From: Winogradskyella sp. J14-2
GTDB taxonomy: Bacteria; Bacteroidota; Bacteroidia; Flavobacteriales; Flavobacteriaceae
Length of the DNA: 64,000 nucleotides
Assembly (NCBI RefSeq): GCF_001971725.1
Contig: NZ_CP019388.1
Location: 496,001-560,000 of the forward strand
Direction of reading: 5' to 3'
Shown: positions 1 through 64,000 of the stretch, in pieces
Numbering within the stretch: the stretch's first letter is position 1
How the letters are laid out: each line of letters begins with the position of its first letter
Position numbers and translations under genes: made by a program
Notes under the pieces: model-generated
The model's database searches: none
The model's input: the letters and a program-made list of their open reading frames with translations, nothing else
What the model was told of the DNA's origin: nothing

Positions 1-862
1 CTATGAATTTTACAAAGAAGAGGACGCTTCTTTAGACGATTTAGAATCTCGTTTTGAAAAGGCTAAAAATGCCATTGAGAAACTAGAATTTAAAAATATG
101 CTTTCCGAAGAAGGAGACAGTTTAAGTGCAGTATTACAAATTACTGCTGGTGCTGGCGGTACGGAATCTTGCGATTGGGCAAGCATGCTAATGCGTATGT
201 ATCTCATGTATGCCGAAAAAAGTGGATTTAAAGTCAAAGAACTCAATCTACAAGAAGGAGATGTCGCTGGCATTAAAACCGTAACTTTAGAAATAGAAGG
301 AGACTATGCCTTTGGTTGGCTAAAAGGCGAAAATGGTGTACACCGTTTGGTAAGAATTTCACCTTTTGACAGTAACGCAAAGCGTCACACAAGTTTTGCC
401 TCAGTTTATGTCTATCCATTGGTTGATGATTCTATCGAAATAGAAATAAATCCTGCAGACATAGAAATTACAACAGCAAGATCTAGTGGTGCTGGTGGAC
501 AAAACGTTAACAAAGTAGAAACTAAAGTACAACTAGTACATAAACCTACAGGTATACAAATTCAATGTTCAGAAACACGTTCGCAGCACGATAATAGAGC
601 GAGAGCCATGCAAATGCTAAAATCTCAGTTGTACGAAATTGAACTACAAAAGCAAATGGCGCAGCGCCAAGATATTGAAGCTAGCAAAATGAAAATTGAA
701 TGGGGAAGCCAAATTAGAAATTATGTCATGCACCCATACAAACTGGTAAAAGATGTACGCACAGCTTATGAAACCGGCAACGTAGATACCGTTTTAGATG
801 GTGATCTAGAACCATTTTTAAAAGCATACTTAATGATGATGGGCCAAAAGAATGAAGAATAA
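1..862 (+). CDS. prfB: Peptide chain release factor 2 (RF2), 5'-truncated by window edge
   Basis: Class I release factor that reads UGA/UAA stop codons and triggers peptidyl-tRNA hydrolysis. The open frame runs in from base 2, so the true start lies outside the window. The RF2-type discriminator tripeptide SPF is at about bases 359-367, inside the context [15 protein letters not shown]. The catalytic GGQ is at about 494-502 ([12 protein letters not shown]). Both are at the expected order and spacing, and SPF rather than PxT separates RF2 from RF1. The programmed frameshift region of RF2 genes would be upstream and cannot be seen. The next gene starts 55 bp downstream on the same strand. Confidence 0.96.
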
Positions 863-917
863 AGATCATAAATTACAACGTGCGCTTTAGCATATAATAG
901 AATAACACATAAACGTA

Positions 918-1259
918 ATGATAACAATTTACCACAATCCAAGATGCAGAAAATCTAGAGAAGGCCTAGCCTTATTAGAGGAAAAAGGTAAAGTGTTTGA
1001 GGTTGTAAAATATCTCGAAGACACCTTAAATGAAGAAGAGCTTAAAACAATTATTTCTAAATTAAATATAAAACCCATAGATTTGGTAAGAAAGCATGAA
1101 GCTATTTGGAAATCGAACTACAAAGAACAAGAATTAACCGATAAACACATTATTAAAGCTATGGTAAAACATCCTAAACTCATAGAACGACCCATAGTTG
1201 TTAATAACAATAACGCCATAATCGGAAGACCAAAAGAACAAATTTTAAATATCATTTAA
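918..1259 (+). CDS. arsC: ArsC/Spx-family protein (arsenate reductase-like)
   Basis: A 113-residue thioredoxin-fold protein of the glutaredoxin-coupled ArsC family. The N-terminal active-site context NPRCRKSREGL carries the single conserved Cys (about residue 9), followed by an Arg-rich helix. The C-terminal RPIVVNNNNAIIGRP segment matches the family signature around the cis-Pro and arsenate-site region. Full length compared with family members of about 110-120 residues. No arsenical transporter or ArsR repressor is nearby, so a general thiol or YfgD-like role is as likely as arsenate detoxification. It lies 2 bp ahead of a small secreted protein, so the two are probably co-transcribed. Confidence 0.85.
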   Translation: MITIYHNPRCRKSREGLALLEEKGKVFEVVKYLEDTLNEEELKTIISKLNIKPIDLVRKHEAIWKSNYKEQELTDKHIIKAMVKHPKLIERPIVVNNNNAIIGRPKEQILNII

Positions 1260-1261
1260 TT

Positions 1262-1717
1262 ATGAAACATATAGTATTGTTAAGTTTTGCCCTACTCTTA
1301 GGATTTAGCTCTAGTGCTCAAGGACGAAGAGACAGAATGGGCAATCCTATAATTAACAGAGAGCCAACCGAAGAAGAAATAGCTAAATATGAGCAAAAAT
1401 TAGAAGAACGCAAAGATCAATATATAGAGAACTTTTTAGCAACACTCGAGGCAGATGCGTTTCAAAAAGAAATTATAAAACAGTACCTAAACTCTTACTT
1501 TGAGGCTAAAACTGAAGTTTTAAAAATAAAATACGAGCGTATTTTTGATAGAGAACAAGCCATAAAAAAACTAGACGAATCACACTTTAAAGACCTAGAA
1601 GAGCTAATATCTGAAGATGATATGACTAAAATTAAGGACATGATTAAAGGTGACTTTGACGAAAAAGAAGTAAAAAAGAAAAAGAAGAAAAAGCGTAAAA
1701 AGAAAAAAAATGACTAA
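1262..1717 (+). CDS. Small secreted protein with Lys-rich C-terminal tail
   Basis: I do not recognise a family. The 151-residue product begins with a clear signal peptide (hydrophobic residues 5-18, likely cleavage after SSAQ). A highly charged, probably helical body rich in E/K follows. It ends with an extreme basic tail in which nearly every residue from about 137 to 149 is Lys or Arg. A segment at about residues 57-90 (LEADAFQKEIIKQYL) resembles small periplasmic helical proteins of Bacteroidota. Start chosen at the ATG 2 bp after the ArsC-like stop, implying translational coupling. The poly-Lys tail could bind nucleic acid, LPS or polyanions, but that is a guess. Confidence 0.75.
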   Translation: MKHIVLLSFALLLGFSSSAQGRRDRMGNPIINREPTEEEIAKYEQKLEERKDQYIENFLATLEADAFQKEIIKQYLNSYFEAKTEVLKIKYERIFDREQAIKKLDESHFKDLEELISEDDMTKIKDMIKGDFDEKEVKKKKKKKRKKKKND

Positions 1718-1798
1718 GAATAGATGGTATCTATTTCAAAATTAAATATTCGTATTTCTCTTTAACATAAGATTAACCTAATGCGGCACAAGTAAAAG

Positions 1799-1806
1799 TA
1801 TTTTTG
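1799..1806 (+). promoter_or_regulatory. Candidate Bacteroidota -7 box for the TonB-dependent receptor
   Basis: TATTTTTG fits the Bacteroidota -7 consensus TAnnTTTG and lies 35 bp upstream of the receptor ATG at 1841. I see no clean TTG -33 box at the usual distance. Confidence 0.4.
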
Positions 1807-1840
1807 CTCATCTAAAAGAGCAAAACACCAACAACTTGCA

Positions 1841-4369
1841 ATGAAATTAAATTTACCGCTAATCTCTTTTTTATTATTTACGATATCTTGGTCTCAGGCC
1901 CAAAAAAACATACAAATTGAAGGCAAAGTTATAGAAGAAGACACTAATATTCCGCTAGAGTATGCTACAATAACCATAAAAAACACCTCTGATAGTAAAG
2001 TTGTTACAGGTGGCATTACGGATATTGATGGCTATTTTAAATTAGAAGTAAAGCCAGGCACTTACAACATTTATGTAGAATATATCTCTTACAAACGCAA
2101 AGAATATTTAAACAAGAAACTAGACAGATCCATAAACCTTGGTACAGTAAGCCTAGCATTAGACATTGCATCTTTAGACGAGGTTACTATTGTCGCAGAA
2201 AAAACAACAGTAGAGGTTAAACTAGACAAAAAGGTTTATAATATAGGGCAAGATTTAACCACAGCAGGAGGCACAGTCAGTGACGCCTTAAATAACGTAC
2301 CCTCTGTTTCTGTTGATATTGAAGGCGGCATAAGCCTTAGAGGTAACGAAAATGTTAGGATTTTAATAAACGGAAGACCTTCTGCATTAGCAGGTTTTGG
2401 AGACACCAATGTATTAAGTCAGTTGCCAGCAGAAGCCATAGAGCGCGTAGAGGTTATCACCTCGCCCTCTGCAAGGTACGATGCCGAAGGTACAGCAGGT
2501 ATACTCAACATTATATTAAGGCAAAAAGAAACACTTGGTTTTAACGGCTCCTTTAATTTTACCATTGGTAACCCAGATAATATTGGTCTTAATTCTTCTA
2601 TCAATTACAGAACAGAAAAATTCAACATATTTACTAACCTAAGTTGGCGCTATTTTGATGCACCAAGAAATAGTTTTACAGATGTAACTTATTTTGACCG
2701 TTTGGTAGATGGAGAAACCATAGTACCAGAATTTAGACGAATCATAGAAGACCAAGATGTAGAACGTCTTAATAGAAATTACAATGCCAACATAGGCATA
2801 GAATACTTTATAAATGAATCATCATCCATAACTGGCGGTTTGTTTTATAGATTAGGAAGTGATGCAGACTTATCATTAAATAGTAGTGAGCGATTTAACG
2901 ACGGAACTATTGTTGAAGAGACCTTGAGACGCGAAAAAGAAACCGAACAAGACAACAGCTATCAAATAACACTAAACTATATAAAACGCTTTGGTGAAGA
3001 TAGTGAACATAGGCTTACAGCAGACTTTCAGTATGAAAATGACTCTGAGGACGGTTTTACAAACCTTAATGAAGATTACCTAACCACTAACCAAACAGAC
3101 CCAGAACCTTTTCAGCAAGAACAAGAATTTACAGAAGAAATTCAAAAAGAGTATCTCATACAGACCGATTATGTGCTTCCCATAGGTACAGATTCTAGAT
3201 TTGAAGCCGGTTATAGAGGGACGTTTGAAAACGAAGTCACGGATTACAGGCTAGAACAAGAAAATATTGCCACTGGTAATTTGGTTATTAACGATACTAT
3301 AACAAATATTTTTGATTATGATGAAAACGTCAATGCCGTGTACACTCAATATGGTTCAAAATTAGGTAAATTTTCATTTCTTTTAGGTCTCCGATTAGAG
3401 CACACACAACTAAAAGGAAAAATAGATTCTAGATTAACCGATGAAGAATTAGTAGAAGCTTTTGGCTTTCCTATACAAACAGATTTTGACAATAATTATC
3501 TAGGTCTATTTCCTACAGTAAATATTATTTACAATATAGGAGATAATGACTCCGACTCCGAAGAAAGTATAACACTAGGCTACAACCGAAGAATTAATAG
3601 ACCTAGAGGTTGGTTTATAAATCCCTTCCCTACCCGATCTAGCAGAACCAACGTATTTCAGGGAAACCCTAACTTGCAACCCGCCTTTGCAAGTGCCTTT
3701 GATATAGGTTATCTCAAAAGATGGGATGAATTTACATTAACAACATCTGTATATTATCAGTATGAAACCGATTCTTTTGAGCGTGTACAAGAAAATACAG
3801 GTCAACAAACTACGGACGGTATAGATATTATAAGAACAATTCCTATAAATCTTTCTACCAATGCCAGAACTGGAGCAGAACTAGGCGTTTTATATAATCC
3901 TGCTAAGTGGCTTCGCCTAAATTCTAGTTTCAACTTTTTTCAATTTGAAACAGAAGGTCAATTTAATGGTGTAGACTATAGCGCTAAAAACACAAGTTGG
4001 TTTGCAAGATTAAGCTCAAAGGTAATTCTACCATGGAAGATAGATTGGCAAACTAACGCAAACTACAGAGGCGCATTGCAAGATGCACAATCGGACACCG
4101 AAGGAATTTTATCCATAGATTTAGCACTTAGTAAAGAGCTTTTAAACAACAACCTTACTTTATCTTTAAACGTTAGGGATTTATTAAACTCTAGGAGACG
4201 TAAATCTGTAACCACAACAGATTTCTTCAATAGATTTAGAGATTCGCAATGGAGACAGAGACAAATTAATTTTTCTGTAATTTATAGGTTTAACCAACAA
4301 CTTAATAAGCGCGATCGCTCAGGAAGAGGTACTGGCAGTGGTGGTGATGACTTCGATTTTGAAGACTAA
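1841..4369 (+). CDS. TonB-dependent outer-membrane receptor (OMP_b-brl_3 type)
   Basis: 842-residue outer-membrane protein. Signal peptide at about 1-20 (cleavage near SQA-QK), then a carboxypeptidase-regulatory-like beta-sandwich (about 23-105, typical IEGKVIEED...PLEYATI start). A plug domain follows (about 140-232, with LNNVPSVSVD, SLRGNENVRILING and the ERVEVITSPSARYDAEGTAG segment). The rest is a 22-strand-type barrel ending with QRQINFSVIYRF. The tail beyond the last strand is Gly/Asp rich (GSGGDDFDFED). This architecture is common in Flavobacteriia for receptors of unknown ligand. No SusD partner is adjacent, so it is not an obvious glycan-import pair. Monocistronic by context. Confidence 0.92.
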   Translation: MKLNLPLISFLLFTISWSQAQKNIQIEGKVIEEDTNIPLEYATITIKNTSDSKVVTGGITDIDGYFKLEVKPGTYNIYVEYISYKRKEYLNKKLDRSINLGTVSLALDIASLDEVTIVAEKTTVEVKLDKKVYNIGQDLTTAGGTVSDALNNVPSVSVDIEGGISLRGNENVRILINGRPSALAGFGDTNVLSQLPAEAIERVEVITSPSARYDAEGTAGILNIILRQKETLGFNGSFNFTIGNPDNIGLNSSINYRTEKFNIFTNLSWRYFDAPRNSFTDVTYFDRLVDGETIVPEFRRIIEDQDVERLNRNYNANIGIEYFINESSSITGGLFYRLGSDADLSLNSSERFNDGTIVEETLRREKETEQDNSYQITLNYIKRFGEDSEHRLTADFQYENDSEDGFTNLNEDYLTTNQTDPEPFQQEQEFTEEIQKEYLIQTDYVLPIGTDSRFEAGYRGTFENEVTDYRLEQENIATGNLVINDTITNIFDYDENVNAVYTQYGSKLGKFSFLLGLRLEHTQLKGKIDSRLTDEELVEAFGFPIQTDFDNNYLGLFPTVNIIYNIGDNDSDSEESITLGYNRRINRPRGWFINPFPTRSSRTNVFQGNPNLQPAFASAFDIGYLKRWDEFTLTTSVYYQYETDSFERVQENTGQQTTDGIDIIRTIPINLSTNARTGAELGVLYNPAKWLRLNSSFNFFQFETEGQFNGVDYSAKNTSWFARLSSKVILPWKIDWQTNANYRGALQDAQSDTEGILSIDLALSKELLNNNLTLSLNVRDLLNSRRRKSVTTTDFFNRFRDSQWRQRQINFSVIYRFNQQLNKRDRSGRGTGSGGDDFDFED

Positions 4370-4443
4370 ACACCTATAGCATTTTAGCAACAAAAATGAC
4401 TTTTCTCATATACTAAGGTTTATTTTTTCGTTAAATTGCTAGC

Positions 4444-6333
4444 ATGAATACCATTGCAGAGCGTATTTTCGATTACCTAAAAGGATTTCCTCCTTTTAAT
4501 TTATTAACCAAGGAACAACTTTTATCAATTTCAAAATCGGTTGATGTTATTTATTTAGAGAACAACCGCTTTCTTTTTGAAATTGGGCAACCTGTTGTAA
4601 ATCAGTTTTATGTCGTTCGTGATGGCGCTATTGGTCTTTTTGGAAGCAACAATAACTTGGTAGACAAGTGTGACGAAGGTGATATTTTTGGTCTTCGTGC
4701 GCTACTGCGCAAAGGGGAATACAAACTTAATGCAAAGGCCATTGAAGAAAGTATAATCTATAGTATATCTCTTGAGAACCTAGAAACATTTATAACACCT
4801 AATAGTAAAGCAAATAAGTTTTTAATGACAAGCTTTGCCTCGAATGTTAGGGTAAAAACTTCAGAAGATAACGATTTTGTGCAAGCCCTTCAGCACTCAT
4901 CAGAATATACATATTTACAAACAGCAGACTATTCTAAAAACCCGATAACATGCCAAGTACGCACTACTATTAAAAAGGCCGCAAGTATAATGACAAATAA
5001 GCACGTTGGCTCTATTGTTATTGTAGAAAACAATAAACCAATTGGCATTATTACAGACAAAGATTTAAGAATAAAGATTGCCACAGGAATGTACTCTATA
5101 GAAGACGCTGTTACAAGCATTATGTCCTCACCTGTTATTACCTATCCAGAAACAATTACGGTTGCAGAAGCTCAAATCGCCATGTTAAAACATAAAATTA
5201 CACATTTATGTATTACCAAAGACGGTACAAACAACTCAGAGCTGACAGGAATTTTATCTGAACACGACATCATAGTACTCAGAGAGAATAATGCATCTGC
5301 ACTTATAAAAGAAATAAAACGAAGTCGAACGGCAGAACAACTAAGGGACATTAGACAACGTACAGAAAAATTATTAGTACGCTACTTGGAACAAGACATA
5401 CCTATAGATTTTATATCAAGATTGGTTTCTGCCATTAATGACTCCATTACGCAACGAATTATTGAGTTTTCAATTGCTAAAGTAAATATAGAGCCTCCAA
5501 CTCAATTTGCATGGTTATCCATTGGAAGCCAAGGCAGGCAAGAACAACTATTGATGACCGACCAGGATAATGCATTAGTTTTTGAAGATGTTGAAGCCGA
5601 CGAATATGAAAATATAAAAGCTTACTTTTTAAAGCTCTCTAACATCATTAACAAAGGTTTAGAAACAATTGGTTTTGAGTTGTGCCCAGCAAAAATGATG
5701 GCTAATAATCCAAAATGGTGTCTATCGCTATCAGAATGGTCAAAACAATTTAATAACTGGATTACAACACCAGACCAAGATAACCTTATGCTGTGTACCA
5801 TTTTTTTCGATTATGAATACGTTTATGGCAAAAAAGAAATTGTAGGCAAACTATCCGAAAGTATATTTAAAAGTATTGAAAATCGAAGTATATTCTTAAC
5901 TTATTTAGGAAGAAATGCGTTACAAAATCCGCCACCTCTAAGCTTTTTTAGACAATTTTTAGTTGAAGATGATGGCGAACATAAGGACCAATTTGATATT
6001 AAGGCGCGTGCTATGATGCCGTTGGTTGATGCTGCTCGCTTATTAATTCTTTCTCATAATATAAAAGCTATAAACAATACACTAGAGCGTTACGAAAAAT
6101 TAATAGAATTAGAACCTCAAAACAAAGACACCTATTTGTTTTGTATAGAAGCTTATAAAAACCTCTTAACCTACAGAACAAAACAAGGTCTTAAACAAAA
6201 TGACTCAGGAAGGTTTATAAATCTAGAAGCTTTAGATAAAGGTAATCGTTTACAACTTAAACAAAGTTTTAAGGCTGTTAAAGAGGTACAAGAGCTTATA
6301 AAAATACGCTTTAAACTTACTCAAATACTATAA
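4444..6333 (+). CDS. cNMP-binding / CBS-pair / DUF294 nucleotidyltransferase-like protein
   Basis: 629-residue cytoplasmic signalling-type protein. A cyclic-nucleotide-binding-like domain is at about 15-125, and two CBS motifs (about 160-285) carry the GIITDKDLR and GILSEHDII signatures. A DUF294 putative nucleotidyltransferase domain (about 290-430) includes WLSIGSQGRQEQLLMTDQDN, the GS...GR...TDxDxA pattern of GlnD-type nucleotidyltransferases, followed by the DUF294 C-terminal substrate-binding domain. The family is often found near acetate or DnaQ-like genes in Bacteroidota and Proteobacteria. Here the next gene, a DnaQ-like exonuclease, starts 1 bp after the stop, a strong sign of one operon. 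Substrate unknown. Confidence 0.92.
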   Translation: MNTIAERIFDYLKGFPPFNLLTKEQLLSISKSVDVIYLENNRFLFEIGQPVVNQFYVVRDGAIGLFGSNNNLVDKCDEGDIFGLRALLRKGEYKLNAKAIEESIIYSISLENLETFITPNSKANKFLMTSFASNVRVKTSEDNDFVQALQHSSEYTYLQTADYSKNPITCQVRTTIKKAASIMTNKHVGSIVIVENNKPIGIITDKDLRIKIATGMYSIEDAVTSIMSSPVITYPETITVAEAQIAMLKHKITHLCITKDGTNNSELTGILSEHDIIVLRENNASALIKEIKRSRTAEQLRDIRQRTEKLLVRYLEQDIPIDFISRLVSAINDSITQRIIEFSIAKVNIEPPTQFAWLSIGSQGRQEQLLMTDQDNALVFEDVEADEYENIKAYFLKLSNIINKGLETIGFELCPAKMMANNPKWCLSLSEWSKQFNNWITTPDQDNLMLCTIFFDYEYVYGKKEIVGKLSESIFKSIENRSIFLTYLGRNALQNPPPLSFFRQFLVEDDGEHKDQFDIKARAMMPLVDAARLLILSHNIKAINNTLERYEKLIELEPQNKDTYLFCIEAYKNLLTYRTKQGLKQNDSGRFINLEALDKGNRLQLKQSFKAVKEVQELIKIRFKLTQIL

Positions 6334-6334
6334 A

Positions 6335-7000
6335 ATGAATTGGTTTAATCGTAAAACTTATCCAGAATATTGGGAGGCATATAAAGATTGTTTTTCAATA
6401 TCCCAAGAGCAAAATATTCAACGCATACGCTTTGTTGTTTTCGATACTGAAACCACGGGACTCAATACCAAAAATGATAGAATTTTATCCATAGGCTGTG
6501 TAGCAATAGAGGGCTTAAAAATAAAAGTATCAGATCAACTAGAATTATATGTTAAGCAAGAAACTTTTAATGCAGATACTGTTAAAATACACGGTTTATT
6601 AAGGGAAGGTAAACTTTATAAAATTGAAGAGCCCAAGGCTATAGAACTCTTTTTAGCATATATTAAAAATGCAGTTTTAATTGCACATCATGCCGCATTT
6701 GATGTCTCCATGGTTAATGCTGCACTTGCCAGATTAGGATTACCCAAACTTAAGAACAAGGTTATTGACACAGGCCATATATTTCAGAAAACAAAACTAG
6801 ACAACAGCAAAACACACTTTAGCTTAGATGAGTTATCTCAAAGATTTAAAATACCACTTCATGACAGACATACTGCTTGTGGTGATGCTTACATAACTGC
6901 ATTGTTGTTTTTAAAATTATGTTCTAAGTTGTTAGTAACAAACTCAAAAATTAGCTTAAAAGATCTAGAAAGACCACAAAATCGTGTTGGGCTATTATAA
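6335..7000 (+). CDS. DnaQ-family 3'-5' exonuclease
   Basis: 221-residue DEDDh exonuclease of the DNA polymerase III epsilon superfamily. ExoI is FDTETTGL (about residue 35), ExoII is HHAAFDVSM (about 110-118), and ExoIII is HDRHTACGDA (about 178-187), giving the full set D, E, D, H, D. No polymerase or GIY-YIG domain is attached. It starts 1 bp after the DUF294 gene, so the two are translationally linked. The pair may act in nucleotide- or RNA-based signalling rather than replication proofreading; that is inference from the linkage only. Confidence 0.9.
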   Translation: MNWFNRKTYPEYWEAYKDCFSISQEQNIQRIRFVVFDTETTGLNTKNDRILSIGCVAIEGLKIKVSDQLELYVKQETFNADTVKIHGLLREGKLYKIEEPKAIELFLAYIKNAVLIAHHAAFDVSMVNAALARLGLPKLKNKVIDTGHIFQKTKLDNSKTHFSLDELSQRFKIPLHDRHTACGDAYITALLFLKLCSKLLVTNSKISLKDLERPQNRVGLL

Positions 7001-7025
7001 TCTAGCATTTAGGTAAAAAACAAAA

Positions 7026-7045
7026 CACATTCAAAATTGAATGTG
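7026..7045. terminator. Bidirectional hairpin terminator between convergent genes
   Basis: CACATTCAA and TTGAATGTG form a 9-bp perfect stem with A/T-rich flanks between the exonuclease stop (7000) and the stop of the leftward gene (7072). It can serve both convergent transcripts. Confidence 0.6.
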
Positions 7046-7071
7046 CTTTGCTTATGGCCAACTAAATGTTG

Positions 7072-10002
7072 TTAATTTATAATTACCTTTTCTGTTCTTA
7101 CAGTACCTAGAACATCAAGTTTTACTACATACACACCAGATTCCAGTGACGCTACATCTATTGAATTTTTATTGCTTCCACTTTCTAATACTCTAGATAA
7201 TACCAGCCTACCTTGCACATCGTAAAGGTTTAATTCTGTTGATCTACTCAACCTACCATTAATATTCAATACATCTGGATTAGTAGTTGTAAATATTTCT
7301 AGACCATTGATATCGTTGGATGCATTGGAAAGCGTAGATGGTGAAAAATGCAAGAAAAATCTACCTGTGCCTTCTAAATCTTCTGTTGTAGTAAAATTAT
7401 ATGTGTTTATATTTAGTAACGTAAAAGTATTTTCTAGATTATCTTCGAGGTAGATATTAATATCTTCGGATAAATCGTTCTCTTGTATATTAACACTAAT
7501 ATTATGCCCTGTAGATGCATTTATTCCTAAAGGAACTACCACACTTTCCATATCATCAAAAGACAAACATTGAATTGCAAGATCTACACCGACGTTATCA
7601 GTAACTAAATGAGAATATAATGAGAACTCAGCATCACTTGCATCTATAGACCCTGCATCATAACCAATATCCAAACCTAAGGAGCAATTATCCGTAAAAT
7701 AAAAATCAGTGTCATAGTTATTACCAACACCTTGTATTCTTAAACTAAGGTGAGATATAGAGTTACTGTTTCTACCTAAAATAAAATCATCATTACCCAC
7801 TGTAGTTCTCATTGCTGGTGTAAATGACAGATTATTGGCGCCTCCAGAACCGTTTGAGAATACAAAAAACCCTTGGCCTGGCGCAATGTTTTTTCCAATA
7901 TTCTGAACATTATTTATAATGGTCCAGATACCAGAGCCATCAGTACCAGCATTGTAACCATAAATAGCGTTATAATTAGAACCTAAAACATCATTGCCTG
8001 ATGAACCGTTTTCAGCAATAAATGCTTGAGCATCTAAGTAACTTGTATAAGGGTTACCAACTAAATTCCAAGAACTAGCAGAGCCAGCAGAAATTGTTGT
8101 ATTAACGTTACCAATATTTACGGTACCTGTAAATACAACCGGACTTCCATCTATAGTAGCTGCACGATATCCTTTGCCAGCTTCAAGAGTTGTGGTTTCG
8201 TTGACGACTATATCATAATTTTCGTAATTACCAGAAACGTTGTTAAACGGAGCAAATGCTCTTAGATTATTAGATGCTGCTATATTTTTATTCCAATCAG
8301 CAAAATCGCTAAAAGTCTCCATGGTTCCGTTAGTTAGAGGAGAGGACACTAAATCATTTCCACCACCTGAAGAAGAACCAATCTGGTTTACGTACCTCTC
8401 ATACCTTGTTCTACCAAATACTGCGCTTGTAGCTGAAGGGTTTAGACTAGAATACGCATCTGAATCTGACTCTAAAACAATATTCTTAGCAGTTAAATTA
8501 ACACCTGAGTCAACGATTAAATTACCGTTAGGATTTACAGTCACCGTATTAAATGTAGTATTCGACGTAATATTAGCATCACCTGCAATTACAACTAAGT
8601 CTTCTAAATCTGTAGCTATACCATTAGGATTATTACCATCTTGCCAACCATTATCGTAAACATAATCTGGGCCTTTGTGAATAGTAAAGCTATCTTCTAT
8701 TACACCAAATCGATTTAAAAACTTCATTGAGAGATTATTACCATCTACTTCTAAAATACCAGTACCATATTGTTTTACCGCATAAAACATTGCGTTATGA
8801 TCTAGGTCTCCGTTTGCAATACGCGATGCTGTAGCATTTACTGAGTATACTGTCCCTAATCCAGCATTATCACCAATACTGCTTTTGCTGTAAGCACCAC
8901 TGCTCGTTGGCTTACCATCACCATCACCACTTGGCCCTATGGTATGTGTAGCAAAATCGAAAGATGCCGATTCACCATAGTGTCCATTAATAAAGTAAGA
9001 TCGTTCATAGACCTCAGAATGTCCTGCAATGACCAAATCTATTCCATTTGCTTCTAGCATTGGTATAATGTTTTCGCGCATTTCTATTAATTCTATTTCA
9101 ACCGGATCACCATTATATTGAATACCTTCAGAAGTATGGTAGCCTTTAGAATATGGTGGGTGGTGCCATATTCCAACAATCCATTGCTGAGTTGTATTTT
9201 GGATATCATTTAAAGCCCAATTATACATAGTACTGCCAACAGATCTGTCTTCTTCAAAAGAATTTAAAACTATAAAATGTACATTACCGTAATCAAAGGA
9301 ATAATAAGACTCTGTGCCTGATGCCAAACCACCAGACTCACCTAAGGTTGGAAACGTAAAAATATCGTAATAAGCACCTATTGGGCCAGATGTGTTATTA
9401 ACAAATTGCCCATCTATATTACCAATGGTAGACCATACAATTGAATTCTGTAATTTATCTGAGTAGGTGTTAAACATACTGCTTTGGTATTGAGCATCTG
9501 TTCCTTTAGAGTCTGCATTATCTCCTGTTAAAATAATACCATCAATTGTATGATTGCCTATGTAAGAATAGAACGCATCCCTTACCTCTGCAGCTCTGGC
9601 TGAATTAGAGCTAAAACCCGCTTTACCTATACCTCCAAGGATCCAGAAGGTGTAAGGGTCAATAGAGCCAGCAGTAGGATGAGTCTTAAAATAGAGCGCT
9701 GAATTATGAGCTAATAAGCTGCCACCTGTACCTAATCTATAGTAGTAAACAGTACCGGCTGTTAGGCCTACAATTTCAACTTCATGCTCTGTCTTTAGTG
9801 TAGCCTCATTAAAAGTTGAATAGGTAGAAAATGTCATATCTGTACTATACTCAATAACAGATGTATCGGCTGCATCTGTTCTCCATTTTATTGTAACGCC
9901 TGTCTCAGTACCTTTCTGAAGATATGGACCTCGAACAATCATTTGCCCAGTTACAGACAATGACATAAAAACCAAAAGTATAAGTACGTAATTTCTTTTC
10001 AT
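7072..10002 (-). CDS. Secreted purple-acid-phosphatase-like metallophosphoesterase with T9SS sorting domain
   Basis: 976 residues. Signal peptide at about 1-19, a purple-acid-phosphatase N-terminal fibronectin-like domain (about 22-95), and a calcineurin-like phosphoesterase domain (about 110-405) with GDNADSKG, GNIDGQF, IWHHPPYSKGYH and GHSEVYERSY. A beta-rich region follows, ending in a type IX secretion system sorting domain (LYDVQGRLVLSRVL ... GVYVVKLDVLG ... KVIIN). It is therefore probably exported and surface-attached or released by T9SS. Oddity: the first metal-ligand motif, usually GD.G, reads GGIGKAG (about residue 122), so one ligand Asp is missing, and GNHE reads GNID. It lies 5 bp downstream of the TPR gene in the same operon. 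Confidence 0.88.
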   Translation of the reverse strand: MKRNYVLILLVFMSLSVTGQMIVRGPYLQKGTETGVTIKWRTDAADTSVIEYSTDMTFSTYSTFNEATLKTEHEVEIVGLTAGTVYYYRLGTGGSLLAHNSALYFKTHPTAGSIDPYTFWILGGIGKAGFSSNSARAAEVRDAFYSYIGNHTIDGIILTGDNADSKGTDAQYQSSMFNTYSDKLQNSIVWSTIGNIDGQFVNNTSGPIGAYYDIFTFPTLGESGGLASGTESYYSFDYGNVHFIVLNSFEEDRSVGSTMYNWALNDIQNTTQQWIVGIWHHPPYSKGYHTSEGIQYNGDPVEIELIEMRENIIPMLEANGIDLVIAGHSEVYERSYFINGHYGESASFDFATHTIGPSGDGDGKPTSSGAYSKSSIGDNAGLGTVYSVNATASRIANGDLDHNAMFYAVKQYGTGILEVDGNNLSMKFLNRFGVIEDSFTIHKGPDYVYDNGWQDGNNPNGIATDLEDLVVIAGDANITSNTTFNTVTVNPNGNLIVDSGVNLTAKNIVLESDSDAYSSLNPSATSAVFGRTRYERYVNQIGSSSGGGNDLVSSPLTNGTMETFSDFADWNKNIAASNNLRAFAPFNNVSGNYENYDIVVNETTTLEAGKGYRAATIDGSPVVFTGTVNIGNVNTTISAGSASSWNLVGNPYTSYLDAQAFIAENGSSGNDVLGSNYNAIYGYNAGTDGSGIWTIINNVQNIGKNIAPGQGFFVFSNGSGGANNLSFTPAMRTTVGNDDFILGRNSNSISHLSLRIQGVGNNYDTDFYFTDNCSLGLDIGYDAGSIDASDAEFSLYSHLVTDNVGVDLAIQCLSFDDMESVVVPLGINASTGHNISVNIQENDLSEDINIYLEDNLENTFTLLNINTYNFTTTEDLEGTGRFFLHFSPSTLSNASNDINGLEIFTTTNPDVLNINGRLSRSTELNLYDVQGRLVLSRVLESGSNKNSIDVASLESGVYVVKLDVLGTVRTEKVIIN

Positions 10003-10007
10003 ATCTT

Positions 10008-10835
10008 TTAATTATTTAGAATAGATTTTTTAGACTGTAGCTCTGAATAAAATTCTTGCATAAATTTTGCATTCCGTAACCTGTGCGGTAGCTCATTATA
10101 ACTTTCTTCAGCTTTCTCTATTGAAAATTCTGCAGCTTTAAATCTTTCTTGTTTAATCTGAATGCTAGCCAGTTTTAAGTAGGCTCTCTCTTTTCTGTTA
10201 CTAATTTCAATGACTTTATTCTGAAATTTTATCGCTGATTCATAATCTTGTTTCGCTTCGTAATTTGAAATAAGTTTATTATACAAAACAATGATATCTC
10301 CTAATTTTTCAATGCCTTGAAGAAGTATCGATTGAGAACGTTTATAACCGTAATCAGTATTTGTAGCGTACCATGTTTTTGATGCATGTATATAATCTTC
10401 AGGCAATGTTATTTTAGAATTTGCTAAAATTTCATCGTATAAATTTGCGGCCTTTTTATATTTACTTTTTTTAAAGTAGATATCTGCCAATAGTTTTAAA
10501 GCACTACTATTATTTGGATCATTTTTTAATATCTTTTTAATAGTTTTTTTAGAAGACGTGTATTGCTCTAGGTGATATTTGCTTTTAGCGATGTAAAAGT
10601 TCTGTTCTTTAGATTCTAACCCTAATGATTTTGATGATTTAAAATCTCTAAGGCTTTTTATGTAAGTTTTGTGTTGGTAATAGAGTTGTCCTCTTTTAAA
10701 ATATAGATAAGCACTATCAGGATACTTTTTTATCTCTTGAGAAGCTTTCAATATTCGTTTATGCAAATCACCATGTGCATTAATATTTGTAACTGAGAGT
10801 ACAAACAATACTATATAGAGTAAGACATATCGCAA
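10008..10835 (-). CDS. Secreted TPR-repeat protein
   Basis: About 275 residues with an N-terminal hydrophobic signal segment (LLYIVLFVLSVTNINAHG) and four to six tetratricopeptide-like repeats covering about 35-250 (for example SAYLYFKRGQLYYQHKTYIKSL and SALKLLADIYFKKSKYKKAA). It probably acts as a periplasmic or surface scaffold. It precedes the phosphoesterase by 5 bp, so it may assist or tether that enzyme. The only start that preserves the whole signal peptide is a TTG at 10835. A near-consensus -7 box (TATACTTTG) overlaps it, so the start is uncertain and a TTG at codon 10 is possible. Confidence 0.78.
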   Translation of the reverse strand: MRYVLLYIVLFVLSVTNINAHGDLHKRILKASQEIKKYPDSAYLYFKRGQLYYQHKTYIKSLRDFKSSKSLGLESKEQNFYIAKSKYHLEQYTSSKKTIKKILKNDPNNSSALKLLADIYFKKSKYKKAANLYDEILANSKITLPEDYIHASKTWYATNTDYGYKRSQSILLQGIEKLGDIIVLYNKLISNYEAKQDYESAIKFQNKVIEISNRKERAYLKLASIQIKQERFKAAEFSIEKAEESYNELPHRLRNAKFMQEFYSELQSKKSILNN

Positions 10836-11008
10836 AGTATATAATTGTTTGGGGTGATTAATATCACCTCAAAAGAAATCAAAAATTCACATAGAATATC
10901 AATAATTTAGACCAAGTGTAATATTACTTGTTTAAATACAGCGCATTAAAAAAACAAACGTCTAAATGTAAATTAAATCGCTAACCTTCAAAATGTTAAA
11001 ACAAAAAA

Positions 11009-11030
11009 ACACATCTATGTTTAGATGTGT
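11009..11030 (-). terminator. Intrinsic terminator of aceBA
   Basis: ACACATCTA / TAGATGTGT form a 9-bp stem with a TGTT loop. An A-run at 11003-11009 reads as a U-run on the minus strand, directly downstream of aceA. Confidence 0.75.
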
Positions 11031-11091
11031 TTTCTCCTAACTAAATTAATGAACTACAGATTACTGTCAGATGAACTGTATGGTCATTACA

Positions 11092-12723
11092 TTAAGCAAC
11101 TACGCTTAATTTCTTTTTTATTTTTATTTTATCTCCTTTTGCTTCAAATTGATTAGAGGTATTCTTTTCGCCACCTGCTTTTAGAGCATTGTCTCCTGCA
11201 AAGAACGTTTTGTGGTCATCGCCAAGGTCAGAACCAGCCATTCTTTGGTGTTTAACGCAAGACACACCTTTTCTAATTTCTTGACGCTGTACGTCTCTTA
11301 CATATGCCAGCATGCCATCATTACCAAAATAACCTTCGGTTAAATCATTCATATGTAATGCTGTGGTGTGGTATGTTGGTAAAGTAATTAAATGATGAAA
11401 TATACCAGCCTCTTTCGCACCATCTACCTGAAAAGTCTTAATCTTCTGGTCTGCTCTGTGGCATAATTCTGTACCATCATACTCTGCGCTCATCAGATTA
11501 TTTCTATCATAGGCTGTCATATTTTCCCCTTCAGCAAGCATTTCTTCAAAAACCTGATTACGGAAATTTAAAGTCCAATTAAATGATGGAGAATTATTAT
11601 ACACCAACTTAGCATTTGGCACTACTTCGCGTACGCGGTTTACCATATGGGCAATTTGTTTTACGTTTGGTGTTGGTGTTTCAATCCATAATAAATCTGC
11701 ACCATTTTGTAGGCTTGTAATACAATCCAGCACTACTCTATCGATGTTAGAACCATCTTTAAATTTATATAATCCATTTGGTAATCTTATTGGTCTTACC
11801 AGTTTACCATCACGCTTTAATAACACTTCATCTTCTTTTACTTCATCCATTGTAACTTCTTCGGCATCTACAAACGCTAAATACTTTGAGGCCAAATCAC
11901 CAGGCTCTTTACTTACTGGTAACTTTTGTGTTAATCCTGCACCTTCAGAATCTGTACGCGCCACAATAACACCTTCATCTACACCTAATTCTAAAAACGC
12001 ATAACGTACAGCATTAAGCTTTGCTATAAAATCTTCGTGTGGAACCGTAACCTTTCCATCTTGATGACCACATTGCTTAGCATCAGAGACTTGATTTTCG
12101 ATCTGAATAGCACAAGCACCAGCCTGAATCATCTTTTTCGCTAATAAATACGTCGCTTCCTCATTACCAAAACCAGCATCTATATCTGCAATGATTGGTA
12201 CAATATGTGTTTCAAAATTATCAATCTCGTTCTGCACATCTTCACCATTGGCTTGTCTTCTAAACAAATCATTAAGCTCTATGGCATCAGCCTGGCCCAA
12301 GAAATCATAAATTTCTTCGATTAGTGCTGGTACAGCAGTTTTTTCGTGCATAGATTGGTCTGGTAATGGCCCAAACTCAGAACGTAATGCTGCAACCATC
12401 CAACCAGATAAGTATAAGTAGCGTTTACTTGTGGTTTTGTGGTGCTTTTTTACTGCAATCATTTTTTGTTGCGCCACAAACCCATGCCAGCAACCTAAAG
12501 ATTGTGTATAATTTGAAGAATCAGCATCGTAATCTGCCATATCTTGGCGCATAATAGCTGCTGTATACTTTGCAATTTCTAAACCTGTTTTAAAACGGTT
12601 TTGAGTTGCCATTCTCGCAGCGCTATCTGGATTGATTGCTGCCCAATTGTTACCAAATTTTGTTTTTAAATCTTTTACGGTCTGTAAAGCAGAAGCATAA
12701 TTAGATTGTGATAAATTTTTCAT
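11092..12723 (-). CDS. aceA: Isocitrate lyase
   Basis: 543-residue glyoxylate-shunt enzyme that cleaves isocitrate to succinate and glyoxylate. It carries the long-form sequence typical of Bacteroidota and has the active-site loop QCGHQDGKV (the KxCGH region, with Gln in place of the usual second Lys). It also has GFGNEEATYLLAKKMIQAGA and YNNSPSFNW, which line the substrate site. Full length. It is downstream of malate synthase on the same strand, and a hairpin separates the two. The genes form the complete shunt and are flanked by acetate activation genes, which fits growth on C2 compounds or fatty acids. Confidence 0.97.
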   Translation of the reverse strand: MKNLSQSNYASALQTVKDLKTKFGNNWAAINPDSAARMATQNRFKTGLEIAKYTAAIMRQDMADYDADSSNYTQSLGCWHGFVAQQKMIAVKKHHKTTSKRYLYLSGWMVAALRSEFGPLPDQSMHEKTAVPALIEEIYDFLGQADAIELNDLFRRQANGEDVQNEIDNFETHIVPIIADIDAGFGNEEATYLLAKKMIQAGACAIQIENQVSDAKQCGHQDGKVTVPHEDFIAKLNAVRYAFLELGVDEGVIVARTDSEGAGLTQKLPVSKEPGDLASKYLAFVDAEEVTMDEVKEDEVLLKRDGKLVRPIRLPNGLYKFKDGSNIDRVVLDCITSLQNGADLLWIETPTPNVKQIAHMVNRVREVVPNAKLVYNNSPSFNWTLNFRNQVFEEMLAEGENMTAYDRNNLMSAEYDGTELCHRADQKIKTFQVDGAKEAGIFHHLITLPTYHTTALHMNDLTEGYFGNDGMLAYVRDVQRQEIRKGVSCVKHQRMAGSDLGDDHKTFFAGDNALKAGGEKNTSNQFEAKGDKIKIKKKLSVVA

Positions 12724-12762
12724 AACTTTGAAATGTATTAATGATACTTTAGTTTTATATAG

Positions 12763-12793
12763 ATCCCGTTTAATGTTGCCGCATTAGCGGGAT
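12763..12793. other. Intercistronic hairpin between aceB and aceA
   Basis: ATCCCG (12763-12768) pairs with CGGGAT (12788-12793), with an inner AATG/CATT stem. In the operon direction (minus) no U-run follows, so this looks like an mRNA-processing or stability element rather than a terminator. On the plus strand a T-run does follow. Confidence 0.45.
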
Positions 12794-12799
12794 ATTTTT

Positions 12800-14398
12800 T
12801 TATAGTTGTTGATACGCTGAAAGCGTTAAAAATTCTTCAAAATTCTCTTGAGTAACCAGCTTTTTGAAAAGGTTAATGGCATCACAAAACTTTGTATCTT
12901 TTATTTTGCACTCACCTACTTCTGTTATGATTTTTTCTACTTCATCATCAAAAATCTCATCAAATAAAGCTTTATTAAATTGACGTCCATCTTCAAGAAG
13001 TATTTCATTCTTTAACCATTGCCATACTTGGGTTCTCGATATTTCTGCCGTAGCGGCATCTTCCATTAAATTATAAAGTGCTACCGCACCATAGCCTCTG
13101 AGCCAAGCTTCCATATATAGTACACCTACATTAATATTTTTTCTAATACCAGCCTCAGTAATTGTACCTTGTGGCAAGGCTACCAAATCGGCCTCAGTTA
13201 CTATGATATCTTCACGCTTTTTGAAGATTTGATTTGGCGTTGGCATATACTTATCAAATTCTTTCATGGCCACCTCTACCAAAGCAGGATGTGCTACCCA
13301 AGTACCATCGTGACCATTCTTTGCCTCGCGTTCTTTATCTAATCTTACTTTTTCTAATGCTGCTTTATTGGCTTCTGGATTGTTTTTAATCGGAATTTGT
13401 GCTGCCATCCCACCCATGGCGTGAATACCTCTTTTATGGCAACGTTGAATGACCAAATTAGAATACGCAGCCATAAAAGGTATTGTCATTGTTACTTGGT
13501 CTCTGTTTGGTACTACAAAACCATCGTGATTTCTAAACTTTTTGATGTATGAAAAGATATAATCCCAACGACCACAATTTAATCCAACAATATGGTCTTT
13601 TAATTCGAAAATAAATTCATCTAACTGAAAACTTGCCGTAATTGTTTCTACAAGCAAGGTTGCTTTGAAGGTTCCTTGTGGTACACCTAGATAAGCTTGT
13701 GCAAATTCAAAGACTTTGTTCCACCAGCGTGCCTCTAAATAATGCTCTAATTTTGGCAGATAGAAATATGGTGCTGAACCGTTTTCCATCAAGGTCTTAG
13801 TATTATGAAACACATACAATCCAAAATCTACTAAACTGCCTGACATTTCTTCATTATCAGCCAATAAATGGCGTTCATTAAGATGTAAACCTCTTGGTCT
13901 TACTAAGAGTACTGCTGTTTCTTCGTTAAGTGTATAATGCTTACCTCTAGCCTCATCTACAAGCTCTATGGTTTTAGTGTTGGCGTCCCTGAGGTTGATT
14001 TGCCCTTCCATATTATTTGTCCAACTTGGCGCATTGCTATCCTCAAAATCTGCCATAAAAGTTTTAGCACCAGAATTGAGTGCATTAATTACCATTTTAC
14101 GATCAACAGGACCAGTAATTTCTACACGTCTATCTAATAAATCCTCTGGAATTGGAGCTGCTGTCCAATCAGATTCTCTTACGTTTTTTGTTTCAACAGG
14201 AAAGGAAGGAAACTTACCTGAATCGAAAATAGCTTGTTGTGCTTCTCTCTGCTTTAATAACTCTAATCTATTAGTATTAAATTTTTCATGTAAAGCGATT
14301 AAGAACGCTATAGCTTCATCGGTTAAAATTTCTGGGTATCTGTTTTTTACCTCTTGTGCAAATTGTACTTGCTGCTGATTTGTAACTGAAATTTCCAT
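12800..14398 (-). CDS. aceB: Malate synthase A
   Basis: 532-residue malate synthase that condenses glyoxylate with acetyl-CoA. Recognisable family segments are FMADFEDSNAPSW (about 115-127), RPRGLHLNERH (about 165), LPKLEHYLEARWW, the active-site region GLNCGRWDYIFSYIKK (about 270-285), and GMAAQIPIKNN. Length matches the A isoform. It is the first gene of the aceBA unit and diverges from an HTH regulator 120 bp away. The spacer holds a palindromic operator-like site. Confidence 0.97.
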   Translation of the reverse strand: MEISVTNQQQVQFAQEVKNRYPEILTDEAIAFLIALHEKFNTNRLELLKQREAQQAIFDSGKFPSFPVETKNVRESDWTAAPIPEDLLDRRVEITGPVDRKMVINALNSGAKTFMADFEDSNAPSWTNNMEGQINLRDANTKTIELVDEARGKHYTLNEETAVLLVRPRGLHLNERHLLADNEEMSGSLVDFGLYVFHNTKTLMENGSAPYFYLPKLEHYLEARWWNKVFEFAQAYLGVPQGTFKATLLVETITASFQLDEFIFELKDHIVGLNCGRWDYIFSYIKKFRNHDGFVVPNRDQVTMTIPFMAAYSNLVIQRCHKRGIHAMGGMAAQIPIKNNPEANKAALEKVRLDKEREAKNGHDGTWVAHPALVEVAMKEFDKYMPTPNQIFKKREDIIVTEADLVALPQGTITEAGIRKNINVGVLYMEAWLRGYGAVALYNLMEDAATAEISRTQVWQWLKNEILLEDGRQFNKALFDEIFDDEVEKIITEVGECKIKDTKFCDAINLFKKLVTQENFEEFLTLSAYQQL

Positions 14399-14419
14399 AT
14401 CCTATTGATTTTGATGAAA

Positions 14420-14450
14420 CAATGTTACAACCTATTTTTCAAAAAAACAA
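14420..14450 (-). promoter_or_regulatory. Candidate aceB promoter
   Basis: On the minus strand, TTG (14448-14450) and TAACATTG (14420-14427, one mismatch to TAnnTTTG) are 20 bp apart and end 22 bp before the aceB ATG. Confidence 0.4.
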
Positions 14451-14462
14451 GCGAACGTTCGC
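14451..14462. promoter_or_regulatory. Palindromic operator-like site GCGAACGTTCGC
   Basis: A perfect 12-bp palindrome abuts the -33 element of the predicted aceB promoter. Related half-sites (TTTCGCT at 14473-14479 and GTTCGC at 14491-14496) follow before the regulator promoter. It is in the position expected for binding by the divergently encoded HTH regulator. Confidence 0.5.
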
Positions 14463-14505
14463 TATTTTTTTATTTTCGCTATATAATTAAGTTCGCAAAT
14501 AGTGT

Positions 14506-14513
14506 TATATTTG
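14506..14513 (+). promoter_or_regulatory. -7 box TATATTTG before the HTH regulator
   Basis: An exact TAnnTTTG match lies 5 bp upstream of the ATG at 14519. This implies a nearly leaderless transcript, or use of a slightly different start. Confidence 0.45.
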
Positions 14514-14518
14514 TAGAT

Positions 14519-15994
14519 ATGGAACAAGATTATATCAAATTAATTTTCGGGTTAAAACTTAAGCAAATACGCACAGATCGCGGACTTTCGCTATTTGGAC
14601 TTTCTAAACTTTCTGGTTTATCCAAGTCTTATCTCAACGAAATTGAAAAAGGAAAAAAATATCCTAAGCCAGATAAAATTTCTGCATTATCGGAACATTT
14701 AGAAGTGCCCTATGATGAGTTGGTATCCTTAAAACTCGATAAAAACCTGGCGCCTATTGGTGAAATTTTGCAATCAAAACTATTGAAAGAAATCCCTTTA
14801 GATTTATTTGGTATTCAAGAAAATACGCTGATAGATATTATTTCTAATGCTCCCTCTAAGGTTACCGCATTTATAAGCACGATTATAGAGATTGCCAATA
14901 ACTACAATTTTAGTAGAGAAAACTTTTTTCTAGCTTCGGTAAGGTCGTTCCAAGAGGCTAACTACAATTATTTCGAAGATTTAGAAGAGCACGTTGTAAA
15001 GTTTGCTAAAACGTACCAAATAGACCTTTCTAAAAAAATTACTTCAAAAGAATTGGAAGATATTCTTATTGAAGAATTTGGCTATAACATTAATAACGAT
15101 GAATTAGAAGCACATAGCGAGCTTGATAATCTGCGTTCTATTTTTGTTCCTAAAACCAAAACCTTGCTAATTACCAAAAGCATTGATGATGCACAACGCG
15201 CGTTTATTTACGCAAAGGAACTAGCATATAATTACTTAAATATAAAAGAGCGTTTATACACGTTTTCGTGGATAAAATTTGATAATTTCGATAAGGTTTT
15301 AAATAATTTCTACGCGTCTTATTTTGCTGGTGCACTTATTATACCTAAAGAAAGTATTGTAAACAACCTAAAAGATCTATTCAGTAAAAAGCAATTTAAA
15401 ACTAAAGACTTTGAACACTTATTACAGGAGTACAATGCCTCGCCAGAAAGCATATATCAAAGATTAACCAATGTACTTCCTAAAGAATTTAAACTCAAAA
15501 ATTTGTTCTTTTTAAGATTTTCACACAAGAAAGGAACTGATAAGTTTTCACTTAACAAAGAATTACACTTAGAAAAACAGCAATCACCCAGAGCAAGAGA
15601 AACTAATGAACACTATTGCAGAAGATGGGCTTCTATAAAAGTTTTGCAAGCTATTAGCGCAAACAATTCTGAACATGAGTTTTCTATTCAAATTTCAGAT
15701 TACGTGGCTGAGGATAAAAAGTACTTGGTACTAGCTTCTGCTACTAAAGACCCTTTTAAACAAAACAGTTATCGTAGTATTTCGATAGGTATTCAGCTAA
15801 ACACACAGCTTCAACGCAAAGTTAATTTCTTAAACCATAAAAGTATTGAATCGCCACACGTTGGTGTTACTTGCGAGCGTTGCGGTATTATAAATTGCAG
15901 CGTAAGACAGTCTCCACCCAAAATATTAGAATCTATAAATAAAGAAGCAAAGACTTCTGAAGTTGTTCAAAATATTACTCAAAAATATAGCTAA
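14519..15994 (+). CDS. XRE-family regulator of the glyoxylate shunt (RamB-like)
   Basis: 491 residues from the ATG at 14519; the frame is open further upstream, but the -7 box argues for this start. The N-terminal HTH_3 domain is at about 8-65 (LKQIRTDRGLSLFGLSKLSG, SYLNEIEKGKKYPKP). A long ImmA/IrrE-like (DUF955/DUF2083) region follows, with the C-terminal HVGVTCERCGIINCSVR cysteine cluster seen in short-chain fatty acyl regulators (RamB/ShrA type). In actinobacteria such proteins control acetate genes. Divergent placement from aceBA and the palindrome between them suggest the same task here. The protein ends in a 4-bp overlap with the convergent HAD gene. Confidence 0.85.
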   Translation: MEQDYIKLIFGLKLKQIRTDRGLSLFGLSKLSGLSKSYLNEIEKGKKYPKPDKISALSEHLEVPYDELVSLKLDKNLAPIGEILQSKLLKEIPLDLFGIQENTLIDIISNAPSKVTAFISTIIEIANNYNFSRENFFLASVRSFQEANYNYFEDLEEHVVKFAKTYQIDLSKKITSKELEDILIEEFGYNINNDELEAHSELDNLRSIFVPKTKTLLITKSIDDAQRAFIYAKELAYNYLNIKERLYTFSWIKFDNFDKVLNNFYASYFAGALIIPKESIVNNLKDLFSKKQFKTKDFEHLLQEYNASPESIYQRLTNVLPKEFKLKNLFFLRFSHKKGTDKFSLNKELHLEKQQSPRARETNEHYCRRWASIKVLQAISANNSEHEFSIQISDYVAEDKKYLVLASATKDPFKQNSYRSISIGIQLNTQLQRKVNFLNHKSIESPHVGVTCERCGIINCSVRQSPPKILESINKEAKTSEVVQNITQKYS

Positions 15995-16644
15995 ACAAGA
16001 TATACAGCTTTCTTATATGCAATTTCTGTAAAATCTGTAATTACCTTATCAGCAAGCGTATAATCCTGATGGCTTGAGTGTGGACTTTTAAAACCTACAC
16101 AATAAATTCCTGCAGAATGAGCTGCCTTAATTCCGTTTGTAGAATCTTCAATAACCATACATTCTGACTTATTGAAGCCTGTAGATTCTGCTGCTTTTAA
16201 AAAAATTTCAGGATGTGGTTTTGACTTTTTTAAGTCTGCACCACTGAACTTAGCACTAAAATATTGATTAAGGTCAAAACGTTCAAATATTTGCTTTATT
16301 CCTGGCATTGAAGCTGAAGAAGCTACAACCAAATCAACACCATTATTATGATAATCTTGTATTCGTTCTAAAACACCATCTATGAGGTCTAAATCATCAT
16401 TCTCAAAGAAGACTTTATAGTGCCTACGCTTCAAACTTACTAAATGTTCTGGTGTTTCCTTCAAATTGAAATGATCCACTAATCGCTTACAGATATTAAT
16501 GGTAGACTGTCCTGTGAAAGACGCATATAAATCTTCATCGACATTAATATTAACATCGTCAAACATGTGGTGATATGCTTTGCGATGTAATGGCTCTGTG
16601 TCTACAATAACACCATCCATATCGAATAAAACAGCTTTTAGCAT
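15991..16644 (-). CDS. HAD-superfamily hydrolase (beta-phosphoglucomutase-like)
   Basis: 217-residue HAD subfamily IA protein. Motif I DMDGVIVDTEPLH (about 8-20), motif II VVASSA (about 101-106), motif III Lys in KKSKPHPEIF (about 139-148), and motif IV VIEDSTNGIKAA. The four-helix cap lies between motifs I and II. DMDGVIVDTEP is typical of sugar-phosphate phosphatases and mutases (YniC/PgmB class); the substrate cannot be told. It converges on the HTH regulator with a 4-bp overlap of stops. Confidence 0.88.
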   Translation of the reverse strand: MLKAVLFDMDGVIVDTEPLHRKAYHHMFDDVNINVDEDLYASFTGQSTINICKRLVDHFNLKETPEHLVSLKRRHYKVFFENDDLDLIDGVLERIQDYHNNGVDLVVASSASMPGIKQIFERFDLNQYFSAKFSGADLKKSKPHPEIFLKAAESTGFNKSECMVIEDSTNGIKAAHSAGIYCVGFKSPHSSHQDYTLADKVITDFTEIAYKKAVYLV

Positions 16645-16706
16645 AAGAATTTAATTTTCAGCTAAATTAGAAAAGAAGCTAACAAAAGCAGTACAAACAG
16701 AAAGAA

Positions 16707-16757
16707 AAATCCCAAATTCCGTTGCACACATTTTAATTTTTTTGGAATTTGGGATTT
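16707..16757 (-). terminator. Long-stem hairpin downstream of acs
   Basis: AAATCCCAAATTCC (16707-16720) and GGAATTTGGGATTT (16744-16757) form a 14-bp perfect inverted repeat with a 23-nt T-rich loop. On the minus strand it is followed by a U-rich tract. It is 23 bp past the acs stop. The sequence resembles a recurrent flavobacterial intergenic element. Confidence 0.55.
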
Positions 16758-16779
16758 GGATATTAATCTTTAATCTTTT

Positions 16780-18687
16780 TTACAAAACATTATCCATAAT
16801 ATCTTGTACAACTTCTGGATTTAACAATGTACTTGTATCACCAAGGTTGCTCGTGTCATTTGACGCAATTTTTCTTAAAATACGCCTCATTATTTTACCA
16901 GATCGCGTTTTAGGTAATCCTGTTGTAAACTGAATTTTATCGAGTTTGGCTATTGGACCAATTCGGTCTGTAATTAATTGATTAATTTCTTTTCGAACAT
17001 TATCATGGTTTCTGTCTTCACCTGTATCTTTTAATGTAATGTAGCCATATAACGCATTACCTTTTACATCATGTGGGAAACCAACAATAGCACTCTCTGC
17101 CACAGCATTATGCTCATTAATAGCGTCCTCTATTGGTGCAGTACCTAAGTTATGACCAGAGACGATAATTACATCATCCACTCTACCTGTAATTCTATAA
17201 TAACCTACTTCATCTCTCAATGCTCCATCACCTGTAAAATACATGTTTTCAAAAGCGGAAAAATAGGTATCCTTATAGCGTTGATGATTTCCCCAAATAG
17301 TACGTGCCATAGATGGCCAAGGGAATTTTATACAAAGTCTACCATCAACCTGATTTCCTTTAATTTCCTTTCCATTTTCATCCATTAAAGCTGGCTGAAT
17401 GCCAATAAAGGGCAAGGTTGCGTAAGTGGGTTTAGTTGGTGTTGAAAAAGGTATTGGCGTAATCATAATTCCGCCGGTTTCAGTTTGCCACCATGTGTCT
17501 ACAATAGGGCTTTTCTTTTTACCAACATTATCATTGTACCAATGCCATGCTTCTTCATTAATAGGCTCACCTACAGATCCTAAAACTTTAAGCGATGACA
17601 AATCGTATTTTTCTACAAGCTCAGTGCCATGCTTAGCTAAAGCTCTAATAGCAGTTGGTGCTGTATAGAATTGATTGACTTTATGTTTTTCTACAATATC
17701 CCAAAAACGTCCAAAATCGGGATAACTTGGCACACCTTCAAACATTACGGTGGTGGCACCATTACATAAAGGTCCATAAACTATATAACTGTGTCCTGTA
17801 ATCCAACCTATATCAGCAGTACACCAATAGACGTCTTCTTCTCTATACTGAAATACATTTTTAAACGTATATGCAGAATAGACCATGTAACCACCTGTAG
17901 TATGTAACATGCCTTTTGGCATTCCTGTAGAACCTGAAGTATATAAAATGAATAATGGATCTTCAGCATCCATAATAGTGGCGGTTAAATCATTATAAGC
18001 TTCATCTAATAATGGCTGCAGCCACTCATCACGGCCTTCTTTCATGTTTATGTCTGAATTGATGCGTTTAGCTACCAAAACAGATTCTACACCTGGACAA
18101 TCTTCTAAAGCTTCGTCAACAATACCTTTTAAATCTATTGTTTTTGCGCCTCTATAAGATCCATCTGATGTTAATACCATCTTAGCATCACAATCATTTA
18201 TACGTGTTGAAAGTGCAGTAGCAGAAAATCCTGCAAATACCACGGAGTGTACAGCTCCAATGCGTGCACAAGCCAATACAGAAACCGCCAATTCTGGAAT
18301 CATAGGTAGGTAAATACAAACGCGGTCACCTTTCTTAATACCTTTATCTAAGAGCACGTTGGCAAACTTACAAACGCGCTCGTGCAACTGCTTATAAGTA
18401 ATATGTTCTGCTGGCTCGTTAGGATCATTCGGCTCGAATAAAATAGCGGTCTTATCGCCTCTTGTGTGCAAATGTCTGTCGATACAGTTTTCTGTAATAT
18501 TTAGTTTTGCGCCTTCAAACCATTTAATTTCTGGTTTTGTAAAATCCCAACTTAAAACATTGTCCCATTTTTTGCGCCACACAAAGTGTTCTTCAGCAAT
18601 TTCTTCCCAAAACGATTCTGGATTTCTTACTGATTTTCTGTAAACTTGAAAGTACTCTTCAAAGTGTTTGATATGATAATTACTCAT
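16780..18687 (-). CDS. acs: Acetyl-CoA synthetase
   Basis: 635-residue AMP-forming acetate-CoA ligase. The P-loop-like YTSGSTGMPKG is at about residues 250-260. WWQTETGG (about 396-403), YFTGDGA, and GRVDDVIIVSGHNLGTAPIE follow in the expected order, and the acetylation-site motif PKTRSGKIMRR is at about 597-607. The N-terminal ACAS_N domain is present. It overlaps the upstream prpE-like gene by 8 bp, so the two are translated from one message. The Lys in the SGK motif is the usual site of reversible acetylation control. Confidence 0.95.
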   Translation of the reverse strand: MSNYHIKHFEEYFQVYRKSVRNPESFWEEIAEEHFVWRKKWDNVLSWDFTKPEIKWFEGAKLNITENCIDRHLHTRGDKTAILFEPNDPNEPAEHITYKQLHERVCKFANVLLDKGIKKGDRVCIYLPMIPELAVSVLACARIGAVHSVVFAGFSATALSTRINDCDAKMVLTSDGSYRGAKTIDLKGIVDEALEDCPGVESVLVAKRINSDINMKEGRDEWLQPLLDEAYNDLTATIMDAEDPLFILYTSGSTGMPKGMLHTTGGYMVYSAYTFKNVFQYREEDVYWCTADIGWITGHSYIVYGPLCNGATTVMFEGVPSYPDFGRFWDIVEKHKVNQFYTAPTAIRALAKHGTELVEKYDLSSLKVLGSVGEPINEEAWHWYNDNVGKKKSPIVDTWWQTETGGIMITPIPFSTPTKPTYATLPFIGIQPALMDENGKEIKGNQVDGRLCIKFPWPSMARTIWGNHQRYKDTYFSAFENMYFTGDGALRDEVGYYRITGRVDDVIIVSGHNLGTAPIEDAINEHNAVAESAIVGFPHDVKGNALYGYITLKDTGEDRNHDNVRKEINQLITDRIGPIAKLDKIQFTTGLPKTRSGKIMRRILRKIASNDTSNLGDTSTLLNPEVVQDIMDNVL

Positions 18688-20593
18688 GATTGATTATGTT
18701 TTTATGTATTCCTATTTGATTTTTTTTATAAACTGATTCTATTTCTGGTATTATAGCAATATCGTCTATTGTAGATGGCACATTGTACTCTAAATCGTCT
18801 GAAATATGCCTTAACAATTTACGAAGAATTTTACCAGATCTTGTTTTTGGCAATCGCTTAACTACAAAGACATCTTTAAAAGCCGCAACAGCACCAATTT
18901 CGTGACGTACGTCTTGTATAATTTCTTTAGAAATTTCATGCTCTTCTGCGTGTTTACCAGATTTAAGAACAATTAATCCAAGAGGTTTTTGACCTTTAAT
19001 ATCGCAGTGTATACCAAAAACCGCACACTCGGCAACAGATTTATGAGACGCTACAATTTCTTCCATCTCTGCAGTAGATAAGCGATGCCCTGCTACGTTA
19101 ATAATATCGTCTACACGACCAGTAATAAACACATAGCCATCCTCATCCTTATAACCTCCATCTCCAGAAAAATAATAGCCTGGAAACTTATTTAGGTAAC
19201 CATTTTTAAAGCGATCAGGATTTTCCCAAAGATTTAATAGTGTTCCTGGTGGTAATGGTAATTTTACGGCTACATAACCTTCTACTCCGGCTGCTACTTC
19301 TTTTCCTTCTTCATTTAATATTTGAATGTCGTATCCACAAACTGGTAATGATGCAGAGCCTGGTTTTACTTCCATTAACTCCACTCCAGCCATATTTGCC
19401 AACATTGGCCAACCACTTTCGGTTTGCCACCAATGATCAATTACCGGAACTTTAAGATGTTGCTCTGTCCAACGTAAAGTTGCTACATCGCAACGTTCAC
19501 CAGCCAAGAATTGATATTTAAGCGAGCTTAAATCGTATTTTTCAATAAACTCACCATTAGGATCTTCCTTTTTTATAGCTCTTATGGCTGTTGGCGCAGT
19601 AAACATTACTTTTACATTATGCTCACTTATTACGCGCCAAAAGGTAGATGCATCTGGTGTTTTAATGGGCTTACCTTCAAATAAAATAGTAGTGTTTCTA
19701 TTGAGTAAAGGTGCATAAACAATATAACTATGACCTACAACCCAACCTACATCACTTGCTGCCCAATACACATCACCTTCTTCAACTCCATAAACATATT
19801 TCATAGAGAATTTCAGTGCAGTGGCATAACCGCCTGTATCTCTAATAATGCCTTTAGGCTTACCTGTTGTTCCTGAAGTGTAAAGAATGTAAGAAGGATG
19901 ATTAGACGCTACTTTTACAGGTTCTATAGCATCTGATTTTGAAACCAACTCAAGATAGTCAATATCTCTTTTCTGATAAGGTATATCTACACCTAGTTGC
20001 CTATCAAAAACAATAACATGCTCTGGTTTATGTGATGCCAACGTTATTGCCTCATCAACAAAAGGCTTATAAGGAATTATACGTTTTATCTCTATACCAT
20101 TAGATGCTGTAATGATGGCTTTAGGTTTACAATCATCGATTCGTATTGCTAATTCATGAGGTGCAAAACCACCAAAAACTACAGAATGAATAACACCTAA
20201 ACGCGCACAAGCTAACATGGCATACAAAGCCTGAGGAATCATTGGCATATAAATGACACAAGTATCGCCTTTTTGTAAACCTAATGTTTGTAAACCACCA
20301 GCTAGCTTAGAAACTTCTGCATGTAATTCATTAAATGATATGTGTTGTTTTGTATCTGTTACTGGTGAGTCGTAGATAATAGCATTTTGTTCTCCATAGC
20401 CGTCCTTAATATGCTTATCAATACACAAATAGCTAAGATTTAATTCTCCATCTTGAAACCACTGCGGATAATCATATTGGTCTCTTCCAAGTATTTTTGA
20501 TGGAGCTTTAAACCATTCTAATTGCTCTGATTGCTTTTTCCAAAAGGATTCTGGGTGGTTTATACTTTCTAAATAGATATCTTGATAACTCAT
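18680..20593 (-). CDS. prpE: Propionyl-CoA synthetase (PrpE-type acyl-CoA ligase)
   Basis: 637 residues, a paralogue of the downstream acs. Shared motifs: YTSGTTGKPKG (about 235-245), WWQTESGWPM (about 395), YYFSGDGG, GRVDDIINVAGHRLSTAEMEE and PKTRSGKILRK. WWQTESGWPM and GYDIQILNEEGKEV are typical of the PrpE branch, in which Acs has WWQTETGG. Substrate preference (propionate versus acetate) is therefore inferred from subfamily signature. It overlaps its upstream neighbour by 4 bp and acs by 8 bp, forming a tight three-gene unit. Confidence 0.88.
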   Translation of the reverse strand: MSYQDIYLESINHPESFWKKQSEQLEWFKAPSKILGRDQYDYPQWFQDGELNLSYLCIDKHIKDGYGEQNAIIYDSPVTDTKQHISFNELHAEVSKLAGGLQTLGLQKGDTCVIYMPMIPQALYAMLACARLGVIHSVVFGGFAPHELAIRIDDCKPKAIITASNGIEIKRIIPYKPFVDEAITLASHKPEHVIVFDRQLGVDIPYQKRDIDYLELVSKSDAIEPVKVASNHPSYILYTSGTTGKPKGIIRDTGGYATALKFSMKYVYGVEEGDVYWAASDVGWVVGHSYIVYAPLLNRNTTILFEGKPIKTPDASTFWRVISEHNVKVMFTAPTAIRAIKKEDPNGEFIEKYDLSSLKYQFLAGERCDVATLRWTEQHLKVPVIDHWWQTESGWPMLANMAGVELMEVKPGSASLPVCGYDIQILNEEGKEVAAGVEGYVAVKLPLPPGTLLNLWENPDRFKNGYLNKFPGYYFSGDGGYKDEDGYVFITGRVDDIINVAGHRLSTAEMEEIVASHKSVAECAVFGIHCDIKGQKPLGLIVLKSGKHAEEHEISKEIIQDVRHEIGAVAAFKDVFVVKRLPKTRSGKILRKLLRHISDDLEYNVPSTIDDIAIIPEIESVYKKNQIGIHKNIINHE

Positions 20594-20817
20594 GGTTTGA
20601 CTTTTTTATTATTAAATAAACCAAACCAATTTGGGTTTAATACTTTTAACTTTATTAGAGCCCAAAGAATTACCACAAAGCATATACCCATTACAAGCGA
20701 CTCTAATGGACCTGTAGCTGTTTCACTTTCTAATTTAAAACGGAAATATAAGGTTACAATAACGTAAATACTGATGATAATATCAGACGTTAAAGCATTG
20801 ATACGAAGACGTTTCAT
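20590..20817 (-). CDS. Small two-TM membrane protein ahead of prpE
   Basis: 75 residues with two hydrophobic segments (about 12-27 and 38-57) and a basic C-terminus (NNKKVKP). No family recognised. The stop overlaps the prpE start by 4 bp (ATGA type), and the gene appears to be the first of the prpE-acs operon. A membrane role linked to short-chain acid activation is possible but unproven. Confidence 0.7.
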   Translation of the reverse strand: MKRLRINALTSDIIISIYVIVTLYFRFKLESETATGPLESLVMGICFVVILWALIKLKVLNPNWFGLFNNKKVKP

Positions 20818-20851
20818 TTTGTTTTACTTTAATTAAACTTAGTTTTCTTTT

Positions 20852-20872
20852 GCACACAAAACCAAGGTTTAA
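20852..20872. promoter_or_regulatory. Acetate-block motif, copy 1
   Basis: A 21-bp sequence (GCACACAAAACCAAGGTTTA plus A) lies between the response regulator and the prpE operon. It recurs with one mismatch, inverted relative to its gene, before the porin/actP operon (27569-27589). Confidence 0.5.
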
Positions 20873-20883
20873 TAAAGCGAAAT

Positions 20884-21246
20884 CTAAGCTATGAGCTCAT
20901 TAATTTCTGAAACTATTTTTTTTACTGAAAAGGGCTTTGTTAAATATTTATCCGCTCCGAGTTTTAAGCCTTTTTCAATATCCGAAGCTTTATTTTTGGC
21001 AGTTAAAAACACCACTTTAGTATTCTTTAACTGATTATTCTCTTTAATTGATTTAAGTGTTTGATAACCATCTACTTTGGGCATCATTACGTCTAACACT
21101 ATAACGTCTGGAATTACACTTTGTAAAATATCCAACGCTTCACCACCATCTCTTGCAATATACACCTCAAAATCGTGTTTTTTAAAAGTGTACTCTAACG
21201 TCATTACTATATTTGGTTCGTCATCGACGATAACTATTTTCTTCAT
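20884..21246 (-). CDS. Receiver-only response regulator
   Basis: 120-residue CheY-like receiver. Acidic pocket DDEP (about 8-11), phospho-acceptor Asp in VIVLDVMMPKVDGY (about residue 52), Thr in VVFLTAKN (about 85), and Lys in DKYLTKPFS (about 106). No DNA-binding output domain, so it must act through a protein partner or phosphorelay. It starts 21 bp after the SSF-type histidine kinase, its likely cognate partner. Confidence 0.92.
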   Translation of the reverse strand: MKKIVIVDDEPNIVMTLEYTFKKHDFEVYIARDGGEALDILQSVIPDVIVLDVMMPKVDGYQTLKSIKENNQLKNTKVVFLTAKNKASDIEKGLKLGADKYLTKPFSVKKIVSEINELIA

Positions 21247-21267
21247 TATTAAAAATGCTTGGTCAAT

Positions 21268-23958
21268 TTACTTAAAAGGTAGCTTAAAACCAAAGGTTGC
21301 GCCACTTTTTTCGTTGTTTTTTACCCATATTTTTCCATTATGGTTTTCTACAATTTGTTTACATATGGCTAAACCCAATCCGCTGCCCTCCGGTTTTTGG
21401 ATATTTTGATTCTTTGATTGGTAAAATTTATCAAAAATATAAGGCAGATCTTGATTTGGCACACCCTTACCGTTATCCGCTATTGTTACTTTTAGATAAC
21501 CCAATTCAAATTTATAATCAACGATAATTTTCCCTTTTTTAATATCACAAAATTTAATGGCATTAGATATGAGATTGGTTAAGACTTGTACAATACGATC
21601 TTCATCATATTCCGCATTAAGATCACTTTTATTTGAGCTTACAATCTCTACTTGCTTTTTATCAGCGATGTGCCTTAAACTATCTATGGTTTTTTGAATT
21701 GTGGTTCTAATATTATATTTCTTGATGTTTAACTGTGTGCGCCCTTTTGATAGTTTTTCAAAATCTAAAATATTATGTATAAGTCTAGATAACCTGTCGC
21801 TATCTTGTAACATATTTTTAAGAAACTGTGTTTTTATCTCTAGTGGCATATCGTCGTCATCGTCCATTAACAATTCGGTTGTTGCTCTAATACCTGTAAT
21901 TGGTGTTTTAAGCTCATGAGCTACTGTGTCTAAAAATTCGTCTTTTTGCTTGTCTTTTTCAATGAGTTCTTGGTTTGCATCTTTTAATTGGTTGGTAAGT
22001 TTTGTAAGCTCGGAAGATTTTTCTCTAAGCAATTTATTTCTGGCAATGGTTTCTTTAGACTCTTCAAGAATTTTTAATACTTCTACCAAGCTCACCTCAT
22101 CTTCTTTTACAACACTGGAAATTAGTATCTTAGCCGACGCACTTCCTATGCTTCCTGTTAGTAATTTTTCAGAAAAATTTATTAATCTAGCATCAGCCAT
22201 TTGAGTATCTAGGGGTAAGTTGTATTTTCTAAAGAATAAGTTTAGCGCACGCTCAGTTCTGGCCTCACCTAAAAACTTAAGTAACACTTTTTTTATATCC
22301 GCAACATAGGCTTCGCCTTTCCAGACCAAAGCACCATCTTGTAAATCCGAATAGTTTTTACTGTCCACAAACATCTCAGCATAGTTACGCTCTCTATAGT
22401 TTCCTTTTTGTAACACCGAAAATATCATGTAACACAAAAGGTTAACTAAAATACTCCAGAAAAAGGCATGAGCTGGTGGACTTAAAAAATCTATACCGAA
22501 TAATGCATGAGGTCTTAAAAACGATATGCCTGCAAGGCCATAATGCACTAAATCATCTGATCCATTTATGGCATGTAAAGAAAAAGGCAATATCAACGTG
22601 TAAAAAACCACTGTAATACCTGCGATTATTCCTATAATAGTCGCATTAGATGAGCCTCTATTCCAAAACAAACCAATGAAAAATGATGGTGCCAACTGTG
22701 CTATAATAACAAAAGCCATTAAGCCTATAGAATATAAAGACAATTCAAAAGAAAAATTAACATAAAACACGTAAGCAATAATAATGATTGAAAAAATTGA
22801 AATACGTCTTATGTTTTTTATGTATTTGGCATTTCGTTCTGGATGACTTTTAATAAAATAATCCAAAAAGCCATAAGGTATTACCAGATTATTACTCACC
22901 ATATTTGATAATGCCAAAGTAGCCACAACAACCATTGAGATTACCGCAGATAACCCTCCTAAAAAAACTAACACCGAAAGAAAAGTATTTCCGTTTTTTA
23001 ATGGCAACAACAAGGCATAATATTCAGCTTGTTCCGCGTTACCTATAGTTAAATTTCCTGCCCATGCAATAAAAATAACAAAGATGTTAAATAACAATAA
23101 ATATAATGGAAACATCCAAATTGCATTTTTTAAATGTTTCTCTCTTACATTTTCAACTACTGAAACTTGAAATTGTCTTGGTAATAAGAATATTGCCATA
23201 AAAGACAACATTATGGTGTATAACCAATTAAAACCTTCTTCGAACCCACTGATAGTGGTAAGCGAATTAAAATTCTCTGCTTGAGACATTTTAGTATAAA
23301 TATCCTCAGTACCATCAAACAAAACGTAAGTAACATAAATACCAACAAACAAAAAGAAGGCTAATTTTAAAATAGACTCAAAGGCTACAGACATTATTAT
23401 ACCTTTATGCTTTTCTGATGCATCTGTAGTTTGTGTTCCAAAAAATGTAGCAAAAACAGCCAATAGCAAGGCAATATAAAAAGTAGAATCATCTAGTACT
23501 GATGTAGAAACATAACTTGTCTCATCTGATAAAATTTGAAAGGTCTCAGAAACTGCCTTTAATTGCAATGATATGTAAGGCACGATTGCCATGAGACAAA
23601 CAATCGTAACCAATGCACCTAAAAACCTGTGGTTACCGTAACGCAATGATATAAAATCTGCAATAGAGCTAATTTTATGTTGCTTAGAAATTCTGATAAT
23701 CTTTTTTAATAAGATTATCCAAAGTGGTGCTGCAATTACTGGCCCAAGATAAATTGGCAGAAAATTTATACCAGAATTAGCTGCAATACCAATGCTTCCA
23801 TAATACGTCCAGGCAGTGCAGTATACAGCTAAAGACAACGTGTAAACAACTGAATTATTCACCCACTTGCTTTTGGAATTTTTCTCAGCTAAATAAGCAA
23901 TAAAAAATAAAGCAGCTAGATAAATAATAATTATTAAAAATAAAACGTAATTACTCAT
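21268..23958 (-). CDS. CbrA-like hybrid: sodium/solute symporter-STAC-histidine kinase
   Basis: 896 residues. The N-terminal 500 form a sodium:solute-symporter (SLC5) fold with about 13 membrane segments. A STAC linker domain (about 530-640) and a coiled coil (about 640-670) follow. The HisKA domain has phospho-acceptor His in VAHELKTP (about residue 680), and HATPase_c carries N (LTNLISNAIKF), G1 (DNGKGVP) and G2 (GSGLGLAICK) boxes. CbrA-type kinases sense or transport nutrients. Given acs, prpE and actP alongside, acetate or a related acid is a sensible ligand, by inference. It overlaps the preceding small membrane gene by 8 bp. Confidence 0.93.
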   Translation of the reverse strand: MSNYVLFLIIIIYLAALFFIAYLAEKNSKSKWVNNSVVYTLSLAVYCTAWTYYGSIGIAANSGINFLPIYLGPVIAAPLWIILLKKIIRISKQHKISSIADFISLRYGNHRFLGALVTIVCLMAIVPYISLQLKAVSETFQILSDETSYVSTSVLDDSTFYIALLLAVFATFFGTQTTDASEKHKGIIMSVAFESILKLAFFLFVGIYVTYVLFDGTEDIYTKMSQAENFNSLTTISGFEEGFNWLYTIMLSFMAIFLLPRQFQVSVVENVREKHLKNAIWMFPLYLLLFNIFVIFIAWAGNLTIGNAEQAEYYALLLPLKNGNTFLSVLVFLGGLSAVISMVVVATLALSNMVSNNLVIPYGFLDYFIKSHPERNAKYIKNIRRISIFSIIIIAYVFYVNFSFELSLYSIGLMAFVIIAQLAPSFFIGLFWNRGSSNATIIGIIAGITVVFYTLILPFSLHAINGSDDLVHYGLAGISFLRPHALFGIDFLSPPAHAFFWSILVNLLCYMIFSVLQKGNYRERNYAEMFVDSKNYSDLQDGALVWKGEAYVADIKKVLLKFLGEARTERALNLFFRKYNLPLDTQMADARLINFSEKLLTGSIGSASAKILISSVVKEDEVSLVEVLKILEESKETIARNKLLREKSSELTKLTNQLKDANQELIEKDKQKDEFLDTVAHELKTPITGIRATTELLMDDDDDMPLEIKTQFLKNMLQDSDRLSRLIHNILDFEKLSKGRTQLNIKKYNIRTTIQKTIDSLRHIADKKQVEIVSSNKSDLNAEYDEDRIVQVLTNLISNAIKFCDIKKGKIIVDYKFELGYLKVTIADNGKGVPNQDLPYIFDKFYQSKNQNIQKPEGSGLGLAICKQIVENHNGKIWVKNNEKSGATFGFKLPFK

Positions 23959-24145
23959 AATGACGTTTTAAAACAACATAAGACACTACAATAACCACCA
24001 ACCATATAGAAAAAACCGAAAGGTAAAATGTCGGAATACCAAACACATGCCCATGATGATTAAATATCAGTAAGAAAGGCAAGTTTAGCATTGCAAATGC
24101 TGCTACTGAAAGAATAATTAATTTTTGCTCGTGTCTTTTTTTCAT
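23951..24145 (-). CDS. Small two-TM membrane protein paired with SSF-kinase
   Basis: 64 residues with two hydrophobic helices (about 9-27 and 36-58) and charged ends (MKKRHEQK ... LKRHYE). Its place, overlapping the start of the SSF-kinase gene by 8 bp, mirrors the DUF4212-ActP arrangement 2 kb upstream. It may be an accessory subunit of the kinase's transporter domain, but no family is recognised. Confidence 0.7.
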   Translation of the reverse strand: MKKRHEQKLIILSVAAFAMLNLPFLLIFNHHGHVFGIPTFYLSVFSIWLVVIVVSYVVLKRHYE

Positions 24146-24161
24146 TGGAAACTAAAATACA

Positions 24162-24193
24162 AAAAACAGTGTTGTAATTACAACACTGTTTTT
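24162..24193. terminator. Perfect 16-bp inverted-repeat terminator after actP
   Basis: An uninterrupted palindrome with arms AAAAACAGTGTTGTAA and its complement, with A/T ends that give a U-run in both directions. It separates the actP operon from the kinase operon. Confidence 0.8.
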
Positions 24194-24215
24194 ACTAACT
24201 AATAAAACTTGTCAA

Positions 24216-25991
24216 TTAATGACTTTGTGCTTCTCCCGCACCGGATGGAATTCTAATATTTTCTACAATTTCTTGTACATGTTCTGGTGGTGCAGGTGTC
24301 ATACGAGACACTACAACCGATACAACAACATTAACAAGCATGGCAATTGTACCAAAACCCTCTGGCGAAGTACCAAACCACCATTGGTCTTTTGGTAACG
24401 GATCAAAGGTTTTCCAAAGTCCTGTTTTAAAAGCAATCATGTAACCTAACATTATTGTTATACCTACAATCATACCTGCAACTGCACCTTGTCTATTCAT
24501 TCGCTTATCAAAAATTCCTAAAATAATTGCCAGGAAAAATGAAGCCGCAGCCAAACCAAAGGCTAGGGCAACAATTGCGGCGACAAAACCTGGCGGATAA
24601 ATACCAAATAAACCTGCAATAATAATAGCTACAACAATAGCTCCTCTTGCCCACATTAATTCTCCTTTATCTGAGATATTTGGTTTTAATTGTTTTTTAA
24701 TTAAATCGTGGGAAATAGAAGTGGAAATCACTAACAATAAACCTGCTGCAGTTGATAAAGCGGCTGCAATACCACCAGCTGCCACTAAGGCAATAACCCA
24801 ATTTGGTAAGTTAGCAATTTCTGGATTTGCCAATACCATAATATCTCTATCAACATACAATTCGTTTTCTGTAGCATTAGCATTAGATATCAAACGTTCA
24901 CCAAATGCTCCTCTGGCATCTGTATAAACAGGTTTTTTGCCATCGATAGCACTTCCTGCTACATACTGAATTTTACCATCTCCATTCTTATCTGACCAAG
25001 CAATTAAGCCTGTATCCTCCCAATTTTTGAACCATTGAGGAATCTCTTTATATTCTGTATTACTTACCGTTTCGATTAAGTTAGTTCTTGCAAATACTGC
25101 TATTGCTGGTGCAGTTGTATATAAAATAGCTATAAGAAGCAAAGCATAACCAGCAGACTTACGCGCATCTTTTACTTTAGGAACTGTAAAGAAACGTACA
25201 ATAACGTGTGGTAAACCTGCTGTACCAACCATTAACGCTAAGGTAATAGCAAAGACATCCCAAGTAGACTTGCTACCATCCGTATATTCATTAAACCCTA
25301 ATTGCGTATGTAAAGCATCCAGTTTATCGAGTAAAAATGTACCATCTTCAACAGTACCACCCATTCCTAATTGTGGTATGATATTGCCTGTCATCTGTAT
25401 AGATATAAAAAAGGCAGGTACCATAAAAGCAAAGATTAAAACACAATACTGTGCAACTTGCGTATAAGTAATTCCTTTCATTCCGCCTAAAAAGGCAAAA
25501 ACTAAAACCACCAACATACCAATAATTACACCCAAATTAATATCAACTTGTAAAAATTGCGAAAACACAATTCCAACACCTCTCATCTGTCCGGCTACGT
25601 ATGTAAATGACACAATTAAAGCACAAATTACTGCCACAGTCCTTGCTGTATTGGAGTAATATCTGTCGCCAATAAAATCTGGCACTGTAAACTTTCCAAA
25701 TTTTCGTAAGTAAGGTGCTAATAATAAGGCCAAGAGCACGTAACCACCTGTCCAACCCATAAGGAAGACAGAACCATCATAGCCCATAAAGGAAATTAAT
25801 CCTGCCATTGAGATAAATGACGCAGCACTCATCCAATCTGCAGCTGTTGCCATACCATTTGCTAGTGGCGAAACACCTCCACCAGCAACATAAAAGTCTT
25901 TAGTTGAGCCTGCTCTGGCCCAAATTGCAATTCCGAAATATAGCGCAAACGTTACGCCTACTAATATCCATGTCCAAGTTTGTACACTCAT
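24216..25991 (-). CDS. actP: Cation/acetate symporter
   Basis: 591-residue SSS-family permease with about 13-14 membrane segments. ActP-like features: GGGVSPLANGMATAADWMSAASFISMAG split across the first helices, the AGLPHVIVRFFTVP segment, and a periplasmic/cytoplasmic insert (about 300-385) that contains an EF-hand-like DKNGDGKIQY stretch. The upstream DUF4212 gene is the usual small subunit of this transporter class. Imports acetate with Na+ or H+, feeding Acs. Confidence 0.92.
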   Translation of the reverse strand: MSVQTWTWILVGVTFALYFGIAIWARAGSTKDFYVAGGGVSPLANGMATAADWMSAASFISMAGLISFMGYDGSVFLMGWTGGYVLLALLLAPYLRKFGKFTVPDFIGDRYYSNTARTVAVICALIVSFTYVAGQMRGVGIVFSQFLQVDINLGVIIGMLVVLVFAFLGGMKGITYTQVAQYCVLIFAFMVPAFFISIQMTGNIIPQLGMGGTVEDGTFLLDKLDALHTQLGFNEYTDGSKSTWDVFAITLALMVGTAGLPHVIVRFFTVPKVKDARKSAGYALLLIAILYTTAPAIAVFARTNLIETVSNTEYKEIPQWFKNWEDTGLIAWSDKNGDGKIQYVAGSAIDGKKPVYTDARGAFGERLISNANATENELYVDRDIMVLANPEIANLPNWVIALVAAGGIAAALSTAAGLLLVISTSISHDLIKKQLKPNISDKGELMWARGAIVVAIIIAGLFGIYPPGFVAAIVALAFGLAAASFFLAIILGIFDKRMNRQGAVAGMIVGITIMLGYMIAFKTGLWKTFDPLPKDQWWFGTSPEGFGTIAMLVNVVVSVVVSRMTPAPPEHVQEIVENIRIPSGAGEAQSH

Positions 25992-26021
25992 AATTTTTTA
26001 ATTTTTGGTTATTAGTTAAGA

Positions 26022-26282
26022 CTAATCGTCGTAACCATATTTTTTATCTAGTTTATTCATTATTCGTACATATATGAAAATGAGAATTACAAATACATAT
26101 ATAGATCCTTGTTGAGCAAACCAGAAGCCTAGTTTAAACCCACCAAGTCTTATTTCGTTTAGAGCATCCTTAAAAAGTATGCCGCAACCATAGGACACAA
26201 TGAACCAAATGGCTAAAAGTATTGAAAGATATTTTACATTTTCTTTCCAGTATGCTGTTGCATGTTTTTGTTTATCTGACAT
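26022..26282 (-). CDS. DUF4212 small membrane subunit of the acetate transporter
   Basis: 86 residues with two membrane helices (about 18-36 and 53-70), separated by the conserved LNEIRLGGFKLGFWFAQQGS loop that defines the family. The gene lies 30 bp upstream of actP, the standard pairing, and is thought to be needed for or to modulate symport. Confidence 0.9.
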   Translation of the reverse strand: MSDKQKHATAYWKENVKYLSILLAIWFIVSYGCGILFKDALNEIRLGGFKLGFWFAQQGSIYVFVILIFIYVRIMNKLDKKYGYDD

Positions 26283-26293
26283 GATTAAGTTAT

Positions 26294-27547
26294 TTATAAG
26301 AATATGTGTGTTTGAATTGTGAAAACATTTCTGTTTTCTGCACCGGTTAAGCCACTTTTACCCGTTAAATACTCTGCTGTGATCTTAGCAAAGTGGCCAT
26401 TTATAAAATAGTTAAGTCCTACACCAAACTCACTAGCACTATTAGGTGTGTAATCTAGAGATTGAGTGTTGTATTTTACATAAGGCATTAGCTTTGCATT
26501 TCTAAATAAAAGTCCAGCTTGCCCATGAAGAATAGTACCAGATGATGGTACTAAACCACCTCCAGGCGCACCATCAGTATCTCCGTATTTGTAATTGTAG
26601 TAGGCGCCAAGTGCACTTATTGCCAATTTATCATTTAAAGGTGCATCGTAAAATACATCAAAAGCAGTATGAAAAACATCCTCTCTATTATCAAGGTTAT
26701 TAACAGCCAGGGCATCTGGGTGATAATGAAACCCAGCTCCTACACTAAGTACCTTCTTTTTACCTAAGTAAGACCCTACAAAATAAGGGAGCTTATCAGA
26801 TTCCTTATCAAAAAAATCATACTTAAAATATCCTGCATAGTTCCATGTTCCTGTTCCTACGCTATTATCTACTTGAAAGGTCGGTGTAGGGCCTAATTCA
26901 CCGATATTATTTCTTGCATTATTTGCAGAAATTCGATATCCAAAATTTCCGAGAGAACCTTTAGCATAAATACCTAAATGCCTTGCAAATTGGTCGCTTG
27001 TTGTGATGTTTGACCATGGAAATAATCTAGCATCAGATACCGAGGCACCACCTTGGCCTCCTGGGTTATCTAAGGTCATCATATTTAGGGTACTTTGGTT
27101 TGTTAATCTTGAAATTCCATTCCAATAGTGTAAACCAGATCCTATATATAATTTTTGAGGTACTACCGCAAACTCAGCCCAAGCATCGTGCAAAAACAAT
27201 AAACTTCGCTGATTATTCTGCTGAGAATTTGGATTAGCAGTAAGGTTACCAGCACCTAAACTATTTAGTCCAAAATGGGTTAGTATCAAAAATCTAGGAG
27301 ATATTTGAGCATAGGCCAAAATTCTTGATCTTCGAATTGAAAATTTAGGGCCTTGTTGTTCAGATCCACCTTGCAGCCACATCTGATGCCAAGTAATAAA
27401 TCTCATATACTTACTACCGTCTTCATTTAATTTAAATTGCATTGGCTTGTAAGAATGATCAGGCTCAGCATCTTCTTGCTGAGCCCATGACGCAATTGGC
27501 ACGAGTGCTATTGCCACAAGAAATAAAAATAAACTTGTTTTTTTCAT
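26294..27547 (-). CDS. Outer-membrane porin of the acetate operon
   Basis: 417 residues. Signal peptide at about 1-21 (SWAQQ), then alternating beta-strands through to a terminal Phe-containing strand (NVFTIQTHIFL), consistent with a 16-strand porin. The segment HQMWLQGGSEQQGPKF and the strands LNDKLAISALGAYYNYKYG resemble Bacteroidota porin-like proteins found with short-chain acid transporters. First gene of a likely operon porin-DUF4212-actP. It would let acetate cross the outer membrane. Confidence 0.85.
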   Translation of the reverse strand: MKKTSLFLFLVAIALVPIASWAQQEDAEPDHSYKPMQFKLNEDGSKYMRFITWHQMWLQGGSEQQGPKFSIRRSRILAYAQISPRFLILTHFGLNSLGAGNLTANPNSQQNNQRSLLFLHDAWAEFAVVPQKLYIGSGLHYWNGISRLTNQSTLNMMTLDNPGGQGGASVSDARLFPWSNITTSDQFARHLGIYAKGSLGNFGYRISANNARNNIGELGPTPTFQVDNSVGTGTWNYAGYFKYDFFDKESDKLPYFVGSYLGKKKVLSVGAGFHYHPDALAVNNLDNREDVFHTAFDVFYDAPLNDKLAISALGAYYNYKYGDTDGAPGGGLVPSSGTILHGQAGLLFRNAKLMPYVKYNTQSLDYTPNSASEFGVGLNYFINGHFAKITAEYLTGKSGLTGAENRNVFTIQTHIFL

Positions 27548-27568
27548 AAAGATTAGTTGTTTAGTTAG

Positions 27569-27589
27569 TTAAACTTTGGTTTTGTGTGC
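27569..27589. promoter_or_regulatory. Acetate-block motif, copy 2
   Basis: The reverse complement of this stretch reads GCACACAAAACCAAAGTTTA plus A, 20/21 identical to 20852-20872. It lies 22-42 bp before the porin ATG. Confidence 0.5.
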
Positions 27590-27657
27590 ACCGCTAAACT
27601 CTAAAAAACAATCTCTAAAAAAAAAGTTAATATATCTTTCTGTTAATTATGTATATC

Positions 27658-28077
27658 TTAATCTCGAAAACGCTCCCATTTTATAAGCATAAACTTATCC
27701 CCCAACTCAGTAACAAGGGTGCCAGCACCAGATAAGTTTTGAGCATTTGAAAAGTAATTGGCAAGCTCTTTAGCGTTGAGAATTTTATATGTGGGATGGT
27801 ATTTTGAATTGTAAGGCCTTTTAATATTATATTTCTTAACCCAATTTAAAATACTTACGTGAGAAATCCCTAATATGCGCTCAATCTCACGATACGTTAA
27901 TCCTTCTAAATATAGCTGAAGTGCCTTATTAACGTAGTAATCGTCAATTTTTTTACCTAACTTATTTACAGTAAAATTATAGTTGCAAGATTTACACCTA
28001 AAACGTTGCCTGTTATTAACAATTCCACTTTTTACATAATTGTCAGAACCACAATTAGGACAAAGATCAATTTTCAT
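27658..28077 (-). CDS. IS1-type zinc-ribbon/HTH protein, probably a domesticated regulator
   Basis: 139 residues. The N-terminal zinc ribbon CPNCGSDNYVKSG ... FRCKSCNYNF (about 6-37) matches InsA/IS1 transposase N-domains. A helix-turn-helix follows (about 55-82, LTYREIERILGISHVSILNW). The catalytic DDE domain is absent, replaced by a unique C-terminal tail (about 100-139). No inverted repeats or second transposase ORF are visible nearby. The lone DNA-binding part sits 110 bp upstream of the acetate porin operon, same strand, so it may control acetate genes. A simple IS remnant is the alternative. Confidence 0.75.
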   Translation of the reverse strand: MKIDLCPNCGSDNYVKSGIVNNRQRFRCKSCNYNFTVNKLGKKIDDYYVNKALQLYLEGLTYREIERILGISHVSILNWVKKYNIKRPYNSKYHPTYKILNAKELANYFSNAQNLSGAGTLVTELGDKFMLIKWERFRD

Positions 28078-28242
28078 ATATATTAATTTAGCATAAATAT
28101 ATCAAATTAACAATAATATCTACAATAATTAGTTAAATTATTACAAAACAATTAATAAATAGATTAAAAAATAAAATATTTCTTAATAAAAAACAGCTTT
28201 TAATGAAGACTGTTAATTTTAATAAAAGACCTCAACTACCTT

Positions 28243-29622
28243 CTAGCTTTTTAAGTTTTTTAAATTAGTAAAGTAGCGCTTAGATTCCTTAAGTACTTTT
28301 GGTGCCAACAGAATGGTAGACACCATAGTTGGAAACGCCATAAATGCAAATACACCATCTATTAAGTTTATCATTACCTCAAAAGGCGTTGTTGCGGCAA
28401 GGATTATACTGAGGATGTAGAAATAGTTGTAGTAGTGCTTTCTATCGGCACCTATTAAAAATGACAAACATTTAGTACCATAATACGAATAACTAAACAG
28501 CGATGACACGCTAAAGAAAAATACGCAAACCATTAATAAGTATTGACCATACGGTAAAGCTTGCTCAAAGGCAGATGCTGTAAGACTAACACCATTGTCT
28601 GTTGTGGTTTGCCAAACACCTGTAACTAAAATTGCTAGTGCAGTGAGTGTACAAACTATTAAGGTGTCTATAACAGGGCCGATCATAGCCACTAATCCTT
28701 CCCTTACAGGCTCGGCAGTTTTTGCTGCGCCATGTGCCATTGGTGCTGTTCCGAGACCAGCTTCGTTAGAAAATGCACCGCGTTTAATGCCATGCAAAAT
28801 CAATGCTCCTAAAACACCTCCTAAAAAAGGTTTATCTTTTGGAAAATAATCTGCTGCAAAAGCATCTGTAATAATCAAGGATAGATATTTTGGGACTTCT
28901 TCTAAATAAACACCAAGAATAATCAACACCAATACAAAGTACAGTACTACCATAGCAGGTACCATTTTAGAAGCCCAACGACTAATGCGTTGTATACCAC
29001 CAAGAATTACAAAACTTGTAACGATGACCAAGATAATAGCAATGATAAGGTTACTGCCAAAAGACACCTCTACTCCATTAGGTCTTAATATAATATCGTT
29101 AATGGCTTGTTTTAACTGATTGACATTCACCACTGGTAATGCACCTAACATCCCAAATACACTAAATAAAACCGCCAGGAATTTCCAGTGTTTACCAAGA
29201 CCTTCAGTAATAAAGTACATAGGCCCACCTTGTATATCTCCATTACTATCCTTCCCTCTGTACAAAATCGCCAATGTCGATGTAAAGTATTTAGTACTCA
29301 TCCCAACGATAGCACTCATCCACATCCAAAACATAGCACCAGGTCCACCAACTGAAATCGCTAAAGCAACACCTGCAATATTACCCATGCCAATTGTGGA
29401 AGATAATGCTGTTGTTAAAGCTTTAAAATGTGAAATTTCACCAGCATCATTTGGATTATCATACTTACCTCTCAACACACTAATAGCATGTCCTAAATAT
29501 CGAAATGGAATAAACTGCGAACGAATTAATAAATACAATCCGCCACCAACTAAAAGAATTAGCAATGGTAAACCCCAAGCAAAAGATGAAAAAGCTGCTG
29601 TAAAATTTTCTAAAGTCTTCAT
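28243..29622 (-). CDS. Alanine/glycine:cation symporter (AGCS)
   Basis: 459-residue sodium-coupled amino-acid symporter with about 11 membrane segments. Family signature: GGPGAMFWMWMSAIVGM, NIAGVALAISVGGPG near residue 85, and GAFSNEAGLGTAPMAHGAA (about residue 285). Length fits the family. Imports alanine or glycine with Na+. Single gene between an AT-rich spacer and the divergent DUF6090 pair. Confidence 0.93.
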   Translation of the reverse strand: MKTLENFTAAFSSFAWGLPLLILLVGGGLYLLIRSQFIPFRYLGHAISVLRGKYDNPNDAGEISHFKALTTALSSTIGMGNIAGVALAISVGGPGAMFWMWMSAIVGMSTKYFTSTLAILYRGKDSNGDIQGGPMYFITEGLGKHWKFLAVLFSVFGMLGALPVVNVNQLKQAINDIILRPNGVEVSFGSNLIIAIILVIVTSFVILGGIQRISRWASKMVPAMVVLYFVLVLIILGVYLEEVPKYLSLIITDAFAADYFPKDKPFLGGVLGALILHGIKRGAFSNEAGLGTAPMAHGAAKTAEPVREGLVAMIGPVIDTLIVCTLTALAILVTGVWQTTTDNGVSLTASAFEQALPYGQYLLMVCVFFFSVSSLFSYSYYGTKCLSFLIGADRKHYYNYFYILSIILAATTPFEVMINLIDGVFAFMAFPTMVSTILLAPKVLKESKRYFTNLKNLKS

Positions 29623-29760
29623 AAGGTTAAAAATAAGGAATCCTTTGCTGTGTTAATAACATATTGATAGTGCAAACTGTAATATATTGATTTTCAAAAA
29701 ATAAAAAATTAACTTCGCTTATCGGTGGATATAAATCATTGAAACAGATTCATATCCTAG

Positions 29761-29793
29761 ACGTTGTGCTTCATTATAACCAACCACTAACCA
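29761..29793 (+). repeat. Conserved leader ahead of DUF6090 gene
   Basis: ACGTTGTGCTTCATTATAAC, followed by CCACTAACCA and the ATG. Close relatives precede the DUF6090 pseudogene (51113-51145, minus) and the DUF6090 remnant (50306-50323, minus), and a similar core follows ridA (48698-48720). Confidence 0.4.
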
Positions 29794-30540
29794 ATGATAA
29801 AATTCTTTCGGAAAATTCGACAAAACTTGATTGCGGAAGGTAAAACTGGAAAATATTTAAAATATGCCCTTGGTGAGATTTTACTCGTAGTGATAGGTAT
29901 TCTTATCGCTCTACAAATCAACAACTGGAATGAAGCTAAAAAAGAGCGCACATTTGAGATGAAAATGCTCACAGAGATAGAAAAAGCCTTAGAATCGGAT
30001 ATTGATTATTATAAAATGTTAGAAAATCGCATGGAAAGACTCGACTCAGCCTCTGGCGTATTCCTAACGCTTGTTCACGAAAAAGGTGTTTTTGAAGATT
30101 CACTTTATAAAAGTGATGGAAGAACACGGTGGTACGGTTTACGAACAGGCATCAACCTTCAGTCTAATACGGGACCGTATGAAGCCTTAAAATCTTCAGG
30201 ACTGGATAAAATTTCTAATGACAGTTTGAGAAATGCATTGGTCTATTTTTATGATTTTAGATTACCAATCTTCAACGCATTCATAGAGTATGCTAGCCAA
30301 GACTATGAAGAGGACGTGGCAACTTTACTGTCTTTTTTAGATAAACCGTATACCGAAATGGTAGATGGTAAGATTGAGGTATATTCTAAATTTCCTGAGG
30401 ATTTATTTCAAAAAGAGGAATTTTTACGCTTTCTTATGAAGATAAATGGCAGAGCTATCAATAGCAAGCAGACTATTGCCGTAAGTTCAAAATATATGGT
30501 AGAATTAAAAAATCACATTAATAATGAAATTTCACCATGA
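29794..30540 (+). CDS. DUF6090 family membrane-anchored protein (first of pair)
   Basis: 248 residues. Basic N-terminus (MIKFFRKIRQNL), a single membrane helix (about 29-43, EILLVVIGILIALQIN) and the invariant NNWNE directly after it, then a soluble domain of mostly helical character. This is the hallmark of DUF6090, abundant in Flavobacteriia and of unknown function. It overlaps the second DUF6090 gene by 4 bp (ATGA). Its upstream leader is shared with other copies of the family in this window, hinting at cassette-like spread. Confidence 0.9.
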   Translation: MIKFFRKIRQNLIAEGKTGKYLKYALGEILLVVIGILIALQINNWNEAKKERTFEMKMLTEIEKALESDIDYYKMLENRMERLDSASGVFLTLVHEKGVFEDSLYKSDGRTRWYGLRTGINLQSNTGPYEALKSSGLDKISNDSLRNALVYFYDFRLPIFNAFIEYASQDYEEDVATLLSFLDKPYTEMVDGKIEVYSKFPEDLFQKEEFLRFLMKINGRAINSKQTIAVSSKYMVELKNHINNEISP

Positions 30541-31304
30541 TTAAATTTTTTAGAAGGATTCGTCAACGACTTTTGGCAGAAAATAGGATTTCAAAATATG
30601 CACTTTATGCCGTTGGCGAAATTTTTTTAGTGGTTATTGGTATTTTAATTGCATTACAAATCAATAATTGGAATGAAAACCGAAAACAGAAGATGACATC
30701 CAGGCTGTTAGTCGAACGCTTAAAACAAGCCCTCAATAGGGATATTGAGAACATAACCTATAGGATTGACGATGCTAAGAACATAAAAAAAAGTTTAACA
30801 ACACTTATGAGTATGTTTGGAGAATCACCAGTCGAAGGTACAAACTCAGAAATAGACAGTTTGCTCTCATGGGCTACTAGAGACTATCTATTAAGCTTTA
30901 ATCTTAATCCTTTATTAGAGGCCAGAGACAATGGTGAAATTTCACTAATTAATTCAGATTCTCTGAAAAGTAAATTATATGAATTTATAGGTCAGGTAGA
31001 ATTCATTAATGAACGTGAAAAGAACCTAAACGAGGATAAGGATAATTATTTAGTGCCGTTTTTATACGATAATGTGAACATGCGAAATATACCCTTTCGA
31101 TTTAAAAAGCTACATAAAGAAAAAGTTGGTGATTCTAAATTAGAAGCATCTAATTATGATGTATTGTTTCAGAACAGAAAGTTTGAAAATATGCTCAACC
31201 AACGATTCCTTTATTCTGAAGAAAGAATAATTACCTATCAATATGTAGAGATGTTTCTTAAGGAATTAAGGAATATGTTGATTAAAGAGAATGAAAAAGA
31301 GTAA
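30537..31304 (+). CDS. DUF6090 family membrane-anchored protein (second of pair)
   Basis: 255 residues with the same plan as its neighbour: basic N-terminus, helix (EIFLVVIGILIALQIN), NNWNE, then a divergent soluble domain. Start at the ATG that overlaps the previous stop by 4 bp, giving translational coupling and suggesting the two products act together, perhaps as a heterodimer. Outside the first 50 residues the pair are only weakly alike, so they are not a recent duplication. Confidence 0.9.
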   Translation: MIKFFRRIRQRLLAENRISKYALYAVGEIFLVVIGILIALQINNWNENRKQKMTSRLLVERLKQALNRDIENITYRIDDAKNIKKSLTTLMSMFGESPVEGTNSEIDSLLSWATRDYLLSFNLNPLLEARDNGEISLINSDSLKSKLYEFIGQVEFINEREKNLNEDKDNYLVPFLYDNVNMRNIPFRFKKLHKEKVGDSKLEASNYDVLFQNRKFENMLNQRFLYSEERIITYQYVEMFLKELRNMLIKENEKE

Positions 31305-31463
31305 GAAAAAATAACGAAAGCACAACAATGAACTAAGCTAAATTCCAAGCTTTTTTCAATTTAATTTCTTGCAAAGTTAAGTGCTAACCCACGCAACTAC
31401 TCATAGCCCAACCAATAAACGCAACTACCTAAAAACTACCTTTTTTCACAAAAAAAATATAAA

Positions 31464-31835
31464 ATGAGTAAATCTGACACCAGCCACCACGACGAGCGTA
31501 TCGCTAATATGAGTTTTGCCTCTGTATATCCGCATTACGTGACCAAAGTAGAAAAGAAAGGCAGAACCAAGGAAGAACTCCACGAAGTCATTGAATGGCT
31601 TACTGGCTACAATGAAAACAAACTCAATGAACTTATTGAGCAGAAAGTCAACTTTAAAGACTTTTTTGAGAATGCCAACCTTAATGAAAATGCACATCTC
31701 ATAAAAGGTGTTATTTGCGGTTATAGAGTTGAAGATATAACCAATACTACCACGCAACAATGCAGGTATTTAGACAAACTCGTAGATGAATTAGCAAAAG
31801 GTAGAAAAATGGAAAAAATTCTCCGTCAACCTTAA
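31464..31835 (+). CDS. DUF2200 family protein
   Basis: 123 residues matching the DUF2200 pattern: MSFASVYPHYVTKVEKKGRTKEE split by HEVIEWLTGYNENKL, with VICGYRVEDI and IRYLDKLVDEL-type segments near the end. Cytoplasmic, helical, no known activity. It lies 18 bp ahead of a GIY-YIG-like gene, and the two may form an operon. Confidence 0.88.
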   Translation: MSKSDTSHHDERIANMSFASVYPHYVTKVEKKGRTKEELHEVIEWLTGYNENKLNELIEQKVNFKDFFENANLNENAHLIKGVICGYRVEDITNTTTQQCRYLDKLVDELAKGRKMEKILRQP

Positions 31836-31853
31836 ATTTTCCATTTTAAAAAC

Positions 31854-32204
31854 ATGCCAAAAACGCTTTATCATATTTATGTTGTAGAACTTTCTAAGCG
31901 TGTATTTACAGAAAATGCCAAGTTTAGAAATGCTAATCCGCAATACAATGGTGTATTAGAGTGTTTATATGTTGGTATGACAAGTAAAAGCCCTAAAGAA
32001 CGTTTTGAACAACACAAAACAGGTTACAGAAACAAAAAAGGACACAAACTATCGTCTAATATTGTAGAAAAATATGGCTTGTATCTTAGGCCAAGTCTTT
32101 ATAATCATATAGATCCTTTTTTAACACGAAAAGATGCTATAGTAGCCGAGAAAGCAATCACTTTAGAGTTGCGCAGAGAACGTTACGCGGTTTGGTCTAA
32201 TTAA
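31854..32204 (+). CDS. GIY-YIG-like small protein
   Basis: 116 residues. YHIYVVEL ... CLYVGMTSKSPKERFEQHKTG (about 5-61) fits the GIY-YIG core, where the second Tyr-x-Gly is YVGMT and the Arg is in PKERFEQH; a conserved Glu (VAEKAITLELR, about 103) is in the catalytic position. An insertion of about 14 residues separates the two Tyr motifs, longer than usual. A nuclease role is plausible but the first GIY is altered to HIY. Confidence 0.7.
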   Translation: MPKTLYHIYVVELSKRVFTENAKFRNANPQYNGVLECLYVGMTSKSPKERFEQHKTGYRNKKGHKLSSNIVEKYGLYLRPSLYNHIDPFLTRKDAIVAEKAITLELRRERYAVWSN

Positions 32205-32224
32205 TAATGCATACTTATCTAATT

Positions 32225-32254
32225 TGTCATTCTGAACTCGTTTCAGAATCTCAC
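32225..32254. repeat. REP-like hairpin between convergent genes
   Basis: ATTCTGAA (32229-32236) pairs with TTCAGAAT (32242-32249). The surrounding GTCATTCTGAAC...CAGAATCTCA belongs to the same family as the GTCATGCTGAAC element inside the 196-bp tandem repeats, and lies between convergent genes. Confidence 0.55.
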
Positions 32255-32258
32255 CCTT

Positions 32259-33398
32259 CTATTTAGTAACCAAAATCTTATATAAGGTTTCTTCGTAGAT
32301 GGCTTCGTATTGTGGTACAATAGCGTGAATATCAAACTTCTTAGATTGTGCTTTGGCATTAGCTTTAAACGTCTTTAACGTCTCTGGGTCTTTAAGTATC
32401 TTAATGGCGTTGGCTGACATATCTGCTACAGCATTAACATCACTTAGATAACCAGAATATCCATCGATATTTACCTCTGGTAATCCACCAGTATTAGTAG
32501 ATATTACTGGCACTCCACTTGCCATAGCTTCTAAAGCTGCTAAACCAAAACTTTCGGTTTGCGATGGTAGTAAAAACAAGTCACTAAAGCATAGGATACG
32601 GTCTATTTCGTTACTGTTTCCAAAGAAAATAACCTTATCACTAATACCCAATTCTTCAGCCAATATTTCAGCGGTCTCTTTTTCTGGGCCTTCACCTACC
32701 ATCATTAACTTAGCTGGTAACGCTTTCTGAATATTATAAAAAACCTTAATCACATCTGGTATCTGCTTCACTTCGCGCATATTACTAATATGCGTAATGA
32801 TAAACTCTTCATCTTCTGCCATCATGCCACGCTGACAATCCGTAAATCCATTTACATGCTTTTCTAGATCTATAAAGTTTGGCACTACACTAATGTCTTT
32901 TTTAATATTAAAAAGTCGTAAGGTATCTTTTTTCAAACTTTCTGAAACCGAAGTAACGGCATCAGATTTGTTAATACTAAAGGTTACCGCAGGTTTATAA
33001 AACGGATGACTACCAACTAGTGTGATATCTGTGCCATGAAGTGTGGTAACGATAGGAATATGAATTCCCTTTTCTAAAAGCATTTGCTGAGCCATATAGG
33101 CTGCGTAAGCATGTGGAATCGCATAATGTACATGCAACAACTCTATACCATAAAGTTGCACCATATCTACCAACTTACTAGACAATGCCAACTCATAAGG
33201 TTGATAGTGAAATAAAGGGTATTCAGGAACATGGACTTCGTGAAAATGAACATTATTGCTCAACAACTCTAAACGTACTGGTTGACTATAGGTTATAAAG
33301 TGAATTTCGTGACCGCGTTTAGAGAGCTCTAAACCTAATTCTGTAGCTACTACACCACTACCACCAAATGTTGGGTAACAAACAATTCCTATTTTCAT
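32259..33398 (-). CDS. bshA: N-acetyl-alpha-D-glucosaminyl L-malate synthase (bacillithiol step 1)
   Basis: 379-residue GT4-family glycosyltransferase. N-terminal CYPTFGGSGVVATELG (about 7-22), HVHYAIPHAYAAY (about 95), TTLHGTDITLVGSH (about 121-134) and the donor-site region LPSQTESFGLAALEAMASGVP split over about 279-299 are all BshA hallmarks. It makes GlcNAc-malate from UDP-GlcNAc and malate. The other bsh genes are not in the window. Confidence 0.95.
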   Translation of the reverse strand: MKIGIVCYPTFGGSGVVATELGLELSKRGHEIHFITYSQPVRLELLSNNVHFHEVHVPEYPLFHYQPYELALSSKLVDMVQLYGIELLHVHYAIPHAYAAYMAQQMLLEKGIHIPIVTTLHGTDITLVGSHPFYKPAVTFSINKSDAVTSVSESLKKDTLRLFNIKKDISVVPNFIDLEKHVNGFTDCQRGMMAEDEEFIITHISNMREVKQIPDVIKVFYNIQKALPAKLMMVGEGPEKETAEILAEELGISDKVIFFGNSNEIDRILCFSDLFLLPSQTESFGLAALEAMASGVPVISTNTGGLPEVNIDGYSGYLSDVNAVADMSANAIKILKDPETLKTFKANAKAQSKKFDIHAIVPQYEAIYEETLYKILVTK

Positions 33399-33645
33399 GT
33401 GTTAATATTTATTGCCTGCTTTATAGCAGACATTTTTTTAATGGGCACATGGAACATCCTATTATCATATTTGCTGTACAATCTATGATTAATCATGGAT
33501 GTTTCATCTAAAACTTTTGAATGATTAAAGCTAATATGTATAAAGTCTTGGATCTTTTTAAATCCTTACAAATTTATAATACGTGTTAAAGTTAGCAGAT
33601 TTGAATTGGTACAAAGTAACTTTTAGCACTTTTTAACGTATAGCA

Positions 33646-36603
33646 CTAATCTATAATCGCTTCATAAATGAGTCGCTGAATTTCGGTTCTGATGTTCTCT
33701 CTAAGCAATAAATTCTTGCCAGCCTCTGGATAAGTTCTATTGGCTAAAAACACGTAAACGATTTCTTCTTCAGGATCTGCCCAAGCATAAGTACCCGTAA
33801 AACCAGAGTGCCCAAAACTAGTCATTGAGATACAACCGCAAGTAGGACCTTCTTCACCTAATTGTGGTTTATCGAAGCCTATACCTCTCCTATTATCACT
33901 TTCGCAATAATAACAGGTGTTAAACTTATCTATAGTTTCGGATTTAAAGTAACGTTTTCCACCATAAAATCCTTTTTGTAAGTACATCTGCATAATCTTT
34001 GCCACATCATTGGCATTACTAAAAACACCAGCATGGCCACCAATGCCTCCTTGCATAGCGGCTCCCATGTCGTGCACATAACCATGAACCTTTTTATACC
34101 TATAATAGCTATCCACTTCAGTTGGTACAATGTCTTTTAGACTAAACGTTTTTCTTGGGTTGTATGTGGTGTAATTTGCACCTAATGACTTGTAGAAACG
34201 ATCTTGAGTTATTTCGTGTAAAGATTTATCATAAAAGCCTTCCAGATAGTTTTTAAGGATGTAATATGGCAGATCACTATAACGATAACGCAATCTTGAA
34301 AGTAAATCACTCTCCTTTATAATTTCTTGTATAGAGTCCTTGTAATCGTTGCGCATAAAGAGTGTGTTGGTAACCTCTATATTAAAATCCTTAGAACGTT
34401 TTGTTCTGTAATATTTAGGATCTGGTTTCTTTGTAACAGTATCTAAAGTTGCATAATAGAAAGGAATCCAAGGTTTTAACTGCGCATAATGCGATAACAT
34501 TCGTTTTAAAGTAATGTTCTTTTTATTAGACTTTTTATACGCTGGAAGTAAATCTCCTAGCTTTGAATCTAATGACACGGAACCTTGTTGCTCTAATTCC
34601 ATAAGTACAGGAAGCGTCGCAATAATTTTTGTTAAAGATGCTACGTCATAAATATCATCAAAGTCTACCTTGTTCTTCTTAGAGTAGGTGTGATAACCAA
34701 AATTCTTGTTATAAATAACTTTTCCACGTCTAGCTACCAAAAGTTGAATACCAGGAGTCATTCTATTGTTAACAGCATGATTGGCAACAGAATCTATTCT
34801 GCTTAAAAGCTTAGAATCCATACCAACACGCTCTGGTAAACCGTAACTAAGATTAGATAGCGCATTATAAGTTAAGCCTGTACCTACAGGGAAGAACTCA
34901 CCAGTACTTACAGGTAACTTGCCTTTTGCACCTATTCCGCCAAAAATAAGCTGAGCCGATTTTTGTTGAGCGATAGTACTATTCTGATAACTCATTACAA
35001 TGGCTTCTATGTTTTCTACAGAGCGTAAATCGTTTAATGTATAAGGTCTTGCAAATACATCTAAGATTACAGTAGTGCTTCTAGCAATTTCGTATAGCCA
35101 TGCTAACTCTTTTTGTGAGAATTCATAAGCTTTCCAAGGGTTGTCATTAGATTTATGAAACCCAACTACCACAGTATTATAATTCTGTAGTTTGGTCATA
35201 ATTTCGTCTAATTTTTCTCCTTTTATGTGATGTACTTTAGTATATTTTTTTAATTCGTTGTAAAAGGCTGATCCACTTGCGTCTCCTAATTCTACATAAG
35301 CTATATTTTTGGTTTGCAGGTCTCTAAGTGGCAGTACATCATCTTTATTTTTCACCACAGTAATAGCATTCTCCATAAGGGTTTCGTAAAGTACGTCGTC
35401 TTCAAGTCTATTTAAGTCCTTAGCTAGACCGTACAGACCCACTGGTGAGTAATTATGCAAACCAACCTTGTACTTTGCCATCAGAATCTTCTTAACAGAA
35501 TGTGACAATCGCTCTTCGCTTATTTTCTTATCCTCGTAAGCTTCCATAATCCTTTCTATGCCTTTCTCAGGGTCTTCAGACATTAGCAAGACGTCATTTC
35601 CTGCTAAAAATGCCATTAAATCAATTTCGCCACCTTTAGAAATTACACTAGTTGTAATACCATCAACGTTTTTTTCTACATAATCTGCAGCACCTTTCAT
35701 GGTTAAGGCATCTGTAAAAATTAAACCTTTAAAACCTAATTCACCCTTAAGAATATCTGTAACAATATGTTTTGATAAGGACGATGGAAAACCTCGTCTT
35801 TTTTCTAAACTTGGAACATTGAGGTGCGCAACCATAACGCTAGACAAACCCTCGCTTATGAGCTTTCTATAAGGATACAGTTCTATAGAATCTATTCGTT
35901 TTTCACTAAAGGAAACCGTTGGTAAGGTTTTATGGGAATCATCTTCGGTATCACCATGACCTGGAAAATGCTTGGCATTTGCCAAAACTCCTGCACTTTG
36001 CATACCATTCATAAATGCTAATCCTTTGGCTGTAACATTGTCTCTATCTTCACCAAATGAACGATTACCAATGATTGGGTTTTTGGGATTGGTATTGATA
36101 TCCACAACTGGTGCAAAATTAAAATGTACACCCAAACGTTTGCAATGCTCACCGATTTGTCTTCCGGTTTGTTCTACCAAACTATCATCTTTAATAGCTC
36201 CTAGCGTCATATTCCACGGAAACGCATACGTAGAGTCTAAGCGCATACTCAAACCCCATTCTGCATCCATACCCACCAACAAAGGCACTTTAGATGTTGC
36301 TTGCAAAAGGTTATTTAATTTGGCTTGACGGTATGATCCACCATTAGAATAAATAACACCTCCAATGTGTTCCTCTTTTATTAAATCGACGATTTTATTA
36401 TTAACCTTCTCATTATTTTTTGAAAATACCTGAACCATAAAAAGCTGACCTACACGCTCTTTTAAGGTCATAGCATTGTAAATACTATCTACCCATTTTT
36501 GTTGTTGCGCTGTATCTTTGGTTAATAATGGATTAGGAGTTGCTTCTTGGGCAATACTAATCTGAACACAAAAAGCTATTAGAATAAGGGACAAATATCG
36601 CAT
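33646..36603 (-). CDS. GH3 beta-N-acetylglucosaminidase fused to a beta-lactamase-type serine hydrolase
   Basis: 985 residues. Signal peptide at about 1-18. GH3 N-domain (about 45-375) has NagZ-type KHFPGHGDTEDDSHKTLP carrying the His-Asp acid/base dyad, and FTDALTMKGA with the nucleophile Asp. A GH3 C-domain follows (about 400-575). The C-terminal serine-hydrolase domain (about 595-975) has SLTK as the SxxK motif, YSD as a Y-x-N-like motif, and HSGFTGT as the third. The fusion couples GlcNAc-MurNAc cleavage with a likely muropeptide amidase/esterase, a known Bacteroidota arrangement, and suggests periplasmic peptidoglycan turnover. Confidence 0.9.
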   Translation of the reverse strand: MRYLSLILIAFCVQISIAQEATPNPLLTKDTAQQQKWVDSIYNAMTLKERVGQLFMVQVFSKNNEKVNNKIVDLIKEEHIGGVIYSNGGSYRQAKLNNLLQATSKVPLLVGMDAEWGLSMRLDSTYAFPWNMTLGAIKDDSLVEQTGRQIGEHCKRLGVHFNFAPVVDINTNPKNPIIGNRSFGEDRDNVTAKGLAFMNGMQSAGVLANAKHFPGHGDTEDDSHKTLPTVSFSEKRIDSIELYPYRKLISEGLSSVMVAHLNVPSLEKRRGFPSSLSKHIVTDILKGELGFKGLIFTDALTMKGAADYVEKNVDGITTSVISKGGEIDLMAFLAGNDVLLMSEDPEKGIERIMEAYEDKKISEERLSHSVKKILMAKYKVGLHNYSPVGLYGLAKDLNRLEDDVLYETLMENAITVVKNKDDVLPLRDLQTKNIAYVELGDASGSAFYNELKKYTKVHHIKGEKLDEIMTKLQNYNTVVVGFHKSNDNPWKAYEFSQKELAWLYEIARSTTVILDVFARPYTLNDLRSVENIEAIVMSYQNSTIAQQKSAQLIFGGIGAKGKLPVSTGEFFPVGTGLTYNALSNLSYGLPERVGMDSKLLSRIDSVANHAVNNRMTPGIQLLVARRGKVIYNKNFGYHTYSKKNKVDFDDIYDVASLTKIIATLPVLMELEQQGSVSLDSKLGDLLPAYKKSNKKNITLKRMLSHYAQLKPWIPFYYATLDTVTKKPDPKYYRTKRSKDFNIEVTNTLFMRNDYKDSIQEIIKESDLLSRLRYRYSDLPYYILKNYLEGFYDKSLHEITQDRFYKSLGANYTTYNPRKTFSLKDIVPTEVDSYYRYKKVHGYVHDMGAAMQGGIGGHAGVFSNANDVAKIMQMYLQKGFYGGKRYFKSETIDKFNTCYYCESDNRRGIGFDKPQLGEEGPTCGCISMTSFGHSGFTGTYAWADPEEEIVYVFLANRTYPEAGKNLLLRENIRTEIQRLIYEAIID

Positions 36604-36725
36604 ACATCAATCTTTTCTCGTTTGTAATTTTAATAACGAATACTATGCCAAAATAGCATATTTAATAAGAAGTAAAAAGACTTTAGGATAGTTTTATAAA
36701 CCGTATAATTAACAGTAATACATAG

Positions 36726-37946
36726 TTACACCAAATCTATATGACGGTCGTGGTAACCCAGTAAATAGAGCACACCATCCAAACCAATACTAGAAATGGA
36801 GTTCTGGGCATTATCCTTAACTTTTGGCTTAGCATGAAACGCAATACCTAAACCTGCTAAATTGAGCATTTGTAAGTCATTTGCGCCATCGCCTACAGCA
36901 ATAGTCTGCTCTATATCAATACCCATATTATCCGCTAATAATTGAAGATACTCGGCTTTTTTATAACCATCAACAATGTCACCAACATAACCACCTGTAA
37001 GTACACCATCTTTGATTTCTAACGTATTGGCATACACAAAGTCTATGTCTAATTTTTCTTGAAGGTAGTGCCCAAAATAAGTAAATCCGCCAGATAAAAT
37101 TGCAGTTTTATAACCGTAATAATGAAGCGTATCTATAAGTCGTTTTGCGCCTTTGGTAATTGGTAAATTTTCTGCAACATCCTTTAAAACAGCTTCACTG
37201 AGTCCTTCTAAAAGCTTCATACGTTTTTTGAAACTCTCCTGAAAATCTATTTCCCCTTGCATGGCAGACGCTGTAATAGCCTTTACCTCATTACCAACTC
37301 CAGCGCGCTCTGCCAATTCATCTATAACTTCAGTTTGGATTAAGGTTGAATCCATATCAAAACACACCAAACGACGGTTACGCCTAAACATGCTGTCTTC
37401 CTGAAAAGCAATATCAACATCCAACGCATGCGATATATCCATAAATCTTGATGTAAACTCAGACTTGTCATCGAGTTTACCACGAATGGAAAGCTGAATT
37501 GATGCTCTAGGGTACTCTTCTTCTTTTACTAAAGATGTACGACCGGTTAATCGCTTTATGGAATCTATGTTCAGGTTCTTTTCTGATATAACTTTGGTGA
37601 CCTCAGAAATTTGCTCTGCTTTTAGTTTTTCGCCTAAAATGGTAACGATATACCGATCCTTTCCTTGCATACTTACCCAGTGCTCGTAATTCTCTAAGGA
37701 TATTGGTGTAAACTTTGCTGTAATACCTAATTCATAAGCCTTAAATAATAAGTCTTTTAGGACTGCTGCTGATTTTTTTCCGGTTTTTATTTCGAACATC
37801 ATACCTAATGACAAGGTATCGTGGATATTAGCCTGACCAATATCTAAAATCTTAGCATCATAGGCTGCCAAAACATTGGTTAAAGACGATGTTAAGCCTG
37901 GTTTATCTTGTCCTGAAATATTTAATAAGAAAATATCTGTGCCCAC
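36726..37946 (-). CDS. serB: Phosphoserine phosphatase with ACT domains
   Basis: 406 residues. Two N-terminal ACT domains (about 5-80 and 95-175), then a HAD phosphatase with motif I FDMDSTLIQTEVIDELA (about 195-211), motif II AILSGGFTYF (about 285-294) and motifs III/IV VGDGANDLQML. It makes serine from phosphoserine. The serC gene at the window's right edge belongs to the same pathway. Monocistronic by context. Confidence 0.95.
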   Translation of the reverse strand: MGTDIFLLNISGQDKPGLTSSLTNVLAAYDAKILDIGQANIHDTLSLGMMFEIKTGKKSAAVLKDLLFKAYELGITAKFTPISLENYEHWVSMQGKDRYIVTILGEKLKAEQISEVTKVISEKNLNIDSIKRLTGRTSLVKEEEYPRASIQLSIRGKLDDKSEFTSRFMDISHALDVDIAFQEDSMFRRNRRLVCFDMDSTLIQTEVIDELAERAGVGNEVKAITASAMQGEIDFQESFKKRMKLLEGLSEAVLKDVAENLPITKGAKRLIDTLHYYGYKTAILSGGFTYFGHYLQEKLDIDFVYANTLEIKDGVLTGGYVGDIVDGYKKAEYLQLLADNMGIDIEQTIAVGDGANDLQMLNLAGLGIAFHAKPKVKDNAQNSISSIGLDGVLYLLGYHDRHIDLV

Positions 37947-38109
37947 GTTCTATTGACGATTTACGAATTTAGAATGACGAATTAGAGAATTTAAGTTCCT
38001 AAATAAGTTAGTGTAAAAATGAACATTCTTTCTTAAAAAAGAAAATTATTAGCAGTTCATATATTGTAATTTTATAGTACTTTTATTGAGGATGCTTCAA
38101 TCTGAAGAT

Positions 38110-38595
38110 TTATTTAATAAACCGACTGTGCCAACTTTCACTTGCTGGTACCTCCCAATTGTCTTTAAACTCTGCGATATTAGTGACTAGGTTATTAAAA
38201 ACAATGGTATTTTTGGATACAGAATTATTTTTAGCCATTTTTTTGAAGTCCATTAATGGTTTGTAGGCAATGAATTCCCCTTGTTTAAAGGACACATTCA
38301 TCTTATCCATTAAATCGACATTATAGTCTTTTTCTAACTGTTGAATAAAATGTACAGATGCATCAATTGAGCAACCTGTAGCCATGTTAAGATTTTGATT
38401 TAAAGCAATAACGATAAAGCGCTTGTAGACAATCTTAAAGCCAGCTTGTAAATCTTTACCATGTGCCGTCCAGGCTTCTATAAAAGTTTTAAGCTTAGAG
38501 GTTAAAGCTTTTATTTCTTCTTCAGAAAAACTTCTGTTAGCTTGGTATATCCAAACGCGTGATTCGTCTGGTAATGTATCAAAATCTACGAGCAT
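38110..38595 (-). CDS. Conserved Bacteroidota protein of unknown function
   Basis: 161 residues, soluble, with WIYQANRSFSEEEI near the N-terminus and WTAHGKDLQAGFKIVYKRFIVIALNQ in two adjoining stretches (about 42-67). Homologues are often labelled ABC transporter ATPase, but I see no Walker A, Walker B or ABC signature, so that name should not be carried over. A conserved Cys (ATGCSIDASVHFIQ) may be functional. It is 9 bp downstream of the Fe-S protein gene and shares its operon with the MlaD-like and dicluster genes. Confidence 0.8.
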   Translation of the reverse strand: MLVDFDTLPDESRVWIYQANRSFSEEEIKALTSKLKTFIEAWTAHGKDLQAGFKIVYKRFIVIALNQNLNMATGCSIDASVHFIQQLEKDYNVDLMDKMNVSFKQGEFIAYKPLMDFKKMAKNNSVSKNTIVFNNLVTNIAEFKDNWEVPASESWHSRFIK

Positions 38596-38604
38596 ATAAT
38601 AAAT

Positions 38605-39387
38605 TTATGAATTGGCAATCAACTCGGCGATATCCAATACCGAAATTTCACCTTCTTTTTCCTTGGCTTTTACACCATCGGTCATCATAGTATTACAGTA
38701 TGGGCAACCTGTGGCAATAATATCTGGCTTGGTTTCTAGAGCGTCTTCTGTTCTAAGCACATTGATATCCATATTCCCTTTTTCGGGCTCTTTAAACATT
38801 TGGGCACCACCTGCACCACAACATAAAGCTGTAGATTTGTGGCGTTTCATCTCAATAAGGTTAGCATTGGTTTGTTTAAGAACATCTCTTGGTGCGTCAT
38901 ACTCGCTATTGGCACGACCTAAGTAGCATGGATCATGAAATGTAATACGCTTTCCTTTGTAGGTGTTTCCTTCTAAAGTTAGACGACCAGAACTTATTAA
39001 TTCTTTTATAAATTGGGTATGGTGTACCACATCATAGTTACCGCCAAGACTAGGATATTCGTTTTTAATACAATTATAAGAATGCGGATCGCAGGTAACA
39101 ATGCGCTTCACCTCATAAGCATTAAGAATTTCAATATTCATCATGGCTTGCATCTGAAACAAAAACTCATTACCAGCACGTTTAGCAACATCGCCTGTAT
39201 TACTTTCTTCCTCACCCAATACAGCAAACGCTACATTGGCCTTGTGTAGAATTTTTACAAAAGCCTTTGATATTTTTTTCGCTCTATCATCGTAACTACC
39301 AGCAGAACCAACCCAAAATAAAATTTCTGGTTGCTTACCTTCTGCCATAAACTCTGCCATTGTTGGCACTTTTAGTTCTTCGCTCAT
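38605..39387 (-). CDS. CCG-domain Fe-S protein (heterodisulfide-reductase/LutA type)
   Basis: 260 residues with two cysteine-rich CCG modules. The second is complete: FHDPCYLGR (about 170-178), TALCCGAGGAQMF (about 206-218) and ATGCPYCNTMM (about 246-256). The first is reduced (TCDPHSYNCIKNEYP). Such proteins bind a [4Fe-4S] cluster and take electrons in succinate/lactate/glycerophosphate-type oxidoreductases. Its partner is the membrane dicluster ferredoxin gene directly upstream. Confidence 0.88.
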   Translation of the reverse strand: MSEELKVPTMAEFMAEGKQPEILFWVGSAGSYDDRAKKISKAFVKILHKANVAFAVLGEEESNTGDVAKRAGNEFLFQMQAMMNIEILNAYEVKRIVTCDPHSYNCIKNEYPSLGGNYDVVHHTQFIKELISSGRLTLEGNTYKGKRITFHDPCYLGRANSEYDAPRDVLKQTNANLIEMKRHKSTALCCGAGGAQMFKEPEKGNMDINVLRTEDALETKPDIIATGCPYCNTMMTDGVKAKEKEGEISVLDIAELIANS

Positions 39388-39477
39388 CTCTTAGATGTTT
39401 ATTTTTTATGAGTTGAATCGTTTAATCGTTTATATATTGAATCAAAAGCAAATTAAACGCTTAAACGAATCAACGTT

Positions 39478-40791
39478 CTAGTCTTCTTTAGCCCAATTTA
39501 AACGATCCATTTGGTTATAAGGCCAAGGTGCACCATTGTTTTCTATATTGGTCATCATGTTATTTAGCTCCATAGGTGCTGCACTTTGCTCCATTACAAG
39601 GTAGCGTCGCATATCTAAAATAATAGATAACGGATTAATGCTCACAGGGCACTCTTCTACACAAGCATTACAAGTGGTACATGCCCAAAGCTCTTCATTA
39701 GTAATATAATCTCCTAGTAATTGTTTGCCATCATCTTTAAATTCTCCACCATTGGCATCTATATTCTTTCCTACTTCTTCTAGACGATCGCGTGTATCCA
39801 TCATAATCTTTCGAGGAGACAGTTTTTTACCTGTGAGATTGGCGGGACAAGCAGAGGTGCAACGACCACACTCGGTACAGGTGTAGGCATTAAGAAGTTG
39901 AATTTGGTTTAGATCCATAACATCACTTGCACCAAACTTTGCTGGCACTTCATCTTCTGCTCCTTCTGGTGCTGCGGCAAACGGATCTGCATTAGGATCC
40001 ATCATCAACTTTACCTCTTTAGTAACAGCTTCTAGATTGTTAAATTTGCCTTTGGGCGTTACACTGCCAAAATAGGTATTCGGAAATGCTAAAAGAATAT
40101 GTAAATGTTTAGAATAATACAGGTAGTTTAAGAAAATTAGTATACCCACAATGTGTAGCCACCATGCGGTACGCTCTATAATGTGTAAAGTATCTGGATT
40201 ATCTCCAAACCAAGGTGCTATAAATTGTGAAACAACATTGCCATGGCCTAAATTCTGAAACGTTGTATCTGTAGCATTCATTATTAAAAACAAGCACATA
40301 AGCACCACTTCAAAATATAAAATAATGTTACCATCGTTCTTTGGCCAGCCGCTCATTTCTGAACTTAGAAAACGCTTTAGTTTTATGACGTTACGTCGCA
40401 ACCAAAATATAACCACAGACACTAAAACTAGTACTGCCAAAATTTCAAACGAACCTATTAAAAAACCGTATACCGATTCTGGTAAAACCTTAAGACCAAC
40501 ACGATGTGTACCAAAAAGACCATCGATAATAATTTCTAATACTTCAATATTTATAATAATAAAACCTACATAAACAACAATGTGCAAAAACCCTGCGATT
40601 GGTCGTTTTACCATTTTACTTTGGCCAAGCGCAATTCTGGCCATATTACGCCAACGTTCGCCTTTGTTATCGGTCGCATCAACAGCTTTACCCAGCTTAA
40701 TGTTGCGGATTAGCTTTTTTATATTGAGTGTAAAGTACCCAATACCTAATGCCAAGATGATTAAAAAAAGAATATTTGGAATGTATTGCAT
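39478..40791 (-). CDS. Membrane-bound 4Fe-4S dicluster oxidoreductase subunit
   Basis: 437 residues. The N-terminal half has about five membrane helices of the HdrE/NarI type. The C-terminal half holds two 4Fe-4S motifs CTECGRCTSACPANLTG and CTTCNACVEECPVSINP (about 320-415). With the CCG protein it forms a GlpC-like or HdrDE-like quinone-linked complex found in most Flavobacteriia, substrate unknown. Same operon as mlaD-like and downstream genes. Confidence 0.9.
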   Translation of the reverse strand: MQYIPNILFLIILALGIGYFTLNIKKLIRNIKLGKAVDATDNKGERWRNMARIALGQSKMVKRPIAGFLHIVVYVGFIIINIEVLEIIIDGLFGTHRVGLKVLPESVYGFLIGSFEILAVLVLVSVVIFWLRRNVIKLKRFLSSEMSGWPKNDGNIILYFEVVLMCLFLIMNATDTTFQNLGHGNVVSQFIAPWFGDNPDTLHIIERTAWWLHIVGILIFLNYLYYSKHLHILLAFPNTYFGSVTPKGKFNNLEAVTKEVKLMMDPNADPFAAAPEGAEDEVPAKFGASDVMDLNQIQLLNAYTCTECGRCTSACPANLTGKKLSPRKIMMDTRDRLEEVGKNIDANGGEFKDDGKQLLGDYITNEELWACTTCNACVEECPVSINPLSIILDMRRYLVMEQSAAPMELNNMMTNIENNGAPWPYNQMDRLNWAKED

Positions 40792-40802
40792 AACTAAGAC
40801 GT

Positions 40803-41750
40803 CTAATTAGTATTGATCTGCTCTGGTGTTGGTTCCGTATAAGGAATTTCGCGCTTAGAAAGAATCCTTCTATAGCGTGCAGGATGTAATTTTATATCCA
40901 GTAACAACAGTTGCAACTCTTTTGAGGCGGCTTCAAGGTTGTTGTAAAGACCAACGTCGTTAAGTAGCTTACCAAGTGTGCCATCGTTACTGTTTATTTT
41001 TGCTAATAATACATTTATGGATGTCAACGATTCATCAAATTTAGATACAGTTTTAGAGAGTTCCATATCTTTTATATCGTCTGACAACTTTGCAAGATTA
41101 GTACTGGTATTGTTAAAGTTATCTAGTATTGAATCAATCTTAGCATCGTTGGTTTTTATAAGACCTTGTACCGTGTAAGATAACGACTTAAACGATTTTA
41201 GCGTAGCATTAAGCTCTTCAATAGTATGTTTCAATCCTACTTCAGACTCGTCAACAACTAACTTATTAAGATTGGTCATTAAGGTATCTGCTGAACGTAT
41301 GGTACTGTCTAGATCAGAGCTAATTCCTGAAAAATTACTTTTTAAAGATGTTATTAAGCCTGGTTGTACTTCTGATGTTATAAAATCGCCTGGCTTGGCT
41401 AATTCTCCTTCGTTAGAGTTTACAATGGCCAGTGCATTACCTCCCATTAAACCGGTTTCATAAAGCCTAATGGTACTACTTTTAGAAAACTTCAACTTAG
41501 GATTCACAGAAAACGATACTCTTGTTTTTCCGGTTTCAAAATCGTATTTAATTTCCTCAACCTTGCCGACCTTATTCCCTTTTACAGTGACAGAAGATGA
41601 TGGGCTCAACGCATTATAATCAAACTCTGTATAGTAGGTGTTGGTATTGGAGAAAATATCATCCCCTTTTAAAAACGAAAACAAATAAATGAAAAGAGCG
41701 ATACCAGATAATACTAATATTGCGGTTTTTACTTCTCTTGAAATTCTCAA
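40803..41750 (-). CDS. MlaD/MCE-domain protein
   Basis: 315 residues. One N-terminal membrane helix (about 9-25), an MCE domain (about 35-120, SSVTVKGNKVGKVEEI, GLMGGNALAIVN), then a long amphipathic helical tail (about 140-280) ending in YRRILSKREIPYTEPTP. It is a phospholipid-transport-type periplasmic adaptor. The gene is 55 bp downstream of an amidase and 12 bp ahead of the dicluster gene. No MlaE/MlaF partner is in view. Confidence 0.9.
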   Translation of the reverse strand: MRISREVKTAILVLSGIALFIYLFSFLKGDDIFSNTNTYYTEFDYNALSPSSSVTVKGNKVGKVEEIKYDFETGKTRVSFSVNPKLKFSKSSTIRLYETGLMGGNALAIVNSNEGELAKPGDFITSEVQPGLITSLKSNFSGISSDLDSTIRSADTLMTNLNKLVVDESEVGLKHTIEELNATLKSFKSLSYTVQGLIKTNDAKIDSILDNFNNTSTNLAKLSDDIKDMELSKTVSKFDESLTSINVLLAKINSNDGTLGKLLNDVGLYNNLEAASKELQLLLLDIKLHPARYRRILSKREIPYTEPTPEQINTN

Positions 41751-41804
41751 TGGGTCTGGATTTGATTAAAAACAAAATTAGCAATAAAATTATTAATAAT
41801 AATT

Positions 41805-42932
41805 CTAATTAGTAGCAGATTTTAAAGCCTCATCAAGGGTAATCTGCGTGCCGCTTTTATTAAAAGCTACAACAAAGCTTGTAGTGTAGCCTTTAGACTT
41901 AGCCTCTTCTTGCAATTGTTTTACTTTGTTATAATCTGATGTGCTGCCGTAAAAATATTTATAAAGCTTACCGACTTTAAGCTTACTGATTTCAGACAAG
42001 CCCTTAAAATTGTACGATTTTGGAGCTAAATCCTTAGAACTCGCTGCAATTTGCACTTTAAAGGTAATGCCCTCATAAACCAATGGTAGACGCTCCAAGG
42101 TCGCTACAGTATCTACATCTAGTTTTTCAGTGCCTAGGATACTACGCCCTACATTTTGATCTATTTCTTTTTTATAATCTACAATGGCATCTTTAATAGC
42201 ACTGGCCATTTTAGACTGTCCGGCTTTTGTGTTTAAATAAGCACCTTCTTTAGTATTGGTTAAAAAACCAACTTCTACCAAAACACTAGGCATGTAGGTG
42301 TTTCGTATTACAAGAAGACTTGCTTGCTTTAAACCTCTACTCTTTCGTTTGGCCTTACTAATAAAGCTATCCTCTATTTTACGCGCCAATGCAATGCTTT
42401 GTTCTACATAGACTTCTTGTTCAATACCAATAGCTATGGTAGACTCTGGAGAACTCGGATCAAAACCTTCATAATGCTGCTCATAGTTATCCTCCAAAAA
42501 AATCACTTCATTCTCACGCTTGGCCACCTCAAAGTTTCTTCCAGTATTTTTTTCACCCAAAACAAAAGTCTCTGTACCAGAGGCTTGAGAGCTATGCGCG
42601 TTGCAATGTATAGATACAAACAAGTCGGCATCTGCTTTATTTGCAATATTGGCGCGCTCATGCAACTCTACAAACACATCGGTTTTACGTGTGTAAATGA
42701 CTTTGATGTCTTTATTCTTTTCTAACTCCTTTCCAACTTCTAATGTAACGTTAAGCGCTATGTTTTTTTCTTTGTAACCATTACCTAAGTTGCCAGAATC
42801 ATGACCACCATGCCCAGCATCCAACACTACAACAAACTTATCCTCTTGGGCATACAGTGGCTCCAAGCATGTTAAAGAAGTGATAAAAGTGAATAGCAAG
42901 AATACTATTATATATTTTCGCGTCGTTTGCAT
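41805..42932 (-). CDS. N-acetylmuramoyl-L-alanine amidase with SPOR-like tail
   Basis: 375 residues. Signal peptide at about 1-28. Amidase_3 domain (about 33-245) with VVLDAGHGGHDSG carrying the first zinc His, the NKADADLFVSIHCNAH segment with the second His, and VLVEVGFLTNTKEG with the catalytic Glu. A C-terminal SPOR-like region (about 295-365, TFKVQIAASSKDL) probably binds denuded glycan at the septum. Divergent from lptD. Confidence 0.93.
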   Translation of the reverse strand: MQTTRKYIIVFLLFTFITSLTCLEPLYAQEDKFVVVLDAGHGGHDSGNLGNGYKEKNIALNVTLEVGKELEKNKDIKVIYTRKTDVFVELHERANIANKADADLFVSIHCNAHSSQASGTETFVLGEKNTGRNFEVAKRENEVIFLEDNYEQHYEGFDPSSPESTIAIGIEQEVYVEQSIALARKIEDSFISKAKRKSRGLKQASLLVIRNTYMPSVLVEVGFLTNTKEGAYLNTKAGQSKMASAIKDAIVDYKKEIDQNVGRSILGTEKLDVDTVATLERLPLVYEGITFKVQIAASSKDLAPKSYNFKGLSEISKLKVGKLYKYFYGSTSDYNKVKQLQEEAKSKGYTTSFVVAFNKSGTQITLDEALKSATN

Positions 42933-43038
42933 ATGTAATCTAACGGTTTATAAACTCTAATTATTACGCTGTGTATTTAGTAATATCCTATTTTTAAACT
43001 TTAGAAATTTTAATAAGATAATCACAAAAAAATATCTG

Positions 43039-43046
43039 TACTTTTG
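43039..43046 (+). promoter_or_regulatory. -7 box of lptD
   Basis: TACTTTTG fits TAnnTTTG exactly. It overlaps the furthest upstream in-frame TTG (43044), so translation should begin downstream. Confidence 0.5.
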
Positions 43047-43094
43047 GCGTTTCAAAAACCGAGCCATAATTTTACAAAAATACATCTAAAAGGA

Positions 43095-45845
43095 TTGCGT
43101 ACAAATAGTTTACACATACTTTTTGCCTTGAGTTTTACAGTGTTTATCAACACGTTGAGCTTGGCTCAAGAATTACCAAAAAAAAATGAAGGTATCCCTT
43201 CTGAGCAAAAAACCGATACCACTGTTGTGGCTAAAGATAGGATTGAAATCCTAGCGGACTCCTTATTAAATCCGCCAGTAAGTACCAAAACCGTTGACTC
43301 TACCAAAAATGATTCTCTTAAAAAAGAGGGGTTTCTAAAAGACGTCGTAACATATAAAGCTAAAGATTACGTAGCCATAAATCAAAAAAAGCAACAAATA
43401 AGATTGTTTAACGAGGCCGTAGTGCAGTACGAGGATATGGAGATTAAGGCTGGTATTATTGTTATAGATTACAGCAAAAATCTGGTATATGCTGGCAGAC
43501 TAAAAGACTCAACAGGATACTCACAAAAACCCGTTTTTACACAAGGTGCTAATGTTATCGAACCCGATTCCATTATTTTCAACACAGACTCTAGAAAAGC
43601 CCTTATTTTTAATTCAGTAACCGAACAAAGCGGCGGAACTGTTATTGCCGAGCGTACCAAAAGAGAAAACGACTCTGTATATTTTATATCTCGAGGTAAA
43701 TTTACAACCTCAGAAAACCTCGAAGATCCCGAGTACTATATCTTAATGAACAAAGCTAAGATTGTGCCTAACAAAAAGATTGTAACTGGTATGAGCCAAA
43801 TGTACATTTACGATGTACCAACACCCATCGCTCTTCCTTTTGCGTTTTTCCCAATGTCCAAAAAACAAACCTCTGGTATCATTTTCCCATCCTTTGGCGA
43901 AGACACGGGTAACGACAGAGGGTATTTTTTACAAAACGGTGGCTATTATTTTGCAATCAGTGATTATGTAGATTTGGCTGTATTGGGTGATTACTACACC
44001 AATGGTAGTTATGGTATACGATTACAAAGCAACTATGCAGTACGTTATAAGTTTAGAGGTAATTTTGGGTTTAGGTACGAGAAACTACTCAATAGCGAGC
44101 GTGGTTTTCCAGATTTTAGAGAAAGTACAATCTACAATATAAGATGGTCGCATAGTCAAGACGCCAAAGCCAATCCAAACTCTAGATTCTCGGCATCGGT
44201 AAACTTGGGTAGTAGTCAGTTTTTTTCACAATCCATCAACCAAGCCAATTTAGCAAATACGCTAACCAATACGTTGGCATCATCGGTGTCGTATTCAAAA
44301 ACCTTTCAGGGAGAGCCTCAGGTTAATCTAAACCTTACGGCCACTCATAATCAAAATACCAATACAGAGGCCATCAATCTAACATTGCCAACCATGCAGG
44401 CCTCTATGACCAGAGTTTTTCCTTTTGCACCAAAATCAGGCACAAAAAAGGGAGCCATTCAAAACATTAACTTTCAGGTAAACACAAGAGGCGAATATCG
44501 CATACAAACTACAGATTCCTTATTCGGAAAAAGTGAAATGTTCGATGATGCCGTAGCTGGTGTAAGGCACTCTATTCCTGTAACTACTAACTTTAAAGTC
44601 TTTAATCACTTTAGCGCTAGCGTTAACGCCAATTTTGATGAAAACTGGACATTCAGTACCGTAAAACGAAACACAATTTTTGAAGATGAAACCTCAGAAG
44701 CCATAAAAATCAATGGTTTCGATCGTTTTTTAACTTACAACTTTGGTACCAGTATTGGCACCACGCTCTATGGTATGTTCAACTTTAAGAAAAAAGACAA
44801 CAACCCCAAAATACAAGCCATTAGGCATGTTATGCGGCCTTCTATAAGCTACAGCGTTTCACCAGCTTTTGACCAATATTATGAAACTTACGATGTCATC
44901 GATGCCGATGGTACAACCATAGATCAAGTAGAATATACCCGATTCGAAAATTCCCTGTTTGGCAGACCTGGCAACCGCTATTCTAGCAATATAGGCATAG
45001 ATATAGGTAATAATTTTGAAGCAAAGGTGCGCTCTAAAGACTCAACCGAAACAGAACCAAAAAAGATCTTTTTACTAAACAACCTAAACTTAAGAGCAAA
45101 CTACGACCTCGCAGCAGATTCTCTCAATTGGTCAGATGTAACAGTCTCGGGTGGCACACAAATTCTTAACAAAAAAATGAACATTAACTTTGGTATGCGC
45201 CTTAACCCCTATGCCTTAGACAGTAACAATAACATCATCAATACATTTAATATCAATAACGGAGGTAGCTTATTTAGAATGACCTCTGCAAACCTAAACA
45301 TAAGTTACAGCTTAAATAACGATAGTTTTTCTGGCAAGGATAAAGAAGAGGAAAGAGACGAAGAAGCAGAACGCAACAGCGCCACGGCAAACGCAAGAGC
45401 AGATGATCTTTTTGGTGTGTCTCAAGATTTCGCAGACCAACGCCTTGGCGATCGAAAGAAGGAAAAAAGTGATGTGGAAGAAGAAAATAATGATTTCTAC
45501 AATTATAAAATGCCATGGAGCCTAAGACTATCTTACGTGGCCAACTATAACAATACAAGGCGACAAAACGAAATTACATCCCATTCCTTAATGTTTTCAG
45601 GTGATGTAGAATTATCTCCGCGATGGTCCATTGGTGCATCATCAGGTTACGACTTCTTAAATCAAGGCTTTACCTTTACGCAGTTACGCTTTGAGCGCGA
45701 TCTATTAAGCTGGAGAATGAATTTCTCATGGATTCCCTTTGGTCGAAATCAATCGTGGAACTTCTTCATCGGCATTAAGTCTAACTTACTAAAAGACTTA
45801 AAATACGATCAACGTCGCCAACCAGACCGTCAATTGGGTAACTAA
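43095..45845 (+). CDS. lptD: LptD-like LPS assembly outer-membrane protein
   Basis: About 916 residues from a TTG at 43095. A signal peptide follows (LHILFALSFTVFINTLSLAQ), then an OstA/LptA-like beta-jellyroll (about 90-230) and a long barrel. The conserved LPFAFFPMSKKQTSGIIFPS segment marks entry to the barrel, as in other Bacteroidota LptD. It inserts lipopolysaccharide into the outer membrane. The reading frame stays open up to 43044 (also TTG), but a -7 promoter box overlaps that position, so the later start is preferred; no ATG is available before the mature part. The stop is followed immediately by the 196-bp tandem repeats. Confidence 0.9.
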   Translation: MRTNSLHILFALSFTVFINTLSLAQELPKKNEGIPSEQKTDTTVVAKDRIEILADSLLNPPVSTKTVDSTKNDSLKKEGFLKDVVTYKAKDYVAINQKKQQIRLFNEAVVQYEDMEIKAGIIVIDYSKNLVYAGRLKDSTGYSQKPVFTQGANVIEPDSIIFNTDSRKALIFNSVTEQSGGTVIAERTKRENDSVYFISRGKFTTSENLEDPEYYILMNKAKIVPNKKIVTGMSQMYIYDVPTPIALPFAFFPMSKKQTSGIIFPSFGEDTGNDRGYFLQNGGYYFAISDYVDLAVLGDYYTNGSYGIRLQSNYAVRYKFRGNFGFRYEKLLNSERGFPDFRESTIYNIRWSHSQDAKANPNSRFSASVNLGSSQFFSQSINQANLANTLTNTLASSVSYSKTFQGEPQVNLNLTATHNQNTNTEAINLTLPTMQASMTRVFPFAPKSGTKKGAIQNINFQVNTRGEYRIQTTDSLFGKSEMFDDAVAGVRHSIPVTTNFKVFNHFSASVNANFDENWTFSTVKRNTIFEDETSEAIKINGFDRFLTYNFGTSIGTTLYGMFNFKKKDNNPKIQAIRHVMRPSISYSVSPAFDQYYETYDVIDADGTTIDQVEYTRFENSLFGRPGNRYSSNIGIDIGNNFEAKVRSKDSTETEPKKIFLLNNLNLRANYDLAADSLNWSDVTVSGGTQILNKKMNINFGMRLNPYALDSNNNIINTFNINNGGSLFRMTSANLNISYSLNNDSFSGKDKEEERDEEAERNSATANARADDLFGVSQDFADQRLGDRKKEKSDVEEENNDFYNYKMPWSLRLSYVANYNNTRRQNEITSHSLMFSGDVELSPRWSIGASSGYDFLNQGFTFTQLRFERDLLSWRMNFSWIPFGRNQSWNFFIGIKSNLLKDLKYDQRRQPDRQLGN

Positions 45846-48106
45846 CCGTCAGTTCGAGTGTTTTTAATCGCTAGCAAAGCGATTAAAAATGTATCGAGAA
45901 CCATTAAAGCAACGGTCAGTCTGAGCCTGTCGAAGACCAAACAAAACCAATACCCACAGTAACCGCCAAACCAAATTCCAACATGTCATGCTGAACTTGC
46001 TTCAGTAATTCAGCATCTCATCAAACCACAAAACAAATCTACCGTCAGTTCGAGTGTTTTTAATCGCTAGCAAAGCGATTAAAAATGTATCGAGAACCAT
46101 TAAAGCAACGGTCAGTCTGAGCCTGTCGAAGACCAAACAAAACCAATACCCACAGAGACCGCCAAACTAAATTGCGACATGTCATGCTGAACTTGCCTCA
46201 GTAATTCAGCATCTCATCAAACCACAAAACAAATCTACCGTCAGTTCGAGTGTTTTTAATCGCTAGCAAAGCGATTAAAAAAGTATCGAGAACCATTAAA
46301 GCAACGGTCAGTCTGAGCCTGTCGAAGACCAAACAAAACCAATACCCACAGTAACCGCCAAACTAAATTGCGACATGTCATGCTGAACTTGCTTCAGTAA
46401 TTCAGCATCTCATCAAACCACAAAACAAATCTACCGTCAGTTCGAGTGTTTTTAACCGCTAGCAAAGCGATTAAAAATGTATCGAGAACCATTAAAGCAA
46501 CTGTCAGTCTGAACCTGTCGAAGACCAAACAAAACCAATACCCACAGTAACCGCCAAACCAAATTCCAACAAGTCATGCTGAACTTGCTTCAGTAATTCA
46601 GCATCTCATCAAACCACAAAACAAATCTACCGTCAGTTCGAGTGTTTTTAATCGCTAGCAAAGCGATTAAAAATGTATCGAGAACCATCAAAGCAACTAT
46701 CAGTCTGAACCTGTCGAAGACCAAACAAAACCAATACCCACAGTAATCGCCAAACCAAATTCCAACAAGTCATGCTGAACTTGCTTCAGTAATTCAGCAT
46801 CTCATCAAACCACAAAACAAATCTACCGTCAGTTCGAGTGTTTTTAACCGCTAGCAAAGCGATTAAAAATGTATCGAGAACCATTAAAGCAACGGTCAGT
46901 CTGAACCTGTCGAAGACCAAACAAAACCAATACCCACAGTAACCGCCAAACCAAATTCCAACATGTCATGCTGAACTTACCTCAGTAATTCAGCATCTCA
47001 TCAAACCACAAAACAAATCTACCGTCAGTTCGAGTGTTTTTAACCGCTAGCAAAGCGATTAAAAATGTATCGAGAACCATTAAAACAACGGTCAGTCTGA
47101 ACCTGTCGAAGACCAAACAAAACCAATACCCACAGTAACCGCCAAACCAAATTCCAACATGTCATGCTGAACTTGCTTCAGTAATTCAGCATCTCATCAA
47201 ACCACAAAACAAATCTACCGTCAGTTCGAGTGTTTTTAACCGCTAGCAAAGCGATTAAAAATGTATCGAGAACCATTAAAGCAACGGTCAGTCTGAGCCT
47301 GTCGAAGACCAAACAAAACCAATACCCACAGTAACCGCCAAACCAAATTCCAACATGTCATGCTGAACTTGCTTCAGTAATTCAGCATCTCATCAAACCA
47401 CAAAACAAATCTACCGTCAGTTCGAGTGTTTTTAATCGCTAGCAAAGCGATTAAAAAAGTATCGAGAACCATTAAAGCAACGGTCAGTCTGAGCCTCTCG
47501 AAGACCAAACAAAACCAATACCCACAGTAACCGCCAAACTAAATTGCGACATGTCATGCTGAGCTTGCTTCAGTAATTCAGCATCTCATCAAACCACAAA
47601 ACAAATCTACCGTCAGTTCGAGTGTTTTTAACCGCTAGCAAAGCGATTAAAAATGTATCGAGAACTATTAAAGCAACGGTCAGTCTGAGCCTGTCGAAGA
47701 CCAAACAAAACCAATACCCACAGTAACCGCCAAACCAAATTCCAACAAGTCATGCTGAACTTGCTTCAGTAATTCAGCATCTCATCAAACCACAAAACAA
47801 ATCTACCGTCAGTTCGAGTGTTTTTAACCGCTAGCAAAGCGATTAAAAATGTATCGAGAACCATTAAAGCAACGGTCAGTCTGAACCTGTCGAAGACCAA
47901 ACAAAACCAATACCCACAGTAACCGCCAAACCAAATTCCAACATGTCATGCTGAACTTACCTCAGTAATTCAGCATCTCATCAAACCACAAAACAAATCT
48001 ACCGTCAGTTCGAGTGTTTTTAACCGCTAGCAAAGCGATTAAAAATGTATCGAGAACCATTAAAACAACGGTCAGTCTGAGCCTGTCGAAGACCAAACAA
48101 AACCAA
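45846..48106. repeat. 196-bp tandem repeat array, about 11.5 units
   Basis: Unit starts fall exactly every 196 bp: 45846, 46042, 46238, 46434, 46630, 46826, 47022, 47218, 47414, 47610, 47806 and 48002 (last one partial, to about 48106). Each unit joins three hairpin or REP-like modules: CAGTTCGAGTG...CGCTAGCAAAGCG...TATCGAGAAC; GGTCAGTCTGAGCCTGTCG; and GTCATGCTGAACTTGCTTC...ATTCAGCATCTCATC. Units differ by scattered point changes (for example ATCGC/ACCGC in the first stem, GCTTCAG/CCTCAG in the third) with no length change. No coding potential is credible. It fills the lptD-ridA spacer. Confidence 0.95.
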
Positions 48107-48191
48107 AAACAAAATAGTCACCATTTTATTCTAAAAAACCACGCAAATTACCGAATTTTAAACCCACTAATAATTGAAGCAACCTATACGC

Positions 48192-48572
48192 ATGAAAACT
48201 ATAATCAACACACCAAACGCACCAGCACCAATTGGCCCTTACAACCAAGCTGTTTTAGTAAACAATACCTTGTACACCTCTGGGCAAATAGCCTTGCATC
48301 CTAAGACCATGCAATTGGTTATGGATACCATTGAGGCCGAAACAAAACAGGTTATGGAAAACATGAAAGCAGTTTTAGCTGCTGCAGACATGACCTTTAA
48401 TAACGTTATTAAAACATCCATCTTTATTAGCGATATGCACAACTTTGCCAAAATCAATGCCGTATATGCCACGTATTTTAATGAAGACACTGCACCTGCA
48501 AGAGAAACTGTTGAAGTAGCCAACCTACCTAAGTTTGTAAATGTAGAGATCAGTATGATTGCGGTGAAATAG
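48192..48572 (+). CDS. ridA: Rid-family reactive intermediate deaminase
   Basis: 126 residues from the ATG at 48192. N-terminal PNAPAPIGPYNQAV, LYTSGQIALHP, and the C-terminal APARETVEVANLPKFVNVEI carrying the conserved Arg of the active site. It hydrolyses toxic enamine/imine intermediates from PLP enzymes. Length is normal. Its 3' half recurs as two broken copies downstream at 50091-50190 and 53074-53257, so this is the intact original. An upstream TTG extends the frame but has no support. Confidence 0.95.
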   Translation: MKTIINTPNAPAPIGPYNQAVLVNNTLYTSGQIALHPKTMQLVMDTIEAETKQVMENMKAVLAAADMTFNNVIKTSIFISDMHNFAKINAVYATYFNEDTAPARETVEVANLPKFVNVEISMIAVK

Positions 48573-48914
48573 GTGGTGTGACACTTATCGGAAAAGTATA
48601 AAATTCAGTTACGGTTAAGTTAGCGATTATTTTTCGGTTGAGCTAAAAGCTAAACACACCCCATCTTTGTTTAAGCAATTGAATAGCCATGAGTTATACA
48701 CGTTGTCAGGCTTAGTTATTATCAAATAGGTCAAAATCAAAGTTCGGGTTTTTAAAACAAAATGTCTATACCTAACTTCATGTATTTTTCATTAACTTTA
48801 TAAAGAGACTAGGAAAAACACAACCTCATCTGTTATATCCTTGTAGAACCAAAGTAACCCTCCAACAACTTTGCTACCTACAACTATAACAAACCAATTA
48901 ATTACATCCATACT
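48573..48914. other. Non-coding spacer after ridA with a DUF6090-leader-like element
   Basis: 342 bp without a credible gene. At 48698-48720 the sequence ACACGTTGTCAGGCTTAGTTATT resembles the CGTTGTGCTT..ATTAT leader found before DUF6090 genes. Otherwise AT-rich, with no strong terminator seen. Confidence 0.4.
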
Positions 48915-50045
48915 ATGAAAAAATCACTTGCACTTCTTTTCGTTTTAGTTTTCGCTTTCTCGTGTTCTAAAGAGCAAAGCAACGATAGCTCTGGAGATTA
49001 CAACATCACCGGAAAATTTCTAACGCCAAACGGATTAGACCCAGTGGCTAAAGCCAGTGTTAAACTATATAAAGACGGTACCTTAATACAAGATGCCCTT
49101 ACGGATAGTGAAGGCAATTTTATACTCAACAACCTTACTAAAGACAGCTATGAGTTGTCTATATCAAAGGGGCAGTTTAAAACCTCAACCTCGGCAAACC
49201 TTAGCGACCTTATCGATGCACTTACATTCAATCTAGATAGTTTACCAATTAATCAATTACCATCAATCGCCGTTGTTACAGGAAGCTACGATCATATCGA
49301 AGAGGTCTTGTACAACATCGGTTTGGTAGATCCAATAACAGAACAACCGCTTTTCGATATTATTGATGGTCAAGATATTGCCAATCGTAATGTACATCAT
49401 GGTCACCACCAGAGCAATGCTAGCGCAAAACGAACCAATCCAATGTTAGCACCTAATGTAGATTTTGGGTTTGGAGAGTTTATAGAATCTCCAACGCTTT
49501 TAGGCAACTACGATATTATTTTCTTAAACTGTGGCTTAAATGAAACAAAAACAGATTTTGGCAACAATCTAAATGATTATGTAAACAATGGCGGTTTGTT
49601 ATATGCAACAGATTGGGCATATGCCTACCTTAATTTTATAACTCAAGGTGGCGCTGACTATTTAAGTTTCTATAATCCTGAAAAAAGCGGAACGTCTTTA
49701 TCTACTGATGCAGAAATCCTAGACCAAACACTAATAGATTGGTTAGATTTAAACTTTGGTATACAAGTACCAAACGCCACAGTAACTATCGATGAATTTC
49801 TTGGAGGTTGGCAGGTTGTAGATACTTACAATGCTGCAACAGTTATTCCTTGGTTATACGGCCCAATAGAATATGATGGTATAAGCGAAAATAAGCATTT
49901 GGCCTACACCTTCTTACATGGTAATGGAGGTGTGTTATATTCTTCATTTCATACCGAAAATAACACAACCGATGCCACAACCGTTGAACGGTTAATGCAG
50001 TATATGGTTTTTGAATTAGCGGATATAAAGGTTCAAGTACAATAA
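48915..50045 (+). CDS. Lipoprotein with carboxypeptidase-regulatory-like domain
   Basis: 376 residues. Signal peptide with lipobox (LVFAFSCSKE, lipidated Cys at about 17). A carboxypeptidase-regulatory-like beta-sandwich (about 30-100, KASVKLYKDGTLI, TDSEGNFILNNL) is followed by a larger alpha/beta domain of ThuA/GATase1-like look (IAVVTGSYDHIEEVLYNIG, NYDIIFLNCG, DYVNNGGLLYATDWAYAYL, and the TFLHGNGGVLYSSFH segment). His-rich stretch NVHHGHHQSN at about 160-169 might bind metal. It is an outer-membrane lipoprotein of unknown substrate, located between the intact and first broken ridA copies. Confidence 0.8.
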   Translation: MKKSLALLFVLVFAFSCSKEQSNDSSGDYNITGKFLTPNGLDPVAKASVKLYKDGTLIQDALTDSEGNFILNNLTKDSYELSISKGQFKTSTSANLSDLIDALTFNLDSLPINQLPSIAVVTGSYDHIEEVLYNIGLVDPITEQPLFDIIDGQDIANRNVHHGHHQSNASAKRTNPMLAPNVDFGFGEFIESPTLLGNYDIIFLNCGLNETKTDFGNNLNDYVNNGGLLYATDWAYAYLNFITQGGADYLSFYNPEKSGTSLSTDAEILDQTLIDWLDLNFGIQVPNATVTIDEFLGGWQVVDTYNAATVIPWLYGPIEYDGISENKHLAYTFLHGNGGVLYSSFHTENNTTDATTVERLMQYMVFELADIKVQVQ

Positions 50046-50090
50046 GTCTTCAAAAGAATATAAGCCATAAAAAGAGTCGCTAAACCTTAA

Positions 50091-50190
50091 ATCAGTGCCG
50101 TTTATGCCAAATATTTTAATAAAAGCACAGCACCTGCAAGAGAAACTGTAGAAGTAGCCAACCTACCCAAGTTTGTAAATGTAGAGATCA
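50091..50190 (+). pseudogene. Broken ridA 3' copy (first)
   Basis: About 100 bp match the intact ridA 3' end (the stretch encoding AVYAxYFNxxTAPARETVEVANLPKF in two parts, then VNVEI). It begins inside the gene with no start and is cut abruptly at GAGATCAG, where a DUF6090 5' end in the opposite direction begins. High identity to the parent suggests a recent event. Confidence 0.85.
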
Positions 50191-50305
50191 GAATCAAAAT
50201 ACCAATGACTACAAGTACAATTTCTCCGATGGCATATTTGAGATACTTACCGGTTTTTCCTTCCGAAAGTAAGTTCTGTCTAATTTTTCTAAAGAATTTT
50301 ATCAT
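50190..50305 (-). pseudogene. DUF6090 5' remnant fused to the ridA fragment
   Basis: From the ATG at 50305, 38-39 codons match the DUF6090 N-terminus (MIKFFRKIRQNLL...VLVVIGIL). The frame then runs into antisense ridA sequence instead of IALQINNWNE. So the membrane helix is interrupted and the soluble domain is missing: a dead remnant made by an illegitimate junction at about 50190. Confidence 0.85.
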
Positions 50306-50329
50306 TGGCTAGCGTTGTGCTTTATTTAT

Positions 50330-51112
50330 TTAGTTTTTTATTTGGCTTTCTATTACTTCAAGAATACGATTAATCCTTTTCATTAAGGTTTCGGATTCTT
50401 GATTATTAAACACATTTAGGGTTAATGCCCAAGCAACCTTACCTTCTAATTTGTAGTCTTTCAAAAGTTCGTTCGTAGTCCTAGTAATGAGTTTTGATGT
50501 TCCAGGTATGAGGTTTTTAACCTGTTTAGATTCTAACAAGTTTTTGGGTGCGTCTTTCCAATGGGTGTATGCTACATCACGCTGTATACCTATGGCATTG
50601 AGATGAGGATAAATGCGTTGTTCACAAAATCTAAAAAACACTTGCTCTACTTCTTGAAGTTGAATCACATCAGTGCTCCAATTAACAAGTAGTTGCTTTA
50701 ACGTTTCATCTTTTAAAATGTCGATATGTCCAGAACTTACCAAGTCATTCTGAATTGGGTCAAAGGTTGGTGGTTGAATAGTACTTAAATAAACAAGGAT
50801 ACTATCGCGTGTAGCATTTTCGGGGTCATCATATTAGTCTAACAACTGCCTACAATTTTCAATCAGAGTATGTCTAAGTTCTATTTTATCCAGAAGTTGA
50901 TTTCTATTAGATATAAATTCCTTTTCAAGTCTTTTTAATAGCGCTTGTTCCTTACTATGTTCTTTGCGTTGCTCATTCCAATTGTTAATTTGTAATGCAA
51001 TTAAAATTCCGATGACTACAAGCACAATTTCCCCAATGGCATACTTAAAGTACTTTCCAATTTTATTTTCCATAAGTAAGTTTTGGCGAATTTTTCTAAA
51101 GAATTTTATCAT
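50330..51112 (-). pseudogene. DUF6090 gene interrupted by one in-frame stop
   Basis: Start at 51112 gives the standard DUF6090 N-terminus with helix and NNWNE, then a stop codon TAA at 50834-50836 after 92 codons. The same frame continues beyond it (YDDPENATRDSIL...) through to 50330, giving a full 260-codon gene typical of the family. So a single nonsense change, no frameshift, has split it. Readthrough or an assembly error cannot be excluded. The leader upstream (51113-51145) is shared with the intact DUF6090 gene at 29794. Confidence 0.88.
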
Positions 51113-51217
51113 GAGTTAGCAGTTCGTAATAATTAAGCACCACGGTTTATGTATAAGCAGTAATTGATGTTATGTAATGGCTTGGTGTATAGCAATATAC
51201 GCTATTTCAAACAAAAA

Positions 51218-51244
51218 AGCGGTTTGAGTAGTACCCAAACCGCT
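51218..51244 (-). terminator. Intrinsic terminator after the DUF1801 gene
   Basis: AGCGGTTTG and CAAACCGCT form a 9-bp stem. An A-run at 51213-51218 reads as U on the minus strand, 36 bp past the stop at 51280. Confidence 0.75.
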
Positions 51245-51279
51245 ATAACCTATACACATTCCTGTAAGTCATTTGTTAT

Positions 51280-51681
51280 TTATTGCCATCCATTATAATT
51301 TGCTGCTTGTTTTATAAAATCAATCACGCGCGCATCATTCACCTCATCTAGTGTCTTTAGCTTAATATATCTTGTTTCGCCTGTTCCTAAAGGTGGTTGT
51401 GGGTCAAAAGCTGCACCATTCAAAAAAACAATATTAGCAGACACCTCATAAGCTGCAACTTCAATCAGCCATCCCAATGCATCGGTTCCGTAATAGGCAT
51501 TTCCCCATTTAATAGCGTAATGCAGATTGGGGATGGCATCGTGGATGAGGCTATCAATAGTTTTAAGCATTGGCGTAATGCCTGGCATAATACAGTTTGC
51601 CAGCCAATCTTCAATAACCTTATAATCAGGCTCTGGAATAGGCGGCTGCTTTGTTGAAAGTGGTTGACGTGCTTTATGCAT
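51280..51681 (-). CDS. DUF1801 family protein
   Basis: 133 residues of the YdhG/DUF1801 fold: HYAIKWGNAYYG (about 73-84), WLIEVAAYEVSANIVFLNGA in the middle, and a C-terminal TRYIKLKTLDEVNDARVIDF stretch. Cytoplasmic; family function unknown. One of several stand-alone small accessory genes here, with its own terminator. Confidence 0.87.
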   Translation of the reverse strand: MHKARQPLSTKQPPIPEPDYKVIEDWLANCIMPGITPMLKTIDSLIHDAIPNLHYAIKWGNAYYGTDALGWLIEVAAYEVSANIVFLNGAAFDPQPPLGTGETRYIKLKTLDEVNDARVIDFIKQAANYNGWQ

Positions 51682-51782
51682 TTAATAGCGTTTTACGGTA
51701 CGTTATCATTTTTAGTATTAAATCTTTGGGTAAAGGCGTATCCAACGGAAATTGAAGCGAGCCTTTCGCTCATTATATCAGG

Positions 51783-52193
51783 CTACTGCGTTTCCACGTA
51801 TTTTTTAAAATTTTCGAGTATCGCCTGCCAACCAGCACGCTGTTGTTCGTCCGTATGTGTGCCCTCCGCATCAAATGTTTCCCTCACATTTACCTCATCT
51901 CCGTTTTGCAAAAATGCAATAGCCACGTTTCGTCCGTCCGACATTTTGTAAGAAATCAGTGCCTTGTCAATTATTTTGTCATACGTTCCCGTAAAATCAA
52001 AGCCCATACTACCGTCTTTCGCTTCCATGCGCCAACAGAAATTCCCATTCGGTCTTAAATCATTTTCAGCGTTTGGGCAGCACCATGCATCAGTCGCAAA
52101 GTTCCAATTGGTAATGTGTTCTGGTCGCGTCCAATAGTCCCAAACCCTGTCAAGGTCGGATTTGATAGAAGTTTGAACCGTTATGCTTTCCAT
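51783..52193 (-). CDS. AHSA1/SRPBCC-family protein
   Basis: 136 residues from the ATG at 52193 (a further ATG 33 bp upstream is less likely, because the domain begins right at MESITVQTSIKSDLDRVWDYW). Helix-grip signature: WTRPEHITNWNFA (about 23-35), GSMGFDFTGTYDKI, and the C-terminal helix HTDEQQRAGWQAILENFKKYV in two parts. Typical of Hsp90-ATPase-activator-like ligand binders of unknown ligand. Stand-alone gene. Confidence 0.87.
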   Translation of the reverse strand: MESITVQTSIKSDLDRVWDYWTRPEHITNWNFATDAWCCPNAENDLRPNGNFCWRMEAKDGSMGFDFTGTYDKIIDKALISYKMSDGRNVAIAFLQNGDEVNVRETFDAEGTHTDEQQRAGWQAILENFKKYVETQ

Positions 52194-52243
52194 ATATTTA
52201 TGTGTTACGTTCTGCTTAGTATCCATGTTATTCTACGCAGTTT

Positions 52244-52828
52244 TTATTCCGTTCTATTTTTTATTTCAGTTGTAAATTCAGTCGGACTATATTCAAAAGT
52301 TCCTGTTCCACCTGGGCAGCAATTTGCATCATCTTCTGACCAAGCATAATAGTCTCCAATAATTGTTTTTCCAAGTCCTTTATAGTGAATATATATTTTG
52401 TAAAGATCATTAATATCAATTTTTGCGAGTTCGGTTTTTATTCCGTTTTCGATTGTTTGAGTAATGTTTTTATTTGTAAGGAATTGACCATCTTTTGAAT
52501 AAACTAACATTCCAAAATCTGAACCAGTTCCATTTCCACCAACACAATTTTCGGCAGGAAAGTAAAATAGTCCATCTCTAATTCCGTCAGAATTGAAATC
52601 TGATTCGCTTGATTGAATTTCTTGTAATCCGAAATATGCTTTTGGGTTTTCTTCTTGCCATTTTTGCCAATCATTATCTTCTCTACAAGGATTTCCAACT
52701 TCACCACTTGCGAGAAGTTCTTTTTTCCACTTTTCAGTTTCAATTTCAAATTCAGGAGTTTTTTGTTGTGCGTTACAACTAATGGTCATAAGTCCAATTG
52801 CAAAAATTGGGAATAGGTTTTTTTTCAT
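52244..52828 (-). CDS. Hypothetical lipoprotein
   Basis: 194 residues. Signal peptide with lipobox (LMTISCNAQ, Cys at about 18), then a domain with four Cys (PCRED, ENCVGG, DDANCCPGG), likely disulfide-bonded, and a DFNSDGIRDGLFYF calcium-like loop. No family recognised. Stand-alone gene between the ridA fragments. Confidence 0.75.
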   Translation of the reverse strand: MKKNLFPIFAIGLMTISCNAQQKTPEFEIETEKWKKELLASGEVGNPCREDNDWQKWQEENPKAYFGLQEIQSSESDFNSDGIRDGLFYFPAENCVGGNGTGSDFGMLVYSKDGQFLTNKNITQTIENGIKTELAKIDINDLYKIYIHYKGLGKTIIGDYYAWSEDDANCCPGGTGTFEYSPTEFTTEIKNRTE

Positions 52829-53073
52829 AAAATTTGCTTAATTATTGTTTTTCAATAAGTTACTTGGTCAAATCACGTAGAATAGTCTCGTAAAACTATT
52901 AATTAAGGGATTAAAGTTAATATTTTTCTGTTAAGCACAGACGTAAGCAATTCCGAGTGGATTCGCTTGAGCCTGCAATGAGCGTAGCCGTTTTGGCCTG
53001 CCCTGAGCGTAGTCGAAGGGGAACTAAATCCAAGTAGGTATTTGAAAACACAAAAGTCACTTTTAACGCTAAA
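52829..53073. repeat. Intergenic region with REP-like modules
   Basis: Non-coding. At 52971-53021 two tandem CCTGCxxTGAGCGTAG elements occur; the second continues into GTCGAAGGGG, the widespread CCTGAGCGTAGTCGAAGG-type intergenic repeat. No promoter for cas1 identified with confidence. Confidence 0.5.
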
Positions 53074-53257
53074 GACGCGACCATTTAAAACATTATTAAA
53101 ACATCCATCTTCATTAGCGATATGCACAAATTTGCAAAGATCAAGGCCGTGTAGTCTACATATTTCAATAAAAACAATGCACTACCCAGAGAAAATGTTG
53201 AAGTAGCCAACCTACCTAAGTTTTTAAGTGTTGAGATAAGTATGATTGCTTTAAAAT
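53074..53257 (+). pseudogene. Broken ridA 3' copy (second)
   Basis: About 180 bp align to the intact ridA from the stretch encoding TFNNVIKTSIFISDMHNFAK through AVYATYF to near the stop. Several in-frame stops and substitutions are present (for example TAG in place of a Tyr codon at about 53152). More degraded than the first copy, so an older event. Confidence 0.82.
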
Positions 53258-53405
53258 CATATGCCATCAGAATGTCAATATATTCAATTAATTAGTCATA
53301 TCAAACGATACACAATAACACTACAACATACTAAAAAGCAACTTAATCGTTTAATTTTCAGTAGTATATATAATTTACTTATCTATAGTACAAATTAAAA
53401 GTAAT

Positions 53406-54610
<1,205 letters not shown>

Positions 54611-54704
54611 ACACCATTTGTAACTCTCAGACACAAAAAACCTCACAATTATTCCATAGCTGTTATTTCAATAAAAAGCAGAAGCTTTAACCCATCTAGA
54701 AAAC

Positions 54705-54753
54705 AAAAAATGCCTCAATCTCACCTAATCACTGTAAAAAAGAAGCATTTTTT
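54705..54753. terminator. Hairpin between cas2 and the array
   Basis: AAAAAATGC (54705-54713) and GCATTTTTT (54745-54753) form a 9-bp stem that can stop both cas1-cas2 transcripts and leftward crRNA transcripts. The rest of 54611-54805 holds no gene and may be the acquisition leader. Confidence 0.5.
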
Positions 54754-54805
54754 AAAACGACATTTCATTACAATTAACTGTATATCAAGCAACAAACAAT
54801 AGCCT

Positions 54806-56416
54806 AATATCGTGTTTTCTAATCTTTAATCAAACCACAACTGTAAAAGGATTTGGAAAAGCTCTGCAAAAATATCGTGTTTTCTAATCTTTAATCAAAC
54901 CACAACTTGAACTCTGGAACTAAAAAACCGCCCAAAAATATCGTGTTTTCTAATCTTTAATCAAACCACAACTACGCTGACGTTGTAGGCTAATTGAGCA
55001 GAAATATCGTGTTTTCTAATCTTTAATCAAACCACAACACGACTGCAATGAACCAGTACCAGGTATCGAATATCGTGTTTTCTAATCTTTAATCAAACCA
55101 CAACAAAGGCGAAGAGTGATGAATCTAGTAATATAATATCGTGTTTTCTAATCTTTAATCAAACCACAACACGTTTACCAAACACCTCTTGTTTTGCTGC
55201 AATATCGTGTTTTCTAATCTTTAATCAAACCACAACTGTTATTGTTTCGTTAATTATTGGACGATTAATATCGTGTTTTCTAATCTTTAATCAAACCACA
55301 ACGGCGGCCACCAAGAGGACGAAGATATAGAAAATATCGTGTTTTCTAATCTTTAATCAAACCACAACTAAAAGCATAGGCATATTCACTTTTAAACTAA
55401 TATCGTGTTTTCTAATCTTTAATCAAACCACAACTGGATAAGCTGATATCTTTACACGATTTCCAATATCGTGTTTTCTAATCTTTAATCAAACCACAAC
55501 TGCTCATCCTCTGCCACCTTCGTTATTGCTAATATCGTGTTTTCTAATCTTTAATCAAACCACAACGGATTCATAGTTGCATCTGTGAAGGTTGTTAATA
55601 TCGTGTTTTCTAATCTTTAATCAAACCACAACTACTAGGATCCGCTGTTGGGATTTGTCAAAAAATATCGTGTTTTCTAATCTTTAATCAAACCACAACC
55701 ACAGTTGAAGTTAGTCAGCCAACGGCAGCAATATCGTGTTTTCTAATCTTTAATCAAACCACAACAGGTAGAACGCCGTCTTGTCTTTCTGTATAAATAT
55801 CGTGTTTTCTAATCTTTAATCAAACCACAACAATCTATTTTCAATAATAAATAGTTTTTGCAATATCGTGTTTTCTAATCTTTAATCAAACCACAACTGT
55901 ATCTAATGATAATTTGTCTATTGTTTAATATCGTGTTTTCTAATCTTTAATCAAACCACAACTAGACATCATCACACAAGCCAAACGTTTTTAATATCGT
56001 GTTTTCTAATCTTTAATCAAACCACAACCACCTCTTGATAATCATCTAATGTTCCTCCAATATCGTGTTTTCTAATCTTTAATCAAACCACAACTATGCG
56101 ACCTGTGGTTTGCTGATTTTGTTGAATATCGTGTTTTCTAATCTTTAATCAAACCACAACAACTTTTGATCATATAATACCATTAAGTAAAATATCGTGT
56201 TTTCTAATCTTTAATCAAACCACAACAATAAAGATGCTGATACTATTACACCAGAAAATATCGTGTTTTCTAATCTTTAATCAAACCACAACGTTAACGA
56301 TAATAGCATGGACTGTATATGAATATCGTGTTTTCTAATCTTTAATCAAACCACAACAAGTAATTTGTTGTGACACCAGAACCGCCAAATATCGTGTTTT
56401 CTAATCTTTAATCAAA
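54806..56416 (-). CRISPR. Type II-C CRISPR array: 24 full 36-bp repeats, 24 spacers, plus a truncated 25th repeat
   Basis: The 36-bp repeat on the plus strand starts AATATCGTGTTTTC and ends AATCAAACCACAAC. Repeats start at 54806, 54871, 54937 and so on about every 66 bp to 56322; the 25th, at 56388, matches 29 bp and then diverges. Spacers are 29-31 bp and all look different. All 24 full repeats appear identical. The tracrRNA anti-repeat has the plus-strand repeat sequence, so crRNAs must be minus-strand (repeat begins GTTGTGG). The array is thus read in the cas9 direction, starting from the end that carries the degenerate repeats. Confidence 0.98.
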
Positions 56417-56600
56417 TCGAACGCAGTAAGATTCACAAACACACCGATTAAAATAAAATGAGGTGTTTGTAAACCACTTTAACACTCAAAAGCAGTATCG
56501 CGCTGGCAACTACAATATCGTGTTTTCTAATCTTTAATCAAATCGAACATAGTGAGATTCACAAACACACCATTTAAAAAAATAAGGTGTTTTAAAACTT
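56417..56600. repeat. Duplicated array flank with a second truncated repeat
   Basis: After the truncated 25th repeat comes TCGAACGCAGTAAGATTCAC and ACAAACACACC with a hairpin to GGTGTTTGT. At 56514-56542 an identical 29-bp truncated repeat appears again, followed by the same flank with small changes (TCGAACATAGTGAGATTCAC, ACACACC...GGTGTTTT). About 30 bp directly before the second truncated repeat (56484-56513) may be a relic spacer. Confidence 0.85.
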
Positions 56601-56667
56601 TATCCTATAATACGCTTGTGTTTAAGGTATGGTAACTACTACCATAATAATGTCAATGATCGTACTG

Positions 56668-57138
56668 TTAAAAAAACGGTCCTTTTCGATATTTATCTAT
56701 GGCGTCATCTGCTCTATGTTCCAACAAATCGGTTTGTATCATTGAAGGACTTTCAACTACAATATTTGCATATATTTCTATAGAGACTGCCTGATAAACA
56801 TCTTGTAAATTTAGCTTGCTTACAAATCCGTTAAGTTTTACACCTTGTTCCAATAAATTGGAGATAACTACATTTTCATAAGCTGGCAAATAGCCCAACT
56901 TTTTGGTATCATAAAATACGGCTACAGCAAAACTATCATATATGTTTTCTCTTTCTCTGCGTAATAACAAGGCGTCACCTACACTCATTTGTTTTTTCAC
57001 CTTATTAAGATCATAATGTGTAAGACCTTTTATGTAGTTATCATAAATTTTTATCGGCTTTTGGGCAAAATTAGTTTGCGGTATTACTAAACCAGTACTA
57101 CCCAATCCAAAGGCTTTAATAAAGTCTAAGCGTTTCAT
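56668..57138 (-). CDS. HIRAN-domain protein translationally coupled to cas9
   Basis: 156 residues. Residues about 1-27 resemble a short export or Tat-like leader (KRLDFIKAFGLGSTGLVIP), though with no RR pair. A HIRAN domain fills about 30-130 (IKIYDNYIKGLTHYD, VGDALLLRRERENIYDSFAV, KKLGYLPAYENVVISNLLEQG). HIRAN domains bind DNA ends in Rad5/HLTF-type repair enzymes and occur alone in some bacterial defence loci. Start ATG overlaps the cas9 stop by 4 bp (ATGA). It is the only non-cas gene between cas9 and the array. A cas9-linked role in target-end recognition or adaptation is inference; a housekeeping passenger is the alternative. Confidence 0.82.
   Translation of the reverse strand: MKRLDFIKAFGLGSTGLVIPQTNFAQKPIKIYDNYIKGLTHYDLNKVKKQMSVGDALLLRRERENIYDSFAVAVFYDTKKLGYLPAYENVVISNLLEQGVKLNGFVSKLNLQDVYQAVSIEIYANIVVESPSMIQTDLLEHRADDAIDKYRKGPFF

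Positions 57139-64000: not shown

Follow-up and report, generated by a model that had tools for sequence, protein, structure and literature searches.

The window analyzed here, a stretch of 64,000 nucleotides from Winogradskyella sp. J14-2, carries a type II-C CRISPR-Cas locus that comprises cas9, cas1, cas2, a predicted tracrRNA and a CRISPR array and contains neither csn2 nor cas4. The cas9 gene (57135..60539, minus strand; TIGR01865, E 1e-186) encodes a type II-C protein of 1134 aa with HNH and RuvC_III, and its stop codon is overlapped by a HIRAN gene on the same strand (56668..57138). The array (54806..56548) has 24 exact copies of a 36-bp repeat (GTTGTGGTTTGATTAAAGATTAGAAAACACGATATT, minus-strand reading) and, at its HIRAN end, two degenerate repeats that start from 56388 and 56514. 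Beyond the array from the HIRAN gene and on the opposite (plus) strand are cas1 (53406..54290; TIGR03639, E 6e-89) and cas2 (54239..54610 as the longest ORF, with a start likely near 54281; TIGR01573, E 6e-19). The predicted tracrRNA, consisting of an anti-repeat and a terminator-like hairpin, is located upstream of cas9 at about 60836..60922 on the plus strand. Its anti-repeat pairs with the repeat over 24 base pairs (repeat duplex, -29.3 kcal/mol), which sets the crRNA direction to the minus strand, so that the HIRAN gene reads in the crRNA direction, as claimed by the initial annotation of this DNA.

Several smaller features were also noticed around the locus. At 56388-56600, between the array and the HIRAN gene, each of the two degenerate repeats is followed by an AAACACC/GGTGTTT inverted repeat in what is a partial duplication, and this element is possibly the array start or a terminator of cas9-HIRAN. 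Beyond the tracrRNA (60928-61397), a 192-bp segment is present in two copies (98%) that are 278 bp apart, and short tandem repeats of the CCCAACACCCAA type are found between them. The short ORFs at 50102-50305 and 53085-53267 have a common NLGRLATSTxSL-type text and probably represent in-frame readings of a dispersed DNA repeat, not genes.

The HIRAN gene encodes a protein of 156 aa, whose residues 34-123 (56770..57039) match the Pfam HIRAN profile PF08797 (E 1.3e-11) with a score of 44.6 bits, compared to a curated cut-off of 24.7. PF08797 is also matched by all 24 members of the family alignment described below. The extent of the ORF and its assignment as a 156-residue HIRAN protein agree exactly with the initial annotation, as do the 4 bp (ATGA) shared by the start of the HIRAN gene and the stop of cas9 and the position of the HIRAN gene as the sole gene between cas9 and the array, where no further ORF of at least 60 aa is found. 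A search of the whole genome (one contig of 3.35 Mb) identified the HIRAN gene as a single copy. HIRAN genes are rare in the genus, being found in 2 of 68 genomes, and the second of these genomes has no detected cas9. The dN/dS of the HIRAN gene is 0.12-0.15, near the value of 0.18 for the C-terminus of cas9, and purifying selection acts on the HIRAN gene. It is presumably co-expressed with cas9.

The AlphaFold2 model of the HIRAN protein has a confident core, with block-mean pLDDT values of 87-97 over residues 31-120. Its closest solved structure is lp_0118 of Lactobacillus plantarum (PDB 3k2y; Z 14.5, 28% identity), an uncharacterised protein of 109 aa that lacks the leader and tail described below, and the HIRAN domain of HLTF, including its DNA-bound forms (4xzg, 6kcs, 4s0n, 5bnh, and 4xzf), matches the model with Z of 10.7-11.4. 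The confident core and the matches to HLTF and lp_0118 identify the HIRAN beta-barrel fold. Matches to the barrels of Cas12 and SmpB (Z 4-6) and to Hachiman HamB (Z 6.2) are all within the chance range. In the profile alignment, N65, Y67 and D68 of the window protein are the counterparts of HLTF N91, Y93 and D94. Among the 24 relatives, the residue at N65 is N in 23, that at Y67 is Y in 16 and H in 8, and that at D68 is D in all 24. HLTF N90, which is mutated jointly with N91 in a loss-of-function allele, has no conserved counterpart, as position 64 varies. In HLTF, the bound dinucleotide stacks against Y72 and Y93 (PMC4666394). On Cas9 post-cleavage complexes, the HLTF HIRAN domain binds the 3′ end that is exposed, and the N90A-N91A mutation abolishes Cas9 removal (PMC11237066). 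Binding of 3′ DNA ends by the HIRAN protein would be consistent with the predicted fold and with the HLTF end-binding positions that are kept. The likeness to HLTF/Rad5 lies in the fold (Z ~11) and in the positions of HLTF N91, Y93 and D94; unlike HLTF/Rad5, the window protein has no helicase or RING, is 14-16% identical, does not keep N90 and has an extra leader and a RADDAxDxYR tail.

The leader spans residues 1-20 (57079..57138, minus strand) and in most members of the 24-member alignment follows the pattern M-x-R-x-[DE]-F-[LIF]-x-x-[LF]-G-L-G, which is conserved and Tat-like without a twin arginine. The tail motif RADDAIDKYR covers residues 142-151 (56686..56715, minus strand); its consensus R[AS]xDxxDxYR is loosely matched by 19 of the 19 CRISPR-type members and by none of the five members of an unlinked clade. 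The initial annotation had noted that the N-terminus looks like an export leader, and this appearance stands, given that the leader combines a basic residue, a low-hydrophobic glycine-rich stretch and a proline and that TatC is encoded in the genome. That the protein is exported or bound to the membrane and acts on incoming DNA or in a task unrelated to CRISPR is, however, very unlikely. The second arginine of a twin-arginine motif is absent from all 24 members (the residue there is S, K, L, T, N or I), no AxA site is found in the leader, no family member matches the TAT profile, and the hydropathy of the leader of the window protein is lower than that of two leader peptides encoded in the same window. 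Tat export was rejected on the missing second arginine and the unmatched TAT profile. In addition, conservation in the close clade is higher for the leader (73.5%) than for the HIRAN core (59.8%), and across the whole family the two are at 50.2% and 46.7%, respectively, with a variable linker behind the leader. Sequence change is usually faster in signal peptides than in the mature protein. Thus, a leader that is as conserved as the domain is best read as a conserved functional segment and not as good evidence for export, and the HIRAN protein is probably cytoplasmic. The leader is also present in the unlinked relatives.

A Pfam HIRAN profile search of a class sample, consisting of 396 evenly drawn genomes whose wider flanks were inspected, identified 31 HIRAN genes in 30 genomes. 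Eight of the 31 are at cas9 or inside the same cas cluster (G000, G103, G219, G270, G288, G289, G348, and G376), counting G219, whose HIRAN gene is ~3 kb from cas9 with cas1-cas2 intervening. In the comparison with chance that the initial annotation had proposed, these eight stand against ~0.017 HIRAN genes expected at a distance of up to 2 kb from cas9; under the assumption of random gene positions, at least eight linked genes have a binomial probability of ~6e-20. A cas9 above the cut-off was found in 102 of the 396 genomes, and about 8 of these 102 have the gene at cas9; thus, most Bacteroidota cas9 loci are without HIRAN. When the window protein was used as the query in an order sample, all four strong matches (E <1e-30) were at cas9, and none of the 12 weak ones was. 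It had been stated at the outset that homologues mostly unlinked to cas9 would speak against a functional connection. This is the case for HIRAN genes overall, 23 of the 31 in the class sample being unlinked, and it is not the case for the subfamily of the window protein, to which the four strong matches and the close relatives described next belong.

Scanning 84,980 species genomes with a motif yielded 24 close relatives, a set that is enriched by design because the query alignment was partly made from linked members. Fifteen of them have cas9 on the same strand at a distance of no more than 100 bp, and a further one (L152) is next to an array. The HIRAN gene is on the same strand as cas9 in all 17 loci formed by these 15, the window and L107, with a spacing that ranges from a 4-bp overlap to a 100-bp gap, and the 4-bp ATGA-type overlap is found also in L151, L154, L155 and L162. 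Three gene orders are observed. In the first, cas9 is followed by HIRAN, with cas1-cas2 convergent past the array (the window, L151, L153, L154, L155, and L162); the second is cas9-HIRAN-cas1-cas2 (L157, L158, L160, L161, L165, and L107); and the third is HIRAN-cas9 (L163, L164, L171, L172, and L173). Culturable carriers of the gene include Flavobacterium franklandianum LB3P56 (L153) and Halpernia humi (L154). In the main clade, HIRAN always adjoins cas9 and adjoins cas1 in only ~4 of 17 loci. More distant HIRAN genes are found at cas loci as well (L077, L079, L088, and L089, the same places as L031, L033, L041, and L042). At two of these places other genes are present: a nucleotidyltransferase-like gene (L079:6357-6833) intervenes between cas9 and HIRAN, and an ATPase-like gene (L089:7073-8206) is found between cas9 and cas1 at a locus where HIRAN follows cas2 and contains an in-frame stop codon. 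The scan of viral contigs revealed no phage-borne HIRAN relatives.

The unlinked genes among the 24 are two of Capnocytophaga (L156 and L159), a divergent five-member clade (L166-L170) and L174. The Capnocytophaga genes (L156:10001-10486 and L159:10001-10462) are solo HIRAN genes with a CRISPR-type tail that are distant from cas9, and no cas9 at all was found in the draft genome of C. bilenii. L152 was dropped as a cas9-linked case and kept as array-linked only: its HIRAN gene is missing the first codons and is abutted by an apparent IS3-type orfA on the opposite strand (L152:1-170), with the array ~1.1 kb off. The same bin contains a close cas9 (L177) without HIRAN downstream. This cas9, together with the many other cas9 loci that lack the gene, indicates that HIRAN is dispensable.

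In a tree of 48 proteins, the linkage labels need six changes, at least four of which are forced by well supported branches, which indicates that the association of HIRAN with cas9 was gained or lost several times. The HIRAN gene could in principle be a passenger that travels with CRISPR loci and has no role in them, given that CRISPR loci are transferable, that the majority of HIRAN genes in the class sample are elsewhere and that Capnocytophaga has a solo copy. The three gene orders, the same strand and tight spacing in 17 of 17 loci, the several independent associations and the purifying selection make this extremely improbable, and a chance neighbour or passenger was rejected on the counts, gene orders, tree and selection. 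These observations support a specific partnership of HIRAN with type II-C loci rather than chance proximity. Its adjacency to cas genes is recurrent and non-random across lineages, as expected for a CRISPR-associated accessory gene, and we consider it very probably a genuine CRISPR accessory.

The divergence of the HIRAN proteins was compared with that of the Cas proteins by Mantel tests on 14 complete loci. No correlation was found with Cas9 (r -0.13, p 0.78), none that was significant with Cas1 (r 0.09, p 0.20), and a weak trend only with Cas2 (r 0.16, p 0.07), while Cas1 and Cas2 agree well with each other (r 0.82). The identity among HIRAN-linked Cas9s goes down to 23%. Within the HIRAN clade of the window, the HIRAN proteins are 53-71% identical, the Cas9s are only 30-48% identical in the pairs with L153 or L154, and cas1-cas2 stay close while cas9 changes. 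This pattern matches the in-situ exchange of Cas9 that has been reported in Flavobacteriales II-C loci (PMC12669027). The lack of co-divergence and the divergent Cas9s within one HIRAN clade indicate that HIRAN does not depend on any one Cas9 surface, and they fit recognition of a common product instead. They also bear on an improbable role as a Cas9-binding booster, in which the HIRAN protein would bind Cas9 via its leader or tail and raise DNA binding or cleavage and the HIRAN domain would add DNA affinity only. Such a role has a precedent in PcrIIC1, known as a II-C partner with an enhancing effect on Cas9 (PMC13153721). The 4-bp or near-zero spacing is suggestive of matched synthesis, and the leader and tail are strongly conserved, with the tail specific to CRISPR-type members. 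However, one HIRAN clade is found beside Cas9s of only 30-47% identity without co-divergence, and the leader is carried by unlinked relatives as well.

The main rival explanation, which we regard as unlikely, is an adaptation factor, i.e., a counterpart of Csn2 (II-A) or Cas4 (II-B) that would capture or protect the 3′-OH ends of prespacers for integration by Cas1-Cas2. Integration by Cas1 uses 3′-OH ends. Several loci place HIRAN between cas9 and cas1, and the closeness of cas1-cas2 in the HIRAN clade of the window while cas9 changes, together with the HIRAN-Cas2 trend, is in line with such a factor. Type II-C systems are without Csn2 and Cas4, both of which are required for adaptation in II-A and II-B, respectively (PMC6008519). 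On the other hand, the gene adjoins cas9 and not cas1 in most loci, L162 has near-identical-type cas genes and yet a distant HIRAN, and the Riemerella II-C locus in which spacer uptake was investigated is described as containing cas9-cas1-cas2 only (PMC6008519). The co-presence of cas1 and cas2 is undiagnostic for an adaptation role, as both are found in 37 of 40 control loci. It should be noted that in control loci without HIRAN (L183, L184, L203, L213, L215, and L218) the cas9-cas1 spacing is ~0.6-1.0 kb, which leaves room for other accessory genes.

The most likely reading is that the HIRAN protein is an optional, cytoplasmic II-C accessory that would bind Cas9-made 3′ DNA ends for the release of Cas9 or for spacer capture. 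Action at the Cas9 product is favoured because the main-clade gene always adjoins cas9 and only sometimes cas1. In this proposed mechanism, the HIRAN domain would grip free 3′ DNA ends in the cytoplasm, and its main target would be the 3′ end that cleavage of the non-target strand leaves exposed on the Cas9 post-cleavage complex, an end that a HIRAN protein adjoining Cas9 would meet at every cut. By holding this end, the protein may assist in detaching Cas9 from its product, or may pass the end to nucleases or Cas1-Cas2, and the leader and the RADDAxDxYR tail may serve as docking segments. HLTF needs its ATPase to remove Cas9, and its HIRAN domain in isolation inhibits this removal (PMC11237066); therefore, the effect on Cas9 could be of either sign. 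Without a motor, the HIRAN protein could make the product complex less stable, shield or tag the end, or transfer it to nucleases or Cas1-Cas2. Set against this model are the absent motor domain, the HLTF N90 that is not kept, the leader-like N-terminus, the majority of Bacteroidota cas9 loci that are without the gene and the close cas9 of the L152 bin that lacks HIRAN downstream. On balance, we place work at Cas9-made 3′ ends just short of an even proposition. More tentative is the proposal that the HIRAN-carrying II-C variant makes a dedicated 3′-end binder with Cas9 that would capture Cas9-cut ends and couple cutting to spacer capture, as an equivalent of Csn2/Cas4 or as an HLTF-like Cas9 recycler.

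The HIRAN protein resembles several known systems in part. In the current classification, PcrIIC1, a predicted PIN-domain protein, is a II-C accessory, and further ones are expected (PMC12669027). Like PcrIIC1, the HIRAN gene is an accessory gene at some type II-C Cas9 loci; unlike PcrIIC1, which is annotated as PIN-superfamily (PMC13153721), the window protein matches HIRAN only, with Pfam giving no PIN-superfamily domain and NCBIfam nothing significant. It shares with Csn2 and Cas4 the status of an extra type II gene with a likely DNA-end role, but neither the HIRAN protein nor the scanned neighbours match a Csn2 or Cas4 profile (Pfam, NCBIfam), and the HIRAN gene is optional and its product has a HIRAN fold. 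Bacterial HIRAN domains are known in HipA-type modules and candidate defence clusters (PMC8262856, PMC11706625). HipL/HipN (HipA-type modules) and PDC-M03B are similar to the window protein in being bacterial HIRAN proteins in a suspected defence context, but they are joined to HipS-like/HipA-like partners (PMC8262856, PMC11706625), whereas the HIRAN domain is nearly the whole of the window protein and its partner is Cas9. The PADLOC profile PDC-M03B matches residues 32-127 (E 1.3e-15) in its HIRAN part only (profile positions 134-231 of 250), and membership in PDC-M03B was rejected, given that the match is not full-length and the partner is cas9 instead of a HipA-type gene.

No bacterial HIRAN gene connected with Cas9 or CRISPR was found in the papers searched, and a mention inside published tables is possible. 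The presence of a HIRAN gene right beside cas9 in many Bacteroidota suggests an apparently undescribed CRISPR helper that would handle DNA ends. Type II-C is the supposed minimal Cas9 system, in which the handling of DNA ends after cuts and in spacer capture is little known, and a recurrent Cas9-adjacent member of an end-binding family makes this handling experimentally approachable. Human HLTF removes Cas9 from cut DNA by the same domain, and a bacterial HIRAN protein that evolved beside Cas9 could likewise be turned into a small factor for turnover or repair choice in genome editing. If the proposed role is true, HIRAN would fill for type II-C the place of Csn2/Cas4, or would recycle Cas9 like HLTF does in human cells.
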